The translations under genes and the position numbers were made by a program. The notes beneath the pieces are model-generated. The model saw only the letters and a list, made by a program, of their open reading frames with translations, was not told where the DNA came from and did not search any database. From contig CANFLZ010000011.1 in NCBI GenBank assembly GCA_947448135.1, positions 1 through 64,000 of the forward strand: DNA of 64,000 nucleotides, read 5' to 3'. Shown here in pieces: positions 1 through 64,000 of this stretch. The first letter of the stretch is position 1. Every line of letters begins with the position of its first letter. The stretch is from Flavobacteriales bacterium (GTDB taxonomy: Bacteria; Bacteroidota; Bacteroidia; Flavobacteriales_D; Sanyastnellaceae).

Positions 1-527
1 AAAACCATTAACCAGTCACGGCTTTCTTGCGATTTTCCATAGATTTTGAATTCAGCTTTTTGATTTACCCATTTTGAAGGAACTGTGATATTCCAATTTC
101 CAAAGGCATCACCATTGATGTCGTATTCCAAGCAGTCAAAGCTGGATTGAACCTCAGCATTGCTTTGCCAAATGATCCTTTCCAAACCTTTTTGTTTGGG
201 CTGGTTGGTGATGGTAAATAGAAAACGGTCATTGAGATAAACATCAAAATTTCGAGTTCCTCCACTGGTCCCCGTCGAATAACCCACCAGAAATTGAAAG
301 GACTTTGAAATGTCTTTGTTGTTGGGAACCTCAGCAGTGAAGGAGATGGGAGATTCACCATTGCAACGGGTCAATAAAGACTTTGGGGCAAACTCATGTA
401 GGGGAGAGAAGTACAATAAATCTTCCCCTTCAATTTTTTCGAGAAAATGTCCCACTTGCCGATGCTGCCCAAATAAATGAGTAGCGCTAGAGCCGACCAA
501 AAGCAACAAGAATAAAATGCCTTTCAT
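1..527 (-). CDS. Exported protein of unknown function, C-terminus cut by window edge
   Basis: About 175 N-terminal residues are visible; the gene continues beyond base 1. It starts at ATG 527-525 with a clear signal peptide (MKGILFLLLLVGSSA, cleavage expected near residues 20-21, LFGQ). The mature part contains a beta-rich stretch around GGTRNFDVYLNDR, which resembles accessory carbohydrate-binding-like folds in secreted Bacteroidetes enzymes, but no catalytic motif is visible in this part. It lies 25 bases downstream of the dioxygenase gene on the same strand, so the two may be co-transcribed. I do not recognise the family with confidence. The export signal is seen directly; any enzymatic role would be a guess. 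Confidence 0.75.
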   Translation of the reverse strand, partial: MKGILFLLLLVGSSATHLFGQHRQVGHFLEKIEGEDLLYFSPLHEFAPKSLLTRCNGESPISFTAEVPNNKDISKSFQFLVGYSTGTSGGTRNFDVYLNDRFLFTITNQPKQKGLERIIWQSNAEVQSSFDCLEYDINGDAFGNWNITVPSKWVNQKAEFKIYGKSQESRDWLMV

Positions 528-552
528 CTTACAATGATAAGTCAAATTGCAA

Positions 553-1446
553 TTACGATTCAAGCCCAAAGGCGACGGAGGTCATCGTCAATGATCCAGC
601 CAAGGCTTGGTCGTTGAAAAGCAACATTTCCTCATTGGGGTCTTGCAAGGCAATGGAATAAATCAAAGGCAAGAAATGCTCAGGTGTCGGGATAGAAAGA
701 TCAAATGCTTTCCCTTGTTTTTTGAAATCCACCAAGGCTTGGTGGTTGCCATCGCGCAAAAATTCTTTCATTTTGGAGCTTGCTTCAATGGCCCAGTCAT
801 ATCCGAATCCTGGAGTATTCAATTTATCCCAAGCCACCATGCCCAGATTGTGCACCATATTGCCACTGCCAACGATCATTACGCCTTTGTTTCTAAGGCT
901 GGACAACTCTTTGGCCAAAGTATAATGATAGGCCGGAGGTTGGGTATAGTCAATGGACATTTGAACCACTGGAATATTGGCATGGGGATACAAATGTTTA
1001 ATGACAGACCATGCCCCATGATCCAAACCCCATTGCTCGTCAATTCCTACAGCAGTAGAATGAATTTCTTGGGCAATGGCCTTTGCCCATTCTGGAGATC
1101 CCGGTGCTGGATATTGTACCTCGAACAACGCTTTTGGAAATCCACCAAAATCATGAATGGTTCGCGGATGTTCCATTGCTGTGACCCATGTCCCTTTGGT
1201 TTCCCAATGTGCAGAGATGCAAAGAATCACCTTTGGTGTTGGCAATTGTGCCCCAATTTTTTTGAACCCTTGGACAAAAACATTGTCCTCAATTGCATTC
1301 ATTGGACTGCCGTGCCCTAAAAATAAGACGGGCATTTTTTCTGTGTTCGGCGAAGATTTTTGTTGAGAAAAAAATTCTGAAATGGGAGATACCATAAAGC
1401 TCAATGGAATTATTGAAAGTGATTTGAGAAAGTCCTTTCGGTTCAT
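553..1446 (-). CDS. ygiD: Class III extradiol dioxygenase, 4,5-DOPA dioxygenase (YgiD) family
   Basis: Predicted metal-dependent ring-cleaving dioxygenase of the LigB/YgiD family, 297 residues. The motif GHGSPMNAIEDN (His45), followed by SAHWET (His80), LDHGAW (His143), GNMVHN (His199) and PEHFLP (His257), gives the histidines expected for metal binding and catalysis. The 35-residue spacing of the first two matches E. coli YgiD as I recall it. YgiD opens the ring of L-DOPA-like catechols; the substrate here is unknown. The N-terminus (MNRKDFLKSLSIIPLSFM) is longer than that of the E. coli enzyme and looks like an export or anchor segment of the kind following a degenerate Tat motif (NRKDF), so the enzyme may be periplasmic. 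The gene probably precedes the exported protein at the window edge in one transcript. Confidence 0.85.
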   Translation of the reverse strand: MNRKDFLKSLSIIPLSFMVSPISEFFSQQKSSPNTEKMPVLFLGHGSPMNAIEDNVFVQGFKKIGAQLPTPKVILCISAHWETKGTWVTAMEHPRTIHDFGGFPKALFEVQYPAPGSPEWAKAIAQEIHSTAVGIDEQWGLDHGAWSVIKHLYPHANIPVVQMSIDYTQPPAYHYTLAKELSSLRNKGVMIVGSGNMVHNLGMVAWDKLNTPGFGYDWAIEASSKMKEFLRDGNHQALVDFKKQGKAFDLSIPTPEHFLPLIYSIALQDPNEEMLLFNDQALAGSLTMTSVAFGLES

Positions 1447-1594
1447 GAGGTAAAAGTATATACTATATGTTTATTGTTCGTTAATGTAGATTAAGATTCA
1501 ATTTGGCGCAATGGACAAGGTAGATCAATATAATATTTGTCTTATTGCACTACCTTTACCGGAAATAACAAATAATCATTTGAAATTATCCACT

Positions 1595-2755
1595 ATGAAG
1601 TTAAAAACATTAACGGCATTGCTATGCTTAATGCTGATCGCAACAGCATCGAGAGCTCAAGTTGTCGATCCCAATCAACGGTTGACAATTACGTTAAAAG
1701 ATGGTACAGTTTATCACGGCGCTTTGATTTTCGACGATGGACGTGAGATGAAATTCAATACCAATGAATTGGGTTTATTGATATTGAAAAAACAAGAATT
1801 GAAGCGCATGGAATTAAGCATGGAGAAAAAAACAGACCCAGAACCTGATTACACCTTTTTACCCAAATGGAAAGAAGGCCCTTTCTCAACTCGCTATGCC
1901 ATTACAACCAATGCTTTTCCAATCAAGAAGGGTGAGAATTATGGCATGTTGAATTTTCACGGTCCTGAGATCCACTTTGCGGTGACGGATAGATTGAATG
2001 TTGGTTACATGACCACTTGGGCCGCAAGTCCAATGGCTGTCAGTCTAAAATATTCATTTGATACCAAGAAAGAAAAAGTTCATTTTGGTGTAGGTTCATT
2101 GTTACTTTCTTCAGGATTCTTTCAGCAGTTCAAAGGATACGGAACATTGACTTTTGGAAATGTGACTTTGGGTGATCGCAAGAGCAATATTACCTTCTCC
2201 GCAGGTTATCTTTATTGGCAGTCAGGCGCAAAAGTAATCAAGCCGGGATATTCAACGCAGATTGTGAATACCCAGCAATATAGCGGTTATAGTGATTTTA
2301 CTTATTTGCGCAATCCTGACGGACCGTTGTCAATTCCTGGAGGATTAAATATGAATGTCCTAAATCCTGGCGATACGAGAAATGGCTACGCAACTCATGG
2401 ACCTATTTTCGGATTGAGCGGAACGTACCCATTGGGGGAAAAAGCTTCTTTGATTATTGAATCGATGTTTGGTGAATTGAGTTGTAAAAGAGAACAAATC
2501 GATAGAACAACAACTTCGGTGCCTTCTGGTTTAGATCAATGGGGCAATCAGCTGTACGACAATACAATTGATTTCAAGGTTTCAGAGAAGAAATTCAATG
2601 CGACTTTTATTTATTTGGCCCCTGCAGTTCGTTTTCAGTCAACAGCCAACTTTGCTTGGCAAATAACTGTTGCTTCGACGTCAGTGGTGAAGAGTGATTC
2701 GAGCGCCCCATTTACGATGCCAATTCCCATGTGCACTTTATTCAAAAAATTCTAA
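1595..2755 (+). CDS. Exported barrel-like protein, tandem paralogue 1
   Basis: 386 residues from the ATG chosen because it begins a good signal peptide (MKLKTLTALLCLMLIATASRAQ); an upstream in-frame ATG at 1511 would add 28 residues before it and is less likely. After the signal there is a small beta domain (RLTITLKDGTVYHGALIFDDGREM in outline, residues about 30-75), then a beta-rich region with alternating hydrophobic strands typical of outer-membrane barrels. It shares blocks such as FSTRYAITTNAFPIKKGENYGM and FHGPEIHFAV, in slightly different form, with the next gene, which starts 10 bases after its stop. Compared with that paralogue it has an insertion of roughly 50 residues in the second half. 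No enzymatic motif is seen. Function unknown; export and beta-barrel nature are inferred from composition. Confidence 0.8.
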   Translation: MKLKTLTALLCLMLIATASRAQVVDPNQRLTITLKDGTVYHGALIFDDGREMKFNTNELGLLILKKQELKRMELSMEKKTDPEPDYTFLPKWKEGPFSTRYAITTNAFPIKKGENYGMLNFHGPEIHFAVTDRLNVGYMTTWAASPMAVSLKYSFDTKKEKVHFGVGSLLLSSGFFQQFKGYGTLTFGNVTLGDRKSNITFSAGYLYWQSGAKVIKPGYSTQIVNTQQYSGYSDFTYLRNPDGPLSIPGGLNMNVLNPGDTRNGYATHGPIFGLSGTYPLGEKASLIIESMFGELSCKREQIDRTTTSVPSGLDQWGNQLYDNTIDFKVSEKKFNATFIYLAPAVRFQSTANFAWQITVASTSVVKSDSSAPFTMPIPMCTLFKKF

Positions 2756-2765
2756 ACTACCAGCC

Positions 2766-3689
2766 ATGAAAAAAATATTTGCAATTTGCGTTTTATTGAC
2801 GCTATCGACAGTTGCGGCATGGGCTCAACCAGAGACTTCGCCAACAGATCGTTTCACTTTCACGTTGAAAAACGGAACCGAGTATACAGGAACCATTATT
2901 TCAGATGATGGTCGTGAGATGTTGATCCAAACGGAAACCATTGGAAAATTGTATGTCAATAAAACAGATTTAAAAGGAATCAGAAAAATTGATGAAAAGA
3001 AAGTGGAGGAGTTTGAAGAGAATTTCCTTACTGGCGGACGTTATTTGGATGATGGTCCATTTACAACGCGTTACAACATTACCACCAATGCACTTCCTAT
3101 TAAGAAAGGAGAGAATTATGCGATGACCAATTTTCACGGTCCAGAAGTTCATTTTGCAGTGAGCAACCGATTGAATTTGGGCATCATGACCACTTGGATA
3201 GCCAGTCCTTTGGCACTTGCTGCCAAATACAGTATTCCAACGAAAAATCCTAAAATCAATTTCTCTTTGGGAACTATTTTAATGACTTCAGGTTATTGGT
3301 CCAATTTCCGAGGATATGGTCATTTGAGTTTTGGTAACGTGACCTTAGGAGATCGTTTGAACAATTTGACTTTGTCTGCAGGTTATTTTTCATTTACAGG
3401 TCCATCCAACAACTCATTGCGTGGTCCATTGGCATCAATTGGTGCGAGCTTTAAGGTCGGACCTAAAGCCAATTTTATTTTCGATTCAATGTTTGGATTC
3501 ATCGATTACAAATACCAATTTTTGAGAGGAGCCGATGTTAGTCAATTTAACGGAAAAGCATTTATGTTATCTCCGGGAATGCGATTCCAGAGCACGGAGA
3601 GTTTTGCTTGGCAATTATCGATGGCTGCAATAGCCGTAGATAAGGTGGGATTCCCCGCGCCATTCTTGACATTGTTCAAGAAGTTTTAA
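2766..3689 (+). CDS. Exported barrel-like protein, tandem paralogue 2
   Basis: 307 residues, starting at the ATG before the signal peptide MKKIFAICVLLTLSTVAAWAQ. It has the same architecture as the preceding gene: a short N-terminal beta domain containing LKNGTEYTGTIISDDGREM (residues about 30-70) and a C-terminal strand-rich region ending in TLFKKF, the same last residues as its neighbour. The upstream gene ends 10 bases before this start, so they are almost certainly co-transcribed, and they clearly derive from a tandem duplication. A strong terminator follows at 3709. Nothing in the sequence identifies a ligand or partner. Membrane location is inferred. Confidence 0.82.
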   Translation: MKKIFAICVLLTLSTVAAWAQPETSPTDRFTFTLKNGTEYTGTIISDDGREMLIQTETIGKLYVNKTDLKGIRKIDEKKVEEFEENFLTGGRYLDDGPFTTRYNITTNALPIKKGENYAMTNFHGPEVHFAVSNRLNLGIMTTWIASPLALAAKYSIPTKNPKINFSLGTILMTSGYWSNFRGYGHLSFGNVTLGDRLNNLTLSAGYFSFTGPSNNSLRGPLASIGASFKVGPKANFIFDSMFGFIDYKYQFLRGADVSQFNGKAFMLSPGMRFQSTESFAWQLSMAAIAVDKVGFPAPFLTLFKKF

Positions 3690-3708
3690 AGGACTCATTA
3701 CAACTTTC

Positions 3709-3737
3709 AAAGGCCTCAAATTGAGGCCTTTGTTGTT
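3709..3737 (+). terminator. Rho-independent terminator after the tandem paralogues
   Basis: An 11-bp perfect inverted repeat (AAAGGCCTCAA / TTGAGGCCTTT) with a minimal loop is followed by a T-rich stretch. It lies 20 bases after the stop codon and separates this operon from the tRNA-Asp promoter. Confidence 0.8.
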
Positions 3738-3808
3738 TGTTAAAAGTATTGGTAACCAAAGAAGAGCAAATAGAAATTTGATTTTGATATTTTTTTTTCA
3801 GAAAAAGC

Positions 3809-3838
3809 TTGGAATTACAAAATTCACGTGTATTTTTG
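3809..3838 (+). promoter_or_regulatory. Bacteroidetes-type promoter for tRNA-Asp
   Basis: TTG (3809-3811), a 19-base spacer and TATTTTTG (3831-3838) match the -33/-7 consensus of Bacteroidetes sigma-A promoters (TTG, TAnnTTTG). The tRNA begins 26 bases after the -7 box, consistent with a short 5' leader. Confidence 0.75.
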
Positions 3839-3864
3839 CAACCGCTTTCGAAGGAAAGTAAAAC

Positions 3865-3941
3865 GGTTCGGTAGTTCAGTTGGTTAGAATACATGCCTGT
3901 CACGCATGGGGTCGCGGGTTCGAGTCCCGTCCGAACCGCCA
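3865..3941 (+). tRNA. tRNA-Asp (GTC)
   Basis: Cloverleaf with acceptor stem GGTTCGG / CCGAACC, the D-arm start GTTCAG, anticodon GTC (3899-3901) in the loop CTGTCAC, T-arm GGGTTCGAGTCCC, discriminator G and an encoded CCA end (3939-3941). It is a single-gene unit with its own promoter and terminator. The antisense reading frame across it is a well-known artefact of tRNA sequence. Confidence 0.97.
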
Positions 3942-3950
3942 ACGAAAATT

Positions 3951-3977
3951 AAGTCTCAGGAAACTGAGACTTTTTTT
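3951..3977 (+). terminator. Terminator after tRNA-Asp
   Basis: The hairpin AAGTCTCAG-GAAA-CTGAGACTT, with a stable GNRA-like tetraloop, is followed by a run of T, ten bases after the CCA end of the tRNA. Confidence 0.88.
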
Positions 3978-4107
3978 ATGACCATAACCGTGCCTGGCAT
4001 GGTTTTATTTTAATCAAATTATCCTCTTTTTTTGGTTCACTTTTTTTTGCAATCGCTGGATAGGATTTTTCATTTTCTGCCGTTATCTTCATTAAAATTT
4101 TAATACC

Positions 4108-4278
4108 ATGAAAAGGATCCTCAACAAGTATGATGTCCTCAAGCTAGGACACAAATTGCACCAATTGCAGAAGAGATTGACAAGAGCCATAGAAAATGGG
4201 TATCCACAAAACAAGATTGAAGAACGAACGAGACGAATACGAAGGCTCCAAGAAGAAATAAAACAAGCAACAGCTTAA
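4108..4278 (+). CDS. Small basic helical protein, 56 residues, function unknown
   Basis: A short frame starting at ATG 4108 (MKRILNKYDVLKLGHKLHQL...) and ending at TAA 4276-4278, immediately followed by a strong terminator. It has about 15 Lys/Arg in 56 residues and heptad-like leucines, so it should be highly basic and mostly alpha-helical. It stands alone between the tRNA-Asp terminator and its own terminator, the layout of a separately transcribed gene. The weak box TATCTTCA (4084-4091) may be part of its promoter. Translation is inferred from the ordered frame, the terminator and the sensible composition. It could be a nucleic-acid-binding or ribosome-associated small protein, but I do not recognise it. 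Confidence 0.6.
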   Translation: MKRILNKYDVLKLGHKLHQLQKRLTRAIENGYPQNKIEERTRRIRRLQEEIKQATA

Positions 4279-4307
4279 AAAAAGAAGAGGCATAAGCCTC
4301 TTTTTTT
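4279..4307. terminator. Bidirectional terminator between the 56-residue gene and the minus-strand membrane gene
   Basis: The inverted repeat AGAGGC-ATAA-GCCTCT is flanked by an A-run on the left and a T-run on the right, so it can end transcription from both convergent genes. Confidence 0.85.
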
Positions 4308-4321
4308 ATGTCGTTTAAGTT

Positions 4322-4858
4322 CTAGACGAACTTCTTGCCAACCCAACCCAAAAGTACCCAAGGGGCAATTCCATCGAGTAAGCACGCCATAATATCTGGA
4401 GTTTGGTACCAAATGAAGTTCAGGTAGCTAATGGACATGAAGCCAATTAGTCCGATAAAGGTGGAAACCACGATGGCTTTGGTAGTGGTGATGTCTTTGA
4501 TTTGGGTGAAAATATAGAACAGCATCAATACCACAATGATATCAGTGATCAATCCTCTTAACATGGGCATGGCCATTCCCATGTTCCAATTTTTGTGGTA
4601 CTGCATAATGATCCAAGGCTTACCCATTTTGTTGTTCATGTATTTTTCAATTTCCGCTCTTTCCATATTGGGTGGATACATGGGCATCATGTAAGAACCT
4701 TCTTCCAAATTCAAACTTTCAATAAATGAGGTGATGGTATCTTGCTTGTCTGTGTATTTGTGAAAGTCACTGTGAAAATCAAGTGCTGCGTTGGATAGAA
4801 ATTGCCAAACAAAAAGGAGAATGCCCCCGATAAGGCCAAATAGTAAATGTTTTTTCAT
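4322..4858 (-). CDS. Integral membrane protein of unknown function
   Basis: 178 residues with an N-terminal membrane segment (residues 5-25), an extracytoplasmic loop of about 80 residues that is rich in Met (MMPMYPPNMERAE, GMAMPMLRG), and three further hydrophobic segments towards the C-terminus. No catalytic motif is visible and I do not recognise the family. The Met-rich loop could bind a soft metal such as copper, but this is only suggested by composition. It is divergent from the response regulator gene. A TAATTTCG box on the minus strand (4879-4886) lies at a sensible distance for its promoter. Confidence 0.75.
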   Translation of the reverse strand: MKKHLLFGLIGGILLFVWQFLSNAALDFHSDFHKYTDKQDTITSFIESLNLEEGSYMMPMYPPNMERAEIEKYMNNKMGKPWIIMQYHKNWNMGMAMPMLRGLITDIIVVLMLFYIFTQIKDITTTKAIVVSTFIGLIGFMSISYLNFIWYQTPDIMACLLDGIAPWVLLGWVGKKFV

Positions 4859-4920
4859 GATGTATTATTTTGTGTTTACGAAATTAGAAAATTAATTTAG
4901 ATTGATTTCAAATAGGGCAA

Positions 4921-4928
4921 TATATTTG
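4921..4928 (+). promoter_or_regulatory. -7 element TATATTTG directly before the response regulator start
   Basis: An exact TAnnTTTG match ends four bases before ATG 4933. Transcription starting about 5-7 bases after the box would begin at or next to the start codon, implying a leaderless or nearly leaderless mRNA. The -33 region is weak (TTG at 4902-4904, 16-base spacer). Confidence 0.5.
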
Positions 4929-4932
4929 CAAT

Positions 4933-5616
4933 ATGATTAAAATCGTCATAGCAGATAATAATTTCATTGTGCGTGCAGGCCTTCGCAGCGTGCTTTCTCA
5001 ATGTGAGGATTATCAAATTGTGGCGGAAGTAACCAACAATGTCGAATTGAATGAGGCATTGACCGTTTTTGAAGTGGATACAGTGCTGATGGATTATTGT
5101 GCAGATGGTTTTGATTTAAGTGTCGTGAACAAATGGGCAAAAAAGGTTCCTCAAATCAAGTGGATTGCCATTACAGGTGATGAATCAGGTGTTGTCATGG
5201 TGGGTGCTTTAAGAGCAGGTTTCCAGAGTTATATCAAAAAGGAATGTGATTTTCATGAAATCATGGATTCTGTGAGAGAGACTGTGAATGGCGCACGATT
5301 CTTCTGCGGAAAGGTTTTGGAACAAATCAGAAGAGAGAATATCAATGTCGATGATCTGCAAATAATTTCAGCAGATTGCGACGCTGTTGTAATCTCTGAG
5401 CGAGAACTCGAGGTAATTCGATACATCGCCGAAGGATATACCAATGTTGAAATTGCAGACAAATTGTATTTATCTCAGCATACAATCAATACCCATCGCA
5501 AAAATATCATGGGCAAACTGGGAGTAAACAATACTGCGGCCATTGTGATGTATGCTGTTAAAACCAAGTTGGTTAGCCCCAATAAATACTTGTTCAGTCC
5601 GGTGCAAAATAGCTGA
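4933..5616 (+). CDS. Response regulator, NarL/FixJ (LuxR-HTH) family
   Basis: Two-component transcription regulator of 227 residues. An N-terminal receiver domain (residues 1-120) has the phospho-acceptor Asp54 (VLMDY), the switch residue Thr81 (AITGDE) and conserved Lys102 (SYIKKE). The acidic pair is D8-N9 rather than D-D or E-D, which could weaken Mg binding. A C-terminal LuxR-type helix-turn-helix (residues about 154-215; SERELEVIRYIAEGYTN, SQHTINTHRKNIM) binds DNA. No histidine kinase lies next to it, so its partner is elsewhere. Its promoter box abuts the start codon. Target genes cannot be told from the sequence. Confidence 0.92.
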   Translation: MIKIVIADNNFIVRAGLRSVLSQCEDYQIVAEVTNNVELNEALTVFEVDTVLMDYCADGFDLSVVNKWAKKVPQIKWIAITGDESGVVMVGALRAGFQSYIKKECDFHEIMDSVRETVNGARFFCGKVLEQIRRENINVDDLQIISADCDAVVISERELEVIRYIAEGYTNVEIADKLYLSQHTINTHRKNIMGKLGVNNTAAIVMYAVKTKLVSPNKYLFSPVQNS

Positions 5617-5641
5617 TTTTTATCCTGATTTTCAAAAAGTC

Positions 5642-5671
5642 TTGCCACCTCAAAAGATTCTTTTACATTTG
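5642..5671 (+). promoter_or_regulatory. Bacteroidetes-type promoter for ilvE
   Basis: TTG (5642-5644), 19-base spacer, TACATTTG (5664-5671), an exact consensus match. It predicts a transcript start near 5677, about 25 bases before the first candidate ATG of ilvE. Confidence 0.75.
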
Positions 5672-5702
5672 CCACCGACGGGACACCCGAAATGATAGCT
5701 CA

Positions 5703-6770
5703 ATGATAGCGAATAAGACGATGGAGATTCAAAAGATCGAGAAAAGCAGAATCGATCAAGTTGAATGGGATAATTTAGGATTCGGTAAAGTATTTGCCGA
5801 TCATATGGTTGTAGTAGAATACCACAATGGTGAATGGGGATCTCCCAAATTGCAGCCATATGGAGCTTTACATTTTTCACCGGCCATTTCCGCCTTGCAT
5901 TATGGTCAAGCCATTTTTGAAGGGTTGAAAGCATTTAAAAATGATGAAGGAGAGGTAAATGTTTTTCGTCCTGAAAAGAACGCTGAACGATTCAATAAAT
6001 CGGCAGAGCGCATGTGTATGCCGCCGTTACCTGATGGGCTTTTTGTAGAATCAATCAAGCATTTGGTCGCTATCGATCACAATTGGATTCCAAAAGGAGA
6101 GGGAGAATCTTTGTATATCAGACCGCATATGTTTGCGATTGATGAATACGTAGGAGTTCGTCCTAGTGAGAGTTACATGTTCGTAGTATTCACTTGTCCT
6201 GTCAACAAGTATTACACCGGAGAGGTCAAAGTAAAAATCGAACCCAAGTATACCCGTGCTGCAAAAGGTGGAACTGGTCATGCAAAAGCTGCAGGTAATT
6301 ATGGAGCTGCGTTGTGGCCAACCAAAACCGCGCAAGATGACGGATACAATGCCATTCTTTGGACAGATGCTCAAACACATGAATATTTGGAGGAAAGCGG
6401 AACGATGAACGTTATGTTCCGTTCTGGCAATACCATTTTTACGCCCGCATTAAGTGATTCTATTTTAGATGGTGTTACGCGTGACAGCGTTTTACAAGTT
6501 GCTCGCGATTGGGGGTATAACGTGGAAGAACGAAAAATTTCAGTATTTGAATTGATCGATATGCTTCGTGAAAATAAATTGGATGAGGCATTTGGCGCAG
6601 GAACTGCGGCAACCATTGCTCCTATTCGTACTATTTTGTATCAAGGTGTAGAGTATAATCTTACTGAATGCTCGACATGGGATTTTGCCAATAAAATCGG
6701 AAATTATTTCGATCGATTGAAGCGAGGTTTAGAGCCGGACAATCATCATTGGAATTTCAGAGTGATCTAA
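5703..6770 (+). CDS. ilvE: Branched-chain-amino-acid aminotransferase
   Basis: PLP-dependent class IV aminotransferase that interconverts Leu, Ile and Val with their 2-oxo acids, using glutamate/2-oxoglutarate, in the cytosol. 355 residues, typical of the type II (eukaryote-like) BCAT branch. The family signature around the PLP lysine is GGTGHAKAAGNYGAA, with Lys195. The N-terminal half carries FSPAISALHYGQAIFEGLKAF-like sequence, and the C-terminal half carries YLEESGTMNVMF and GAGTAATIAPI, all standard. ATG 5721 (MEIQKIEKS) is an equally plausible start. The gene is monocistronic with a strong promoter; other branched-chain biosynthesis genes are not nearby. Confidence 0.96.
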   Translation: MIANKTMEIQKIEKSRIDQVEWDNLGFGKVFADHMVVVEYHNGEWGSPKLQPYGALHFSPAISALHYGQAIFEGLKAFKNDEGEVNVFRPEKNAERFNKSAERMCMPPLPDGLFVESIKHLVAIDHNWIPKGEGESLYIRPHMFAIDEYVGVRPSESYMFVVFTCPVNKYYTGEVKVKIEPKYTRAAKGGTGHAKAAGNYGAALWPTKTAQDDGYNAILWTDAQTHEYLEESGTMNVMFRSGNTIFTPALSDSILDGVTRDSVLQVARDWGYNVEERKISVFELIDMLRENKLDEAFGAGTAATIAPIRTILYQGVEYNLTECSTWDFANKIGNYFDRLKRGLEPDNHHWNFRVI

Positions 6771-6845
6771 TTTATGTAGCAACGAGTATCCCTACATTCA
6801 GTTGCTATCATTATGAAATCTTGTAGAATTGTGCATCTTAAGGAT

Positions 6846-8168
6846 ATGAAAGGATGTGCAATTTACTTTTTGTTTTTTGTGTTGGCTGTGAGCTCATCAG
6901 CCCAAATAAAAGGTCGTGTTTACAACAACACTCAATCTTTCCCGATTGAGGGAGCATGGATCGTATTGGACAATGGTCGTTCGGCTTTTTCCGATTCTAA
7001 AGGGGAATTTGTTATTCAAGACAGTCGAGGGTTTGATGAACGATTGCAAGTTCAAATCATTATGGTTGGTTACGTTTCTTGGAGTTTTGTTGGACAGAAG
7101 AGTGATTTTCCCGACAATATATCCTTGCAAGAAAATAATGAAAGTTTATCTCCATTGGAAATTGTCGAGGGTCCTGCTGTTGTTTTTGGTTCGGATCAAT
7201 GGAATGTAGGAGACTTTACTTGGGATAAAAATGGTGATCTTTTGTTGATGGTATATGCAGCGGAAGAACGTTGGAAAAGGCAAGAAGATGCCAAACGCAC
7301 TTTGTTTAATGGGGCTGGAATTTTAAGGGTGGTGCAGGATTCCGCATTAAGACACCAGCAATATCGATTGTACCCTATTCCCGAATTGGCGGAAAGTTTT
7401 TACGATCAATTCCCCGGAGAAGTGATTGTAAAAGGATACAACCGCCATTTTATGTTGCGTGATGATCAACTTTATTTCGTTCCCGACTCGGTGATGAAAA
7501 GGCAGATTGAACCGGTAGTGGATACGCTTTCCAATTCGGAATTTGTGATGACAGATTTTCAATCGACCTATCCAGCTTTTGATTACTATTTGGCTTCAAA
7601 CAAAGGGTGGCGGAGTTTGTATCATATCGAGGATGAAAAGGAAATGGAGCTTTTTAGAAGTGAGTACAAATATTTGGGACCCAGAGAAAAAGTAGAAGCG
7701 TATCAATTTCAATTGGACACTGGAATTGATAAGGAAATTGTAGCGGCATATATGCGGGGTTTTCCCAATTCGCAATACCATAGCCCCATCTATGCTCCAC
7801 TGATGGTCATGGGAGATACAGTATTGGTGCTCGATCACTTGCACAATAAGGGATTTAGATTTTTGAAGAACGGTTCCCCATTGGATCAATTTCCAATTGA
7901 ATACCATCAATTGAAAGGCTATGGAAAATGGATGGGAAAAGTCTGGCGGGATGTCAAGAGCCATTCATTGTACACAGCCTACAAGAAAAACGGTAGGGTT
8001 ATTATTTTTTTAATTCAACAAAAATCAAATGCTCAAAAAGAACTTCAAACATTGGAGCATCCCTTTGTAGAGCGCATTCGTGTCAGAGATGATCAGATTT
8101 TTTACATTTATCGACCCTTTGAGTCCTCGCAGAAGCGATATTTGTATAGCGAAAAAATAAAATCATGA
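6846..8168 (+). CDS. Exported protein with carboxypeptidase-regulatory-like domain
   Basis: 440 residues from the ATG that begins a clean signal peptide (MKGCAIYFLFFVLAVSSSAQ); an in-frame ATG at 6813 would add 11 polar residues. Directly after the signal comes a carboxypeptidase-D-regulatory-like beta sandwich (IKGRVYNNTQSFPIEGAWI, then FSDSKGEFVI; residues about 20-105), a domain common at the N-termini of Bacteroidetes outer-membrane and surface proteins. The remaining 330 residues look beta-rich, possibly propeller-like, and are not recognised. It is the first gene of a tight run: its stop overlaps the ATG of the next gene by four bases (ATGA), so the two are translationally coupled. Confidence 0.82.
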   Translation: MKGCAIYFLFFVLAVSSSAQIKGRVYNNTQSFPIEGAWIVLDNGRSAFSDSKGEFVIQDSRGFDERLQVQIIMVGYVSWSFVGQKSDFPDNISLQENNESLSPLEIVEGPAVVFGSDQWNVGDFTWDKNGDLLLMVYAAEERWKRQEDAKRTLFNGAGILRVVQDSALRHQQYRLYPIPELAESFYDQFPGEVIVKGYNRHFMLRDDQLYFVPDSVMKRQIEPVVDTLSNSEFVMTDFQSTYPAFDYYLASNKGWRSLYHIEDEKEMELFRSEYKYLGPREKVEAYQFQLDTGIDKEIVAAYMRGFPNSQYHSPIYAPLMVMGDTVLVLDHLHNKGFRFLKNGSPLDQFPIEYHQLKGYGKWMGKVWRDVKSHSLYTAYKKNGRVIIFLIQQKSNAQKELQTLEHPFVERIRVRDDQIFYIYRPFESSQKRYLYSEKIKS

Positions 8169-9649
8169 AATTATCAAAGCTTTGGCTCATCGTTACTTGT
8201 TGTGCCTTGTTATCCATCAACTCTTTTGCACAGGGAGAATTTTCTTCATTTACGGTCACGGGTCATGGTCAGGCAACAGTATTTGCCACGGATTATCAAT
8301 GTTTGGGAATCAATCCCGCAAATACTGCTGTCAAATACAACGATAAGTCTAAGCGATTTGCCATCGGACTGGGAGAGACAGCTTTTTCAATTCATAGCGG
8401 AGTATTGACCAAAAAAGAGTTGATTCAAAATGTTATTCAATCTGGATTTACCAATTTGAGTAGACAAGAGCAAATGAATTATGCGAGTCAATTTTCCAAA
8501 GAAACCAACGCCATGGACTTTGATGAAATGCTCATTGGTCTGTCGATGAATCTTGGAAAATTGGGTTCGATTGGTTTTTCAATGCGCGACAGAATGGACA
8601 TGTATTCCAAAATGGGACCTCAAGTTTCAGAGTTATTGTGGTTGGGAAACACCGCTTCGATGTTTAGTAATTTAATCATTGAAACAGCCAATGGTAATTA
8701 TGATACAATCCCCAACACGCCCGGACTCAGTCAAGATACGCTAGCGATGGTCGTGCAGGGGTTGAGTAAATTATCCAACTCAAGTATGAATAGCATTTTG
8801 CAGGGAACGAAAATCAATTTCTCTTGGATTCGCGAGTTCAATTTCAGTTATTCTCGTCCCATTATCGAAAATGACAATTGGTCATTGTATGGTGGGGTTG
8901 GAGTGAAAATGTTACGAGGGCAGGCGTTGATGAGCATCGTTTCTGAAAACAATACAACCCAAGCTGTGGCCGCATTTAGTCCGATGTTTAATATTCAAGT
9001 CGACAGCCTTTCTAATCCAACCTCAATGAGTCTTCATCCGAAACTCAACAACATGGATCCCATTGGAAAGGGAATGGCAGTGGATTTGGGGGTGACGTTG
9101 AAAATTAAAAACACCTTATTTGCTTCTGCCGCTATTACTGATATCGGAGGCATGAATTGGAATACCAACGTCTATCAATTTTCGAATGATACATTGAGTT
9201 CACTTGCTTACAACGGAATGCAAAGTGTTAATCTGGTTGACAATCTTGGTCAATTGGCCCTGGGAAGTAAATTAATTCAATGGAATGGTGTTTCCAGCTA
9301 TCACACCAAAATGCCAGCGACAATGCGAGCAGGATTCGGAATCATGATTGCTGATGCCGTAAAAATTGGAGTAGATGCTGTAGCGCCCTTGAACAGAGAA
9401 GTGAGCAATTTACAGCATGGAATGATTTCCATGGGAGCAGAAGTGAAGTTGCCATTTAATTTTAGAATTTCTGGCGGTGTTATCAAGGGAGGGAATTATA
9501 CAACTCCCAGAATTACCGCTGGAATCACCAAATCCAGTTTGAATGGCATGTATGAGTGGGGAGTGGCCTCACGAGATATCATCACTTATTTCACACAAAA
9601 TGAACCAACGGTTTCATTAGCTGTTGGTTTCTTGAGATTCAGAATTTAA
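8165..9649 (+). CDS. Outer-membrane barrel protein, DUF5723-like
   Basis: 494 residues with a signal peptide ([23 protein letters not shown]). The mature protein is rich in alternating-hydrophobic strands and Gly, with blocks such as [23 protein letters not shown] and FNFSYSRPI. This resembles the Bacteroidetes outer-membrane family with a conserved early INPAN-type motif (DUF5723, distantly FadL-like); the family call is from memory and moderately confident. It ends with a strand terminating in FRFRI, typical of a barrel's last strand. Translationally coupled to the preceding gene by an ATGA overlap, and two bases before the msrA start, so this is an operon gene. Ligand unknown. Confidence 0.78.
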
Positions 9650-9651
9650 TT

Positions 9652-10308
9652 ATGAATAAAGCAATTTCATTGTTGATTTGCATGGGAGCATTTATTTCAT
9701 GTGGTGTCTCACAGAGCAAAAAAAAGGAAGTCGAACAATCAAAGAAGAAAATGGAAATGAAAACGGAAATAAAGTTGGATACTGCCACCTTAGGAGCTGG
9801 TTGTTTTTGGTGTGTTGAGGCTGCTTTTATGCAACTTAACGGAGTTGATTCCGTGAAAAGTGGTTACTCAGGGGGGACAATAAAAAATCCGAGCTACAAA
9901 GAAGTTTGTACAGGAAGAACCGGGCATGCAGAAGTTGTTCAGATCGTTTTTGATTCCAATAAAATTTCATTTGCTGAAATTTTAGAAGCCTTTTTTGAAG
10001 TTCATGATCCCACACAACTCAATCGACAAGGCAATGATGTGGGGACGCAATATCGTTCAGTGATTTTTTATCACAACAATGAGCAAAAAGACATAGCTGA
10101 AAAAGCAGTTCAAGCGGCCAATGAATCGCACGTTTGGAAACAGCCAGTAGTAACAGAGATAGCCAAATTTGAGCATTTTTATCCAGCGGAAGATTATCAT
10201 GACAATTACTACAATTTGAATACAGATCAACCTTATTGTTCTTTGGTGATTACCCCCAAGTTGGATAAATTCAAAAAGAAGTTTCACGATCAATTGAAAA
10301 ATAAATAG
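9652..10308 (+). CDS. msrA: Peptide-methionine (S)-S-oxide reductase MsrA, lipoprotein form
   Basis: Reduces methionine-S-sulfoxide in oxidised proteins. The catalytic motif GCFWC (nucleophile Cys51) is followed by the expected [17 protein letters not shown] and [16 protein letters not shown] signatures. It is 218 residues because of an N-terminal lipoprotein signal (lipobox AFISC, Cys17) and a Lys-rich linker, which place the enzyme in the cell envelope rather than the cytosol. A regenerating reductant would be needed in the periplasm; no thioredoxin-like partner is seen nearby. Start two bases after the upstream stop and its own stop two bases before the GT87 gene indicate an operon. Repair of envelope or outer-membrane proteins is the inferred role. 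Confidence 0.95.
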
Positions 10309-10310
10309 TT

Positions 10311-11468
10311 GTGTCTACAGCTTGGAGTAAAAGGATTCCTTGGATTTTAGGAATCGCATATTGGATGTTGATGATCATCAATCATCGATTCAATATGTGG
10401 GACTTCAAAGTTTATTATTCCGCTGCCGAAGCTTTTATTCATGGGCAGCCAGTCTATGGGCAAGCTTTTGGTTTGGGAAGTGGTTTTTATAAGTACTCGC
10501 CTTTTGCAGTGTTGCCATTTGTACCATTGGCTGTTTTACCATATTTCTGGGCGCAAACGATTTATTACTTTGTGCTTTTGGCTATAATCATTCGCTCAGT
10601 TCATGTTTGGAATGAACAAATGCGAAGGCCCAATGCAAAATGGACAATAGGTACTGCTTCGATATTGACCATCATTTTCTTCGGAGATCATCTTGAACGA
10701 GAGCTCTTCTTGGGCAATGTTAATTTCTTACTGTTGGCCTTGCTTTTTTGGGCTTGGAAAAATTACAAAGCACAAAAATGGGGAATGGCGGGTTTGCTGC
10801 TTGCTGTTGTGATATTATTCAAACCCCACTTTGTCGTTTTAATTCCTTTGTTACTGCTGGCCAAGCAATGGGATTGGATTAAATATTTCACTTATTCGGT
10901 CATGGTGTTGTTGCTATTGCCGCTTGTATTTGTTGGTCCTTTAGATGGATGGCAAATGTTGATGGATTGGTTTCAAACCATGAAAATGCACAATGTTGCC
11001 TTGTACAGCAGTCCGAATACATTATATGGTTTGTTCAATCATTTTGTGGCTATTCCAATGGGTTGGGAATTGAAGTCACAATTGGTCTTTGTGGTATTAT
11101 TCGTCTTGGGTGTATTGGGAGGAGCGCTTTGGATAACGAAATTCAAATCCGGTAAGTGGCCTTTGACTTACGCATTCATCGCTTTGATTGCACTGGTACC
11201 TTCTTTAACCCACACGGATACAGAGCATTTTCTTTTCTCTATTCCCATTTTTGTTTTTTGGTTGAACTCCTATAGTAAAAATGAAAAATGGGGAATAGAT
11301 GCCGCAATGATAGGATTGGCTTTTATTCCGTTTACATTAAACTCTCCAGATTTGGTTGGAAAGACGATAGCACATTTTTTCGATGAAGAAGGTGGAATAG
11401 GTTTGGCCAATGTCCTTTTAATCAATTCCTATTTTATGCGATTGAACAGGGTTTTTTCCAATCATTAA
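10311..11468 (+). CDS. GT87-family (DUF2029) integral membrane glycosyltransferase
   Basis: 385 residues with about 10 hydrophobic segments and the GT87/DUF2029 N-terminal pattern: FKVYYSAAEAFIHGQPVYG followed by KYSPFAVLPFVPLAVLP in the first loop. Proteins of this group move a sugar (often mannose or arabinose-like) from a polyprenyl-phosphate donor on the outer face of the inner membrane. The start is GTG at 10311, two bases after the msrA stop; no earlier ATG fits. It is the last gene of the tight four-gene run. Acceptor unknown; because the neighbours are exported, it may decorate an envelope glycan or protein. Confidence 0.85.
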   Translation: MSTAWSKRIPWILGIAYWMLMIINHRFNMWDFKVYYSAAEAFIHGQPVYGQAFGLGSGFYKYSPFAVLPFVPLAVLPYFWAQTIYYFVLLAIIIRSVHVWNEQMRRPNAKWTIGTASILTIIFFGDHLERELFLGNVNFLLLALLFWAWKNYKAQKWGMAGLLLAVVILFKPHFVVLIPLLLLAKQWDWIKYFTYSVMVLLLLPLVFVGPLDGWQMLMDWFQTMKMHNVALYSSPNTLYGLFNHFVAIPMGWELKSQLVFVVLFVLGVLGGALWITKFKSGKWPLTYAFIALIALVPSLTHTDTEHFLFSIPIFVFWLNSYSKNEKWGIDAAMIGLAFIPFTLNSPDLVGKTIAHFFDEEGGIGLANVLLINSYFMRLNRVFSNH

Positions 11469-11475
11469 TTCAGCG

Positions 11476-11483
11476 TATATTCG
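11476..11483 (+). promoter_or_regulatory. -7 element TATATTCG directly before the 1236-residue cargo gene
   Basis: TATATTCG ends four bases before ATG 11488, the same layout as several other genes here. The predicted transcript would start at or near the ATG. The -33 region has only a T-rich partial match. Confidence 0.45.
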
Positions 11484-11487
11484 TTGT

Positions 11488-14400
11488 ATGCGCTATGCTT
11501 TCATTTGCATTTCTATTTTATTTTGGTTGAATTGCGGAGACGTATTTTCCCAGGTATTCATAGAGAACAAAGGGCAGTGGCCGAGTGAAGTCTTGTTTGG
11601 CATCAACACAGATCAGGGTAGTGTATTTATTCAAAAAACAGGCTATCGCATTCATCAATTTGATCTTTCAGGTCTCCATCATGCCGATCCTCAATATGTT
11701 CCAAATGCGGATGATATTCGATTCAAAGGGCATGTATTTCAGGTGAATTGGAGCATGTTCAATCGAAATTCGAAAACTTCAGTTGACGAAACTGTTCCAA
11801 CAAAATTCAATTACTATTTGGGAAATAATTCCAGAAATTGGGCGAGTGATTGCCATGGATATCGAGTGGTTATTCAATACAATATCTTTCCTAAAATTGA
11901 TTTGATTTGGAAATTTTCAGAAGGAGCCGTAAAAACAGAATGGCGAATTCATCCTGGTGGAGACGTAAAAAATATCCAGTGGCAATACGCGGGAGTTGAC
12001 GGAGCGGAGGTGTCCAATCAGCAAGTAACGGTGCAAACCTCTTTAGGGAATTTTGTAGAGCACATGCCAGCTTGCTGGATTCAATTGCCAAATGGAAAAA
12101 AGAAAGAATTGTTCAATAAAATTCGATATGAAGTTCGCGGAAAGTCTTTCGGATTCCACAGTGATATTCAGCAAGAAGGAATTTTGATCATCGATCCTCA
12201 ACTTATTTTTTCTACATACAGTGGAAGCACTTCCGATAATTTCGGGTATACCGCGACTTATGACCAAGACGGTTATCTATACTCGGGATCTTCAGCCTTC
12301 GGTCAAGGATATCCGACAACATTGGGAGCTTATCAAACGACATGGGCAGGAGGAGATGGCAGTTTTACTTTGCCAGGAACAGATGTCTCATTGTCGAAAT
12401 ATGATGTTAGTGGGACATTTATGGTTTGGTCGACTTTCATTGGCGGTGCAGGGGATGAGTTGCCTCATTCTTTGGTTGTGAATAATAACAACGAGTTGAT
12501 TGCCTATGGATCGACTGGTTCCAATAATTTTCCCTGCACCGGCAATGCCATAGATAGCACATTCAATGGAGGTGTCGCTTTTACACCACAAGGAGTTGGG
12601 ACAACGTATGCCAATGGTTGTGATGCTTTTCTCGCGCAGTTGAATTCCGATGGATCGAACTTGGTGATGTCCACCTATTTTGGAGGTTCTGGAAATGATG
12701 GGGTTAACACTGCAGGGGGATTGAAATTCAATTATGCTGATGAGTTTCGCGGAGAAGTTGATCTTGATGAAGTTGGGAATATTTACGTCATAGGAACCAC
12801 GAACAGTCAAGATTTCCCGTTATTGAATTCATCTGAAAATGGTGGCGGCATGCAAGATGTTTTTATCTTAAAATTCTCACCGCTTTGGCAATTGATGTTA
12901 TCACGTAAACTCGGAGGAAGTGAAGATGAGTCGGGTTGTAGTGTGAGTGTGAAAAATGGTGAAGTATGGATATGTGGAGGCACGCAGTCCGCTGATTTTC
13001 CCGTATCAACGGGAGCATATCAGACCAATTTTGGAGGAGGCTCTGCAGATGGATGGATAGCTCGATTATCAGTGAATGGTATTAGTGAACTTGCTTCCTA
13101 TTGGGGATCAGCGGCCTATGAGCAATGGTATTTTATCGATTTAAACAATAGCCTTCAGCCATTTGTATACGGACAGTCGACGGCCAATGGTTCAACATGG
13201 ATTTCAAACGCGGCCTGGTTTCAATCCAATAGTGGAATGGTAGTGGCTCAATTTTCTGAGGACTTATCAGTATTGGAGCATTCGACGGTGTTTGGATCGG
13301 GAACAGGTTTGCCCAATTTATCCCCAGCAGCATTTATGGTAGATGTTTGTGGACAAATTTATCTCTCTGGTTGGGGAGGTGCTGTTAACCAAGGTTCAAA
13401 TGCACAAACCGGCAATACCAACAACCTTTGGACATCTTCTAATGCTTTTCAATCCACTACGACTGGCAGCGACTTTTACCTATTGGTCATCAAGGATGAT
13501 TTTAGTTCACCCGTTTACGGGACTTATTACGGAGGTTCGCAATCTGCAGAACATGTTGATGGAGGTACGAGTCGTTTCGATCGAAAGGGAATCATTTATC
13601 AAAGTGTTTGCGCAGGATGCGGCAACCATGACGATTTCCCCATTTATCCGGACAATGCTGTTTCTGCAATCAATGCTTCCAATAATTGCAACAATGGTGT
13701 TTTTAAATTTGATTTTGAGTTGCCCTTGACTTTTGTGCAACCTCAGTTTGTTTACGAGGCTTGTGTAGGTGAGCAAATCGATTTTACCGCAAGTTCTCAA
13801 AATGTTCAAACGTGGATTTGGCAGGATGATCAAGGCAATGTCATGCACAATGGAAGTTCTTTTTCTATGGCATTCAATGCCCCTGGAGATTATTATTTGG
13901 AAGTGATTGGAATTGATTCAACAACTTGTAACATCAGTGACTCAGCAGGACATTGGATTCATGTAATTGGTCCACAGGTCAATACTGCTGAATCGGTTTC
14001 ATTGTGCTTGGGTGATAGTGTTTGGATCGGTTTAAATCAGCCAGAATCAGGGGTAAATTATAGTTGGCAGAGCAATCCATTTATCACCGAGGATACACTA
14101 TACGTGACGCAATTTTTTGGAAATGAAAATACAAATTTGGTATTGTTGTCTGAACACGGGTTGTGCACAGATACAACCTATTTTCCCATTGATGTTGTCA
14201 ATGTACAGTTACAATTACCGGAAGATTCTGCTTTTTGTGCAGCCCAAACAATTGATGTTCATGCATCAGTGCAGCCAATCTCGGCAAACGTACAATGGTT
14301 TTGGAACGACCCCAATGGCAATGTTTTGGATAGCGGAGTTGACTTGACTTATGATTTGATTCAAGGGGGTTGGCTGTACGCAATTGCCACGAGTAACAAT

Positions 14401-15198
14401 TGCCAATCGATGGATAGCATGCAGTTTCAATTGTTTTCCTTGAATGAAAATGATCTACAGAATCCCATCATTTGCAATGAAGATTCCGTGTGGATTGGAG
14501 TTCAAAATCCAATACCTGCAGTAACATACCAGTGGCAGCCTAATGACAACATTTTGACAACCTTGGAGTCACCATCGATTTTTGTGAGTGGAGTAGTTTC
14601 AGGTCAATACATCCTCACCTCTTCATTGGATCTCTGTCAAAGAACCGATACAGTAACCGTTACTGTTTCAGAATTATCTACTTTGAATTTAGAAATGCAA
14701 TTATCTCAAACGCCAGTGATAAGTGGACAATCTGTAGAATTGATTGCGTTTCCGAATGGATTTGAATATCAATTCAATCCCAATCATTGGATTATCGAGC
14801 AAAATGGAAACACCGTTTCAGGGATTCCCACTGAGACCGGATGGGTTGAAGTTGAATGGGTAGATGGATCATGCAGACGATCAGATTCTATATGGATTGA
14901 AGTGGTAGATTTTGAATGCGCTGATCCATATTTGTTTATTCCCAATACATTTAGTCCGAATCAAGATGGGCACAATGATGTGATTTACGTCTATGGTAAT
15001 TTGGGCCAATCACTTCAGTGGCAAATCAATGATCGTTGGGGAAATATGGTTTTTTATTCGGAGGACATTCACGAAGGATGGGATGGCAAATGGAAAGGAA
15101 AAATAGTGGAGTCGGGGGTTTACCATTATTATTTGAATTGGAGATGTGAGGATGGCCGAGTTTGGCAAAAGGAAGGAAATATTACGGTGCAACATTGA
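11488..15198 (+). CDS. T9SS type-B sorted surface protein with SBBP-type repeats
   Basis: A 1236-residue secreted protein. Signal peptide 1-21 (ending DVFSQ). Residues about 22-240 (FIENKGQWPSEVLFGI at the start) form the N-terminal domain typical of Bacteroidetes SBBP-repeat proteins. Residues about 240-720 contain repeats of the SBBP/propeller type (WSTFIGGAGDELPHSL, STYFGGSGNDG, YGTYYGGSQSAEHVDGG) and the hallmark QSVCAGCG. Ig/PKD-like segments follow, and the last 90 residues are a gliding-motility-type C-terminal domain (FIPNTFSPNQDGHNDVIYV, RWGNMVF, GWDGKWKG, SGVYHYYL), the type-B signal for T9SS export. The downstream PorP/SprF-like gene overlaps its end. It is expected to sit on the cell surface as an adhesin-like protein; the ligand is unknown. 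Confidence 0.92.
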   Translation: MRYAFICISILFWLNCGDVFSQVFIENKGQWPSEVLFGINTDQGSVFIQKTGYRIHQFDLSGLHHADPQYVPNADDIRFKGHVFQVNWSMFNRNSKTSVDETVPTKFNYYLGNNSRNWASDCHGYRVVIQYNIFPKIDLIWKFSEGAVKTEWRIHPGGDVKNIQWQYAGVDGAEVSNQQVTVQTSLGNFVEHMPACWIQLPNGKKKELFNKIRYEVRGKSFGFHSDIQQEGILIIDPQLIFSTYSGSTSDNFGYTATYDQDGYLYSGSSAFGQGYPTTLGAYQTTWAGGDGSFTLPGTDVSLSKYDVSGTFMVWSTFIGGAGDELPHSLVVNNNNELIAYGSTGSNNFPCTGNAIDSTFNGGVAFTPQGVGTTYANGCDAFLAQLNSDGSNLVMSTYFGGSGNDGVNTAGGLKFNYADEFRGEVDLDEVGNIYVIGTTNSQDFPLLNSSENGGGMQDVFILKFSPLWQLMLSRKLGGSEDESGCSVSVKNGEVWICGGTQSADFPVSTGAYQTNFGGGSADGWIARLSVNGISELASYWGSAAYEQWYFIDLNNSLQPFVYGQSTANGSTWISNAAWFQSNSGMVVAQFSEDLSVLEHSTVFGSGTGLPNLSPAAFMVDVCGQIYLSGWGGAVNQGSNAQTGNTNNLWTSSNAFQSTTTGSDFYLLVIKDDFSSPVYGTYYGGSQSAEHVDGGTSRFDRKGIIYQSVCAGCGNHDDFPIYPDNAVSAINASNNCNNGVFKFDFELPLTFVQPQFVYEACVGEQIDFTASSQNVQTWIWQDDQGNVMHNGSSFSMAFNAPGDYYLEVIGIDSTTCNISDSAGHWIHVIGPQVNTAESVSLCLGDSVWIGLNQPESGVNYSWQSNPFITEDTLYVTQFFGNENTNLVLLSEHGLCTDTTYFPIDVVNVQLQLPEDSAFCAAQTIDVHASVQPISANVQWFWNDPNGNVLDSGVDLTYDLIQGGWLYAIATSNNCQSMDSMQFQLFSLNENDLQNPIICNEDSVWIGVQNPIPAVTYQWQPNDNILTTLESPSIFVSGVVSGQYILTSSLDLCQRTDTVTVTVSELSTLNLEMQLSQTPVISGQSVELIAFPNGFEYQFNPNHWIIEQNGNTVSGIPTETGWVEVEWVDGSCRRSDSIWIEVVDFECADPYLFIPNTFSPNQDGHNDVIYVYGNLGQSLQWQINDRWGNMVFYSEDIHEGWDGKWKGKIVESGVYHYYLNWRCEDGRVWQKEGNITVQH

Positions 15199-16193
15199 GA
15201 ACTTTCATTGTCATATTGATGCTCATCATAGGCCCTGGATTGAAGGGGCAAGATTTGCATTGGACACAATTTTGGGGAACTCCACTTCAAGTTAGTCCTG
15301 CCGTCAATGGTCTAGGGGATGGAGATTTTCAAATTCAAACGAGTTGGCGTTCGCAATGGAAGGGCGTGTCAGGAGTGCCCTATCAAACCCAATGGGTACA
15401 AGCTGAATGGAAGAAAATTAGACAATCCAATTGGAGCGATGGATTGGGCATTGCTCGAGATGTTGCGGGTGATGGTCAATGGAAGCAGTTGCAGGTTTTG
15501 GGAAATTTTGCACGGGTATTTGAGTTGGATTCAGGACGAACTATTTTCTCTTTGGGAGCACAAATACGTTATCACCAATGGCAATGGAATCCTTCGGCAT
15601 GGCAATGGGGAAGTCAATGGAATGGGGCATTTTATGATCCCAGTTTGCCTACAATGGAAAATCAATTACTCAATAAAACGGGTTTCATCTCATTGAGTTT
15701 AGGTGGAGCTTGGATTCAAAATTGGTTATCCAATATTACGAGTCAATTGACATGGGGGAGTTATCAATTGTGGAGCAGTCAGTGGCAAATGTTGGAACAA
15801 GGAAATGCGGTTCAAATGAGAAATACGGCATCCTTTCAACTGAACTACATGTGGAATGAAAACTGGACTTTTCGATACGCCACAATCCTGCAAATTCAAG
15901 GAGTTCAAAAGGAATATACGCATTGGTTAATGTCTGATTATTATTGGAACAAGCAGCCATGGAATTTGATGTGTTTGCAAACGGGTTTAGGATTTCGCGC
16001 CAACGATGCGATCATGCTTTTTGGAGGAGGAAAATGGAAGCAACATCAATTGGGATTGAGTTATGATTGGAATGTATCCCGATTTAGCGTGGCAACAGAG
16101 TATCGAGGAGGCTGGGAATTGCATTACGCTTGGCTATTGAATAAAATTCCAATCAAACATCCGGTTCGAAACGTTTGCCCTGATTATTATTAG
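15162..16193 (+). CDS. PorP/SprF-family type IX secretion membrane protein, extremely Trp-rich
   Basis: 343 residues. After the signal peptide the sequence QDLHWTQFWGTPLQVSPAVNG is the standard N-terminal signature of PorP/SprF proteins, and the end (RNVCPDYY) fits the Cys-Pro tail common in the family. These outer-membrane barrel proteins act with specific T9SS cargo; SprF is needed for SprB export in Flavobacterium. Two starts are possible: ATG 15162, inside the cargo gene (37-base overlap), or TTG 15195, whose TTGA overlaps the cargo stop and gives a tidier signal peptide (MRTFIVILMLIIGPGLKGQ). About 27 of 343 residues are Trp (near 8 percent), far above usual. The overlap with the cargo gene strongly suggests a matched pair. 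Confidence 0.9.
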   Translation: MAKGRKYYGATLRTFIVILMLIIGPGLKGQDLHWTQFWGTPLQVSPAVNGLGDGDFQIQTSWRSQWKGVSGVPYQTQWVQAEWKKIRQSNWSDGLGIARDVAGDGQWKQLQVLGNFARVFELDSGRTIFSLGAQIRYHQWQWNPSAWQWGSQWNGAFYDPSLPTMENQLLNKTGFISLSLGGAWIQNWLSNITSQLTWGSYQLWSSQWQMLEQGNAVQMRNTASFQLNYMWNENWTFRYATILQIQGVQKEYTHWLMSDYYWNKQPWNLMCLQTGLGFRANDAIMLFGGGKWKQHQLGLSYDWNVSRFSVATEYRGGWELHYAWLLNKIPIKHPVRNVCPDYY

Positions 16194-16201
16194 TAAATTC
16201 G
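16194..16201 (+). promoter_or_regulatory. -7 element TAAATTCG directly before the 103-residue membrane gene
   Basis: TAAATTCG ends four bases before ATG 16206. A TTTG at 16174-16177 with a 16-base spacer could be the -33 box, inside the end of the upstream gene. It fits a leaderless transcript. Confidence 0.45.
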
Positions 16202-16205
16202 CCGA

Positions 16206-16517
16206 ATGATAACGATTGTCTTTGTCTTGTCGGTTATTTTCAATGCGTTGTATTGGGTAACAAAATTTTTCGCAAATACGTGGAGTGTGTTCTATTCGAT
16301 ACACCAAAGTTTTATCAGTGTATTCGGAATTTTTGCTTTACTGAATTTTTTAGCGGCAAGCGCATTGGTAGCTGATACCATCATACGTTGGGATGAGTGG
16401 CAAGCTAAAAAGCAAGTAACACTAAGAATGACTTTGGCTGCGGTTATCGCTTTTTCTTTTGGTGCCCAGGTGCTATTGGCGATGATGGATTTATTTGCAG
16501 CGGGTCAGATCATGTAA
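16206..16517 (+). CDS. Small membrane protein of unknown function
   Basis: 103 residues with three hydrophobic segments (about 1-18, 32-56 and 72-96). A short charged loop (RWDEWQAKKQ) between the second and third would face the cytoplasm. No family is recognised. It follows the PorP/SprF-like gene by 12 bases and may be co-transcribed with it, but it also has its own -7-like box abutting the start. It ends two bases from the convergent START-like gene. Confidence 0.7.
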   Translation: MITIVFVLSVIFNALYWVTKFFANTWSVFYSIHQSFISVFGIFALLNFLAASALVADTIIRWDEWQAKKQVTLRMTLAAVIAFSFGAQVLLAMMDLFAAGQIM

Positions 16518-16519
16518 AA

Positions 16520-16900
16520 CTATCCGCCAACGGCGTGACGTAAACTTTCAATTGAACTTTCCCAAAGAAGTTGACACTCATCTTCTTCACCTTCATCGCA
16601 GAAATCAGTTATAACCAACGCTAGATCTCCAGTCATCTCGTCTTTCGTAATTCGGATTTCAAAAAATGTCTTGTCCTTGCCATCGTCCATCCAATGGAAT
16701 TTGACAAATTGATCTTTCTTTGAGGAGACCAATGTGGCAGTTTTCTGCTCACCTTCCCAAATGAATGTATATTCCTCACCCCTGATATTGACTTTATCAG
16801 CAAACCATTCTTCAAAACCACTAGGTGTGCTGATGCAGTTGTAAATGGTGTGAGCGGATGCGTGAATTAAAAATTCATATTGTACTTGAACTTTTGCCAT
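16520..16900 (-). CDS. START-like (SRPBCC/AHSA1-type) domain protein
   Basis: 126 residues from ATG 16900 (MAKVQVQYEFLIHAS); an in-frame ATG at 16912 adds four residues. The fold pattern is that of the SRPBCC superfamily: initial strand, short helices with the typical phrase TPSGFEEWFADKV (as in AHSA1-like proteins), a run of antiparallel strands (YTFIWEGEQKTATLVS) and a long C-terminal helix (LLWESSIESLRHAVGG). Members bind hydrophobic ligands or modulate Hsp90-like partners; the one widespread in Bacteroidetes is uncharacterised. The one-mismatch -7 box TGATTTTG lies just before ATG 16900 on the minus strand, supporting that start. Confidence 0.85.
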   Translation of the reverse strand: MAKVQVQYEFLIHASAHTIYNCISTPSGFEEWFADKVNIRGEEYTFIWEGEQKTATLVSSKKDQFVKFHWMDDGKDKTFFEIRITKDEMTGDLALVITDFCDEGEEDECQLLWESSIESLRHAVGG

Positions 16901-17011
16901 AATCAAAATCATTTAGGTCTAATGCAATGATAAGCAAAAAAAGACAATTAATTATGAATTGATTAACAAGACTATGAAATAATTGATTTACTTTGGAATC
17001 ACAAACATTGT

Positions 17012-18043
17012 ATGAGAATTGTTCTATCCATAGGTATTGTAGGGTTGGGAAATATTGGTAAAAGGCACTTGGATATTTTGTTCAATATGCCAACTTATCA
17101 AGTGGTGGCAATTTGTGATGTTGATGCCGAAAAATTACATCATTTTTCAGTATTGTATGGTGTTCCTGGTTTTTTAAATTTTGATGATTTCTTGAGCTAT
17201 TGTTCAAGTGTAAATTGCTCAATTATTGGTATCACCACACCGCATCATGAACATGCCAATCAATCCATTTTAGCTTTCGAAAAAGGGTTTGATGTTTTGG
17301 TAGAAAAACCGATGGCTATTCACAGTGCTGATGCACTCAAGATGATTCAGGCTGCTCAAAATTCAAAACGAAAGCTGTGGGTGGTGAAGCAAAATCGCTT
17401 TAATGCTCCTGTGGCTAGAGTGAATGATTTAATTATGTCTGGAGAACTGGGTAAAATTTATCATTTGCAATGTCAGATCATTTGGAACCGAAGTGCATCT
17501 TATTATTCGGATTCCAAATGGAGAGGTAAATTGGATTCAGAAGGTGGCGCATTGTATACACACGCTAGTCATTTTATCGATTTGATGACCTGGTGGGCGG
17601 GAAAGGTTGTCCATGCATCGGGGGTTATGAAAAGGTTTGTACAGCCAATCGAAAGTGAAGACATGGGTAGTGCTGTTTTAGAATTTGATTCTGGGGCAAT
17701 GGGAAGTATTACCTGGACTACTTTGTCACATGGTCAAAATCAAGAAGGCAGTATTACGATTATTTCTGAAAAAGGCACCATTAAGATTGGTGGACCGTAT
17801 TTGAATAAGATTGATTTTTGGGATGTTTCTGGAATTCAAGAACCAACAGATTTGTCACAGGTGGATCAGCCAAATGATTACGGCTCTTTCAAAGGTTCCA
17901 GCAGCAATCACCATTTGGTGTATGATTCAATTTGGAAAGAAATGGAGTCTGGTGTAATTCAAACAGTAGATGGAGTCGAAGGGTTGAAGAGCATTGAGGC
18001 CATCGAGACTATTTATCGATCTATTAAGAAAATAGATGAGTGA
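17012..18043 (+). CDS. Gfo/Idh/MocA-family oxidoreductase, WlbA-like nucleotide-sugar dehydrogenase
   Basis: 343 residues. The N-terminal Rossmann domain has GLGNIG (11-16) and the family's EKP motif (98-100). The C-terminal domain contains KQNRFNAPVARV, IIWNRSASYY, WRGKLDSEGGAL and ASHFIDLMTWWAG with the expected catalytic His187. The WNR...YY...WRG...GGAL...HFID series is what I associate with WlbA-type enzymes, which oxidise the 3-position of UDP-N-acetylglucosaminuronic acid on the way to 2,3-diacetamido-uronic acids. The substrate is inferred, not proven. Its last bases overlap the next gene by 8 bases, and that gene overlaps a T9SS adhesin gene, so a role in surface glycan synthesis is likely. 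Confidence 0.85.
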   Translation: MRIVLSIGIVGLGNIGKRHLDILFNMPTYQVVAICDVDAEKLHHFSVLYGVPGFLNFDDFLSYCSSVNCSIIGITTPHHEHANQSILAFEKGFDVLVEKPMAIHSADALKMIQAAQNSKRKLWVVKQNRFNAPVARVNDLIMSGELGKIYHLQCQIIWNRSASYYSDSKWRGKLDSEGGALYTHASHFIDLMTWWAGKVVHASGVMKRFVQPIESEDMGSAVLEFDSGAMGSITWTTLSHGQNQEGSITIISEKGTIKIGGPYLNKIDFWDVSGIQEPTDLSQVDQPNDYGSFKGSSSNHHLVYDSIWKEMESGVIQTVDGVEGLKSIEAIETIYRSIKKIDE

Positions 18044-19205
18044 GATTTTGGTGATCAATTTTAAGTCACCTCCTTTCCAAGGGATTGGCGGAAGACGTTG
18101 GTCAAAAATTTCCAAAGAGCTAATTCGCAGAGGTCATTGTGTGAATTTGATTTATGCGGAGAAATCACCATCAAAGGTTCCAAGTGCATTTTGCAATGGA
18201 ATCAAATATCCCGTCGCATGGAAACATCCGTTGCATATTTCAAGTAAATGGAGAGGCAAATTCATGCAAAAATTATCTTATTTCCAACGTCGATTGTCCG
18301 GCGGATATTCTTTTTTTGATGAGGGTTCTTATGTTATTTCAGATCTGCAAAAGGGATTGAAGTTTATTTTTGAATCGAAACCAATAGATATTTTATTTGT
18401 TACGTGTCCGCCTTATAGTTGGACTTTTGAAGTGACGAAATGGTGCAAGTCTCATTATCCTGATGTGAAAATTTGGGTAGATCTACGTGACCCCTGGATC
18501 AATGCCAATAATTGGGGAATCCCCGGATTAACAGCCAATCAGCGATTGCAAGAAAATTTTCGTCATCAATATGTTGCCGAACATGCAAATTTTATTTCAA
18601 GTCCCGCTAATGAAATTTTAGATGAATTTTCAAATTGCAAAGCCGAAAAAGTGCATCTGAAACATTTTTTTGATGAGGATGATTTTTCGCAAACAAACCA
18701 TTCTTCTTTTCATGCCATTCAAGATTACAGTTATTGGATGTATGCAGGTCAATTTTATGTGGGCATGGAAGAGCAAATGGAAATATGGAAAAGGGCGATT
18801 GAAAGTAATCCGCAAGAAGAATGGAAGATCTTTAGCAAGGATCATGAAAAATTCAGGCAATATTTAGGCGGCTTTCAAAATGTGAAGATTCACAATGAAA
18901 TTGGCAGTGATATCTATCGGTGGATGCTTCAAGCCAAAGGATTTATTGTGGCATTGAGTGGATACAATCAAAATTTTTTCACTACCAAATTTTATGATTA
19001 TCTGCCTTGGGAAAAGCCATTGGTATACTTGGGGCCGAAAGGAAAAGTTTGGCATTTTTTATTGGAGCATGGTCAGAAATCTGACAAGCTTAAAAACGCT
19101 AATGTTTTTTTAATGAATAGGTCTGATTTTAAGACGGATGGTTTATCTTTCCGCGTCGAACAGATATTGAACCTATGTCCATTTTTAGATCATTCCTCGC
19201 ATTAG
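18036..19205 (+). CDS. Glycosyltransferase, GT4-like (GT-B fold)
   Basis: 389 residues. The N-terminus (ILVINFKSPPFQGIGGRRW, then ELIRRGHCVNLIYA) is the first Rossmann-like unit of GT-B transferases, with a glycine-rich loop for the acceptor. IWVDLRDPWINAN is also typical of GT4-like N-domains. The C-terminal half has the weak nucleotide-sugar-binding pattern FYDYLPWEKPLVYLGPKG, lacking the classic E-x7-E spacing. Donor and acceptor are unknown. It overlaps the upstream dehydrogenase by 8 bases and the downstream adhesin gene by 31 bases, so all three are probably in one transcript. Confidence 0.82.
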   Translation: MSEILVINFKSPPFQGIGGRRWSKISKELIRRGHCVNLIYAEKSPSKVPSAFCNGIKYPVAWKHPLHISSKWRGKFMQKLSYFQRRLSGGYSFFDEGSYVISDLQKGLKFIFESKPIDILFVTCPPYSWTFEVTKWCKSHYPDVKIWVDLRDPWINANNWGIPGLTANQRLQENFRHQYVAEHANFISSPANEILDEFSNCKAEKVHLKHFFDEDDFSQTNHSSFHAIQDYSYWMYAGQFYVGMEEQMEIWKRAIESNPQEEWKIFSKDHEKFRQYLGGFQNVKIHNEIGSDIYRWMLQAKGFIVALSGYNQNFFTTKFYDYLPWEKPLVYLGPKGKVWHFLLEHGQKSDKLKNANVFLMNRSDFKTDGLSFRVEQILNLCPFLDHSSH

Positions 19206-22200
19206 TTATTTTATGCGGCATTTTAAGTTTGCCCGTTACAACTTATTCTCAATTGATTGTAACGCCTGGTGTTCCAGCGGCGAACCTTGCAGGTTCAGCA
19301 TTTGGAAATGGAATTACGGTTTCTGGAATTCCTGAAATCAATTGCAATAGTGCGCAATATGGATCTTTTTCAAATGGATTGACAACCAACCTGGGTTTTA
19401 GCTCTGGCTTGGTCATGTCAACTGGATCCGCGGCTGCGGCGGCAGGTCCATCTGGTCAGAATGCCTCAACCTCATATGGCATTTCGTATACAGATCCTGA
19501 ATTAACAGCAATCTCCCCCGGTGCAACAAGGGATGTTTGTATCATCACCATCAACATTGTTCCTCAGTGTAACACCCTTGCTTTGCGCTTTGTATTTGGT
19601 TCTGAGGAATATCCTGAATTTGTAGGTGGAACTTTCAATGATGTGTTCGGATTTTTTGTTTCAGGGCCAATGCCTTCAGGAGGTTCTTACACAAACATGA
19701 ATGTAGCTCAGTTGCCGAATGGCACGCCAGTTTCCATTAACAATGTAAACGCAGGCAACAATGCTGCTTATTATGTCAATAATTCCAACAATGGTTATAT
19801 CAAATACGATGGATTGACTACAGTTTTGCTTCCAGTTATTGATGTGATACCTTGTGAGGTTTACACTTTTAAATTGGCCATAGCCGATGCTGGTGACTTT
19901 ATTTATGACTCAGCCATTTTCATTGATTTCATTTCTTGTTCGAATAGCGTGGCAGCCACCAATCCTGTTATTACTCCTGCAACTTGCAACGATAGTTCTG
20001 GTAGTATCGAATTGGAAATCACCAATGGGATCGGCCCATTTGTAGCGAATTGGGCGCAGTTTCCAGATAGCACAGGAACATCATTGCACAACATCCCTCC
20101 TGGAACCTACACCTTTCAAGTTTTAGATCAAGGAATTCCTTGTGCCACAACCAGTGTATTCAACTTTGAAGTGCCCACCAATGGTTCAATGCCAACCACC
20201 AATATTGTGACATCGGATAGTGAAATTTGTGTGGGGCAATCGGTAGTCTTAAACCCTTCTGGTGCGGATGATTATGTTTGGACATCCAGCTTGGGTACTT
20301 CAACAGATTCAACTTTTGCTGCTGCTCTGACAGCTTCAGAATGGGTACACTTGACAGGTACTAACATGTGTGGTACTGTTGAGGATTCTCTATTTGTACA
20401 AGTGAATCCTATTCCAATTCTTAATCCAAGTGCCGTCGAAGATACCCTGTGCGCGGGACAAATGATTATTTTTCAATCCAATATTCCGCAGACGGGTACC
20501 ATCAATTGGTTTGGACCTGGCGGATTTACAAGCACCTCATTTAATCCGAGTATTCCCAATTGTACCGTCAATCACTCGGGAACTTTTTTTGCCAATGTAT
20601 CCATGAATGGTTGTTCTTCAGGACCACAGCCATTAACCATTTTGGTAAAACCCACGCCTTCTGTTGGAGGTGCTGCTGTCCCTTTGATTTGTCAAGGTCA
20701 AAATATTCAATTGTTTGCCCAACCCAATGGCAATCAGTTTTCATGGACTGGCCCTAATGGTTTTGTAGCCAATACTCAACAGGTAACCATTCCCAATGCA
20801 ACACCCAGTATGTCGGGTGTGTATTCATTGCAGATTGGACAAAATGGGTGTTTCTCCAACACTCAAAATTTCAATGTAAGCGTAACGCCATCTCCGCAAG
20901 TTGGCTTGAATCCGAATTATGCGGCTTGTATGGGTAGCACAATCAATATTGATGTTACACAAATTGCGGGAGCGTCATATGCTTGGACAGGACCCAATGG
21001 ATTTACCGCGACTGGTCCTACCATTATATTGTCCAATGTCGATAATACGGATGTTGGTTCATATGCTGTAACTGCTACATTATCTGGCTGTCCATCCAGT
21101 AATATTGCCACGCAATTTGATGTAATCGAGATACCTGTCGCTTTGCCGAGTGTTCTTGATAACACAGTTTGCGCAGGTGATTCCATTTCATTAATAGGCA
21201 ACGCTTCGGTAAATGGAGTTGTTTATTCATGGACTGGGCCAGATGGATTTACGAGTACATTGGCCAATCCAACGATTCTGAATTCAATTGAAAATAACCA
21301 AGGATCCTATAGCCTTGTTGTTGATTTTATGGGTTGTGTTTCTGGATCTTCCAGCGTTAACGTTACAGTGAATCCAATCCCCAATGTTACAATTTGGAGC
21401 AATTCGCCTGTTTGTGAAAACGGAACAATTAGTTTATTCGGCTCCTCTCCAAACTTCGGAACCTACGCTTGGACAGGCCCAAATGGTTTCACATCCAATA
21501 TTTTGGAACCGACTATTTCAAATGCCAGTTCCGTTAATCAGGGTGAGTATGTGATCGTCATGACTGCTGCTGGATGTAATTCAATCGCCGATACCATACA
21601 AATCAATGTCACACCCCTTCCCATAGCCAATCCAACCAATAATGGGCCGTTGTGCGTTGGTGATAATTTGCAGTTGACAGCCAATTTCAACAATGCTACA
21701 AGCTACGCTTGGACCGGCCCCAATGGCTATGCCGCCGCTATACAAAACCCGACTACGCTGGGTGTCAATTCAGGAGATGCGGGAACTTATACGTTGGTCG
21801 TTACTGCCAACAATTGTAGTTCTTTACCTGCAACAACGACTTTGATAGTCAACCCGAATCCAGTTGTCACAGCAAGTTCAACCGGATGGATTTGTAATGG
21901 ACAAAATATTGAATTGACTTCAACAGGATTGACAAGCGCAACATGGACGCCCGGTGGCCTGTCTGGAACTTCAGTTGAGGTTTCCCCAAGTGCCACCACA
22001 ACTTTTATGGTTGCAGGAACGGATAACAATGGATGTTCAGGTTCCGCTTCAACACAAGTTTTGGTATATTCACCTTATGTGAACGTGAGCCAGATTTTGC
22101 CAAATCCTTTCACGGGTATAGATTCGACACAGGGTTATTTGCCGTTGGATGTGAGCTTTGAATATGAGACCAATGGGGAAACGATGGTGTGGAACATGGG

Positions 22201-22666
22201 AGATAGTTCAGATTGGATTGTCTTAACACCTGCAGACTCCGTTGTCAATTATATGTATGTTGATGAAGGATACTTCCCGGCGGTGATAACCGTTACATTG
22301 AATTCATGTCCAGCGACAGACACTGTTTGGGTGAGGACGTTTGGTGTCTCTATGGTGGGATGTGAATTGCAATTGGGAGATTGCGACAATGGCTATATTC
22401 CTAATATTGTTACGCCGAATGACGATGGTGAGAATGATTTTTTCTGGGTCCCCAATATGCATATGGCAACTTTAGATGTTCGAATTTTCAATCGTTGGGG
22501 AAGTGAAGTTGGAGCGATTACCGAGCCCAATCAATATTTGTGGACTGCCGATCACGTTTGGGATCCAAAAGAATTAGGCAACGGCGTATTTTATTATGTT
22601 GTCAAAGGAACAGGAAAGGATGGCGTCGAACATTCCAAACAAGGGTGTTTTGAGGTCGTTCAATAA
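19175..22666 (+). CDS. T9SS type-B adhesin with choice-of-anchor-L head and Ig-like repeats
   Basis: 1163 residues. Signal peptide 1-26 (ending TTYSQ). The head, residues about 30-265, has choice-of-anchor-L features (SSGLVMSTGSA, FVFGSEEYPEFV, FNDVFGFFVSG). Then come six Ig-like repeats, each marked by a W-[TF]-GP-[NGD]-G-[FY] core (for example YAWTGPNGFT) near the middle and a C-x-G or NGC near the ends. The last 230 residues carry a PKD-like unit, the pair VGCELQLGDCDNG, and a gliding-type T9SS sorting domain (IPNIVTPNDDGENDFFWVP, FNRWG, VWDPKELGNGVFYY). Its start lies 31 bases inside the glycosyltransferase gene. It is paralogous at its C-terminal third to the next gene. Expected on the cell surface; ligand unknown. 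Confidence 0.92.
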   Translation: MSIFRSFLALVILCGILSLPVTTYSQLIVTPGVPAANLAGSAFGNGITVSGIPEINCNSAQYGSFSNGLTTNLGFSSGLVMSTGSAAAAAGPSGQNASTSYGISYTDPELTAISPGATRDVCIITINIVPQCNTLALRFVFGSEEYPEFVGGTFNDVFGFFVSGPMPSGGSYTNMNVAQLPNGTPVSINNVNAGNNAAYYVNNSNNGYIKYDGLTTVLLPVIDVIPCEVYTFKLAIADAGDFIYDSAIFIDFISCSNSVAATNPVITPATCNDSSGSIELEITNGIGPFVANWAQFPDSTGTSLHNIPPGTYTFQVLDQGIPCATTSVFNFEVPTNGSMPTTNIVTSDSEICVGQSVVLNPSGADDYVWTSSLGTSTDSTFAAALTASEWVHLTGTNMCGTVEDSLFVQVNPIPILNPSAVEDTLCAGQMIIFQSNIPQTGTINWFGPGGFTSTSFNPSIPNCTVNHSGTFFANVSMNGCSSGPQPLTILVKPTPSVGGAAVPLICQGQNIQLFAQPNGNQFSWTGPNGFVANTQQVTIPNATPSMSGVYSLQIGQNGCFSNTQNFNVSVTPSPQVGLNPNYAACMGSTINIDVTQIAGASYAWTGPNGFTATGPTIILSNVDNTDVGSYAVTATLSGCPSSNIATQFDVIEIPVALPSVLDNTVCAGDSISLIGNASVNGVVYSWTGPDGFTSTLANPTILNSIENNQGSYSLVVDFMGCVSGSSSVNVTVNPIPNVTIWSNSPVCENGTISLFGSSPNFGTYAWTGPNGFTSNILEPTISNASSVNQGEYVIVMTAAGCNSIADTIQINVTPLPIANPTNNGPLCVGDNLQLTANFNNATSYAWTGPNGYAAAIQNPTTLGVNSGDAGTYTLVVTANNCSSLPATTTLIVNPNPVVTASSTGWICNGQNIELTSTGLTSATWTPGGLSGTSVEVSPSATTTFMVAGTDNNGCSGSASTQVLVYSPYVNVSQILPNPFTGIDSTQGYLPLDVSFEYETNGETMVWNMGDSSDWIVLTPADSVVNYMYVDEGYFPAVITVTLNSCPATDTVWVRTFGVSMVGCELQLGDCDNGYIPNIVTPNDDGENDFFWVPNMHMATLDVRIFNRWGSEVGAITEPNQYLWTADHVWDPKELGNGVFYYVVKGTGKDGVEHSKQGCFEVVQ

Positions 22667-22671
22667 ATCGA

Positions 22672-25600
22672 ATGAAGAATATACTTCTGGTTATTTTGTC
22701 GTTTTTGGCTGTAAGCCAAGTGCGCGCTACTCACTTATTTGGTGGTGATTTAACGTACACATATATTGGGGACAACCAATACCAAGTCAAATTGGTGGTG
22801 TATCGCGATTGTGGTCCCTCCAATTCCAATAATACTTATTTTGATGCAACCGCCAATATCGCAGTATACAATGTCGGTGCTGGCTTGCAAACAACGATTT
22901 CAATTCCTTTGAATTCGGCCAATGTGAGTTACGTAGAAATTACTTTTAACGATCCGTGCCTTTCCGTGCCTTCCGAACTTTGTGTGCAACAAGCGATCTA
23001 TACTTCAACCGTCACCCTTCCTTTTTCAGCCGCGGGTTATACGTTGTCTTATCAACGCTGTTGTAGAAACAATAGTATAGATAATATCAGTAATCCAGCC
23101 AACAGTGGTATGACTTTAACGACGCAAATTCCAGGAACAAATTCTGTAGCAGTTCCCAATTCGTCGCCAACCTTCAATTCACTGCCACCTGTAGCGCTTT
23201 GTTTGGGATCTAATTTTGTTTACGATATCGATGCAACAGATATTGATGGTGATTCATTGGTTTATTCATTTTGCAACCCACTTCTGGGAGGAACAGCAAC
23301 TTCACCGACCCCCAATCCACCTACGGCTCCGCCATACACACCAGTTTCATGGTCAGGAACCTATTCAACAGGTTATCCCATTGCCAGCAATCCGGCAATG
23401 ACAGTCAATGCACAAACAGGACAAATTACTGGAGTTGCCAGTCAATTGGGTACATACGCGGTGGCTTTGTGCGTGGCGGAATATCGCAATGGCATTTTAA
23501 TCAATACTGTCAGAAGAGATTATCAATTTAATGTGGTCTTGTGCGATCCAACGACAACGGCGGCTATTGGTTTGCCAACCAATACTTCTACTTGTGTCGG
23601 TTCAACGATTGGATTTACCAATAATTCATTGAACGCAAATGCTTACTTGTGGGATTTTGGAGTTGATTCATTATCGACAGATACCTCGACGTTGTTTCAG
23701 CCCACTTTTGTTTACAACGAGCCTGGAACCTACACAATAACCTTGATTACCAATCCTGGTTTGGATTGTGCTGACACAACGACCATGCAATTCACGGCTC
23801 ATGAGATTCCTATTGTCAATGCAACAAGTAATTCTCCCATCTGTGCAGGTCAAGATTTATTATTGTATGCCAGCTCCAATCCTGGGGTTGCCTATCAATG
23901 GACAGGTCCTTTGGGATTCACGAGCAATATTGCAAATACAATTAGACATTTTACAACGCCAAGCCACACTGGTAATTATTCGGTTACTGCAAGTTTTCCA
24001 GGTTGTGTGGGTCCCCCAGCTACTGTTGCAGTCGTGGTGTATGCAACGCCCAATGCTAATCCTACAACTTCTGGATCGGCATGTGTGAATGGTAATATTC
24101 AATTGATAGGCAATGGAGGACTGAATTATACATATGCATGGACAGGTCCCAATAATTTCAATTCTACGGAACAAAGTCCTTGGCTGAATAATGTGAACGA
24201 ATCTTTTGAAGGATATTATTATTTACAATTGAGCTTCAATGGATGCAATTCAGTAGTAGACTCGACTTGGGTTAATGTGCTTGCCGAACCGTCAACAAAT
24301 GCATCCTATAACTCGCCATTGTGTTGGGGAGATAGTCTTCATTTGACTTGCGCTGAAATAGCGGGAGCAACCTACCAATGGACCGGTCCCAATGGATTCT
24401 CATCAAACTTAGCACATCCTGATTTACCAAGCAGTGGAATAAGTGTTGAAGGAAATTATAGTGTAGTAGTTGTTTCGGCTTCTTGTCCTTCATTGGCGGC
24501 CACAGTAAATGTTGATGTCATTATTCCTCCAGTTGCTTCTATTTTAAATGTAGATACCAACTTTTGTGAAGGTGAACAATTGATTTTGCAATCCAATATT
24601 TTGTCTAATGCTAATTACTATTGGACAGGGCCTAATGGATTCAGTTCTCAAGCCCTCAATCCCCAGATTCTCAATTTAACTGTTTCTCAGACCGGGCAAT
24701 ATTCTGTTCAAATAGAACAGAATGGATGCTTTTCGAACACCGATAGCCAATCGATTCATGTTTTTTCAATCCCAACGGCTGTCATCAATACAAACGCTCC
24801 AATTTGCGAAAATGAATTATTGTCTGTATCATCAACTGTGACAGTGGGGTCGGATGTTCAATACAGTTGGATCGCTCCCAATGGTCAGGCAATTTCCAAT
24901 AGTCCCAATTTCACAATAGAACCAGCTGGACTGAATTGGAATGGTCAATTGGGATTAGTGATTTCTTCCAATGGATGCAGTTCTCCTGAGATTGATGTGG
25001 ATATTGTGGTTCATCCAACTCCTTTGGTCACTTTTGCGGGTGACAATGTCTATTGTCAAGGAGATAATTTATTATTGTCCGCAACTGCTCAAGTATTGTG
25101 TTTTTATTCTTGGACCGGACCTCTGGGATTCACGGCAACGGGTTCTGAAATTTCAATGAATAATGTTCAGCCTTCGATGTCAGGTAATTACAATGTCATT
25201 GCAGTAGCGAATAATTCCAATGGCTGTCAATCTGAACCGACCACCTTCGGAGTTACAGTAAATGCCAATCCCATCGTTTCGATTTCAACCCCAGACTCAT
25301 CCATTTGCTTGGGAGATCCAATTACTTTAGTCATGAGTGGGGCCAATACTGGATTTTGGACGGATGGGTTGCAAGGTCAAAGCATAACAATTACACCCAA
25401 TAATGATGTAATGGTAACCGTGACAGGAGTGGACAACAATGGTTGCATCAATACGGATAACATACAAGTCATCGTTCATCAACCTTGGGTAAGCATAGAT
25501 GGAGCGTCACCCATTTTAGAACAAAATTCGGCTTGGGTAGGAGGTTATTATCCTTTGAATAGTTATTTTTTGGTTTCTGGAAATGCCGATAATTATGTTT

Positions 25601-26073
25601 GGGAATTTGGAGATACAAGTTCAATTACCACAAGTGTATTACCTGATACAATGTTTCACATCTATGAAAATCCATCGTTGTTTTTGTTAACGATAACTGC
25701 TGAGATTGATGGATGCTTTGCGTGGGATACCATTCATGTTGAAACGTATGCAGAATCTTTATTGGGATGTAGCGAAGATATTTCGGGATGTGCCTTGGGC
25801 ATGATTCCAAATTTGGTAACAGCTGATGGAGATGGACTCAATGATACATTTTGGATTCCCAATCGTTATATGAGAGAATGGGAGGTGAAGATATTTGATC
25901 GATGGGGAGATTTAAAAGCGACCATAGACGAAGGAAATTTTTACCGAATGGTTCCGAAAAAAGTATGGGATCCTGCTGATTATTCTCCAGGAGTTTATTT
26001 TTATACCTATAAAGGCGAGGGAGTTGATTATTTGAAATATGAAGGGTCTGGATATTTCCAAGTCGTAAAATAA
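22672..26073 (+). CDS. T9SS type-B adhesin with distinct N-terminal head, PKD and Ig-like repeats
   Basis: 1133 residues, starting five bases after the previous stop. Signal peptide 1-19 (ending VRA), then a head domain (residues about 20-300; THLFGGDLTYTYIG, VYRDCGPSNSN, CVQQAIY, YQRCCRNNSI) with many Cys. This type of head is common among Bacteroidetes type-B cargo. A PKD domain (about 310-370; YLWDFGVDS...YNEPGTYTITL) follows, then six Ig-like repeats with W-[TI]-[GA]-P cores and a C-terminal T9SS domain (MIPNLVTADGDGLNDTFWIP, FDRWG, VWDPADYSPGVYFY). The C-terminal third is clearly homologous to the preceding protein, while the heads differ, so the pair looks like two binding heads on one stalk type. 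Confidence 0.92.
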   Translation: MKNILLVILSFLAVSQVRATHLFGGDLTYTYIGDNQYQVKLVVYRDCGPSNSNNTYFDATANIAVYNVGAGLQTTISIPLNSANVSYVEITFNDPCLSVPSELCVQQAIYTSTVTLPFSAAGYTLSYQRCCRNNSIDNISNPANSGMTLTTQIPGTNSVAVPNSSPTFNSLPPVALCLGSNFVYDIDATDIDGDSLVYSFCNPLLGGTATSPTPNPPTAPPYTPVSWSGTYSTGYPIASNPAMTVNAQTGQITGVASQLGTYAVALCVAEYRNGILINTVRRDYQFNVVLCDPTTTAAIGLPTNTSTCVGSTIGFTNNSLNANAYLWDFGVDSLSTDTSTLFQPTFVYNEPGTYTITLITNPGLDCADTTTMQFTAHEIPIVNATSNSPICAGQDLLLYASSNPGVAYQWTGPLGFTSNIANTIRHFTTPSHTGNYSVTASFPGCVGPPATVAVVVYATPNANPTTSGSACVNGNIQLIGNGGLNYTYAWTGPNNFNSTEQSPWLNNVNESFEGYYYLQLSFNGCNSVVDSTWVNVLAEPSTNASYNSPLCWGDSLHLTCAEIAGATYQWTGPNGFSSNLAHPDLPSSGISVEGNYSVVVVSASCPSLAATVNVDVIIPPVASILNVDTNFCEGEQLILQSNILSNANYYWTGPNGFSSQALNPQILNLTVSQTGQYSVQIEQNGCFSNTDSQSIHVFSIPTAVINTNAPICENELLSVSSTVTVGSDVQYSWIAPNGQAISNSPNFTIEPAGLNWNGQLGLVISSNGCSSPEIDVDIVVHPTPLVTFAGDNVYCQGDNLLLSATAQVLCFYSWTGPLGFTATGSEISMNNVQPSMSGNYNVIAVANNSNGCQSEPTTFGVTVNANPIVSISTPDSSICLGDPITLVMSGANTGFWTDGLQGQSITITPNNDVMVTVTGVDNNGCINTDNIQVIVHQPWVSIDGASPILEQNSAWVGGYYPLNSYFLVSGNADNYVWEFGDTSSITTSVLPDTMFHIYENPSLFLLTITAEIDGCFAWDTIHVETYAESLLGCSEDISGCALGMIPNLVTADGDGLNDTFWIPNRYMREWEVKIFDRWGDLKATIDEGNFYRMVPKKVWDPADYSPGVYFYTYKGEGVDYLKYEGSGYFQVVK

Positions 26074-26075
26074 TA

Positions 26076-26106
26076 TTTGGAATAAAACGGAAACAGCTTA
26101 TCTTTG
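26076..26106 (+). promoter_or_regulatory. Bacteroidetes-type promoter for rpsF-rpsR-rplI
   Basis: TTTG (26076-26079), 19-base spacer, TATCTTTG (26099-26106), an exact consensus match beginning two bases after the adhesin stop. The predicted leader before rpsF is about 25 bases. Confidence 0.8.
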
Positions 26107-26136
26107 CCATCCTAAATTTTAAAAACTAATAGTAAA

Positions 26137-26475
26137 ATGAATCGTTACGAAACTGTTTTCATTATGACTCCCGTGCTGTCTGAAGATCAGGCTGCGGAAA
26201 CAGTGGAAAAGTTCAGAAAGTTTTTGAAAGGAAAGGGCGCTACTATCAAGCACGAGGAAAACTGGGGCTTGAAAAAGTTGGCTTACCCAATCCAAAAGAA
26301 AACAACTGGATTTTATCACTTGTTGGAGTTCGAAGCTTCTGGTGAAGTAGTTAATCCATTCGAGACGGAGTTCCGTCGCGATGAGCGCATCTTGCGTTTC
26401 TTGACTACACACATGGACAAGTATCACGTTGCTTACGCGGAATCTCGTCGCAACAAGTCACAAGACAAAAAATAA
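26137..26475 (+). CDS. rpsF: Small ribosomal subunit protein bS6
   Basis: 112 residues with the S6 pattern [18 protein letters not shown] at the start and [18 protein letters not shown] in the middle. It binds bS18 and the central domain of 16S rRNA. First gene of the S6-S18-L9 operon, with a perfect promoter upstream. In Bacteroidetes, bS6, together with bS18 and bS21, is reported to form the pocket that holds the 16S 3' tail (anti-Shine-Dalgarno) out of action. Unlike many bacteria, there is no ssb gene between rpsF and rpsR. Confidence 0.97.
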
Positions 26476-26500
26476 GTTTAACTCCTAAATTCGAAACACT

Positions 26501-26767
26501 ATGAGTGAAAATGGAGAAATTCGTTATCTGAATCCAATCGAGATTGAGACGAAGCAAGCTAAGTATTGCCGTTTCAAGAAGGCGGGTATCAAATATATCG
26601 ATTACAAAGACGCAAACTTCTTATTGAAGCTTTGCAACGAACAAGGAAAAATTCTTCCTCGTCGCCTTACAGGAACTACTTTGAAAAACCAACGCAAAGT
26701 GGCTCAAGCTATTAAAAAAGCACGTCATTTGGCCTTAATGCCTTTCGTAGGTGATATGTTAAAATAA
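26501..26767 (+). CDS. rpsR: Small ribosomal subunit protein bS18
   Basis: 88 residues. The conserved core [26 protein letters not shown] and [26 protein letters not shown] (in outline) is unmistakable bS18. It pairs with bS6 on the platform of the 30S subunit. It lies 25 bases after rpsF and 15 bases before rplI. In Bacteroidetes it is one of the three proteins that sequester the anti-Shine-Dalgarno sequence. Confidence 0.97.
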
Positions 26768-26769
26768 TC

Positions 26770-26775
26770 AGGAGG
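26770..26775 (+). promoter_or_regulatory. Strong Shine-Dalgarno site (AGGAGG) before rplI
   Basis: AGGAGG is seven bases before ATG 26783. Such sites are rare in this window, where most starts have only A-rich upstream sequence, so it is notable inside the bS6/bS18 operon. Confidence 0.75.
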
Positions 26776-26782
26776 ATTAATC

Positions 26783-27232
26783 ATGGAAGTTATCTTAAAA
26801 ACAAACATTGAAAAGTTGGGTGCCAAAGATGAGGTAGTCAACGTAAAGCCTGGTTATGCTCGTAACTACCTTATCCCTCGTGGATATGCAGTTGCAGCTA
26901 CTGAAAGTGCTCGTAAAATGTTAGCTGAAAATTTAAAGCAACGTGCTCACAAGGAAACTAAAATCTTAGCTGATGCGCAAGCAATGGGTGAGAAGTTGGG
27001 TGCTTTGACTTTGAAAATCGCTACCAAAGCTTCTGATACTGGAAAAATCTTCGGAAGTATCAATACCATTCAATTGGCTGAAGCATTTGCGAAAGAAGGT
27101 CATAACATCGATCGCAAATCAATCAGTTTGGTTGAAGAGCACATCAAAATGTTGGGTTCTTACGAAGCAAAAGTAAAATTGCACAAAGAGGTTACAGCAG
27201 TTGTTAAGTTCGATGTAATCAACGAAGCATAA
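26783..27232 (+). CDS. rplI: Large ribosomal subunit protein bL9
   Basis: 149 residues. The N-terminal domain has MEVILKTNIEKLGAKDEVVNV and PGYARNYLIPRGYA; a long connecting helix (residues about 40-75) leads to the C-terminal domain (GKIFGSINTIQLAEAF), giving the dumbbell shape of bL9. It binds 23S rRNA near the L1 stalk and helps frame maintenance. Third gene of the rpsF operon, preceded by a perfect Shine-Dalgarno site and followed by a strong terminator. Confidence 0.97.
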   Translation: MEVILKTNIEKLGAKDEVVNVKPGYARNYLIPRGYAVAATESARKMLAENLKQRAHKETKILADAQAMGEKLGALTLKIATKASDTGKIFGSINTIQLAEAFAKEGHNIDRKSISLVEEHIKMLGSYEAKVKLHKEVTAVVKFDVINEA

Positions 27233-27250
27233 GCTATCCTTTCAAATTAT

Positions 27251-27277
27251 AAAAGGCCGTCAAAGACGGCCTTTTTT
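27251..27277 (+). terminator. Terminator of the rpsF-rpsR-rplI operon
   Basis: An 11-bp stem (AAAAGGCCGTC / GACGGCCTTTT) with an AAA loop runs into a T-run, 18 bases after the rplI stop. Confidence 0.93.
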
Positions 27278-27300
27278 GTTTATCTCCACTTTGTTTTCTG

Positions 27301-27308
27301 TATCTTTA
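27301..27308 (+). promoter_or_regulatory. -7-like element TATCTTTA directly before the acyltransferase start
   Basis: TATCTTTA (one mismatch to TAnnTTTG) ends four bases before ATG 27313. A TTTG in the T-run of the upstream terminator (27275-27278) with a 22-base spacer could serve as -33. It implies a leaderless transcript. Confidence 0.4.
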
Positions 27309-27312
27309 CAAC

Positions 27313-28506
27313 ATGGAAATCGATGTAATTGACACGCATAATTTTGATTCCATTCGCCCCTATAACAATGAAGAGCTTAAGCCTGCATTGGAGCGAATTC
27401 TTCAAGAGCCTTTGTTCTATAAGATGATTCGTTGGGTGTATCCAGGGTTATCAAAAAATGCTATTCACTCCATGTTGAAAGGAGTGAATTCTGTAGACGA
27501 ATTTCAATCAGAAATTTCTGGTCCTGCTTTTAAACGGGTAATTGAAATGACAACATCCGGCTTGTCTTTTACCAATTTTCAAACATTGGATCGTTCCAAA
27601 GCCTATTTGTTTTTATCGAATCACCGCGATATTATTTTAGACAGTGCTCTGCTCAATGTTAGTTTGTTAGAAGAGGGCCACCGTACCACTCAAATCGCAA
27701 TTGGAGATAATTTGCTCCAGCATAAAGTAGTTGAGGATATTGTAAGGGCCAACAAAAATTTTATCGTTAATCGAAACGTCAGTTCCAAGGAAGTTTATTA
27801 TTACTCTTTGCGATTGTCCAATTATATTCACAAAACAATTCATTCAGACAATACTTCAATTTGGATTGCTCAACGTGAGGGAAGAAGCAAGGATGGTGAT
27901 GATCGCACCGCTACAGGACTTCTCAAGATGTTCGCAATGAGCGGTGGAAATGAAATTGAGGAGACGTTAAAATCGCTTTCTATTGTTCCAATGGCCGTGA
28001 GTTATGAATATGATCCTTGTGATCTTCTCAAAACAAATGAGCTAATGCATCTCAAGTTGTTTGGAGCATATGAAAAGAAAAAGAATGAAGATGTCCACTC
28101 GATGTTAACTGGAATCACTGGTCACAAAGGAAGAGTAAACATCTCAGTTGGAGAGCCATTGACTCCTTATTTGGATCAAATGAAGGAGATTCAGAATAAA
28201 AATGAAAAATACAGATTCCTTACGCAGGCGATAGATCGTGAGATGCATCGCATTTTTAAATTGTGGCCGACGAATTATATCGCCTATGACTTGCTCATGG
28301 GAACCAAAGAATACAAGGAACATTACTCGAATATTCAGAAAATTGCTTTCGGAAATTATATCAGAGCCAATGTTTTTAGACTTTCACTTCATAGAAAAAA
28401 AACAGCCTTACCCAAACAAGGATTCACACAATTGGCACGAGAAATTATGCTTCAGATGTATGCAAATCCCGTTATCAATCGTCGTGAAATGGAAAAAGAA
28501 TCATGA
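27313..28506 (+). CDS. Glycerolipid acyltransferase (PlsC/PlsB-like)
   Basis: 397 residues. The active-site region is LSNHRDIILDSALL with His104 and Asp110, and the glycerophosphate-binding segment is QREGRSKDGDDRT (residues about 187-199). These place it among the acyltransferases annotated in Bacteroidetes as 1-acyl-glycerol-3-phosphate acyltransferase, which add a fatty acid during phospholipid synthesis. The His and Asp are separated by five residues, not the canonical four; related Bacteroidetes proteins appear to share this, but I could not compare. A long helical C-terminal extension follows the catalytic part. The stop overlaps the next start by four bases. Confidence 0.78.
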   Translation: MEIDVIDTHNFDSIRPYNNEELKPALERILQEPLFYKMIRWVYPGLSKNAIHSMLKGVNSVDEFQSEISGPAFKRVIEMTTSGLSFTNFQTLDRSKAYLFLSNHRDIILDSALLNVSLLEEGHRTTQIAIGDNLLQHKVVEDIVRANKNFIVNRNVSSKEVYYYSLRLSNYIHKTIHSDNTSIWIAQREGRSKDGDDRTATGLLKMFAMSGGNEIEETLKSLSIVPMAVSYEYDPCDLLKTNELMHLKLFGAYEKKKNEDVHSMLTGITGHKGRVNISVGEPLTPYLDQMKEIQNKNEKYRFLTQAIDREMHRIFKLWPTNYIAYDLLMGTKEYKEHYSNIQKIAFGNYIRANVFRLSLHRKKTALPKQGFTQLAREIMLQMYANPVINRREMEKES

Positions 28507-29801
28507 GTGGATTCACTGATTTAAAAGTAACTCGTCAATTTATTGACGCCTTGGATGCACAAGGAATTACTGAACCTACAGAAATTCAAAATAAGGCGTT
28601 GCCGATATTGATGGCAGGTCAAGATCTCATTGGAATTGCCCAGACAGGTACAGGAAAAACGTTGGCCTATTTGCTGCCTATTGTACAAAAATTAAAGTAT
28701 GCACAAGGGATTGACCCTCGTGTTTTGATTTTGGTACCAACCAAAGAATTGGTCGTACAAGTGGAGCGTGTTTTCGCTGCCTTGGTTGTCAATTCTGATT
28801 TGCGATGGGTGGCATTATACGGAGGAATTGGTCCTAAAGCACAAAGTGAGAAATTGGAAGCCGGAGTAGATGTAATCATTGCAACGCCAGGTCGCTTTCT
28901 AGAAATTTACGCCAAACGCATTTTTGTTACAAAAGCCATCAAAACAATGGTTTTAGATGAGTGTGACCGAATGATGGATATGGGATTTTGGCCGCAATTG
29001 CGAGAGATCCAAGAGAAAATTCCGCACAAAAAACAGCAATTACTATTCTCTGCAACATTTCCTGAAAAAGTTCAAAGAATTGCCGATAACTTTTTACTAT
29101 TTCCTCAAGTAGTCGAGGTTACCCCCTCGGCAACTCCTGCGGCTACAGTTTCTCAAGTTTTATACGCTGTTCCTAATTATGCAACCAAATTGGAATTGTT
29201 GCTTTATTTGTTATTGAATCGCCCTGAGATGTCCAAGGTGATGGTTTTTTGTAGAACAAAGGACATGGTTACACAACTCTCTGAAAAACTAATCGAGGCC
29301 AAATTAGGAGAAGTGCGAATCATTCATAGCAATAAAGGTCAAAATGCAAGAATCAATGCTTTAGATGAGTTCAAAGAAGGCAAAATCCGCGTTTTGGTTA
29401 CTACAGATGTAAGCGCCAGAGGAATTGATGTAGTTGAAGTTTCTCATGTCGTAAACTTTCAAATTCCGCATCAGCACGAGGATTATATTCATCGTATTGG
29501 CAGAACGGGAAGGGCTTTTAAGACGGGCGAAGCGATTTCCTTTATGGATGTCTCCGAAAAATATCATATCCATAAAATCGAGAAGTTGATGAATCAGTTT
29601 TTGATTACCTCAGATTTACCTGGAGATTTGTTTGTTCATACAACACCGAAATCAGAAACAATCGAACAAAACCGTGATATTGACTGGCAGAAGAGAAAGG
29701 AAGATCCTAACTTTAAAGGAGCATTTCATGAGAAGAAGTTTTTGATTAATTCGAAAAAATCAAAAAAAACAAGTTCATTTAAACCAAAAAAACGATTTTA
29801 G
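28503..29801 (+). CDS. DEAD-box-type RNA helicase with DECD in motif II
   Basis: 432 residues. Q-motif region (GITEPTEIQNKALP), motif I AQTGTGKT (46-53), motif II LDECD (151-155), motif III SAT (183-185), later VLVTTDVSARGIDV and HRIGRTGRAF (motifs V and VI): a complete two-RecA-domain helicase core. The C-terminus is a short Lys-rich tail (KKSKKTSSFKPKKRF) expected to bind RNA. It unwinds short RNA duplexes with ATP. Motif II reads D-E-C-D instead of D-E-A-D, as in eukaryotic UAP56/Sub2 helicases. The start overlaps the acyltransferase stop (ATGA), so they are co-expressed. Confidence 0.94.
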   Translation: MSGFTDLKVTRQFIDALDAQGITEPTEIQNKALPILMAGQDLIGIAQTGTGKTLAYLLPIVQKLKYAQGIDPRVLILVPTKELVVQVERVFAALVVNSDLRWVALYGGIGPKAQSEKLEAGVDVIIATPGRFLEIYAKRIFVTKAIKTMVLDECDRMMDMGFWPQLREIQEKIPHKKQQLLFSATFPEKVQRIADNFLLFPQVVEVTPSATPAATVSQVLYAVPNYATKLELLLYLLLNRPEMSKVMVFCRTKDMVTQLSEKLIEAKLGEVRIIHSNKGQNARINALDEFKEGKIRVLVTTDVSARGIDVVEVSHVVNFQIPHQHEDYIHRIGRTGRAFKTGEAISFMDVSEKYHIHKIEKLMNQFLITSDLPGDLFVHTTPKSETIEQNRDIDWQKRKEDPNFKGAFHEKKFLINSKKSKKTSSFKPKKRF

Positions 29802-29836
29802 TTCTACCTTGCCTATCCCTTTAAAATTTTTGAGAG

Positions 29837-30544
29837 ATGGATCAAGAAAGCAGAATTAAAAACAAACTCAAACCAAAATCTTGGAATGAGATCAAATCAA
29901 ATGACTCATGGTCGATATTCAAGATCATGGGTGAATTTGTCAATGGCTATGAGAGAATGGGGGCAATAGGTCCCTGCGTTTCAATTTTCGGATCGGCACG
30001 CACAAAGCCAGATAATCCCTATTATGAAATGGCTCGTGAAATTGCTTTTTTGCTGACGCAGAAGGGTTATGGAGTTATTACAGGTGGTGGACCTGGTATC
30101 ATGCAAGCTGGAAATAAAGGTGCCAAAGAAGGAAATGGAATCAGTGTCGGATTGAATATCGTTTTGCCATTTGAGCAGCACAGCAATCCTTACATTGATC
30201 ATGATAAAAGCATTGACTTTGATTACTTCTTTGTACGCAAAGTTATGTTTATCAAGTACAGCCAAGGTTTTGTCGTAATGCCTGGTGGTTTTGGAACCAT
30301 GGACGAACTGTTTGAAGCATTGACGTTAATCCAAACAGAAAAAATTGGACGTTTCCCCATTATTCTCGTAGGTAAAAAGTTTTGGACGGGCTTGGTGGAT
30401 TGGATCAAAGAGGTATTATTGGAGGCCGAGCACAATATCAATGCGGAAGATTTGGACTTATTTGTAATTGTGGATAGTGCCAATGAAGCAGTTGTGGAAA
30501 TTGATCGATTCTATAGCAAATATTTATTGAAACCCAATTTCTAA
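29837..30544 (+). CDS. LOG-family (TIGR00730) Rossmann-fold protein
   Basis: 235 residues. The two LOG signatures are clear: GGGPGIMQAGNKGA (residues 83-96) and PGGFGTMDELFE (149-160). Proteins of this family cleave cytokinin-type nucleoside monophosphates or, more broadly, nucleoside 5'-monophosphates (AMP to adenine and ribose 5-phosphate) and are often mislabelled lysine decarboxylases. It is somewhat longer than the typical 190 residues because of an N-terminal extension (MDQESRIKNKLKPKSWNEIK). It shares one base with the start of the YaaA gene, implying co-transcription. Confidence 0.92.
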   Translation: MDQESRIKNKLKPKSWNEIKSNDSWSIFKIMGEFVNGYERMGAIGPCVSIFGSARTKPDNPYYEMAREIAFLLTQKGYGVITGGGPGIMQAGNKGAKEGNGISVGLNIVLPFEQHSNPYIDHDKSIDFDYFFVRKVMFIKYSQGFVVMPGGFGTMDELFEALTLIQTEKIGRFPIILVGKKFWTGLVDWIKEVLLEAEHNINAEDLDLFVIVDSANEAVVEIDRFYSKYLLKPNF

Positions 30545-31299
30545 TGACTTCGTTTTTATTCTTTTTGTCACCGGCAAAAAAGATGAATTTGAAACCATGG
30601 CAAGCACCATTGGCGAGCACCAAACCATTGAATATTTCTGTATCAGAACAAATTTTATCAGAAATTTCTTTACTGGATACAAGCAAGTTGGAAAAGGTTA
30701 TGGCTGCCAAAGGTGTCTTATTGGATGCTGTGCGTCAAATGCATCTTCAGTGGGGTAGGAATGGAGAAGAGAAGTGGCCTGCGGCATCACTTTATAATGG
30801 AGATGCATATACCCGATTGGAGGCAAGAAATTGGTCAGAAGCAGATTGGGAATTCGCTCAAAACCATTTGGTTATTTTAAGTGGATTGTATGGTTGGTTA
30901 AGACCTTTAGATGCGATTGCACCTTACCGATTAATGGTCGGCGCACCATGGAAAAACAAGGCGGGACATTCACTTTACCAAATATGGAGTGAACTTGTCC
31001 GGAAACAATTGGACAATTACAAAAGTTACGTAGGCGTGATTTGTTGTTCGCAAGAGTATTCACAAATGATTTCATTTCCAAACCCTATAAAATCTTGGAT
31101 TGTCGTTGATTTTAAAACCAAAAAGAATGGTGAGTGGGTATCTGTTTCAAGTTTCTCAAAACAAGCTAGAGGAGAAATGGTAAGATTAGCTATTCAACAA
31201 AAAATCAATGATTTATCTCGCTTGAAAAAACTTGAGGTTTTGGGATATAAATGGTCTAAAGATTTATCTGATGATCAAAATTGGATTTATGTCAAATGA
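30544..31299 (+). CDS. yaaA: Peroxide stress protein YaaA (DUF328 family)
   Basis: 251 residues with family markers: FFLSPAKKMN at the N-terminus, LASTKPLN, SLYNGDAYTRLEARNW, LSGLYGWLRPLDAIAPYRLMVG and the C-terminal FKTKKNGEWVSVSSFSKQAR. YaaA in E. coli lowers intracellular free iron during peroxide stress and binds DNA; the biochemical activity is not settled. The ATG shares its A with the TAA of the upstream LOG gene, so translation is probably coupled. Confidence 0.93.
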   Translation: MTSFLFFLSPAKKMNLKPWQAPLASTKPLNISVSEQILSEISLLDTSKLEKVMAAKGVLLDAVRQMHLQWGRNGEEKWPAASLYNGDAYTRLEARNWSEADWEFAQNHLVILSGLYGWLRPLDAIAPYRLMVGAPWKNKAGHSLYQIWSELVRKQLDNYKSYVGVICCSQEYSQMISFPNPIKSWIVVDFKTKKNGEWVSVSSFSKQARGEMVRLAIQQKINDLSRLKKLEVLGYKWSKDLSDDQNWIYVK

Positions 31300-31340
31300 A
31301 ACGTTTAATGTTTTAGATTCGCACCACAATTTGTAAAATA

Positions 31341-32057
31341 ATGAAGAATTTTTTAGTAATCATTTTCGCAGCGGCTGTTTTGGCTTCTTGCGGCGGAAGT
31401 TCAAGTTCATCTGAATTAGAAACTTCAAAGGACAGTTTGTCTTATGCAATGGGATTATCATTTGGTCAATACCTACAACAATTGGAGGATCGTTATGAGA
31501 TGGATTCATTGGACATGGATATCGTTAAAAATGCAATGTTAGATGCCATGGATTCAACAAGAGAAATGTCAATGGACATGGCTACAGCTCAAACTTACTT
31601 TAATGCAGTGATGGAAAAGCAAGAATCAGCAATGCGCCAAAAGGAAATGGCCAAATTTGAAGGCAATAAGGCTGCAGGGCAAAAATTCTTGGAGGATAAT
31701 AAAAAGCAAGCTGGTGTTACGACTACGGCCAGTGGTTTAGAATACAAAATATTGAAGAAAGGTGGTTCAGGTAAAAAGCCATTACCCACGGATAAAGTAA
31801 AAGTTCATTACACACTTTCCTCTATTGATGGTCAAAAGATTCAAAGCTCTTTGGATGGTGGTGAGCCTGTTACTTTTCAATTGAATCAAGTAATTCCAGG
31901 ATGGACAGAAGGTATGCAATTGTTGGAAGTGGGTGACAAAGCCATGTTATATGTTCCTCAAGAATTGGGTTATGGAGAAAACTCTCCAAGAGGTAGTAAC
32001 ATTCCTCCTTACTCAACTTTGGTATTTGAAATTGAATTCTTAGAGATTGTAAAATAA
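31341..32057 (+). CDS. FKBP-type peptidyl-prolyl isomerase, lipoprotein
   Basis: 238 residues. Lipoprotein signal with lipobox VLASC (Cys17), so anchored in the envelope. Residues about 30-125 form a Mip/FkpA-like helical dimerisation region (SLSYAMGLSFGQYLQQLE); residues about 135-238 are the FKBP domain (KVKVHYTLSSIDGQKIQSSLDGG, NQVIPGWTEGMQLLEVG, YGENSPRGSNIPPYSTLVFEIE). It catalyses proline cis-trans isomerisation to help fold exported proteins. The FKBP substrate pocket residues (W in GWTEG, Y in YGE, F in VFEIE) are present. A second FKBP gene follows 19 bases later. Confidence 0.94.
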   Translation: MKNFLVIIFAAAVLASCGGSSSSSELETSKDSLSYAMGLSFGQYLQQLEDRYEMDSLDMDIVKNAMLDAMDSTREMSMDMATAQTYFNAVMEKQESAMRQKEMAKFEGNKAAGQKFLEDNKKQAGVTTTASGLEYKILKKGGSGKKPLPTDKVKVHYTLSSIDGQKIQSSLDGGEPVTFQLNQVIPGWTEGMQLLEVGDKAMLYVPQELGYGENSPRGSNIPPYSTLVFEIEFLEIVK

Positions 32058-32076
32058 ATAATCAGAAATTATTAAA

Positions 32077-32787
32077 ATGAAAAAGATCATTGTATTCGCA
32101 TTTGCAGCTTTGATGGTGTTGTTTTCAAGCAACGCTCAATCGCAAACAGATAAATCAAAAAAGAAAAACAAAGGAAAACAAGAAAAGATGAGTAATACAG
32201 ATTCATTGTCTTATGCTTTGGGTATTTCTATTGGAAATAACTTGAAGCAAGCAGGTGTTAAAGAATTGAATACAGCGAAATTGGCTGAAGCAATGCAAAT
32301 TGCTTTGAGCGGTGGAGAAGCTTCAATGGATGAAAACCAATGCAACGCAATCATTCAACAAGAACTTTCTAAATTTGCTGAAGCCAAGGCAGGTGAAGCT
32401 CAAAAGGAAGGACTAGCATTCTTGGAGAAGAACAAATCAAATGCGGGAGTTCAAGTAACTGAGTCAGGTTTGCAATACAAACATGTACTAGAGGGATCAG
32501 GTGCTCAACCTTCAGCTACTGATGAAGTTACTGTGCATTACGAAGGACGTTTAATTGATGGAACAATTTTCGATTCATCTATCAAGCGTGGTGAGCCAGC
32601 TACATTTGGATTGAATCAGGTTATCCCAGGTTGGACAGAAGGATTACAATTGATGAAAGAAGGTGGTAAAATCACCTTGTATATCCCACAAAACTTGGCA
32701 TATGGAGCACAAGACATGGGCACTATTCCAGCATACAGCACTTTGATTTTCGAAGTGGAATTGTTGAAAGTAAACAAGGGCGAATAA
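32077..32787 (+). CDS. FKBP-type peptidyl-prolyl isomerase, secreted
   Basis: 236 residues with a non-lipoprotein signal peptide (MKKIIVFAFAALMVLFSSNAQSQ) and a Lys-rich stretch, then the same FKBP_N helical domain (SLSYALGISIGNNLKQ) and FKBP domain (EVTVHYEGRLIDGTIFDSS, NQVIPGWTEGLQLMKEGG, YIPQNLAYGAQDMGTIPAYSTLIFEVEL). It resembles E. coli FkpA and Legionella Mip. It sits 19 bases after the lipoprotein paralogue, so the two are almost certainly co-transcribed, giving one membrane-attached and one free periplasmic isomerase. Confidence 0.94.
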   Translation: MKKIIVFAFAALMVLFSSNAQSQTDKSKKKNKGKQEKMSNTDSLSYALGISIGNNLKQAGVKELNTAKLAEAMQIALSGGEASMDENQCNAIIQQELSKFAEAKAGEAQKEGLAFLEKNKSNAGVQVTESGLQYKHVLEGSGAQPSATDEVTVHYEGRLIDGTIFDSSIKRGEPATFGLNQVIPGWTEGLQLMKEGGKITLYIPQNLAYGAQDMGTIPAYSTLIFEVELLKVNKGE

Positions 32788-32800
32788 TATTTTCGTATAT

Positions 32801-32830
32801 AAAAAAAAAGGGGGCATTGCCCCCTTTTTT
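32801..32830. terminator. Bidirectional terminator after the FKBP pair
   Basis: GGGGGC-ATT-GCCCCC with an A-run before and a T-run after serves both the FKBP operon and the convergent minus-strand lipoprotein gene, whose stop lies in the T-run. Confidence 0.9.
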
Positions 32831-33377
32831 ATTGCCCTAAACTTTCGGCCTTTTTGATTTCTTCATCTAAAATTTCTTCGATTTGCTTTCTTTGCAGTTC
32901 TGTTAACTTTTGATTGGCCTTTGCTTGTCTCTTTAAAAATCGGAACATATCCTTTTTATGAATTTCGTATGCAATATAGGTGGTATAGACACCTTCTTTG
33001 TTCAGGTATTGCTCTTGGCCCATTTTCCGTAAATCCGCCAACGAAGTATTGGTAACTTCTCTGACCAAACTTTCGAATTTATCATTTAATTCGGAGCGTT
33101 GATCTACTGCTGTCTCGGAAAGATATTGGTCTGTTACAGCCTTGATATTGGTTGACAATTGCTGAGCAAGCTCTTTTTTGGCTTGCAAATCTGCTTTGTT
33201 TTCGCTGATATTTTGATCTTTACTTTCTCCTTTTCCGACTCCTCTGAAGTATCGTTCATTGCTTTCGTATTTGTTCCCTGTAAAGGGCTCCTTGACTTTT
33301 TGTCCTATTGGAGAAGAGCTTATGCATCCGATTAGCAAGTAGGTTGCTATTCCGAGAAGGGTAATAATCCTTTTCAT
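32829..33377 (-). CDS. LPP20-like lipoprotein
   Basis: 182 residues from the ATG that starts the lipoprotein signal (MKRIITLLGIATYLLIGC, Cys18); an upstream ATG at 33413 adds 12 residues that do not look like a signal. The mature part, RYFRGVGKGESKDQN followed by a helix with NKADLQAKKELAQQL, matches the LPP20 fold pattern (fxGxGxGxs, then an N-K-A-[DE]-x-x-A-[KR] helix) seen in Helicobacter LPP20 and similar envelope lipoproteins. The last 50 residues are charged and helical. Function unknown. Divergent from the FG-GAP gene; the shared spacer holds a good plus-strand promoter. Confidence 0.8.
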   Translation of the reverse strand: MKRIITLLGIATYLLIGCISSSPIGQKVKEPFTGNKYESNERYFRGVGKGESKDQNISENKADLQAKKELAQQLSTNIKAVTDQYLSETAVDQRSELNDKFESLVREVTNTSLADLRKMGQEQYLNKEGVYTTYIAYEIHKKDMFRFLKRQAKANQKLTELQRKQIEEILDEEIKKAESLGQ

Positions 33378-33404
33378 ATTTTTTTTATATTTCAAACATA
33401 ATAA

Positions 33405-33434
33405 TTGTGCCACACAAAGAAAGAGTTATTTTCG
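33405..33434 (+). promoter_or_regulatory. Bacteroidetes-type promoter for the FG-GAP/ASPIC cargo gene
   Basis: TTG (33405-33407), 19-base spacer, TATTTTCG (33427-33434). The start codon is at 33472, giving a leader of about 32 bases. Confidence 0.7.
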
Positions 33435-33471
33435 TATTTATTCTCAATACAATATTGAAAATTTACATGAT

Positions 33472-36348
33472 ATGAAAAAATACACTTTACACGCTGTTAT
33501 TATTTTTTCTTTATTTGCTTTTTATAGCAACACAATGTATTCTCAAATCTTCGAGTCTGGAAACCTACCATCACAATTACATTCTGGTGGCGTGACGGGT
33601 GTTTGGGATATGAACAATGATGGATTGAATGACATTGTTGTGATGGATCAAAGCACCACACTAAAAATATTATATCAACAAGCAGATGGAACTTTTGTAG
33701 AGTCCAACATAGGAACCTCTTTTGGTACGCAGCAGTGGGGAATGACAGTCGCAGATATTGATAATGATGGTTGGGGTGATGTAATGTGCGGTGGTCACTA
33801 TGATGGAGTCCATTTTTTCGATATTGATGAAATTGGAAATGCAATTACAGCCACAGATTTTTCGGCCAACATATTTATGCAGGCTTGTACTTTCGGTGAT
33901 CTTGACAATGATGGATGGCTAGACGCATTTGCCTGTCATGATGATGGCCCAGCATTTATGTTCAAAAACAATGGCACAGGACAATTGATTGGAGACCAAA
34001 CCATGATTGATTACAATATCTATCCTGGATTTTATCCCGGTAGTTCAGATCCTTTGATGTCGGGAAATTATGGCAATGAATTTTGTGATTTCGATCGCGA
34101 TGGAGACATGGATTTAATGGTTGCCAAGTGCAGACAGGTTTCAAATGATCCATTGGATGTTAGAAGAACAAATTTACTGTTCGTGAATGATGGAAACAAT
34201 CATTATGCTGATGACGCCCATGCACGTGGCCTGGTTAACCTTCAACAATCTTGGACAGCTACTTTTGGTGATATCGACAATGATGGTGATTTTGATTGTT
34301 TCATGACTACTCATTCTGGCGGAATTAGAATGTATGAGAACAATGGGTTGGGTTATTTTACAGATATTTCTGCAAGTGCCGGATTAACAACACCTGGTTT
34401 TTTTATGCAAGGTCAAATGGCTGATTTTGATAATGACGGTTACTTAGATGTTTTGCATGCAGGGGGAACTTTTGGTTATTATCACAACAATGGAGACAAA
34501 ACATTTACAGAAATGAACGCGGTGTTCAATAATCCGCAAACCATGCATGGATTTGCTTTAGGAGATTTAAATAATGATGGATTTGTTGATGTTTATGCCA
34601 ATTATGGAAATCCAAGCGGATATGTTTCTCCATCTAATATTCCCGATATCCTTTGGTTGAGTCAGCCCAATCAGAACCACTGGATTGGATTTGATTTAGA
34701 AGGAACTATTTCCAACAAAAATGCGGTTGGTGCACTAGTAGAAATTCATGGATCTTTTGGAACACAAATCAGAGAGGTTCGTTCTGGCGTTTCTTATGGC
34801 ATTACAAATTCCAATTTGTTGGTTTTTGGTTTGGGTAATACTGATGCGGTTGATTACGCGATTATATACTGGCCTGCAGGTGGGATGCAGGTTGTCACAA
34901 ATCCAACTATCGATCAGTACAATTCGTATGTCGAAAATGAATGTCTTATTTTGCCTACATCGATAGTCAATAGCAATGATGTTATCCAACTTTGTCCCGG
35001 CCAATCAGTTACGCTTACTGCTTTTTCAGATGATCCAACTGCTCAGATATTGTGGAATACAGGAGCTACTTCAAATGACATCAATATCAATTATACGGGT
35101 ACTTTTTATGCCTTGGCCTATGATTCAGTGGGTTGTGCTTCGACTTCACAAAAAATTACTGTTGAAGTAAGTGTTGCAGTGCCACCATCGATTATTTCTT
35201 TGGGTGATTTGGTATATTGCGCTTCAGCACCAGATAGTTTGACAACTGAGACTGCTAATCAGTATTTATGGAGCAACGGAGATACCAACCAGACGATAGC
35301 TCCAATCGAAAGTGGATATTATTCACTTCAAGTCGATAGAGGATGTGGATGGATGGCATCTTTGGATAGTCTTGAGTTAATTGTGATGGAGTCTCCAAGT
35401 TTGTCCGCTGACAATGTACAAATGTCATCACCTGGTGCGGCAACATTAACAGCGATTTCTAATGGGAATGTTCAATGGATGGATAGCAACAATGTATTGA
35501 TCGGTAATGGAAACTCTATTACAGTCGATTTGTCAACGACATCAAATTTTTGGGTACAATCTCAGCTGAGTTATCCTGGAGCGCAAGTAACAGGGGGAGC
35601 AATTGCTCCAGATTTGGTGAATGGTGCATATTCGAATTCTACCTTTCACTTGATTTTCGATGCACATCAAGATTTAATTATCGATAGTGTATTGGTGAAT
35701 GCTCAATCTCCAGGCATTCGACAAATTGAATTGGTTGATGCATTGGGCGCACAACTTTTGGTCGGTTCATTTGATCTTCCTATGGGGATGTCCTATATTC
35801 CATTGAATTTCTTTGTTCCTCAAGGATCCAATTATGGACTGCGCCCCGTTACAGGTTCGCAGCCTAGTTTGTGGAGAGATGGCAACGGCACTCAGCTGAA
35901 TTATCCTTACGAAATAGGAAATCTTGCAACAATTACGGGAACAACAGTTGCGATTCCCAATAACTATTCTTTGTATTATTTCTTCTATGATTGGCATGTT
36001 AGCAGCCCAGACTACGTTTGTTCAACGGCTTGGCTTCCTCTCCAAGTGGAAATAACATCCAATGTTGAGGAAAGTTTATTTTCAAAATGGAGTGGGGAGG
36101 GATGCGCGATATTTCCCAATCCTGGCGTGAATAACGTATACATTGAAATGCCGTTGAATCAAAATCAAGATTGTAGGGTAGAGGTTTATTCATCAGACGG
36201 CAGAATCCTATTCAAAGGCAACAAATGGCAATTCGCGCAATCGACGAAGTTTATCAATGTTCCTACGCAGAATTGGCCATCTGGCATGTATTCCATAAGA
36301 ATATGGAATGGACAAAAATTCACTTCTAAAATTTGGATCAAAGAATAA
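33472..36348 (+). CDS. T9SS type-A cargo protein with FG-GAP/VCBS repeats and ASPIC/UnbV domain
   Basis: 958 residues. Signal peptide 1-25 (ending NTMYSQ). Residues about 30-385 contain Ca-binding FG-GAP/VCBS units (DMNNDGLNDIVV, DIDNDGWGDVM, DLDNDGWLDAF, DFDRDGDMDLM, DIDNDGDFDCF, DFDNDGYLDVL, DLNNDGFVDVY), at least seven D-x-[ND]-x-DG loops. An ASPIC/UnbV (CRTAC1-like) domain follows at about 410-485 (NAVGALVEIHGSFGTQIREVRSG), then Ig-like linkers, and a type-A T9SS sorting domain (about 880-958; IFPNPGVNNVYIEM, VYSSDGRILF, WPSGMYSIRIW). It is expected to be secreted and anchored on the surface with a beta-propeller displayed. Ligand unknown. Confidence 0.92.
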   Translation: MKKYTLHAVIIFSLFAFYSNTMYSQIFESGNLPSQLHSGGVTGVWDMNNDGLNDIVVMDQSTTLKILYQQADGTFVESNIGTSFGTQQWGMTVADIDNDGWGDVMCGGHYDGVHFFDIDEIGNAITATDFSANIFMQACTFGDLDNDGWLDAFACHDDGPAFMFKNNGTGQLIGDQTMIDYNIYPGFYPGSSDPLMSGNYGNEFCDFDRDGDMDLMVAKCRQVSNDPLDVRRTNLLFVNDGNNHYADDAHARGLVNLQQSWTATFGDIDNDGDFDCFMTTHSGGIRMYENNGLGYFTDISASAGLTTPGFFMQGQMADFDNDGYLDVLHAGGTFGYYHNNGDKTFTEMNAVFNNPQTMHGFALGDLNNDGFVDVYANYGNPSGYVSPSNIPDILWLSQPNQNHWIGFDLEGTISNKNAVGALVEIHGSFGTQIREVRSGVSYGITNSNLLVFGLGNTDAVDYAIIYWPAGGMQVVTNPTIDQYNSYVENECLILPTSIVNSNDVIQLCPGQSVTLTAFSDDPTAQILWNTGATSNDININYTGTFYALAYDSVGCASTSQKITVEVSVAVPPSIISLGDLVYCASAPDSLTTETANQYLWSNGDTNQTIAPIESGYYSLQVDRGCGWMASLDSLELIVMESPSLSADNVQMSSPGAATLTAISNGNVQWMDSNNVLIGNGNSITVDLSTTSNFWVQSQLSYPGAQVTGGAIAPDLVNGAYSNSTFHLIFDAHQDLIIDSVLVNAQSPGIRQIELVDALGAQLLVGSFDLPMGMSYIPLNFFVPQGSNYGLRPVTGSQPSLWRDGNGTQLNYPYEIGNLATITGTTVAIPNNYSLYYFFYDWHVSSPDYVCSTAWLPLQVEITSNVEESLFSKWSGEGCAIFPNPGVNNVYIEMPLNQNQDCRVEVYSSDGRILFKGNKWQFAQSTKFINVPTQNWPSGMYSIRIWNGQKFTSKIWIKE

Positions 36349-36372
36349 TGGCTGAATTCTATCGTTGTGAAC

Positions 36373-36380
36373 TAAATTCG
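36373..36380 (+). promoter_or_regulatory. -7 element TAAATTCG directly before the PorT-like gene
   Basis: TAAATTCG ends five bases before the GTG start. The same eight-base box precedes the 103-residue membrane gene at nearly identical spacing. No clear -33 box is visible. Confidence 0.4.
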
Positions 36381-36385
36381 TCGAC

Positions 36386-37099
36386 GTGAAGAAGAGTTAC
36401 TTGTTTTTGAGTTTGGTTGTGTTTGTCCCTTTTTTTTCAGTGGGGCAGAAGGTATTGCCTCAAAATCTTTCTGATTTTGATGATAACCCTTTTCACTTTG
36501 GATTTTTAGTTTCGGGAAATCGTTCTTTCTTTGATATTAAGTACAAACCGGACTTCTCATTTCAAGATTCGTTATTAAGCGCGGTGAATGTTCCTCAAGC
36601 GGGATTTAATTTGGCTTTGCTTGCATCCTATAACCCTTGGAAACCGGTAAGTGTTAGGTTTATTCCTGGTCTTTCTTTTCAAGATCGGGCAATCGCGTAT
36701 CGATTTCTCAAAGCAAATGAAAAAGTGGAGGATGTAATGGTGAGGACTTCCTCTGTTTGGTTGGAGTTTCCTTTGTTATTAAAAATGAGAACGGATCGAA
36801 TTGGCAACTTCGCTGCTTATTCGTTGGTTGGTGGAAAGTACGCCATCGATATGCAGACACAAAAAGATGTCAATAGTGCGTTGGCAGGCGAGGGTATTAT
36901 CAAACTTTCAAATAAAGATTACTGTTTAGAGTTGGGAGGAGGAATGGACTTCTTTATGCCGTTTTTCAAATTCGCCACTGAATTCAAAGTCTCCTATGGA
37001 TTTCCAAACTTGATTATTCAAGATGGTTCTCGTTATACGACTCCCCTTGAATCGCTGAAAACAAGGGCCTATATTTTCACGATTTCATTTGAAGGTTAG
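36386..37099 (+). CDS. PorT/SprT-like outer-membrane barrel protein
   Basis: 237 residues, starting at GTG, with a signal peptide (MKKSYLFLSLVVFVPFFSVGQ). Then NLSDFDDNPFHFGFLVSGNRSFFDI resembles the start of PorT-family proteins, followed by paired strands of an eight-strand-type barrel (PQAGFNLALLASYNPW, VRFIPGLSFQDRAI, WLEFPLLLKMRTDRIGN, LELGGGMDFFMPFFKF) and a final aromatic strand. PorT (SprT) is a T9SS component needed for secretion in Porphyromonas and Flavobacterium. The usual neighbour ubiE is not present, so identification rests on the protein alone and is tentative; a generic porin-family barrel is the alternative. Confidence 0.7.
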   Translation: MKKSYLFLSLVVFVPFFSVGQKVLPQNLSDFDDNPFHFGFLVSGNRSFFDIKYKPDFSFQDSLLSAVNVPQAGFNLALLASYNPWKPVSVRFIPGLSFQDRAIAYRFLKANEKVEDVMVRTSSVWLEFPLLLKMRTDRIGNFAAYSLVGGKYAIDMQTQKDVNSALAGEGIIKLSNKDYCLELGGGMDFFMPFFKFATEFKVSYGFPNLIIQDGSRYTTPLESLKTRAYIFTISFEG

Positions 37100-37114
37100 G
37101 TTTTTTACCCAACC
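37094..37114. terminator. Weak hairpin between convergent genes
   Basis: GGTTAGG and CCCAACC can pair with one mismatch around a T-rich loop, overlapping the PorT-like stop and followed by T-rich sequence. It is weaker than the other terminators here. Confidence 0.4.
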
Positions 37115-37115
37115 A

Positions 37116-37682
37116 TTATTTTCTTTCTTTGAATAGGAACATGTTGAACATCCATCCAGCAATAAGTGAGTAAATCATGGCAACAATGATTAAAGCAACT
37201 CCTCCTAAACTGGCCATTGAACTGGTTTTCGTGAAAAGTAAAGTCCTTTCAATAGCTTTTTCTTTGATCTGATCTGCAGATAATTTTACCAGCGCTGGAT
37301 TATCTTTTACAATGGCTTTGTATTCCTCAGGACTATCGATGGATTGAATAATGGTAGCAATGTCTTGCTGTTGTTTCAAGATCATTTCATTGCTCACCCA
37401 ATTGTAGTAAATGACTACCATTCCAGTTCCAACGATTGCATATAGAACGCCATATTTTGCAGCGTTTTTAAACAGCTGAACAAACCCATATTGACGATTT
37501 TGATGAGACCGAATCATGGCAACCAAAATGCACATTAAAATCCAAAAAAGGTGGGTTAAGACTCCCCATTTACTTCCTTCACTCGCATTGAAATGGGTGA
37601 GCACACCAATGAGGTATCGCTCTCCCAACCAAATAGCGGCAATGATGAATACAATGTATGGGGATGTCAGAAACTTACGCAT
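37116..37682 (-). CDS. DUF4199-like integral membrane protein
   Basis: 188 residues with four hydrophobic segments (about 8-25, 43-57, 74-92 and 156-180) and a long hydrophilic region between the third and fourth (residues 95-152, rich in Glu/Lys). This topology and phrases such as [13 protein letters not shown] and [21 protein letters not shown] fit DUF4199 proteins, common and uncharacterised in Bacteroidetes. Its first 8 bases overlap the end of rho, upstream on the same strand, so it is translated from the rho transcript. Confidence 0.7.
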
Positions 37683-39468
37683 TCATTGAAATGAGGAACT
37701 CCTCGTTGTTTCTGGTTTTTTCAATTCTGTCCTTCACAAATTCCATTGCTTCAACTGCATTCATGTCTGCTAAATGTCTTCTCAAGATCCACATTCTTTG
37801 TAGAATGTCCTTGTCATGTAACAAATCTTCTCTGCGAGTACCAGATGACAATATATCTATTGCAGGATAGATTCTGCGATTGGCAATCTTTCGATCCAAT
37901 TGCAATTCCATATTTCCAGTTCCTTTGAATTCTTCAAAGATTACCTCATCCATTTTCGATCCGGTATCGACCAAAGCTGTTGCAATAATGGACAACGAAC
38001 CGCCATTTTCAATCTTTCTGGCTGCTCCAAAGAATCGTTTCGGTTTTTCCAAAGCATTGGCTTCGACACCGCCGCTGAGCACTTTCCCACTTGATGGCGC
38101 AACTGTATTGTAAGCTCGAGCCAAACGTGTGATTGAATCCAACAAAATGCAAACATCATGTCCACATTCCACCAATCTTTTGGCTTTTTCTAAAACGATA
38201 TTGGCAATTTTAACGTGACGTTCTGCTGGTTCATCAAATGTGGATGCAACAACTTCTCCTTTAACACTTCGCTTCATGTCCGTAACTTCCTCCGGGCGTT
38301 CATCAATCAACAAAACCATCAAATAAACTTCAGGATGATTTTGAGCGATGGCGTTGGCTACATCTTTCAATAAAGTAGTCTTACCTGTTTTTGGCTGCGA
38401 TACAATCATTCCGCGCTGACCCTTACCGATAGGAGAGAACAGGTCCATAATGCGCATCGAAATATTGTTGTTCTTGTCTGCCAATTTGAAACGCTCGTTG
38501 GGGAATAATGGCGTCAAGAATTTGAAGGGTACACGATCACGCACCCAACTTGGCTCACGACCATTGATCATGTCAACACGAATCAATGGGAAATATTTTT
38601 CGCCCTCTCTTGGAGGTCGAATGGCTCCTCTAACCGTATCTCCAGTAAGCAGACCATAAGTTTTTACTTGCTGTTGGCTTACATATATATCATCCGGAGA
38701 GTTCAAGTAGTTAAAGTCAGAAGAACGCAAAAAACCAAATCCATCGGGCATCATTTCTAGAACACCCTCAGCAATTACAACACCGTCAAAATTGTATCCA
38801 TGCTCATCTGGTTGACCTCTCTTGGAACGGTCGGGTCTGGCAAATGGTTTGTTTTCTCCGGCATTGTCATTTGAACCTGCATGTTCATTTTTTTGTTCAG
38901 GTCGATTCCTACGATCGTGTTGATGTTGTGGCTCTCTTTGCTCTCTTTGCTCTCTATGTTCTCTATGCTCTCTTTGAGCATTTGGATTATCTCTATGTTC
39001 TCGATTTTCTCTATGTTCACGTGGTTCTCTCGGTTCACGAGGCGTTCTGTTGTCTCTCTGCTCTCTGTGTTCGCGATTTTCTCTAGGAGGATGTTGCGGA
39101 CGAGGAGTCGAAATATTTTCAACGGTTTTGTCTACATTTCGGTCTTCAGGAGATTGCAAAGATGCATCCAAGCCCAACTCCGCTTGCGGAGTTTTATCCA
39201 ATCGAATACGCTCTCTTTTCTTTTTAGAAGGATCTTCGTTGTTTTCTATAACAACTGACGCTTGTTCATTTACCGGAGAATTTGAGCTTTCTGGTTGATT
39301 CAAGGCCGAAGATTGCGGTTGTGATGGAGATTTTGCATTTTGCAAGTCGATGATTTTAAAAACCAAATCTTGCTTCTTTAATTTATCTGAATTGGAAACA
39401 CCAGCTTTTTCAGCTATTTCACGTAGTTCTCCAACTTTCATCGCGTTTAGCGAAACAATATCGTACAT
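37675..39468 (-). CDS. rho: Transcription termination factor Rho
   Basis: 597 residues, much longer than E. coli Rho (419). An N-terminal SAP-like Rho_N helical domain (residues 1-45; [18 protein letters not shown]) is followed by a long disordered region, residues about 50-225, which includes an Arg-Glu-His repeat tract (128-180). The RNA-binding cold-shock-like domain (about 230-300; [22 protein letters not shown]) precedes the RecA-type ATPase ([10 protein letters not shown], Walker A about 357-364; [10 protein letters not shown]- and R-loops). The hexameric helicase terminates Rho-dependent transcripts. The tract may bind RNA or promote condensation. Its gene overlaps the DUF4199 gene. 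Confidence 0.97.
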
Positions 39469-39570
39469 GTAATGAGGATTATTTTTTTAGAATTTGCTCG
39501 AGTGAGCGCTGCAATTGTACGACAGAAAATTGAATGTGCAAGTTTTTTTTCCAAAAAGTTATGCGGGTAT

Positions 39571-39578
39571 TATCTTTG
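39571..39578 (+). promoter_or_regulatory. -7 element TATCTTTG directly before the DUF4293-like gene
   Basis: An exact TAnnTTTG match ends five bases before ATG 39584; the usual -33 position falls in a T-run. It supports the ATG 39584 start and a leaderless transcript. Confidence 0.5.
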
Positions 39579-39583
39579 GCTTT

Positions 39584-39949
39584 ATGATTCAAAGAATTCA
39601 ATCAATCTTTTGGTTTACCTCGGCTGGGAGTCTTGTATTTCAAGCGTATTGGGGTTATTGGGTTAAAGATCAAAACATCGTTTTGTTACAAGTAATTCCC
39701 TTTCTTCTCATCGTTCTGACAATTTTTCAATTCAATTCTCGCAAAAAGCAAATTCAATGGTCGAAATGGTCAATGATATTAATGGGGTTGTTTGCTGTGA
39801 TTATTGAAATGTTCGCCCGCAATAGCGGAAACTACGACAATCGCGCATGGATCAGCATTCCTGTGGTTCCAATGCTGCTATTGTGGTTGGCTTTGAGAGC
39901 AGTTCAAAAAGATGAAGCCAAGGTTAGATCGATAGATCGTATTCGCTAA
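39584..39949 (+). CDS. DUF4293-like membrane protein
   Basis: 121 residues from ATG 39584 (MIQRIQSIFWFTSAGSLVFQ); a longer frame from 39515 would add 23 residues lacking homology-like features. The start MIQRIQSI is what I associate with DUF4293 proteins of Bacteroidetes, which have four membrane segments. Segments here are about 8-22, 32-46, 60-76 and 90-107; a short Lys-rich loop (NSRKKQIQWSKW) faces the cytoplasm. Function unknown. Divergent from rho, an arrangement often seen in flavobacteria; its stop overlaps the phoH stop by three bases (convergent). Confidence 0.8.
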   Translation: MIQRIQSIFWFTSAGSLVFQAYWGYWVKDQNIVLLQVIPFLLIVLTIFQFNSRKKQIQWSKWSMILMGLFAVIIEMFARNSGNYDNRAWISIPVVPMLLLWLALRAVQKDEAKVRSIDRIR

Positions 39950-40902
39950 TTCTTTGAATTTTCATTTTCTGATTTCTCGTATGCGGCGATAATTTTTCGT
40001 ACCAATTTGTGACGAATAACATCTTGCTCATCCAATTCAATAATGGCGATGTCAGGGGTGTTTCTCAAAATATGTACAGCATGCATCAATCCACTTTTTT
40101 GCGATTTGGGTAAATCAATTTGTGATGCATCTCCAGTAATAATGAATTTTGCATTTTGTCCCATTCGTGTCAAAAACATTTTCATTTGAGCAACGGTTGC
40201 ATTTTGCGCCTCATCCAGAATGACAAAAGCTTTGTCTAATGTTCGTCCGCGCATGAAGGCGAGCGGCGCAATCTCAATTACATTTTTTTCAATGTACTCC
40301 GCCAACTTTTCATACGGAATCATATCCATCAAAGCATCATACAATGGCTGCAAGTAGGGATCTAATTTTTCTTTTAAATCACCGGGCAAAAAACCAAGGT
40401 TTTCTCCAGCTTCGACTGCAGGGCGTGTTAGAATAATTCTTTTAATCTGTTTTTCTTTTAAAGCGCGCACGGCAAGAGCAACTGCAGTGTACGTTTTACC
40501 AGTACCGGCAGGACCAATTGCGAATATCATATCATTGTTTTCACTGGCACTAACTATTTTGTGCTGATTCGGAGTCTTGGCAACTACGCGATGTCCTCCT
40601 GGTCCATATACCAATACATCATCACGATTTTCTGAGGGTTTTACCTCTTTTTCACATGCCAAGATGAGCTCTAAATGTTGCAGTGTCAATGTTTGGTATT
40701 TCTCGATGTGCCAGAATAAAAGCGTTAGCAAATCGTCCAAGCGGGAAACGTCTTCTTCACTCCCTTGGACTTTTATATAATTACCTCTAGAAACAATTTT
40801 GCACTTCGGAAATTTTGAGATGATTAGTTTGAATTTTAAGTTATTAGGACCGAAAAATTCGATTGGATCAATACTCGGTAAATAGATTTCTTTTTCTATC
40901 AA
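39946..40902 (-). CDS. phoH: PhoH-family ATPase
   Basis: 318 residues. N-terminal region with a KH-like pattern (residues about 20-70; FKLIISKFPKCKIVSRGNYIKVQG), then the PhoH P-loop ATPase: Walker A GPAGTGKT (130-137), RPAVEAGENLGFLPGD (160-175) and Walker B FVILDEAQNA (226-235). PhoH-like proteins are proposed RNA-linked ATPases or helicases and are phosphate-starvation induced in E. coli; the role here is unknown. The minus-strand promoter (TACATTCG at 40918-40925, TTG 17 bases upstream) is good. It shares three bases at its end with the convergent DUF4293 gene. Confidence 0.94.
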   Translation of the reverse strand: MIEKEIYLPSIDPIEFFGPNNLKFKLIISKFPKCKIVSRGNYIKVQGSEEDVSRLDDLLTLLFWHIEKYQTLTLQHLELILACEKEVKPSENRDDVLVYGPGGHRVVAKTPNQHKIVSASENNDMIFAIGPAGTGKTYTAVALAVRALKEKQIKRIILTRPAVEAGENLGFLPGDLKEKLDPYLQPLYDALMDMIPYEKLAEYIEKNVIEIAPLAFMRGRTLDKAFVILDEAQNATVAQMKMFLTRMGQNAKFIITGDASQIDLPKSQKSGLMHAVHILRNTPDIAIIELDEQDVIRHKLVRKIIAAYEKSENENSKN

Positions 40903-40917
40903 GGTCTTGCTTTTTGG

Positions 40918-40945
40918 CGAATGTAATTCAGAAATTGCTCCTCAA
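40918..40945 (-). promoter_or_regulatory. Bacteroidetes-type promoter for phoH
   Basis: Read on the minus strand: TTG (40945-40943), 17-base spacer, TACATTCG (40925-40918). It gives a leader of roughly 10 bases before the phoH ATG. Confidence 0.6.
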
Positions 40946-40961
40946 TGTAGTAAATCACTTT

Positions 40962-40993
40962 AAAAAAATAACCACCTGATTAAGGTGGTTATT
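40962..40993 (-). terminator. Terminator of clpB
   Basis: On the minus strand, AATAACCACCT-loop-AGGTGGTTATT is an 11-bp perfect stem followed by a T-run, just past the clpB stop. Confidence 0.88.
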
Positions 40994-40997
40994 TAGA

Positions 40998-43616
40998 TTA
41001 AAATTGAATCAGTTTTTCATTTTCAAGCGGGGCTCGGAAAACTACTTGTCCATCAAAGACATCCATCACGATGGGTTCATCTTTTTTGACTCTATTTCCC
41101 AAAATTGCCTTTGAAAGGGCGTTAAGTACTTCTTTCTGAATGACACGCTTGACCGGTCTCGCTCCCATTGCAGGGTCGTAACCTCGCTCAATGATGAATT
41201 GCATCGCGTCATCTGTAAGGCTCAAGTGTATTTGTTGATCTTTCAATTTGTCAAAAAGATAGCCCAATTGAATCTTGACAATTCCTTCTAAGTGCTTTCT
41301 ATCCAAAGGAGTGAACATTATGATTTCATCAACGCGATTGTAAAATTCAGGACGCAATGTTTGTCTTAAAACATTGAGCACTTGGTCTTTTGTTTTTTCA
41401 AATACTTTTTCTTCCTGTCCTGGTTTTACATTTTCATAATTCTCTTGAATAATACTCGCACCAAGATTACTGGTCATGATGATAATGGTGTTTTTAAAAT
41501 TCACAACTCTTCCCTTGTTATCGGTAAGTCTTCCATCATCTAAAACTTGGAGAAGAATATTGAAAACGTCTGGATGTGCTTTTTCGATTTCATCAAGAAG
41601 TACGACAGAGTATGGCTTTCTACGAACGGCCTCTGTTAATTGCCCTCCTTCTTCATATCCAACATATCCAGGAGGCGCTCCTACCAATCTGCTAACCGAA
41701 TGTTTTTCTTGATATTCACTCATATCGATGCGGGTCATTGCGTTCTCATCATTGAAAAGTAACTCTGATAGAGCTTTGGCTACTTCTGTTTTTCCAACAC
41801 CTGTTGTACCTAAGAAAATGAAAGAGCCGATGGGTTTTCTTTCGTCACTCAATCCTGCTCGGCTTCTTCGAACAGCATCGCTGATTGCTTCGATGGCTTC
41901 TTCTTGTCCAACAACTCTTTTCTTCAACTCATCTTCAAGTCTGAGCAATTTCTCTCTCTCACTTTCAATCATTCGATTCAAAGGAATGCCAGTCCATTTT
42001 GAAACTACTGCCGCAATTTCATCTGGATCAACTTCCTCCTTTACCATTTTACTGTTGATTTGAAGACCGACTAGTTTTTGCTTTGCCGCTTCAATTTGAT
42101 TTTCTGTTTCTTTTATTTTCCCATATCTAATTTCTGCTACAAGGCCATAATTTCCCTCTCTCTCTGCCTGATCCGCTTGATTCTTCAAAGATTCTATCTG
42201 AGCTTTCCCATGCTGAATTTCTTCCACAACATCCTTCTCCGATTTCCATTTGGCATGTAAGTCTTGACGTGCATCTTGCATGTTGGCCAATTCTTTCTCA
42301 ATTTCATTAAGTCGAATGGTGTTGTTTTCTCTTTTAATGGCTTCTCGTTCAATTTCCAATTGAAGAATCGATCGTTCAATTTGATCCAATTCTACTGGTT
42401 TTGAATTCATCTCCATTCGAATCATTGATGCAGCTTCGTCAATCAGATCAATGGCTTTGTCTGGCAAAAACCGATCAGTAATGTACCGCTGAGAAAGTTC
42501 TACCGCTGCGATGATCGCGTCATCCTTGATTTGAACCTTATGGTGATTTTCATATTTTTCCTTCAAGCCTCTCAAAATCGCTATGGCGTCATCGCGGTCT
42601 GGCTCATCCACCATTACTTTTTGGAAACGTCGCTCCAATGCTTTGTCTTTCTCAAAATACTTTTGATATTCGTTCAGAGTTGTAGCACCAATACTTCTCA
42701 GTTCGCCGCGGGCCAAGGCTGGTTTCAGAATATTGGCGGCATCCATAGCGCCTTCGCCTCCTCCTGCACCAACAAGGGTATGAATTTCATCAATGAAAAG
42801 GATGATGTTTCCATCACTTTCTTGGACTTCTTTTACAACGGCTTTCAGTCGCTCTTCAAATTCACCTTTGTATTTAGCTCCCGCAATAAGGGCCCCCATA
42901 TCCAGACTAAAAATCGTTTTGTCGATAAGGTTTTCCGGAACATCCCCATTGATTATTCGATGCGCAATTCCTTCAGCAATAGCTGTTTTTCCAACCCCGG
43001 GCTCTCCAATTAAAAGAGGATTGTTCTTGGTTCTTCTTGACAATATTTGGAGCACACGTCTTATCTCTTCATCTCTTCCAATTACAGGGTCAAGTTTCCC
43101 ATCGCGAGCAAGTGCATTTAGATTTTTGGCGTATTTGCTCAAACTTTGATAACTCTCTTCTTGAGATGATGATGTGACCTTTGAACCTTTTCTCATTTCT
43201 TGAATAACTTGCATCATAGCATTTTGAGACACACCTTGGTCTTTCAACATTTGCGCAGTTGAATCGGAATTTTCAATGAGCGATAACAGCAAGTGTTCTA
43301 CAGTCACATATTGGTCATTCATTTTTTGAGCCTTATTCAAAGCATTCAGCAATGTTTTTGATGATGAATTCGACCATTGAACTTGCGCACCAGTAACCTG
43401 AGGCAGGGTTTGAATATTCTTCAGTAAGTTTACTTTTAAAGTAGCTATATCGGCATTGCATTTCTGCAAAATGTGTGGAATAACATTTTGATCGGCTTCC
43501 AACAATGCTAAAAGTAAATGGCTGTTTTCAACTTGCTGTTGATTGTTGCCTACACAAAGTTGTTGGGCCTTTGTGATTACTTCTTGTGATTTTATAGTGA
43601 ATTGATTTAAATCCAT
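40998..43616 (-). CDS. clpB: ATP-dependent disaggregase ClpB
   Basis: 872 residues, the usual ClpB length. Domains: Clp_N repeats (1-145; [15 protein letters not shown]), first AAA+ module with [13 protein letters not shown] near residue 205, the coiled-coil middle domain (about 410-530) that docks DnaK, and the second AAA+ module with [14 protein letters not shown] near residue 605 and [20 protein letters not shown]. It threads aggregated proteins through its hexameric pore together with DnaK/DnaJ/GrpE after heat stress. Single gene with its own terminator; divergent from the shikimate kinase. No CIRCE or sigma-32-type element is obvious upstream. Confidence 0.98.
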
Positions 43617-43749
43617 TTTTTTAATTTTTCAATTTGGCGGCAACCATCATTCCATTTGCAGTAATCGGATATTATGGCATCTATCCAAAAACATAAGTGT
43701 AAAAACGGCAGTGTTATCTCGAAATAGCAGCCATATTTGCAGTAATAAT

Positions 43750-44199
43750 ATGCATAAGAAGATTTTTATAGTTGGATTCATGGCAAGTGGTAAAACCACT
43801 TATGGTAGAAAATTAGCAGAGGAACTTAAAATTCCATTTTTAGATACAGACTCAATTATTGAAGCCAATATCGGTATGAGTATTTCATCATTTTTTAGTC
43901 AATGGGGAGAAAAGTACTTTAGAAGAATGGAGCGAGATGTATTGTATGGCCTATTGAGTAAGCAAGAATCTTTTGTATGTGCAACGGGAGGTGGGTCTGT
44001 ATGCCAGCCCGATATTATGGATTGGTTGAATAGGGCAGGGGAAACGATTTGGTTAAATACGCCTTGGGAACAAATTGTACTGCGGATTAAAGGTGATACT
44101 TCAAGACCATTGGTAGCTCGTCATTCACTTGAGGAGCTAAAATCACTTTATGAGCAACGTTGTATTTATTACCAAAAAGCAAAAAAAGTAATTTTTTGA
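43750..44199 (+). CDS. aroK: Shikimate kinase, possibly with shortened C-terminus
   Basis: Phosphorylates shikimate at O3 in aromatic amino-acid synthesis. 149 residues from ATG 43750 (MHKKIFIVGFMASGKTT); an upstream in-frame start at 43711 lacks a sensible protein sequence. Motifs: Walker A GFMASGKT (9-16), the Asp pair in LDTDSIIE (31-38), GEKYFRRMER (53-62), ATGGGSV (78-84), TSRPL (117-121). The frame stops at YYQKAKKVIF, whereas family members usually continue about 20 residues with a last strand and helix. The stop lies within a run of six T; one T fewer would add 13 residues (EKEIQINYSNKMT). A sequencing or real frameshift, or simply a short version, are all possible. Confidence 0.88.
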   Translation: MHKKIFIVGFMASGKTTYGRKLAEELKIPFLDTDSIIEANIGMSISSFFSQWGEKYFRRMERDVLYGLLSKQESFVCATGGGSVCQPDIMDWLNRAGETIWLNTPWEQIVLRIKGDTSRPLVARHSLEELKSLYEQRCIYYQKAKKVIF

Positions 44200-44306
44200 A
44201 AAGGAAATTCAAATTAATTATAGCAATAAGATGACCTGAAATTAATTAAAGAATCAAATCAAACTTTCAAGTGTTTTTTTATTTTAGCTGATTAAACTTC
44301 AATGAA

Positions 44307-44819
44307 ATGAACAATCTTATCTTAAACTTTTGTGGAGCTTTGGTTCCCTTGATTATTGGATTTATTTGGTACAGTGATAAGGTCTTCGGTATAGCTTGGA
44401 AGAATGAAATTGGTTTTATTGACAACCGAGAGAAGCCAACAGGCCTTGGGAAAATTTTTGGATTTTCGTATGTTTTTGGGCTGATGATTATGTTCTTTAT
44501 TCCGTCTATAGTCATCCACCAATATCATATGGCGTCAACATTACTGGGTACCGAAGGTTTTGGTATTCAAGGCTCTGAAATTCAATTGTATTTTCAAAAT
44601 TTCATGAGCGAGCATGGATCTAAATTTAGGACATTCAAACATGGTGTCTTACATGGAATGATTACAGCCCTATTTTTTGTTTTCCCAATTATTGGCCTCA
44701 ATGCTTTGTTTGAGAAGAAAACATTCAAATACATTTTTATTCATGTGGGTTATTGGATGATAACCTTGGGCATAATGGGGGGATTAGCTTGCGCCTTTTA
44801 TCAAATTAAAATGGTTTAA
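44307..44819 (+). CDS. DUF1761-like membrane protein
   Basis: 170 residues with four membrane segments: about 5-22, 50-68, 112-132 and 140-162. The opening LNFCGALVPLIIGFIWYSDKVFGIAWKNE has the pattern FxxGxIWY...FG..W, typical of DUF1761 proteins, and the C-terminal HGVLHGMITALFFVFPIIGLNALFE is also consistent. Function unknown. Its stop is separated by one base from the convergent peptidase gene. No clear promoter; a one-mismatch box (TATTTTAG) lies about 20 bases upstream. Confidence 0.75.
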   Translation: MNNLILNFCGALVPLIIGFIWYSDKVFGIAWKNEIGFIDNREKPTGLGKIFGFSYVFGLMIMFFIPSIVIHQYHMASTLLGTEGFGIQGSEIQLYFQNFMSEHGSKFRTFKHGVLHGMITALFFVFPIIGLNALFEKKTFKYIFIHVGYWMITLGIMGGLACAFYQIKMV

Positions 44820-44820
44820 C

Positions 44821-45510
44821 TTAAACCTGAATTCTTTTAATGATTCGTAAACGGTGAGATTGCTCACCGTTTTCTTTTTTAATACCCTCATTATCGAGAG
44901 TATCCATTCTGACCCATCCTGATGCATGAATAATAGCAGGGTAGGAGTTTGTATTTTCTCGAATAATAATTCCGACATGAATTATCTTTCCCTCAGCATT
45001 ATCAAAGAATGCCAGATCCCCTGTTTTTGACTCTTCAATAAAAGAAATTTCCTCGCCTAATTCAACTTGTTGATTAGCATCACGAGGCAAACTGAAACCA
45101 TTCAAACGAAATACTATCTGGGTCAATCCAGAGCAATCAATTCCCGCATGTGTTTTACCTCCCCATAAATAGGGACTTTGTAAAAAAGACTTAGCCGTTT
45201 TCGCTATAGTTTGGGTTTCTTTTGTCAATTCAACAATATCTGCAAAACTTCCTGCGGGATAGAAAACACCTTCATGCAAAAAAGGTATTTGAGAAGGTAA
45301 TGTTCCAATTGGAATTAGAGATTCTGCAAAAGCTTGTTTGCGACAAATCCATCCTTCATATTGATCAATGTTGGAAATAATCCGAACCCACTTTTCCTTT
45401 TCTTCAATAATGGAGAATGACTCACCAAAAAGGAGTTGACTGACTATTTCAGCTTGATCAGCGGGTTGAGAACGCATGGGAATTATTCCCAAAGAGCAAT
45501 GCAAATTCAT
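44821..45510 (-). CDS. NlpC/P60-family (C40) cysteine peptidase with N-terminal SH3-like domains
   Basis: 229 residues. The N-terminal half is SH3b-like (residues about 5-60; GIIPMRSQPADQAEIVSQLLFGE and EGWICRKQ), the pattern of bacterial cell-wall-binding SH3 domains. The C-terminal catalytic domain has the triad Cys126 (GIDCSGLTQ), His178 (IIHVGI) and His195 (IIHASG). Such enzymes cut gamma-D-Glu-diamino-acid bonds in peptidoglycan stem peptides. No signal peptide is seen, so it may act in the cytoplasm on recycled muropeptides, as the similar YkfC does. Convergent with the DUF1761 gene. Confidence 0.92.
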   Translation of the reverse strand: MNLHCSLGIIPMRSQPADQAEIVSQLLFGESFSIIEEKEKWVRIISNIDQYEGWICRKQAFAESLIPIGTLPSQIPFLHEGVFYPAGSFADIVELTKETQTIAKTAKSFLQSPYLWGGKTHAGIDCSGLTQIVFRLNGFSLPRDANQQVELGEEISFIEESKTGDLAFFDNAEGKIIHVGIIIRENTNSYPAIIHASGWVRMDTLDNEGIKKENGEQSHRLRIIKRIQV

Positions 45511-45576
45511 GACAACAAAACTAAATGAGAAAAACTAGGATTAACACATTTTTCAAAAGTGCAAAAAGAAAAATTG

Positions 45577-45584
45577 TATCTTTG
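45577..45584 (+). promoter_or_regulatory. -7 element for the pterin dehydratase gene
   Basis: An exact TATCTTTG, 18 bases before ATG 45603. The -33 region shows only T-rich sequence. Confidence 0.5.
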
Positions 45585-45602
45585 ATTTAAATCTATTCAT
45601 CT

Positions 45603-45836
45603 ATGTGGAGAGAAATTGACAATAAATTAGTTCGCGAATTTCGATTCAAGGATTTTCAAGAGGCGTTTACTTTCATGACAAGAGTGGCCTTAATCGCAGA
45701 AAGAATGGACCATCACCCTAGTTGGTTCAATGCCTATAATTATGTGCGTGTAGAGTTGTCTACTCACGAGCAAGGGGATATGGTTTCAGACCGCGATCGG
45801 AAAATGGCTTATGCCATTGATGCCATTTTAGAATGA
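45603..45836 (+). CDS. phhB: 4a-hydroxytetrahydrobiopterin dehydratase (pterin-4a-carbinolamine dehydratase)
   Basis: 77 residues. The active-site signature AERMDHHPSWFNAYNYVRVEL followed by STHEQGD and VSDRD is the PCD motif with the paired His (HHP) and downstream aromatic residues. It recycles the pterin cofactor of aromatic amino-acid hydroxylases; no hydroxylase gene is nearby. It is shorter than the usual 95-105 residues, starting directly at the strand before the active site, so an N-terminal helix is reduced. It lies between a peptidase gene (divergent) and rpsU. Confidence 0.93.
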   Translation: MWREIDNKLVREFRFKDFQEAFTFMTRVALIAERMDHHPSWFNAYNYVRVELSTHEQGDMVSDRDRKMAYAIDAILE

Positions 45837-45853
45837 TTTTTTTTGAAAAAAAC

Positions 45854-45883
45854 TTGCGGAATTAAATTTTAATTGTATATTCG
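45854..45883 (+). promoter_or_regulatory. Bacteroidetes-type promoter for rpsU
   Basis: TTG (45854-45856), 19-base spacer, TATATTCG (45876-45883), 20 bases before ATG 45904. Good match to TTG-N19-TAnnTTYG. Confidence 0.75.
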
Positions 45884-45903
45884 CAACCCAAATAAGTAAA
45901 GAT

Positions 45904-46095
45904 ATGTTGATTATCCCAGTTAAAGAAGGCGAAAGCATTGATAGAGCATTAAAAAAATTCAAGAAGAAATTCGAGAAGACAGGTGTTGTTAAGGAATTAA
46001 GAAGCCGTCAGCAATACACAAAATTCAGTGTAACTCGTCGTGAGGAAATCAAGCATGCGATTTACGTGAATAAATTGAGAAGCGAAGAGCTATAA
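45904..46095 (+). CDS. rpsU: Small ribosomal subunit protein bS21
   Basis: 63 residues, Lys/Arg-rich and helical (VKEGESIDRALKKFKKKFEK, then RSRQQYTKFSVTRREEIKHAIYVNKLR in outline). In Bacteroidetes, bS21 is reported to help lock the 16S 3' tail with bS6 and bS18, and its Tyr54 (HAIY), present here, stacks on the RNA as I recall. Some flavobacteria carry a strong Shine-Dalgarno in rpsU for autoregulation; none is visible here (upstream AAATAAGTAAAGAT). Followed by a terminator before xerC. Confidence 0.96.
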   Translation: MLIIPVKEGESIDRALKKFKKKFEKTGVVKELRSRQQYTKFSVTRREEIKHAIYVNKLRSEEL

Positions 46096-46115
46096 GCTTT
46101 ATTTGAATATCTTTG

Positions 46116-46143
46116 AAGGGCAGACGTAGTTTGCCCTTTTTTT
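46116..46143 (+). terminator. Terminator between rpsU and xerC
   Basis: AAGGGC / GCCCTT around an 11-base loop, followed by seven T. It ends four bases before the xerC ATG, so xerC must be read by readthrough or from a promoter within this spacer; the exact -7 match TATCTTTG (46108-46115) abuts the hairpin. Confidence 0.75.
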
Positions 46144-46146
46144 GTT

Positions 46147-47052
46147 ATGTATATCTCCGAATTCCATCAATATTTGTTGAGTGAAAAGCGTCAGAGCATT
46201 CATACGCAAGAAGCGTATCTTCGGGATATTCAGCAATTTTGGGGTTTTGTTCACGAAAGTTGGGGGCCAACCAGTTGTGAAGAAGTGACTCTATCCTTAA
46301 GCAGATCTTGGATGTCCAAATTAATTGATGATGGTTTAACTGCAGCGACTGTGCATCGAAAACTGGCTAGCTTGTCTTCCTATTTCAAATTTTTAATGAA
46401 AGAAGGTAAAGTGGACAATAATCCATTTAAATCTCTAAAGAAGCCAAAGAAACCTTCGCGACTGCCTCAATTCATTGAAGAATCCCAATCAAGCCAAATA
46501 TATTCTGATGATACACAAAATATGGATTGGGATTTATTTCGATCATACGCTATCGTGCGTTTATTGTACGAGACAGGCATCCGCAGAGCAGAATTAATGG
46601 GATTGAAGTGGAATGACATTTCATCCAACCGAAAATTAATTCGTGTGTTGGGTAAGCGCAACAAAACAAGAGAGGTTCCAATTTCCGATAATTTGATTGA
46701 ATTTTTGTTGGTCTATCGCGAGAAGCAAAAGTTCTTTTTAACGGAGCGCAAAATGCTCGAGAATAGTGATCATGTTTTTTTAAACGACAGAGGAACCGCA
46801 ATTTCCGTTAGCAAAATGTATCTTTCGGTTAGAGAAGTATTGTCTCAGTGGACAACAATGCGCAAGCGCAGCCCACATATATTGAGACATAGTTTTGCTA
46901 CCCACATGCTCAATGGAGGGGCTGATTTAAATGTGATCAAAGAAATATTGGGACATGGAAGTTTGTCGGCTACACAGGTCTACACACATGTTAACATAGA
47001 GAAATTGAAGGGGTTACATTCTAAGTTGCATCCACGTTCCGAAGAAAAATAA
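46147..47052 (+). CDS. xerC: Tyrosine recombinase, XerC/XerD type
   Basis: 301 residues, the size of chromosome-dimer resolvases. N-terminal SAM-like helical domain (residues 1-95) and catalytic domain with Arg146 (ETGIRRAEL), Lys170, His244-x-x-Arg247 (HILRHSFATHML), His270 (LGHGSL) and the nucleophile Tyr279 (VYTHVN). It should act at dif with a XerD partner to resolve chromosome dimers. Its place after rpsU is conserved in Bacteroidetes, so it is a housekeeping gene, not a mobile integrase. XerC versus XerD cannot be fixed from this sequence alone. The tRNA cluster follows. Confidence 0.93.
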   Translation: MYISEFHQYLLSEKRQSIHTQEAYLRDIQQFWGFVHESWGPTSCEEVTLSLSRSWMSKLIDDGLTAATVHRKLASLSSYFKFLMKEGKVDNNPFKSLKKPKKPSRLPQFIEESQSSQIYSDDTQNMDWDLFRSYAIVRLLYETGIRRAELMGLKWNDISSNRKLIRVLGKRNKTREVPISDNLIEFLLVYREKQKFFLTERKMLENSDHVFLNDRGTAISVSKMYLSVREVLSQWTTMRKRSPHILRHSFATHMLNGGADLNVIKEILGHGSLSATQVYTHVNIEKLKGLHSKLHPRSEEK

Positions 47053-47080
47053 AAAAAAAATTATTTTTTTTCGATTTTGA

Positions 47081-47111
47081 TTTGGATAGAAAGAAAATGT
47101 TTGTACATTTG
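47081..47111 (+). promoter_or_regulatory. Bacteroidetes-type promoter for the tRNA(Thr,Tyr,Gly,Thr)-tuf unit
   Basis: TTTG (47081-47084), 19-base spacer, TACATTTG (47104-47111): an exact match, 59 bases before the first tRNA. It probably drives the four tRNAs and possibly tuf. Confidence 0.8.
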
Positions 47112-47170
47112 CAACCCCGAATTCCGAGGAAGGTTCTTTGAAATATTGTACGTTTTATAAGTGAAACAAT

Positions 47171-47247
47171 GCCGGTGTAGCTCAGCTGGCCAGAGCAGCT
47201 GATTTGTAATCAGCTGGTCGGGGGTTCGAATCCCTCCACCGGCTCCA
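47171..47247 (+). tRNA. tRNA-Thr (TGT)
   Basis: Acceptor GCCGGTG / CACCGGC, D-arm with GTAGCTCAGCTGG, anticodon TGT in the loop TTTGTAA, T-arm GGGGTTCGAATCCCT, discriminator T and encoded CCA (47245-47247). First of four tRNAs ahead of tuf. Confidence 0.96.
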
Positions 47248-47256
47248 TTTTTCACT

Positions 47257-47339
47257 GGGGAGATACTCAAGCGGCCAACGAGGACAGACTGTAAATCTGT
47301 TGGCATATGCCTTCACAGGTTCGAATCCTGTTCTCCCCA
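47257..47339 (+). tRNA. tRNA-Tyr (GTA)
   Basis: Class II tRNA with a long variable arm. Acceptor GGGGAGA / TCTCCCC, anticodon GTA (47291-47293) in CTGTAAA, T-arm CAGGTTCGAATCCTG, discriminator A. CCA is not encoded. Confidence 0.96.
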
Positions 47340-47372
47340 CTCTATATCGAAAATATAAAATTGGTTTTAAAA

Positions 47373-47445
47373 GCGGGAGTAGCTCAGTTGGTAGAGCATT
47401 AGCCTTCCAAGCTAAATGTCGCGAGTTCGAGCCTCGTCTCCCGCT
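47373..47445 (+). tRNA. tRNA-Gly (TCC)
   Basis: Acceptor GCGGGAG / CTCCCGC, D-arm AGCTCAGTTGGTAGAGC, anticodon TCC (47406-47408) in CTTCCAA, T-arm GAGTTCGAGCCTC, discriminator T. CCA not encoded. Confidence 0.96.
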
Positions 47446-47473
47446 CTTTTATATTTCAGTTTCCCTGATAAAA

Positions 47474-47545
<72 letters not shown>

Positions 47546-47635
47546 CACTTCATAAAACGAACAAAATTTCAGGACTACGGAATATTGATTAAGGCAATTT
47601 AAAAACGCGATAATTAAAAATTAAAAAAAACGGCT

Positions 47636-48823
47636 ATGGCTAAAGAAAATTTTGACCGTTCCAAGCCCCACGTGAACATTGGAACGATTGGTCACGTTGA
47701 CCACGGTAAAACTACCTTGACAGCTGCTATTACAACAGTATTGGCTAATGCAGGTTTGTCTGAGAAGCGTGATTTCGCTTCTATCGACAACGCTCCAGAA
47801 GAAAAAGAGCGTGGTATCACCATCAACACTGCTCACGTAGAGTATTCAACAGCAAATCGTCACTACGCTCACGTTGACTGTCCAGGTCACGCTGACTACG
47901 TAAAGAACATGGTAACGGGTGCTGCTCAAATGGACGGAGCTATCTTGGTTGTAGCTGCTACAGATGGTCCTATGCCACAAACTCGTGAGCATATCTTGTT
48001 GGGTCGTCAAGTAGGTGTTCCTCGTATTGTTGTATTCATGAATAAAGTGGATATGGTTGACGATGCTGAGTTGTTAGACTTAGTTGAAATGGAGATCCGT
48101 GAATTGTTGTCTTTCTATGAGTATGATGGAGACAATACACCAATCATCCGTGGTTCTGCTTTGGGTGCATTGAACGGTGAGCCATCTTGGGTTGCTAAAT
48201 TAATGGAATTGATGGATGCAGTAGATAGCTGGATTCCAATTCCTCCTCGTGAAGTTGACAAGCCTTTCTTGATGTCAGTTGAAGATGTATTCACCATCAC
48301 TGGTCGTGGTACAGTAGCAACTGGTCGTATCGAGCGTGGTGTTATCAATACAGGAAACGAAGTTGATATCATCGGATTCAATTCAGAGAAGTTGAAATCA
48401 ACTTGTACAGGGGTTGAGATGTTCCGCAAGATCTTGGATCGTGGAGAAGCTGGTGATAACGTAGGTTTGTTGTTGCGTGGTGTAGATAAGTCAGATATCC
48501 GTCGTGGTATGGTTATCGCTGCTCCAGGTTCAATCACTCCTCACACTGATTTCAAAGCAGAGATCTATGTATTGAAAAAAGAAGAAGGTGGACGTCACAC
48601 TCCATTCCATAACAAATATCGTCCTCAGTTTTACTTCCGTACAACAGACGTAACTGGAGAGATTAATTTGGAAGCGGGTCGTGAGATGGTTTTACCAGGG
48701 GACAACGTGTCTATCACTGTTAAATTGATCGCGCCAATCGCAATGGACAAAGGTTTGCGTTTCGCTATCCGTGAAGGTGGTCGTACAGTTGGAGCTGGTC
48801 AGGTAACTGAGATCATCGCCTAA
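47636..48823 (+). CDS. tuf: Translation elongation factor EF-Tu
   Basis: 395 residues. GTP-binding motifs: GHVDHGKT (19-26), the switch region with [25 protein letters not shown] and NKVDM. Domains II and III follow with the usual [13 protein letters not shown] and MVLPGDNV. It delivers aminoacyl-tRNA to the ribosome. A single tuf gene lies in this tRNA/ribosomal block, the normal Bacteroidetes arrangement. Codon use (many CGT, GGT) is typical of a highly expressed gene. The 5' leader after tRNA-Thr is A-rich with no Shine-Dalgarno. Confidence 0.99.
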
Positions 48824-48840
48824 TTGAATTGCACATAATA

Positions 48841-48871
48841 AGTGAAGGTGGGTCCTTGGATTACCACCTTC
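48841..48871 (+). terminator. Hairpin between tuf and tRNA-Trp
   Basis: AGTGAAGGTGG and CCACCTTCACT form an 11-bp stem around a short loop, but only a mixed T/G stretch follows, so it may be an RNA processing or weak termination site rather than a strong terminator. Confidence 0.6.
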
Positions 48872-48897
48872 ACTTTGGTGTTTAATGACGATAATAC

Positions 48898-48968
48898 ACG
48901 GGCATAGTTCAATGGTAGAATAGCGGTCTCCAAAACCGTTGATCTTGGTTCGAATCCAGGTGCCCGTG
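48898..48968 (+). tRNA. tRNA-Trp (CCA)
   Basis: Acceptor ACGGGCA / TGCCCGT, D-arm TAGTTCAATGGTAGAA, anticodon CCA (48930-48932) in CTCCAAA, T-arm TTGGTTCGAATCCAGG, discriminator G. Encoded CCA is incomplete (CA follows). Located just before secE, as in other Bacteroidetes. Confidence 0.95.
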
Positions 48969-48992
48969 CAAACGAGATAAAATTTTAAAACA

Positions 48993-49217
48993 ATGGCTAG
49001 CATCAAAACATATATCTCAGAATCTTACAATGAACTGGTTAGTAAAGTAACCTGGCCAACTTGGACTGAGTTGCAAGAAAGCACAGTATTGGTTTTCGTT
49101 ACTACTTTGATATTAACGTTATCTATCTTTTTGATGGATTTTATTTTTGGTGTTAGTGGAGACTCAACATCAACTTGGAAAGGATTGGTTGGATTTATCT
49201 ATTCATTTTTAAGTTAA
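48993..49217 (+). CDS. secE: Preprotein translocase subunit SecE
   Basis: 74 residues. Amphipathic N-terminus (ISESYNELVSKVTWPTWTEL), where VTWPTWxE is the SecE signature, followed by one membrane segment (about 30-51). It clamps SecY in the inner-membrane translocon. It lies 24 bases after tRNA-Trp and 7 bases before nusG, as in most bacteria. Confidence 0.97.
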   Translation: MASIKTYISESYNELVSKVTWPTWTELQESTVLVFVTTLILTLSIFLMDFIFGVSGDSTSTWKGLVGFIYSFLS

Positions 49218-49224
49218 TTGAGTC

Positions 49225-49776
49225 ATGAGTGATATCGAAAAAAAATGGTACGTAGTTCGTGCTATCAGTGGTAAGGAAAAGAAAGTTAAGGAATTTATTG
49301 AGAGCGAAATTAAGGCTCGTGGAATGCAAGATTATGTATCACAAGTGTTGATTCCTACTGAGAAAGTATTTCAAATTCGTAATGGTAAAAAGATCAGTAA
49401 AGAGCGTAGCTATTTACCTGGTTATGTTTTGATAGAAGCGAATTTGATTGGAGAAATTCCACACATCATTCGAAATATTACCAATGTTATTGGTTTTTTA
49501 GGTTCAGAAAAGAAAGGAGAGCCGATTCCATTGCGCTTGTCAGAGGTTAATCGTATTTTGGGTAAAGTTGATGAGTTGGCAGAGAGTTCTGAAGAAATCA
49601 ATATCCCTTATGTTGTAGGTGAGAGTGTTAAGGTTATCGATGGACCATTCAACAATTTTTCTGCTGTTATTGAGGAGATCAATGAAGAGAAGAAGAAGTT
49701 GAAAGTTAGTGTTAAGATTTTTGGTCGTAAAACTCCGTTGGAGTTGAGTTACATGCAAGTAGAGAAAGAGAGTTAA
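49225..49776 (+). CDS. nusG: Transcription elongation/antitermination factor NusG
   Basis: 183 residues. NGN domain (1-125; [50 protein letters not shown]) and KOW domain (about 130-183; [22 protein letters not shown]). It binds RNA polymerase and links it to Rho and ribosomal S10. Co-transcribed with secE. Confidence 0.98.
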
Positions 49777-49871
49777 TAAGTAGAACTAAAAGCGTGTCTT
49801 GGTTGTAATGTAACCTAAAATGTTACGTAAGCTTCCCTTTGCAACTGAGACCGGATTAAATAAATAACAAA
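49777..49871 (+). promoter_or_regulatory. Leader region between nusG and rplK
   Basis: 95 bases between nusG and rplK with a small hairpin (GTAAC-CTAAAAT-GTTAC) and a second possible stem downstream (AAGCTTCCC...). In E. coli, L1 represses its operon by binding the leader before rplK, so this is the place to look for the same control. No L1 site can be recognised with certainty. Confidence 0.35.
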
Positions 49872-50309
49872 ATGGCGAAAGAAATAACTGGATTTGTAAA
49901 ACTGCAAATCAAAGGTGGCGCCGCAAACCCTTCACCACCCGTAGGACCTGCATTAGGTTCTAAAGGTGTAAATATCATGGAGTTCTGTAAGCAATTCAAT
50001 GCTAGAACTCAAGATAAAGCTGGAAAGGTTTGTCCCGTGTTGATTACTGTTTATGCTGACAAGTCATTTGACTTTGTTATCAAGACAGCACCCGCGGCAG
50101 TGCAACTTTTGGATGCGTCAAAAGCTAAACAAGGAGCTGCAGAACCCAACCGTCAAAAGGTAGGATCTGTATCTTGGGAGCAAGTACGTGCTATTGCAGA
50201 GGACAAGATGCCTGATTTAAACTGCTTCACAATTGAATCGGCTATGAGTATGGTAGCTGGAACAGCAAGAAGCATGGGTATTCAGGTTACAGGAGAACGC
50301 CCTTTTTAA
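49872..50309 (+). CDS. rplK: Large ribosomal subunit protein uL11
   Basis: 145 residues with the classic N-terminus ([38 protein letters not shown] in outline) and the C-terminal rRNA-binding domain ([18 protein letters not shown]). It forms the GTPase-associated centre with 23S rRNA. First of the rplKAJL cluster, 18 bases before rplA. Confidence 0.98.
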
Positions 50310-50326
50310 TGTAAAACTGAGAAGAA

Positions 50327-51019
50327 ATGGCAACGATTACAAAGAACCGTAAAGCAGTAGCCGACAAGTTTGATGCTAATAAAGCACATACTTTGGTTGA
50401 GGCTGCTGATGTGGTAAAGAAGATTACCACCACCAAGTTCAATGCATCAGTGGATATCGCTGTTCGTCTCGGTGTAGATCCTAAGAAATCTAACCAAATG
50501 GTACGTGGAACTGTATCTCTTCCTCATGGAACAGGTAAAGCAGTTCGTGTTTTAGTACTTTGTACTCCTGACAAGGAGGCTGAGGCTAAAGCTGCAGGTG
50601 CTGATCACGTTGGATTGGCGGATTACATTGAAAAGATTAAAGGCGGATGGACCGATGTTGATGTTATTATTACCACACCCAGCGTAATGGGTCAGGTGGG
50701 AGCCTTGGGTAGAATTCTCGGACCACGAGGATTGATGCCTAACCCCAAAACTGGAACAGTTACGATGGATGTTGGCAAAGCAGTTACTGAGAAAAAAGCA
50801 GGTAACATTGATTTCAAAGTAGATAAGTCTGGTATCGTTCATACGAGCATTGGACGAGTAAGCTTTGATGCTCAACAGCTTGCTGAAAATGCACAAGAGT
50901 TGATAACAACGATTGTAAAATTGAAGCCCTCAGCTGCTAAAGGTACTTATATTAAGAGCATTTTTATGTCTTCTACTATGAGTGCTGGTGTTCAAGTCGA
51001 TACTCGATCAACTAACTAA
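50327..51019 (+). CDS. rplA: Large ribosomal subunit protein uL1
   Basis: 230 residues. Typical motifs are [34 protein letters not shown] and [15 protein letters not shown]. It forms the mobile L1 stalk of the 50S subunit and is the probable autoregulator of rplK-rplA. The gap to rplJ is 26 bases and carries a Shine-Dalgarno site. Confidence 0.98.
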
Positions 51020-51032
51020 TCAGGTCAAATTC

Positions 51033-51037
51033 GGAGG
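51033..51037 (+). promoter_or_regulatory. Strong Shine-Dalgarno site (GGAGG) before rplJ
   Basis: GGAGG, eight bases before ATG 51046. Together with the rplI site, it is one of only two clear Shine-Dalgarno sequences I see in the window. Confidence 0.7.
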
Positions 51038-51045
51038 AAACTAAA

Positions 51046-51564
51046 ATGAACAAAGACCAAAAGAATCAGCAAATTGCAGAGCTAGTAGAATTGTTGTCAA
51101 ACAGCAATATTTTTTACTTCGCTGACACTGCAGCTCTGAACGCCGAAGCGACCAGCAACCTTAGAAGAGAGTGCTTTAAAAACAATGTTAGCATGCGTGT
51201 TGTAAAAAACACCTTGTTAAAGAAGGCTTTAGAGCGAATTGAAGGTAAGGAGATTTCTCCATTATTTGCGGCATTAAAAGGCAATACTGCCGTAATGACA
51301 GCAGAAGTGGTGAATGTCCCAGCTCGTTTGATCAAGGATTTCAGAAGAAAACACGGAAAGCCGTTTTTGAAAGGTGCGTTTATCATGGAAGATTGCTACG
51401 TAGGCGATGACATGCTAGATACTCTAGTTGCTATGAAGAGCAAAGAAGAGTTGGTTGGCGATATCATCGGATTGTTGCAATCACCAGCAAGAAATATCAT
51501 TTCTGCACTTCAAGCAAACGCGGATAAAAAATCCGAAACAGCGCAAGAAGAACAAAGCGCATAA
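51046..51564 (+). CDS. rplJ: Large ribosomal subunit protein uL10
   Basis: 172 residues. N-terminal uL10 fold (NSNIFYFADTAALNAEATSNLRREC in outline, RVVKNTLLKKALERIEG) and a C-terminal helical stalk base (DIIGLLQSPARNIISALQ) that binds bL12 dimers. It forms the L10-L12 stalk that recruits translation GTPases. The gene is preceded by a strong Shine-Dalgarno site. Confidence 0.97.
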   Translation: MNKDQKNQQIAELVELLSNSNIFYFADTAALNAEATSNLRRECFKNNVSMRVVKNTLLKKALERIEGKEISPLFAALKGNTAVMTAEVVNVPARLIKDFRRKHGKPFLKGAFIMEDCYVGDDMLDTLVAMKSKEELVGDIIGLLQSPARNIISALQANADKKSETAQEEQSA

Positions 51565-51606
51565 TTTGTTCTAAAAAATTATTAGAAACTTTTAATATCA
51601 AATACA

Positions 51607-51975
51607 ATGGCAGATTTGAAAGCAATGGCTGAAAGCCTCGTAAACTTGACAGTAAAGGAAGTTAACGAATTAGCTACCATTTTAAAAGACGATTACGGAA
51701 TTGAACCAGCTGCTGCAGCAGTTGTAATGGCTGCGCCTGGTGCAGGTGCTGCTGCTGAGGAAAAAACTTCATTTGATGTTGTTTTAACTGACGCTGGTGC
51801 CAATAAGTTGGCAATTGTGAAATTAGTGAAAGATCTTACTGGTCTTGGCTTGAAAGAAGCTAAAGACGTAGTAGATAAAGCTCCATCTCCTTTGAAGAGC
51901 GGTGTTAGCAAAGACGAAGCAAACGCTTTGAAAACCCAATTAGAAGAAGCAGGAGCAAAAGTTGAGATCAAGTAA
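51607..51975 (+). CDS. rplL: Large ribosomal subunit protein bL12
   Basis: 122 residues. N-terminal dimerisation helices, an Ala/Gly-rich hinge (about 37-52; [18 protein letters not shown]) and the compact C-terminal domain ([31 protein letters not shown] in outline). Several dimers per ribosome bind GTPases. Followed by two hairpins in the spacer before rpoB. Confidence 0.98.
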
Positions 51976-51992
51976 TCAACCAGCCCTATTTT

Positions 51993-52050
51993 AAGTTTAG
52001 GCCTCTTGCTTGCAGGGTGGCCTAAACTTATTTTTCAGCACCTCGGTGCT
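51993..52050 (+). terminator. Double hairpin (attenuator-like) between rplL and rpoB
   Basis: Hairpin 1: AAGTTTAGGCC / GGCCTAAACTT, an 11-bp perfect stem with a 15-base loop followed by ATTTTTC. Hairpin 2 (52037-52050): AGCAC-CTCG-GTGCT followed by CTTTTG. In E. coli, partial termination between rplL and rpoB lowers polymerase expression relative to ribosomal proteins; the same logic is likely here. That both hairpins are seen is direct; attenuation is inferred. Confidence 0.75.
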
Positions 52051-52096
52051 CTTTTGTATTTCAGATTATTTTAGTCAACCATAAAAGTAACGAACC

Positions 52097-55000
52097 TTGG
52101 CAACGCTCAAAAAAACAGACGGAAGAGTAAATTTCTCATCCACAAAAAGTTTCTACGATTATCCCGATTTTCTAGAGATTCAATTGGCATCGTTTCGTGA
52201 GTTTTTCCAATTGGAAACCAATCCGGAAAACCGCAGTAACGAAGGTCTTTTCAAAGTATTTGCTGAGAATTTCCCCATCACTGACACTCGAAATCAGTTT
52301 GTGTTGGAATTCTTAGATTATTTCATTGATCCTCCTCGCTACACCATTGATGAGTGTATTGAGCGTGGATTAACATACAGCGTTCCTTTAAAGGCAAAAT
52401 TAAAGTTGTATTGTACAGATCCTGAGCATGAAGATTTCGAAACTATCGTGCAAGATGTGTATTTAGGAACCATTCCTTACATGACCCCTCAAGGATCTTT
52501 CGTGATCAATGGAGCGGAGCGTGTAATTGTTTCGCAATTGCATCGTTCTCCTGGTGTGTTCTTCGGTCAAAGCCGTCACGCCAATGGAACGAAGTTATAT
52601 AGTGCTCGAATCATTCCTTTTAAAGGTTCATGGATTGAGTTTGCTACAGACATTAATAATGTCATGTACGCTTACATCGATCGTAAGAAAAAGTTACCAG
52701 TAACAACTTTGTTGCGTGCAATTGGTTATGAGAGCGATCGCCAAATATTGGAAATTTTCAATTTGGCTGAAGAAATTAAAGTGTCCAAAGCGGGATTAAC
52801 ACGTGTTTTAAGTCGTCGTTTGGCGGCGCGTGTATTGCGTACTTGGATTGAAGATTTTGTAGATGAAGATACCGGAGAGGTTGTTTCTATCGAGCGCAAC
52901 GAAGTAATGTTGGATCGTGAGACCATCCTTGAGGAGCATCATATTGATTTGATTGTAGATAGCGGAGCTAAAGTTGTTATTCTTCACAAAGAAGAAAGCA
53001 ACGCTGCTGATTTTACGATTATTCACAATACCTTACAAAAAGATACTACGAACTCAGAAAAAGAGGCAGTAGAATATATCTATCGTCAATTGCGTAACGC
53101 AGAACCACCAGATTTGGAGACAGCGCGTGGTGTAATCGACAAATTGTTCTTTTCTGAACAACGTTATGATTTAGGCGAAGTAGGGCGTTTCCGTATCAAT
53201 CGTAAATTGGGGTTGAATATTGATGCCAATCAACGTACATTGACCAAGGAGGACATCATGTCCATCATCACTTATTTGATTGAGTTGGTGAATTCTAAAG
53301 CAGATGTTGATGATATCGATCACTTGTCAAATCGTCGTGTACGTACTGTTGGAGAGCAATTGTACAATCAGTTCGCAGTAGGGTTGGCTCGTATGGCTCG
53401 CACTATTCGTGAGCGTATGAACGTTCGTGATAACGAGGTTTTCACGCCAATCGATTTGATCAATGCTAAAACATTGAGTTCTGTGATTAATTCGTTCTTT
53501 GGAACCAATCAGTTGTCACAGTTCATGGACCAAACCAATCCTTTGTCTGAAGTAACGCACAAGCGTCGTATGTCAGCCTTAGGACCCGGTGGTCTTTCTC
53601 GTGAACGTGCAGGTTTCGAAGTACGTGACGTTCACTACACGCATTATGGTCGTCTTTGTACGATTGAAACACCAGAGGGACCCAACATCGGATTGATTTC
53701 TTCTTTGTGTGTTTATGCGAAAATCAATCGTCTTGGATTCATTGAGACCCCTTACCGTAAAGTTGAAAATGGTAAGGCATCTATGGAAAATAATGGTGTC
53801 GTTTATTTGACTGCTGAAGATGAGGATTCTAAGGTAATCGCTCAGGCAAATGCTAAAGTGGATGAGAAGGGTAATTTCCTTACTCCATCTGTAAAGGCTC
53901 GCTTGGAAGGTGATTTCCCAATTATTCCTCCAACAGATTTGAGTTTGATGGACGTTGCGCCGAACCAAATCGCATCGATTGCAGCATCGTTGATTCCTTT
54001 CTTGGAGCATGATGACGCCAACCGTGCGTTGATGGGATCAAACATGATGCGTCAAGCAGTTCCTTTGATGCGCCCTGAAGCGCCAATTGTGGGTACAGGA
54101 TTGGAAGGACGTGTCGCTAAGGATTCTCGCGTATTGTTGACTGCGGAGGGAGAAGGAGTAGTAGAATTTGTAGACGCCAATGAAGTTAGAATTCGTTACA
54201 AGCGTAATGAAGAAGATGAATTGGTAAGCTTTGATTCAGCGATTAAATCCTATAACATTCGTAAATTCTCTAAAACCAACCAAAGTATGTGTGTCAATCT
54301 TCGTCCTATCGTGATGAAAGGAGACAAGGTTACTGAAGGTCAAATTTTGGTAGAAGGATACGGAACACGTCAAGGAGAGTTGGCTTTGGGTCGCAACTTG
54401 AAAGTGGCTTTCATGCCTTGGAAAGGTTACAACTTCGAGGATGCTATTGTAATTTCAGAGCGTGTAGTTCGTGATGATATTTTCACATCTATCCATGTTG
54501 ATGAGTATACCACAGAAGTGCGTGATACAAAACGTGGCGTTGAAGAATTGACCTCCGATATTCCAAACGTTTCTGAAGAAGCTACAAGAGATTTGGATGA
54601 GAATGGAATTATTCGTGTAGGTGCTGAAGTGAAAGAAGGTGATATTTTGATTGGAAAAATCACTCCAAAAGGAGAGACAGATCCAACTCCAGAAGAAAAA
54701 CTTTTGCGTGCCATCTTTGGTGACAAAGCTGGTGATGTAAAGGATGCATCTTTGAAAGTTCCACCAGCGGCAACAGGTGTTGTAATTGATAAAAAACTTT
54801 TCCAACGTCAAATTAAAGAGAAGAAAGCATTAAAGACAACAGAAAAGGCACAAGTTGATCAGTTGGATAGAGAGCATGAAAAAGAAGTTGCTGATTTGAA
54901 ACGAATTTTAGTTGAGAAACTTTTGACTTTGGTAAAAGATATGCCAAGCCAAGGAGTATTCAACTATTTCAAAGAAGAGCAAATTAAAAAGGGTACGAAA

Positions 55001-55933
55001 TTCAATGCGAAGGCTTTGATGACAATTGATTATAGTGTTGTCAATGCGGATAATTGGACCAAGGATGCGCATTCGAATAGTTTGATCAAGCGTGCAATTC
55101 ACAATTACAACTTGAAATACAACGAGTTATTGGGTTCATACAAACGTAAGAAATTCCAATTGACAGTAGGTGATGAGTTACCTGCGGGAATCGTTAAATT
55201 GGCAAAAGTTTATATTGCGCAAAAACGCAAATTGCGTGTTGGTGACAAGATGGCTGGTCGTCACGGAAACAAGGGTATTGTTGCTCGTATTGTTCGTGAT
55301 GAAGACATGCCATTCTTGGCGGATGGATCTACAGTGGATATTGTATTAAATCCATTGGGGGTACCTTCTCGTATGAACTTGGGACAGATTTATGAAACCG
55401 TTTTAGGATGGGCTGGAATGAAATTAGGTCGAACATATGCAACTCCAATCTTTGATGGAGCAAGTTTTGACGATATCAATCAGTACACTGATGAAGCGGG
55501 TATTCCTCGTTTTGGAGTTACTTATCTGTATGATGGTGGAACAGGAGAGCGTTTTGAACAACCAGCAACTGTTGGTGTGATTTACATGATCAAGTTGAGC
55601 CATATGGTAGATGACAAGATGCACGCTCGTTCAATAGGACCATATTCATTGATTACGCAACAACCATTGGGTGGTAAAGCTCAATTCGGGGGTCAGCGTT
55701 TTGGGGAAATGGAAGTTTGGGCATTGGAAGCGTTTGGTGCTGCAAATATTCTTCAGGAAATTCTTACCGTTAAGTCTGATGACGTATTGGGAAGAGCTAA
55801 AACTTACGAGTGTATCGTTAAGGGAGAAAATATGCCAACTCCAGGTATTCCAGAATCATTCAACGTATTGTTGCATGAATTGCGTGGATTGGGATTGAAT
55901 ATCACATTGAATCCCACCAACACAAACAACTAA
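52097..55933 (+). CDS. rpoB: RNA polymerase beta subunit
   Basis: 1278 residues. The start must be TTG 52097 (or a nearby non-ATG codon): an in-frame TAA lies at 52088-52090 and no ATG follows before conserved sequence ([23 protein letters not shown] in outline). The rifampicin-pocket region (about 465-530; [21 protein letters not shown]) shows the sensitive-type residues Asp, His and Ser. Catalytic-core motifs such as [10 protein letters not shown] and [16 protein letters not shown] are present. Between them lies a lineage insertion with charged helices (about 905-950). It forms the catalytic core with rpoC, which starts 22 bases later. Confidence 0.98.
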
Positions 55934-55955
55934 TTAGAAAGGGTTTAACTTTATA

Positions 55956-58900
55956 TTGAACAAGATGCTTCAAGCAAAAAAAGTAAATAAACAATCAAGC
56001 GATTTCAAGTCAATCACCATTAGTTTGGCCTCACCAGAGGATATCTTGAGTCGCTCGATGGGAGAGGTTCTTAAGCCTGAGACCATCAATTATCGTACTT
56101 ATAAGCCAGAAAGAGATGGTTTATTTTGCGAAAAGATTTTTGGTCCAGTAAAAGATTATGAGTGTCATTGTGGAAAATACAAGCGTATTCGATACAAGGG
56201 AATTGTTTGTGATCGTTGTGGAGTAGAAGTAACAGAGAAGAAAGTTCGTCGTGAAAGAATGGGACATATCTCATTGACTGTTCCTGTTGCTCACATTTGG
56301 TATTTCCGTTCTTTGCCTAACAAAATTGGGTATTTGTTGGGAATGCCGACCAAAAAATTAGATCAAATCATTTATTACGAGCGTTACGTTGTTATCAATG
56401 TTGGTCCTGCGACCAATGCTGAAGGCAACGCTTTGGGCGAAGGTGATTTCTTGACGGAAGAAGAGTACATGGACATCATGGAAAAACTTCCACGTGAGAA
56501 TCAATATTTGGATGACAAGGATCCCAATAAGTTTGTGGCAAAGATGGGAGCGGAAGCTTTGCATGAAATGTTGTCACGAATCAACTTGGATGAGTTGTCT
56601 TACGAGTTGCGTCACAAGGCAAGTACAGAGACTTCGCAACAAAGAAAAAATGAGGCATTGAAGCGTTTACAAGTTGTAGAAGCTTTCCGTGATGCCAACA
56701 CACGCATTGTAAACAAGCCTGAGTGGATGATTACACGCGTTGTGCCAGTTATTCCACCAGAATTGCGTCCTTTGGTTCCATTGGATGGAGGTCGTTTTGC
56801 GACATCTGACTTGAATGACTTGTATCGTCGCGTAATTATTCGTAACAATCGTTTGAAGCGTTTGGTTGAGATCAAAGCTCCAGATGTGATTTTGCGAAAT
56901 GAAAAACGTATGTTGCAAGAAGCGGTTGATTCATTGTTTGATAATAGCCGTAAATCTTCAGCAGTAAAAACGGAAAGCAATCGTCCATTGAAGTCTTTGT
57001 CAGACTCTTTGAAAGGAAAGCAAGGTCGATTCCGTCAAAACTTATTGGGTAAGCGTGTCGATTATTCTGCTCGTTCGGTAATTGTCGTTGGTCCAGAATT
57101 GAAATTACACGAGTGTGGTTTGCCAAAAGATATGGCAGCGGAATTATTCAAGCCATTTATCATTCGTAAAATGATTGAGCGCGGAATCGTTAAAACCGTG
57201 AAATCAGCGAAGAAAATTGTGGATAAAAAAGAGGCGATAGTTTGGGACATCTTAGAAAATGTTTTGAAAGGACATCCCGTTCTTTTGAACCGTGCCCCAA
57301 CCCTTCACAGATTAGGTATTCAAGCTTTTCAACCAAAATTGATTGAAGGAAAAGCAATTCAATTGCATCCTTTGGTATGTACTGCGTTTAACGCTGACTT
57401 TGATGGTGACCAAATGGCGGTTCACGTTCCACTAGGACCGGCGGCTATTTTGGAAGCCCAATTGTTGATGTTAGCGTCGCATAACATCTTGAATCCTGCC
57501 AATGGGGCGCCCATCACTGTACCTTCTCAGGACATGGTATTGGGATTGTATTACATCACAAAATCAAGAATTGGCACACCAGAATTTCCTTGTAAGGGAG
57601 AAGGAATGACTTTCTATTCTCCAGAAGAGGTTATCATTGCTTTCAATGAAGGTAAATTGGATTTGCATGCGAACATCAAGGTTCGTTGGAATGACATAGC
57701 TGGTAATGCAACAATTATTGAAACAACTTGTGGACGTGTTATTTTCAATGAAGTTGTTCCAAAAGAAGTAGGTTTCATTAATCAATTGTTAACCAAAAAA
57801 GCTTTGCGTGATATCATCGGTGATATCTTAAAAGTAGTTGGTGTTGCACGAGCGGCTAAGTTCTTGGATGCAATGAAAGATTTGGGATACTATTGGGCAT
57901 TCAAAGGAGGATTATCCTTCAAATTGTCAGACGTTGTAATCCCTGCAGAAAAAGATAAATTGGTTGGAGATGCTACTGCAAAAGTTGCAGAAGTATTTGA
58001 AAACTACAACATGGGTCTTATCACCAATAACGAGCGTTACAACCAAGTTATTGATATTTGGACCAATACAAATTCAAGATTGACCAATATCTTGATGGAT
58101 CGTTTGAAGACTGACCAGCAAGGTTTCAATAGCATCTACATGATGTTTGATTCTGGAGCTCGTGGTTCTAAAGAACAGATTCGTCAGTTGGCCGGTATGC
58201 GTGGATTGATGGCCAAGCCTCAAAAGAATGCAGCGGCGGGTGGTCAGGATATGATTGAGAATCCGATCTTGGCAAACTTTAAAGAGGGATTGTCGATTTT
58301 GGAGTACTTCATTTCTACTCACGGTGCTCGTAAAGGTTTGGCGGATACAGCATTGAAAACTGCTGATGCTGGTTACTTGACTCGTCGTTTGGTTGACGTT
58401 GCTCAAGATGTAATCATCAATGAAGTTGACTGTGGTACATTGCGTGGTTTGGTTACTTCAGCTTTGAAAAAGGCAGATGAGGTGGTTGAAAGTTTGCGTG
58501 ATCGTATTTTGGGTCGTGTAAGTGTTCAAGATATTTATCATCCAGAAACGGGAGAGTTGATTGTTGAGGGAGCTCAAGAAATTGATGAAAATATAGCTGA
58601 TGCTATTGAAAATGCAGGTATCGAAGAAGTTGAAATTCGTTCAGTATTGACATGCGAAAGCAAGCGAGGAGTTTGTGCTAAATGTTATGGACGCGATTTG
58701 GCCTCGGGTAAAATGGTTCAAGAAGGATTGGCTGCTGGAGTTATCGCTGCACAGTCTATCGGAGAGCCTGGTACTCAGTTGACACTTCGTACCTTCCACA
58801 CCGGTGGTGCGTCTTCAGCGAGTGCAATCGATAATGATATCTTGGCTAAGTACAGTGGTGTAGTTGAAATTGACGAATTGCGTACAGTTGAAACGGAAAA

Positions 58901-60248
58901 AGGTAAGATTATCGTTGTTTCTCGTTCATCCGAGTTGAAAATTACTGATGAGAAGAGTGGAGCGGCTGTCATGACTGTCAATCTTCCTTATGGTGCTACA
59001 TTGATGGTAAAACACAATGATACCGTTAAGAAGGGTGATGTATTGTGTGAGTTTGACCCATTCAACAGTGTAATCGTAACAGAAGAAGATGGTGTTGTTC
59101 GATTTGATGCAGTTGAAGAAGGAATTACTTTCAAGACAGAAGTTGATGAGCAAACCGGTTTCTCTGAGAAGATTATCATTGAGACAAAGGATAAAAAGAA
59201 GAACCCAAGCATTGAGATTGTTCGTAACAAGGAAGTGGTGAAAGTTTATTCATTGCCAGTTGGTGCTCACATGAACGTAGAAGATGGTCAGAAATTAACC
59301 AAGGGTACAATCTTGGCTAAGATCCCTAGAATGGCTGGTCGTGGTGGTGATATCACTGGAGGTCTTCCTCGTGTAACGGAGTTATTCGAAGCGCGTAATC
59401 CATCTAATCCAGCGGTTGTTTCAGAGATCGATGGTATTGTTGAGTATGGTAAGATCAAGCGTGGTAATCGTGAAGTGGCTGTTCGTTCTAGAACAGGCGA
59501 AGAACGCAAGTATTTGATTCCATTGTCGAAGCATATTTTGGTTCAATCTGAAGATTTCGTTCGTGCTGGGATGCCGTTGTCCGATGGAGCAATTTCTCCC
59601 GGCGACATCTTGGATATTCAAGGGCCAACTGCGGTTCAAGAGTATTTGGTGAATGAGATTCAAGAGGTTTATCGTCTGCAAGGTGTGAAAATCAACGACA
59701 AGCATTTTGAGGTGATTGTTCGTCAGATGATGCGTAAAGTTGAAATTACTGATGCCGGAGACACTCGTTTCTTAGAGGGAACATCAGTTGATAAAGCTGA
59801 ATTCTTGGAAGAAAATGACTTGTTGTTTGACAAAGTGGTGATTTTGGATCAAGGCGAGAGCGATCGTTATATGCCAGGTCAAATCATAAGTGTGCGCCAA
59901 TTGCGTGATGAGAACTCAAACTTGAAGCGCAATGATAAAAAAGAATTGGAAGCTCGTCCTGCAGTTACTGCGACAGCTCGTCCAATGCTTCAAGGTATCA
60001 CTCGTGCATCTTTGCAAACGGAATCATGGATTTCAGCAGCATCTTTCCAAGAAACTACTAAAGTTTTAAATGAAGCAGCTGTTCAAGGAAAGACAGATTA
60101 TTTAGCTGGATTGAAGGAAAACGTAATTGTTGGACATCACATCCCGGCCGGATCTGGAGTTAGAAGATTCCAAAAGATGATTGTTGGTTCAAATAAAGAA
60201 TATGTTGATTTGATCGCCAAAAAAGAAGGCGAAGCTCAACAAGCTTAA
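55956..60248 (+). CDS. rpoC: RNA polymerase beta-prime subunit
   Basis: 1430 residues. N-terminal Zn finger ([10 protein letters not shown]...CDRCG, residues about 68-88), the catalytic [12 protein letters not shown] (about 478-489) with three Mg-binding Asp, and the second Zn site ([13 protein letters not shown], about 899-911). The C-terminus reaches EGEAQQA. The frame can start at TTG 55956 (MNKMLQ) or at ATG 55965 (MLQAKKVNK); the AGAAAGGG at 55935-55942 is closer to the TTG but Shine-Dalgarno distances are not decisive here. Followed by a strong terminator. Confidence 0.97.
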
Positions 60249-60267
60249 AAAAATTGACTAGGCTCAT

Positions 60268-60299
60268 AAAAATCCTCCAGACATGGGGGATTTTTTTTT
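60268..60299 (+). terminator. Terminator of the rpoBC operon
   Basis: AAATCCTCC-AGACAT-GGGGGATTT forms a nine-base-pair stem with one G-U pair, followed by a run of T, 20 bases after the rpoC stop. Confidence 0.9.
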
Positions 60300-60309
60300 G
60301 AATCAATTG

Positions 60310-60317
60310 TAAATTTG
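60310..60317 (+). promoter_or_regulatory. -7 element TAAATTTG directly before the TonB receptor start
   Basis: An exact TAnnTTTG match ends three bases before ATG 60321. No -33 TTG is found at the usual distance, which falls in the rpoC terminator. Suggests a leaderless mRNA. Confidence 0.45.
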
Positions 60318-60320
60318 AAC

Positions 60321-62297
60321 ATGCATTTTTCCTTCAGCCGATTGGTCTTTTTAATCATTGTATTCCATGTCAATTTTAGTTTCGGGCAAATAATTTCAGA
60401 TTCATCTGATGTAAGGAGAAATACATTAGAATTGTTAAAATTTGATTCTACTGATTTCGCTAAAAACGACATTTCATCCATCAATAGTTTTGGTTTGCGA
60501 GATTTGCGAGAATTACCAGGGTATACAGAAATTATTACCCAGGAGGAAATTCAGGCCATGGGAGCCAAGGATATTATCGATGTTCTGGCTTTGGTTTCTG
60601 GAATTTCATTGGGAAGGGATGTCGAAGATGGGGTGGGTATCGGAATGCGAGGCCTGTGGAGCCAGGAAGGAAAGATATTGGTAATGTTAAATGGTAATCC
60701 GCTTAATGATTTGGATTATGGTTCATATAATCTAGGCGGAAGGGTGCCTTTGATTTTTGTTAAGAGGATTGAGATTACGTTCGGGCCAGGTTCTGTGAAA
60801 TATGGTGGAACTGCCGCGTTGGGGGTGATTAATATTATTTTGAAGGATGGCCAAGATTTTTCAGGTTCATGGATAAATACCGATTATTCCATCAGCAAAA
60901 AATTTAATTCTCGTCGATCTTTTTCTTTTGCTGGAAATTATTCTTTAGATAATGGTTACCTACTTTCTGTGCATGTCAATAGTGCCAATACATTAAGAAG
61001 TACTGTTTTTCAGAATGATGAAAGAAGCAAAATTCTATCTTGGGGAGATAGCTCAAAGGTCGATGCAAATAACATATTTATCGGAATACGCAAAGCGAAT
61101 TTAAGTGTGTCATTTTATTATGGTGATTATCAATACCAATTATCAGATCAAAGGCATTCTGTTTTGATGAATCAATTTGGAGGAGAAGTGCGTAAGGACT
61201 TTAAATTGAACAACCGAAATAGTTTAACCTTACAAACAATTTATATTGATCAATTGCCATGGAATGACATCAATACTGCTGATAGTGCTTTGATGAATAC
61301 CAATACTCATGCTCAAAAAATTATTCAGAATATTTGGTTTAGTTCCAAATTGACTTCCAAGTGGGAGTTAGAATATGGATTGCAAGCTTTTCATCAGCAA
61401 AGTTCAATTTTATTGAGAGGACTTGTTTTTGATTACAATGGTCAGAATAAAATGATAGCCAATGATGTGGCCATGTTTGCAGAGAGTATTTGGAAAAGTA
61501 AATTAGGCACCATTACCACCGGAATTCGCATTGAAAAAAACTCCTTCACTCATTTTCTTTATGCACCTAGAATTGCTTACACGAAATTATTTTCTAACAA
61601 CTACTTGAAGGCAATGTGGGTTGAGTCATTTAAAGTACCTACGATTCAAAATGTCAACGGTAGTCAAGAAAATGCTAGTCTGAAGCATGAAACAATCAGA
61701 ATGATGGAAGTTTCGCTTGGAGGGAATATTGGCATCACCAGTAATTGGGAAATGGCTATTTTTAGAAATGAAATTCAAGATCCAATAGTATTTCTTTACG
61801 ATTATACCAATAGCAGTGAATATTATTCAAATCGTACCTTATCTGGAACTTCTGGGATTGGGGTGAAATACAGTTATAAAAATAAAAACACTGTACTGAA
61901 GTTTACGGCCAATACCTATCGAACCATTCAAAGTTCTCGATTTGCTGAAATTGAGGCTGTAAATGATACACGATCCTATTTGGGAATGCCCAATTATCGA
62001 TTGTCAATTGTTGCAAGTCAAAAAATTCCATTATTCATGTTTTTGTCTGCTTCTTGTGTTTATCAAGATTCCTTTTATTACACAGGCAACTCTGAAGAGC
62101 GAGTCCAGCAAAATGCACCATTGCTTAATTTATCACTAACGAGAAAATTTCTACCAGGAGATAAATTAAAAGTGGATTTGGGTGTGGGTAATATTTTAAA
62201 CGGAGATTATCAAATCGGAAGTCCATCCAATTCTATGCTTCCTCTAATGCCTCTTTTTAATCGTCAGATTAACTTATCAATTCAATATAAATTATAA
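60321..62297 (+). CDS. TonB-dependent outer-membrane receptor
   Basis: 658 residues from ATG 60321; an in-frame TTG two codons earlier is unlikely because it sits inside the -7 box. Signal peptide 1-23 (VFLIIVFHVNFSFGQ). The plug domain covers about 70-175 (LPGYTEIITQEEIQAMGAKDIIDVLALVSGISLGR in outline, VMLNGNPLNDLDYGSY, VKRIEITFGPGSVKYGGTAALGVINIILKDG), and a 22-strand-type barrel fills the rest, ending in the aromatic last strand INLSIQYKL. It lacks the N-terminal carboxypeptidase-like domain of SusC proteins, so it is more like siderophore, vitamin or metal receptors. Substrate unknown. The next gene starts at its stop codon (TAATG). Confidence 0.93.
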   Translation: MHFSFSRLVFLIIVFHVNFSFGQIISDSSDVRRNTLELLKFDSTDFAKNDISSINSFGLRDLRELPGYTEIITQEEIQAMGAKDIIDVLALVSGISLGRDVEDGVGIGMRGLWSQEGKILVMLNGNPLNDLDYGSYNLGGRVPLIFVKRIEITFGPGSVKYGGTAALGVINIILKDGQDFSGSWINTDYSISKKFNSRRSFSFAGNYSLDNGYLLSVHVNSANTLRSTVFQNDERSKILSWGDSSKVDANNIFIGIRKANLSVSFYYGDYQYQLSDQRHSVLMNQFGGEVRKDFKLNNRNSLTLQTIYIDQLPWNDINTADSALMNTNTHAQKIIQNIWFSSKLTSKWELEYGLQAFHQQSSILLRGLVFDYNGQNKMIANDVAMFAESIWKSKLGTITTGIRIEKNSFTHFLYAPRIAYTKLFSNNYLKAMWVESFKVPTIQNVNGSQENASLKHETIRMMEVSLGGNIGITSNWEMAIFRNEIQDPIVFLYDYTNSSEYYSNRTLSGTSGIGVKYSYKNKNTVLKFTANTYRTIQSSRFAEIEAVNDTRSYLGMPNYRLSIVASQKIPLFMFLSASCVYQDSFYYTGNSEERVQQNAPLLNLSLTRKFLPGDKLKVDLGVGNILNGDYQIGSPSNSMLPLMPLFNRQINLSIQYKL

Positions 62298-64000
62298 TGC
62301 GGATATTGAGTTGTTGTTTCTTATTAATTGCTCTTGCGTTTCAAAAGTCTAGTGCACAGGGAATAGATTCTCTTCAATGGGCTGATAGAAAATTGGATGC
62401 TGCATACGATTACTTTGCTCAGGAGAAATGGCGTGAAAGCGAGCAGATTGCGTTGAAAGTTTTGAGTTTTGCTGATAGAAGAAATGAGCCGATTTTGGTA
62501 AGCCGTTCGTGTGCTTTATTAGCGGAATTGAATCGATATCAAAATCGATATTTGGATGCGATTGAATTTTCCGTCATAGGAATCGAGAATGCCAAAGGAA
62601 AGTCACAGGAATTGTATATTTCTAACTCCCTATCTCAAATTCGCTGTTTGGATGAATTGGAGATTTGGGATAGAAATATTGATTTGTGTGATGAGCTAAA
62701 AAATGAATTTGATGAATCCTTAGAAATTAGTGAAAGAACATACATTTACTTTTATTTGGCAAGGGCCTTAAAAGGATTGGAAAAATTGGAACTTTCCCAT
62801 CAAGAGATTTCCGCACTGTTAAAAAGAGGTGATTTTAAAAATATTGATTCAAGGATACTCATAGGGGAGATTTACGAGATTGAGGTTGATTTTTTTCTTT
62901 CGAAAGGTGAAATTTCCAATGCAAAGAATAAATTATTTGAATTGATTATTCAACTAGATGGAACCGGCAATAATGAATATTTGTCCCATCTCTATCAGCG
63001 AGCAGCAGCGATAAGTCTATTAGAAAAGAATTTCTCACAGGCGATTGCATTTTACAACAAAGCTGAAAATTTGTTCGTGAACGATGGACATCGCAAGGCA
63101 TATTGTTCGATCAATAAAGCACAGGTTTACTTTATATCTAAGAATTATGAGAGTGCAATTTTAGAGTTGGAGAAGGCCTTGTTGTGGGGCGATAAAAATA
63201 ACAATTTGTTTGTACAAGCCATTTGCAATGCGCTATTGTCCAGAATCAATGGTCAGCGTGGTTTTATATCAATGGCCTTGACTGAGGCAAATGAAGCCCT
63301 GAGATTTGCTCAAGTGATGAAAGATAATCCTATGCAATTGGAGATTCATGAGTTAATACGAGACTTGCATGAAATCAACAATTCACAGGAGCAAGTGACA
63401 GAGCAAGAAACTGCAATTGCAGATTTGAAGGCTAAAATTCATGCTGAGGAAGAAAAAAGGCGAATTCAAAAAGCTGAGTTGGTTCTCAGAATAAAGAATA
63501 AGGAACTTTCTACCATCGCTAAAATTCAGTCCGAACGAAATGAAAGATTGATTTTAAACCAGCAATTGACTCAAGTCAAAGAAGAACAGCGATTTATTGA
63601 ACTTAGACTTTCAAAAGAATTGGCAATCCAAAATGAAAAGAGTGAACGTGAAAAGGCAACCAATGAACTTCGATTATTGCAAACGGCTCATCAAAGCGAT
63701 TTACAGCGTTTGCGAATTACGCAATTAGAGAAAGATAAAGTCAATGAGTCATTGCGCATCAATGAGTTAAATATAGCTCAGCTCGAAAAGGAAAAGAAAA
63801 TCGATCGACTTCGTCAGAACAATGAAAATTTAAAAAAAGCGGATCAGATCAAACAATTGGAAATTGATCGCCAAATTGCACAACAACGATATGGTATCAT
63901 TTTCTTCGTCATATTAATTGTCATCGTTTTGATTTTGATGTACTTCTCTCGGAACTTAAAACGAAAGAATAAAATCATTGCTCAAAATAGTACCGACATT
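62297..64000 (+). CDS. TPR/coiled-coil/transmembrane sensor protein, C-terminus cut by window edge
   Basis: 568 residues are visible and the frame is still open at base 64000. The ATG overlaps the receptor stop (TAATG), so translation is coupled. Signal peptide 1-20 (ILSCCFLLIALAFQKSSAQ). Residues about 25-345 are TPR-like helix pairs (KWRESEQIALKVLSFA, KNFSQAIAFYNKAENL, KNYESAILELEKALLW); about 350-528 is one long charged coiled coil; one membrane segment lies at about 532-551, followed by RNLKRKNKIIAQN. This layout precedes a cytoplasmic output domain (PP2C/SpoIIE phosphatase, cyclase or histidine kinase) in Bacteroidetes; which one is outside the window. Pairing with a TonB receptor suggests sensing in the envelope. 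Confidence 0.85.
   Translation, partial: MRILSCCFLLIALAFQKSSAQGIDSLQWADRKLDAAYDYFAQEKWRESEQIALKVLSFADRRNEPILVSRSCALLAELNRYQNRYLDAIEFSVIGIENAKGKSQELYISNSLSQIRCLDELEIWDRNIDLCDELKNEFDESLEISERTYIYFYLARALKGLEKLELSHQEISALLKRGDFKNIDSRILIGEIYEIEVDFFLSKGEISNAKNKLFELIIQLDGTGNNEYLSHLYQRAAAISLLEKNFSQAIAFYNKAENLFVNDGHRKAYCSINKAQVYFISKNYESAILELEKALLWGDKNNNLFVQAICNALLSRINGQRGFISMALTEANEALRFAQVMKDNPMQLEIHELIRDLHEINNSQEQVTEQETAIADLKAKIHAEEEKRRIQKAELVLRIKNKELSTIAKIQSERNERLILNQQLTQVKEEQRFIELRLSKELAIQNEKSEREKATNELRLLQTAHQSDLQRLRITQLEKDKVNESLRINELNIAQLEKEKKIDRLRQNNENLKKADQIKQLEIDRQIAQQRYGIIFFVILIVIVLILMYFSRNLKRKNKIIAQNSTDI

Follow-up and report, generated by a model that had tools for sequence, protein, structure and literature searches.

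A wlb-derived dehydrogenase and glycosyltransferase gene pair beside two T9SS type-B adhesin genes that may alter a surface glycan

A pair of genes, for a WlbA-like dehydrogenase and a glycosyltransferase (GT) (17012-19205; hereafter the pair), lies between a START_2 gene and the genes of two type-B T9SS adhesins in G000, the genome that carries the window, i.e., the whole stretch of 64,000 nucleotides that was analysed. The pair most likely introduces or alters a single sugar in a surface glycan made along with the adhesins. That this wlb-derived pair is co-expressed with the adhesins and alters the surface glycan, and is not the source of the anchor sugar, is a reading to which we give an even chance. 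The features of the locus are listed below.

16520..16912, minus strand: START_2-domain gene (PF19569, 2.1e-35), the conserved left flank in G000, G003, G006, G005 and G002.
16913..17011, no strand: divergent intergenic region of 99 nt, candidate promoter.
17012..18043, plus strand: putative WlbA-like Gfo/Idh/MocA sugar-nucleotide 3-dehydrogenase (domains, PDB relatives, alignment and tree).
18036..19205, plus strand: GT4-like (putative GT-B fold) glycosyltransferase of the GIGGRRW family (domains of family members, structure model).
19142..19178, approximate bounds, plus strand: last GT codons 5' of the adhesin start, probable adhesin leader (codon conservation with G003).
19175..22666, plus strand: T9SS type-B cargo (adhesin 1) with signal peptide, choice-of-anchor L, Ig-like repeats and CHU_C sorting domain (domain matches).
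22672..26073, plus strand: second T9SS type-B cargo (adhesin 2) with PKD/Ig repeats and CHU_C (domain matches; adhesin order kept in G006, G005 and G002).

The ORFs 17012-18043, 18036-19205 and 19175-22666 are all on the plus strand with overlaps of 8 nt and 31 nt, as a sequence-only reading of this DNA had described, and the second cargo ORF (22672-26073) begins 5 nt past the end of the first. The giant T9SS cargo named in that reading was also confirmed: choice-of-anchor L (6.7e-61), Ig repeats and CHU_C (7e-14) were found in adhesin 1, of which the TIGR04131 type-B score was below the cut-off, and CHU_C (PF13585) was above the cut-off in both adhesins. The N-terminus of adhesin 1 is a signal peptide and the next in-frame Met occurs only from about residue 80, so that the start at 19175 is taken as correct. 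A PorP/SprF-family gene was identified by domain match at 15162-16193, and in this combination with CHU_C/type-B adhesins the locus resembles the SprB-SprF and PorP-PG1035 systems; to our knowledge, no sugar genes are known beside the cargo genes of those systems. The ribosomal genes rpsF-rpsR-rplI were located directly 3' of the adhesin genes (window 26137-27232) in G000, G002 and G001, and form a fixed right flank.

Gfo/Idh/MocA oxidoreductase domains were assigned to the 17012-18043 product by domain search, and its top PDB matches were 3q2i (206 bits) and 3q2k (202 bits), which we take to be the WlbA structures from Chromobacterium and Bordetella, followed by a third match at 78 bits. The EKP lysine (K99) and the SHFID histidine (H187) were invariant (alignment A2), and their roles, with H187 as the catalytic histidine, are presumably those of the Gfo/Idh/MocA superfamily generally. 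In these two residues, and in being nearest to WlbA by a wide margin, the dehydrogenase is like that of the Wlb/Wbp UDP-2,3-diacetamido-uronic acid pathway of Bordetella, Pseudomonas and Thermus, whereas here only the dehydrogenase and GT genes are present, with no acetyltransferase or aminotransferase gene adjoining. The enzyme may oxidise a UDP-GlcNAcA-type sugar at C3; its product is uncertain, since no dedicated aminotransferase is encoded nearby.

The GT (18036-19205) itself gave no match to Pfam or NCBIfam models and no relevant match to PDB entries by sequence or by profile, but GT4 N-domains were matched by 9 of 16 members of the same GT family. Its AlphaFold model (pLDDT 66) was matched by Foldseek to BshA and UDP-GlcNAc 2-epimerases (E ~1e-8, TM 0.45-0.55), and a GT-B fold is assigned with moderate confidence. 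The earlier designation of a GT4-like transferase thus holds for the family and the model rather than for a domain match of the protein itself.

Full wlb operons were found in seven relatives of the family (G010, G022, G025, G036, G020, G007 and G029), with the WlbA orthologue first, followed by a hexapeptide acetyltransferase (WlbB), a DegT aminotransferase, a GIGGRRW GT and further GTs. In trees with long branches, the pair dehydrogenases of three species, G000, G006 and G003, were monophyletic (100/99) and nested in the wlb-operon clade (100/100), and the pair GTs of these species likewise formed one group (100/99), with the wlb GTs as sister group (91/94). The dehydrogenase falls among enzymes of wlb polysaccharide operons, and the WlbA-like assignment in the sequence-only reading was upheld. 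The wlb-operon clade, pair sequences included, was distinct from an order-wide WbpB-like clade (100/100). A wlb-type WlbB and aminotransferase were absent from G000, where the best matches (29% and 43% identical) were the core copies. Judged by sequence, the pair represents the two end genes of the wlb-type operon of the family, and the genes between them, for WlbB and the aminotransferase, are missing. In G016 (L088 8430-11426) a form with three genes was observed, for WlbA, acetyltransferase and GT, and ~2 kb beyond it, on the opposite strand, are a PorP-like gene and a giant gene of T9SS-like type. Family wlb operons (L085, L093, L094, L095 and L099) adjoin genes for a cytidylyltransferase, an asparagine-synthase-like protein and a glutamine amidotransferase, neighbours that point to the likely synthesis of further unusual sugars, acidic or amidated, at these loci.

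Of six same-genus relatives, two share this gene order. In G006 the START_2, dehydrogenase, GT, adhesin 1 and adhesin 2 genes are all on a single contig; in G003 they are split, with the pair and the start of the adhesin gene on contig C291 and START_2 on C150. The end of C150 and C291 (L129, L002) share 149 identical bases that stop at the dehydrogenase start, and strains that differ at this edge of the pair could account for the assembly break at that point. The overlap of the dehydrogenase and GT genes was 8 nt in G000, 1 nt in G006 and none in G003, and that of the GT and adhesin genes 31, 17 and 28 nt, respectively. The recurrence in G006 and G003 makes the tight arrangement more than a matter of chance; the linked unit claimed earlier is thus kept as an order in three species, while the lengths of overlap vary and one junction lacks an overlap. 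In G005 and G002 START_2 is followed by adhesin 1 after 124 nt, the pair is absent and both adhesins are kept, so that between species with and without the pair the gene content of the locus is otherwise unchanged. A dehydrogenase or GT of the pair type was found nowhere in the genomes of G001 (93% complete) and G004 (96% complete).

In a profile search for the GT in 399 genomes of the order, scores above 600 bits were obtained only in the three genomes with the pair, the next being 229 bits, and in a pattern-based scan of GTDB r220 only the records of G003 and G006 matched, both Flavobacteriales MAGs (RE-23may17-738 and RE-4nov15-171) whose names suggest a freshwater origin. Co-occurrence with type-B cargo, which the earlier reading had proposed to look for in relatives, was accordingly seen in G003 and G006, and no pair next to cargo was found outside the three species in the 399 genomes or the pattern-based scan. 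START_2 was rejected as a marker of the locus beyond the genus, where synteny is lost. The order-wide dehydrogenase tree and local trees of flanking genes and adhesins separate the species with the pair from those without, so that one gain or one loss is enough, the direction being left unset by a root within the genus that is not fixed. Four-fold sites were saturated in every comparison (K4 ~1.5), and for that reason could not show whether G000 and G003 had exchanged alleles of the pair. Both ORFs of the pair are intact in the three species despite this divergence, so that purifying selection acts on both genes; together with the conserved enzyme residues, a function is implied.

Two stretches at the edges of the pair are also conserved. 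The non-coding DNA 5' of the dehydrogenase gene (16860-17011) was much closer between G000 and G003 than were synonymous sites, and TTACTTTG, immediately 5' of the gene within 16913..17011, is similar to the Bacteroidota -7 element (one mismatch); 16913..17011 may be the promoter region of the dehydrogenase gene. A search for the exact TAnnTTTG promoter pattern gave no match, and a sigma-70 promoter scan gave scores close to the shuffled background. At the GT end, the same codon was used in G000 and G003 at 12 of 13 identical residues versus 47% overall (binomial 8e-4, for a window of the ~12 last codons before the adhesin start that was picked after the fact), and the best-conserved 12-codon window of three compared genes falls in this GT end. 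The conservation suggests that the 3' end of the GT gene carries an adhesin leader.

In the proposed mechanism, the pair would be expressed with the adhesins as one unit, and the dehydrogenase product could be completed by core WbpE/WbpD-like enzymes encoded elsewhere in the genome. The GT would then transfer the sugar onto a lipid-linked glycan of the cell surface, either O-antigen or protein O-glycan, and the outer glycan would thereby vary in step with adhesin expression. A lipid-linked glycan, rather than protein, is the presumed acceptor, and it is gene order only that suggests a functional tie between pair and adhesins. Within the phylum, T9SS cargo is known to be glycosylated (PMC7468200, PMC11858162). 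The outer part of the general Bacteroidota O-glycan differs between species and is made by clustered GTs (PMC12871550).

In the main rival reading, which we consider unlikely, the adhesins themselves are the target: the GT would use the sugar from the dehydrogenase to modify them, either in the cytoplasm or by way of the general O-glycan, as in Aah/AIDA-I and HMW1C/HMW1. The aah-aidA genes are a known adhesin-GT pair, and here too a GT gene is directly beside a giant adhesin gene, lying immediately 5' of it with an overlap in three species. An adhesin with an adjoining GT is an established arrangement (PMC2877744, PMC3012730). The present GT is GT4-like, however, not a heptosyltransferase or GT41, a sugar-nucleotide dehydrogenase is added, and the cargo is that of the T9SS. 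Furthermore, G002 and G005 have the same adhesins but lack the pair, and members of this GT family outside the pair were found in polysaccharide operons. Nor was there a relation between the pair and D[ST][AILMTV] O-glycosylation motifs, for which z in adhesin 1 was 3.3 and 0.0 with the pair and 2.3 without it; enrichment of O- or N-glycosylation motifs was thus rejected as a mark of adhesin modification. A related proposal, that a type-B adhesin operon has its own sugar-nucleotide dehydrogenase and GT that decorate the adhesin or a docking glycan with a lineage-specific sugar, is doubtful.

It is similarly improbable that the pair is neutral, being a piece of a wlb operon that landed or was left at the site and serves general polysaccharide synthesis without any link to the adhesins. 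The restriction of the pair to three species, and its presence or absence in a locus of otherwise the same gene content, would fit such a fragment, but the tight order has persisted through large divergence (GT 38-49% identical) and the GT end is conserved at the codon level right before the adhesin start.

As for the anchor, the pair is probably not required for it. In P. gingivalis the linking sugar requires WbpA, B, D and E (PMC7468200) and depends on WlbA/WbpB homologues (PMC7468200, PMC4031482). Type-B cargo in P. gingivalis and F. johnsoniae is reported to be held by PorP/SprF rather than A-LPS; in P. gingivalis PG1035, a type-B protein, is retained by PorP and carries no A-LPS modification (PMC9143113). 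The pair shares with the P. gingivalis Wbp/Vim pathway the dehydrogenase superfamily and the secretion system, but the order-wide Wbp-type copy of G000 is in another clade and on other contigs, and the cargo at the locus is type B. A complete Wbp-type set (WbpA, B, D and E homologues) was found in G000 outside the pair, spread over contigs C24, C8 and C30, together with a PorU sortase (1219 bits), 85 type-A sorting-domain matches including PorU itself (about 84 type-A cargo genes) and 28 type-B matches. A WlbA-like dehydrogenase was present in all 46 good-quality genomes (among 60), and most have one of the second, order-wide type. In G049 and G043, genes for a WbpE-like aminotransferase, a UDP-glucose dehydrogenase, an epimerase/dehydratase, a WbpD-like acetyltransferase, a WbpB-like dehydrogenase and a WbpA-like UDP-GlcNAc 6-dehydrogenase are clustered; from this WbpE-WbpD-WbpB-WbpA company the order-wide clade would be expected to include P. 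gingivalis WbpB. The order-wide set probably makes the anchor sugar in G000. The sequence-only reading, in which the pair makes or attaches the T9SS anchor sugar of the adhesins, is thus very improbable despite the requirement for WlbA/WbpB homologues in P. gingivalis, because the neighbouring cargo is of the PorP-bound type B, the Wbp-type set is encoded elsewhere, the adhesins exist without the pair (G002 and G005) and the dehydrogenase of the pair is outside the order-wide clade.

The locus cautions against taking a homologue of WbpB or WlbA close to cargo as a sign of anchor chemistry. For the display and possible glycosylation of type-B T9SS cargo, a single site that occurs in two states between retained flanks, one containing the pair and one lacking it, offers a natural comparison by which a link between glycan pair and adhesin becomes testable.

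Elsewhere in the window, a GT87-family transferase gene (10311-11468) is located 19 nt 5' of another type-B T9SS cargo gene (11488-15198, DUF7948/CHU_C). The orthologous genes in G002 overlap by 4 nt (L128 682-1854 and 1851-5561), so that this neighbourhood of GT and cargo occurs also where the pair is absent.
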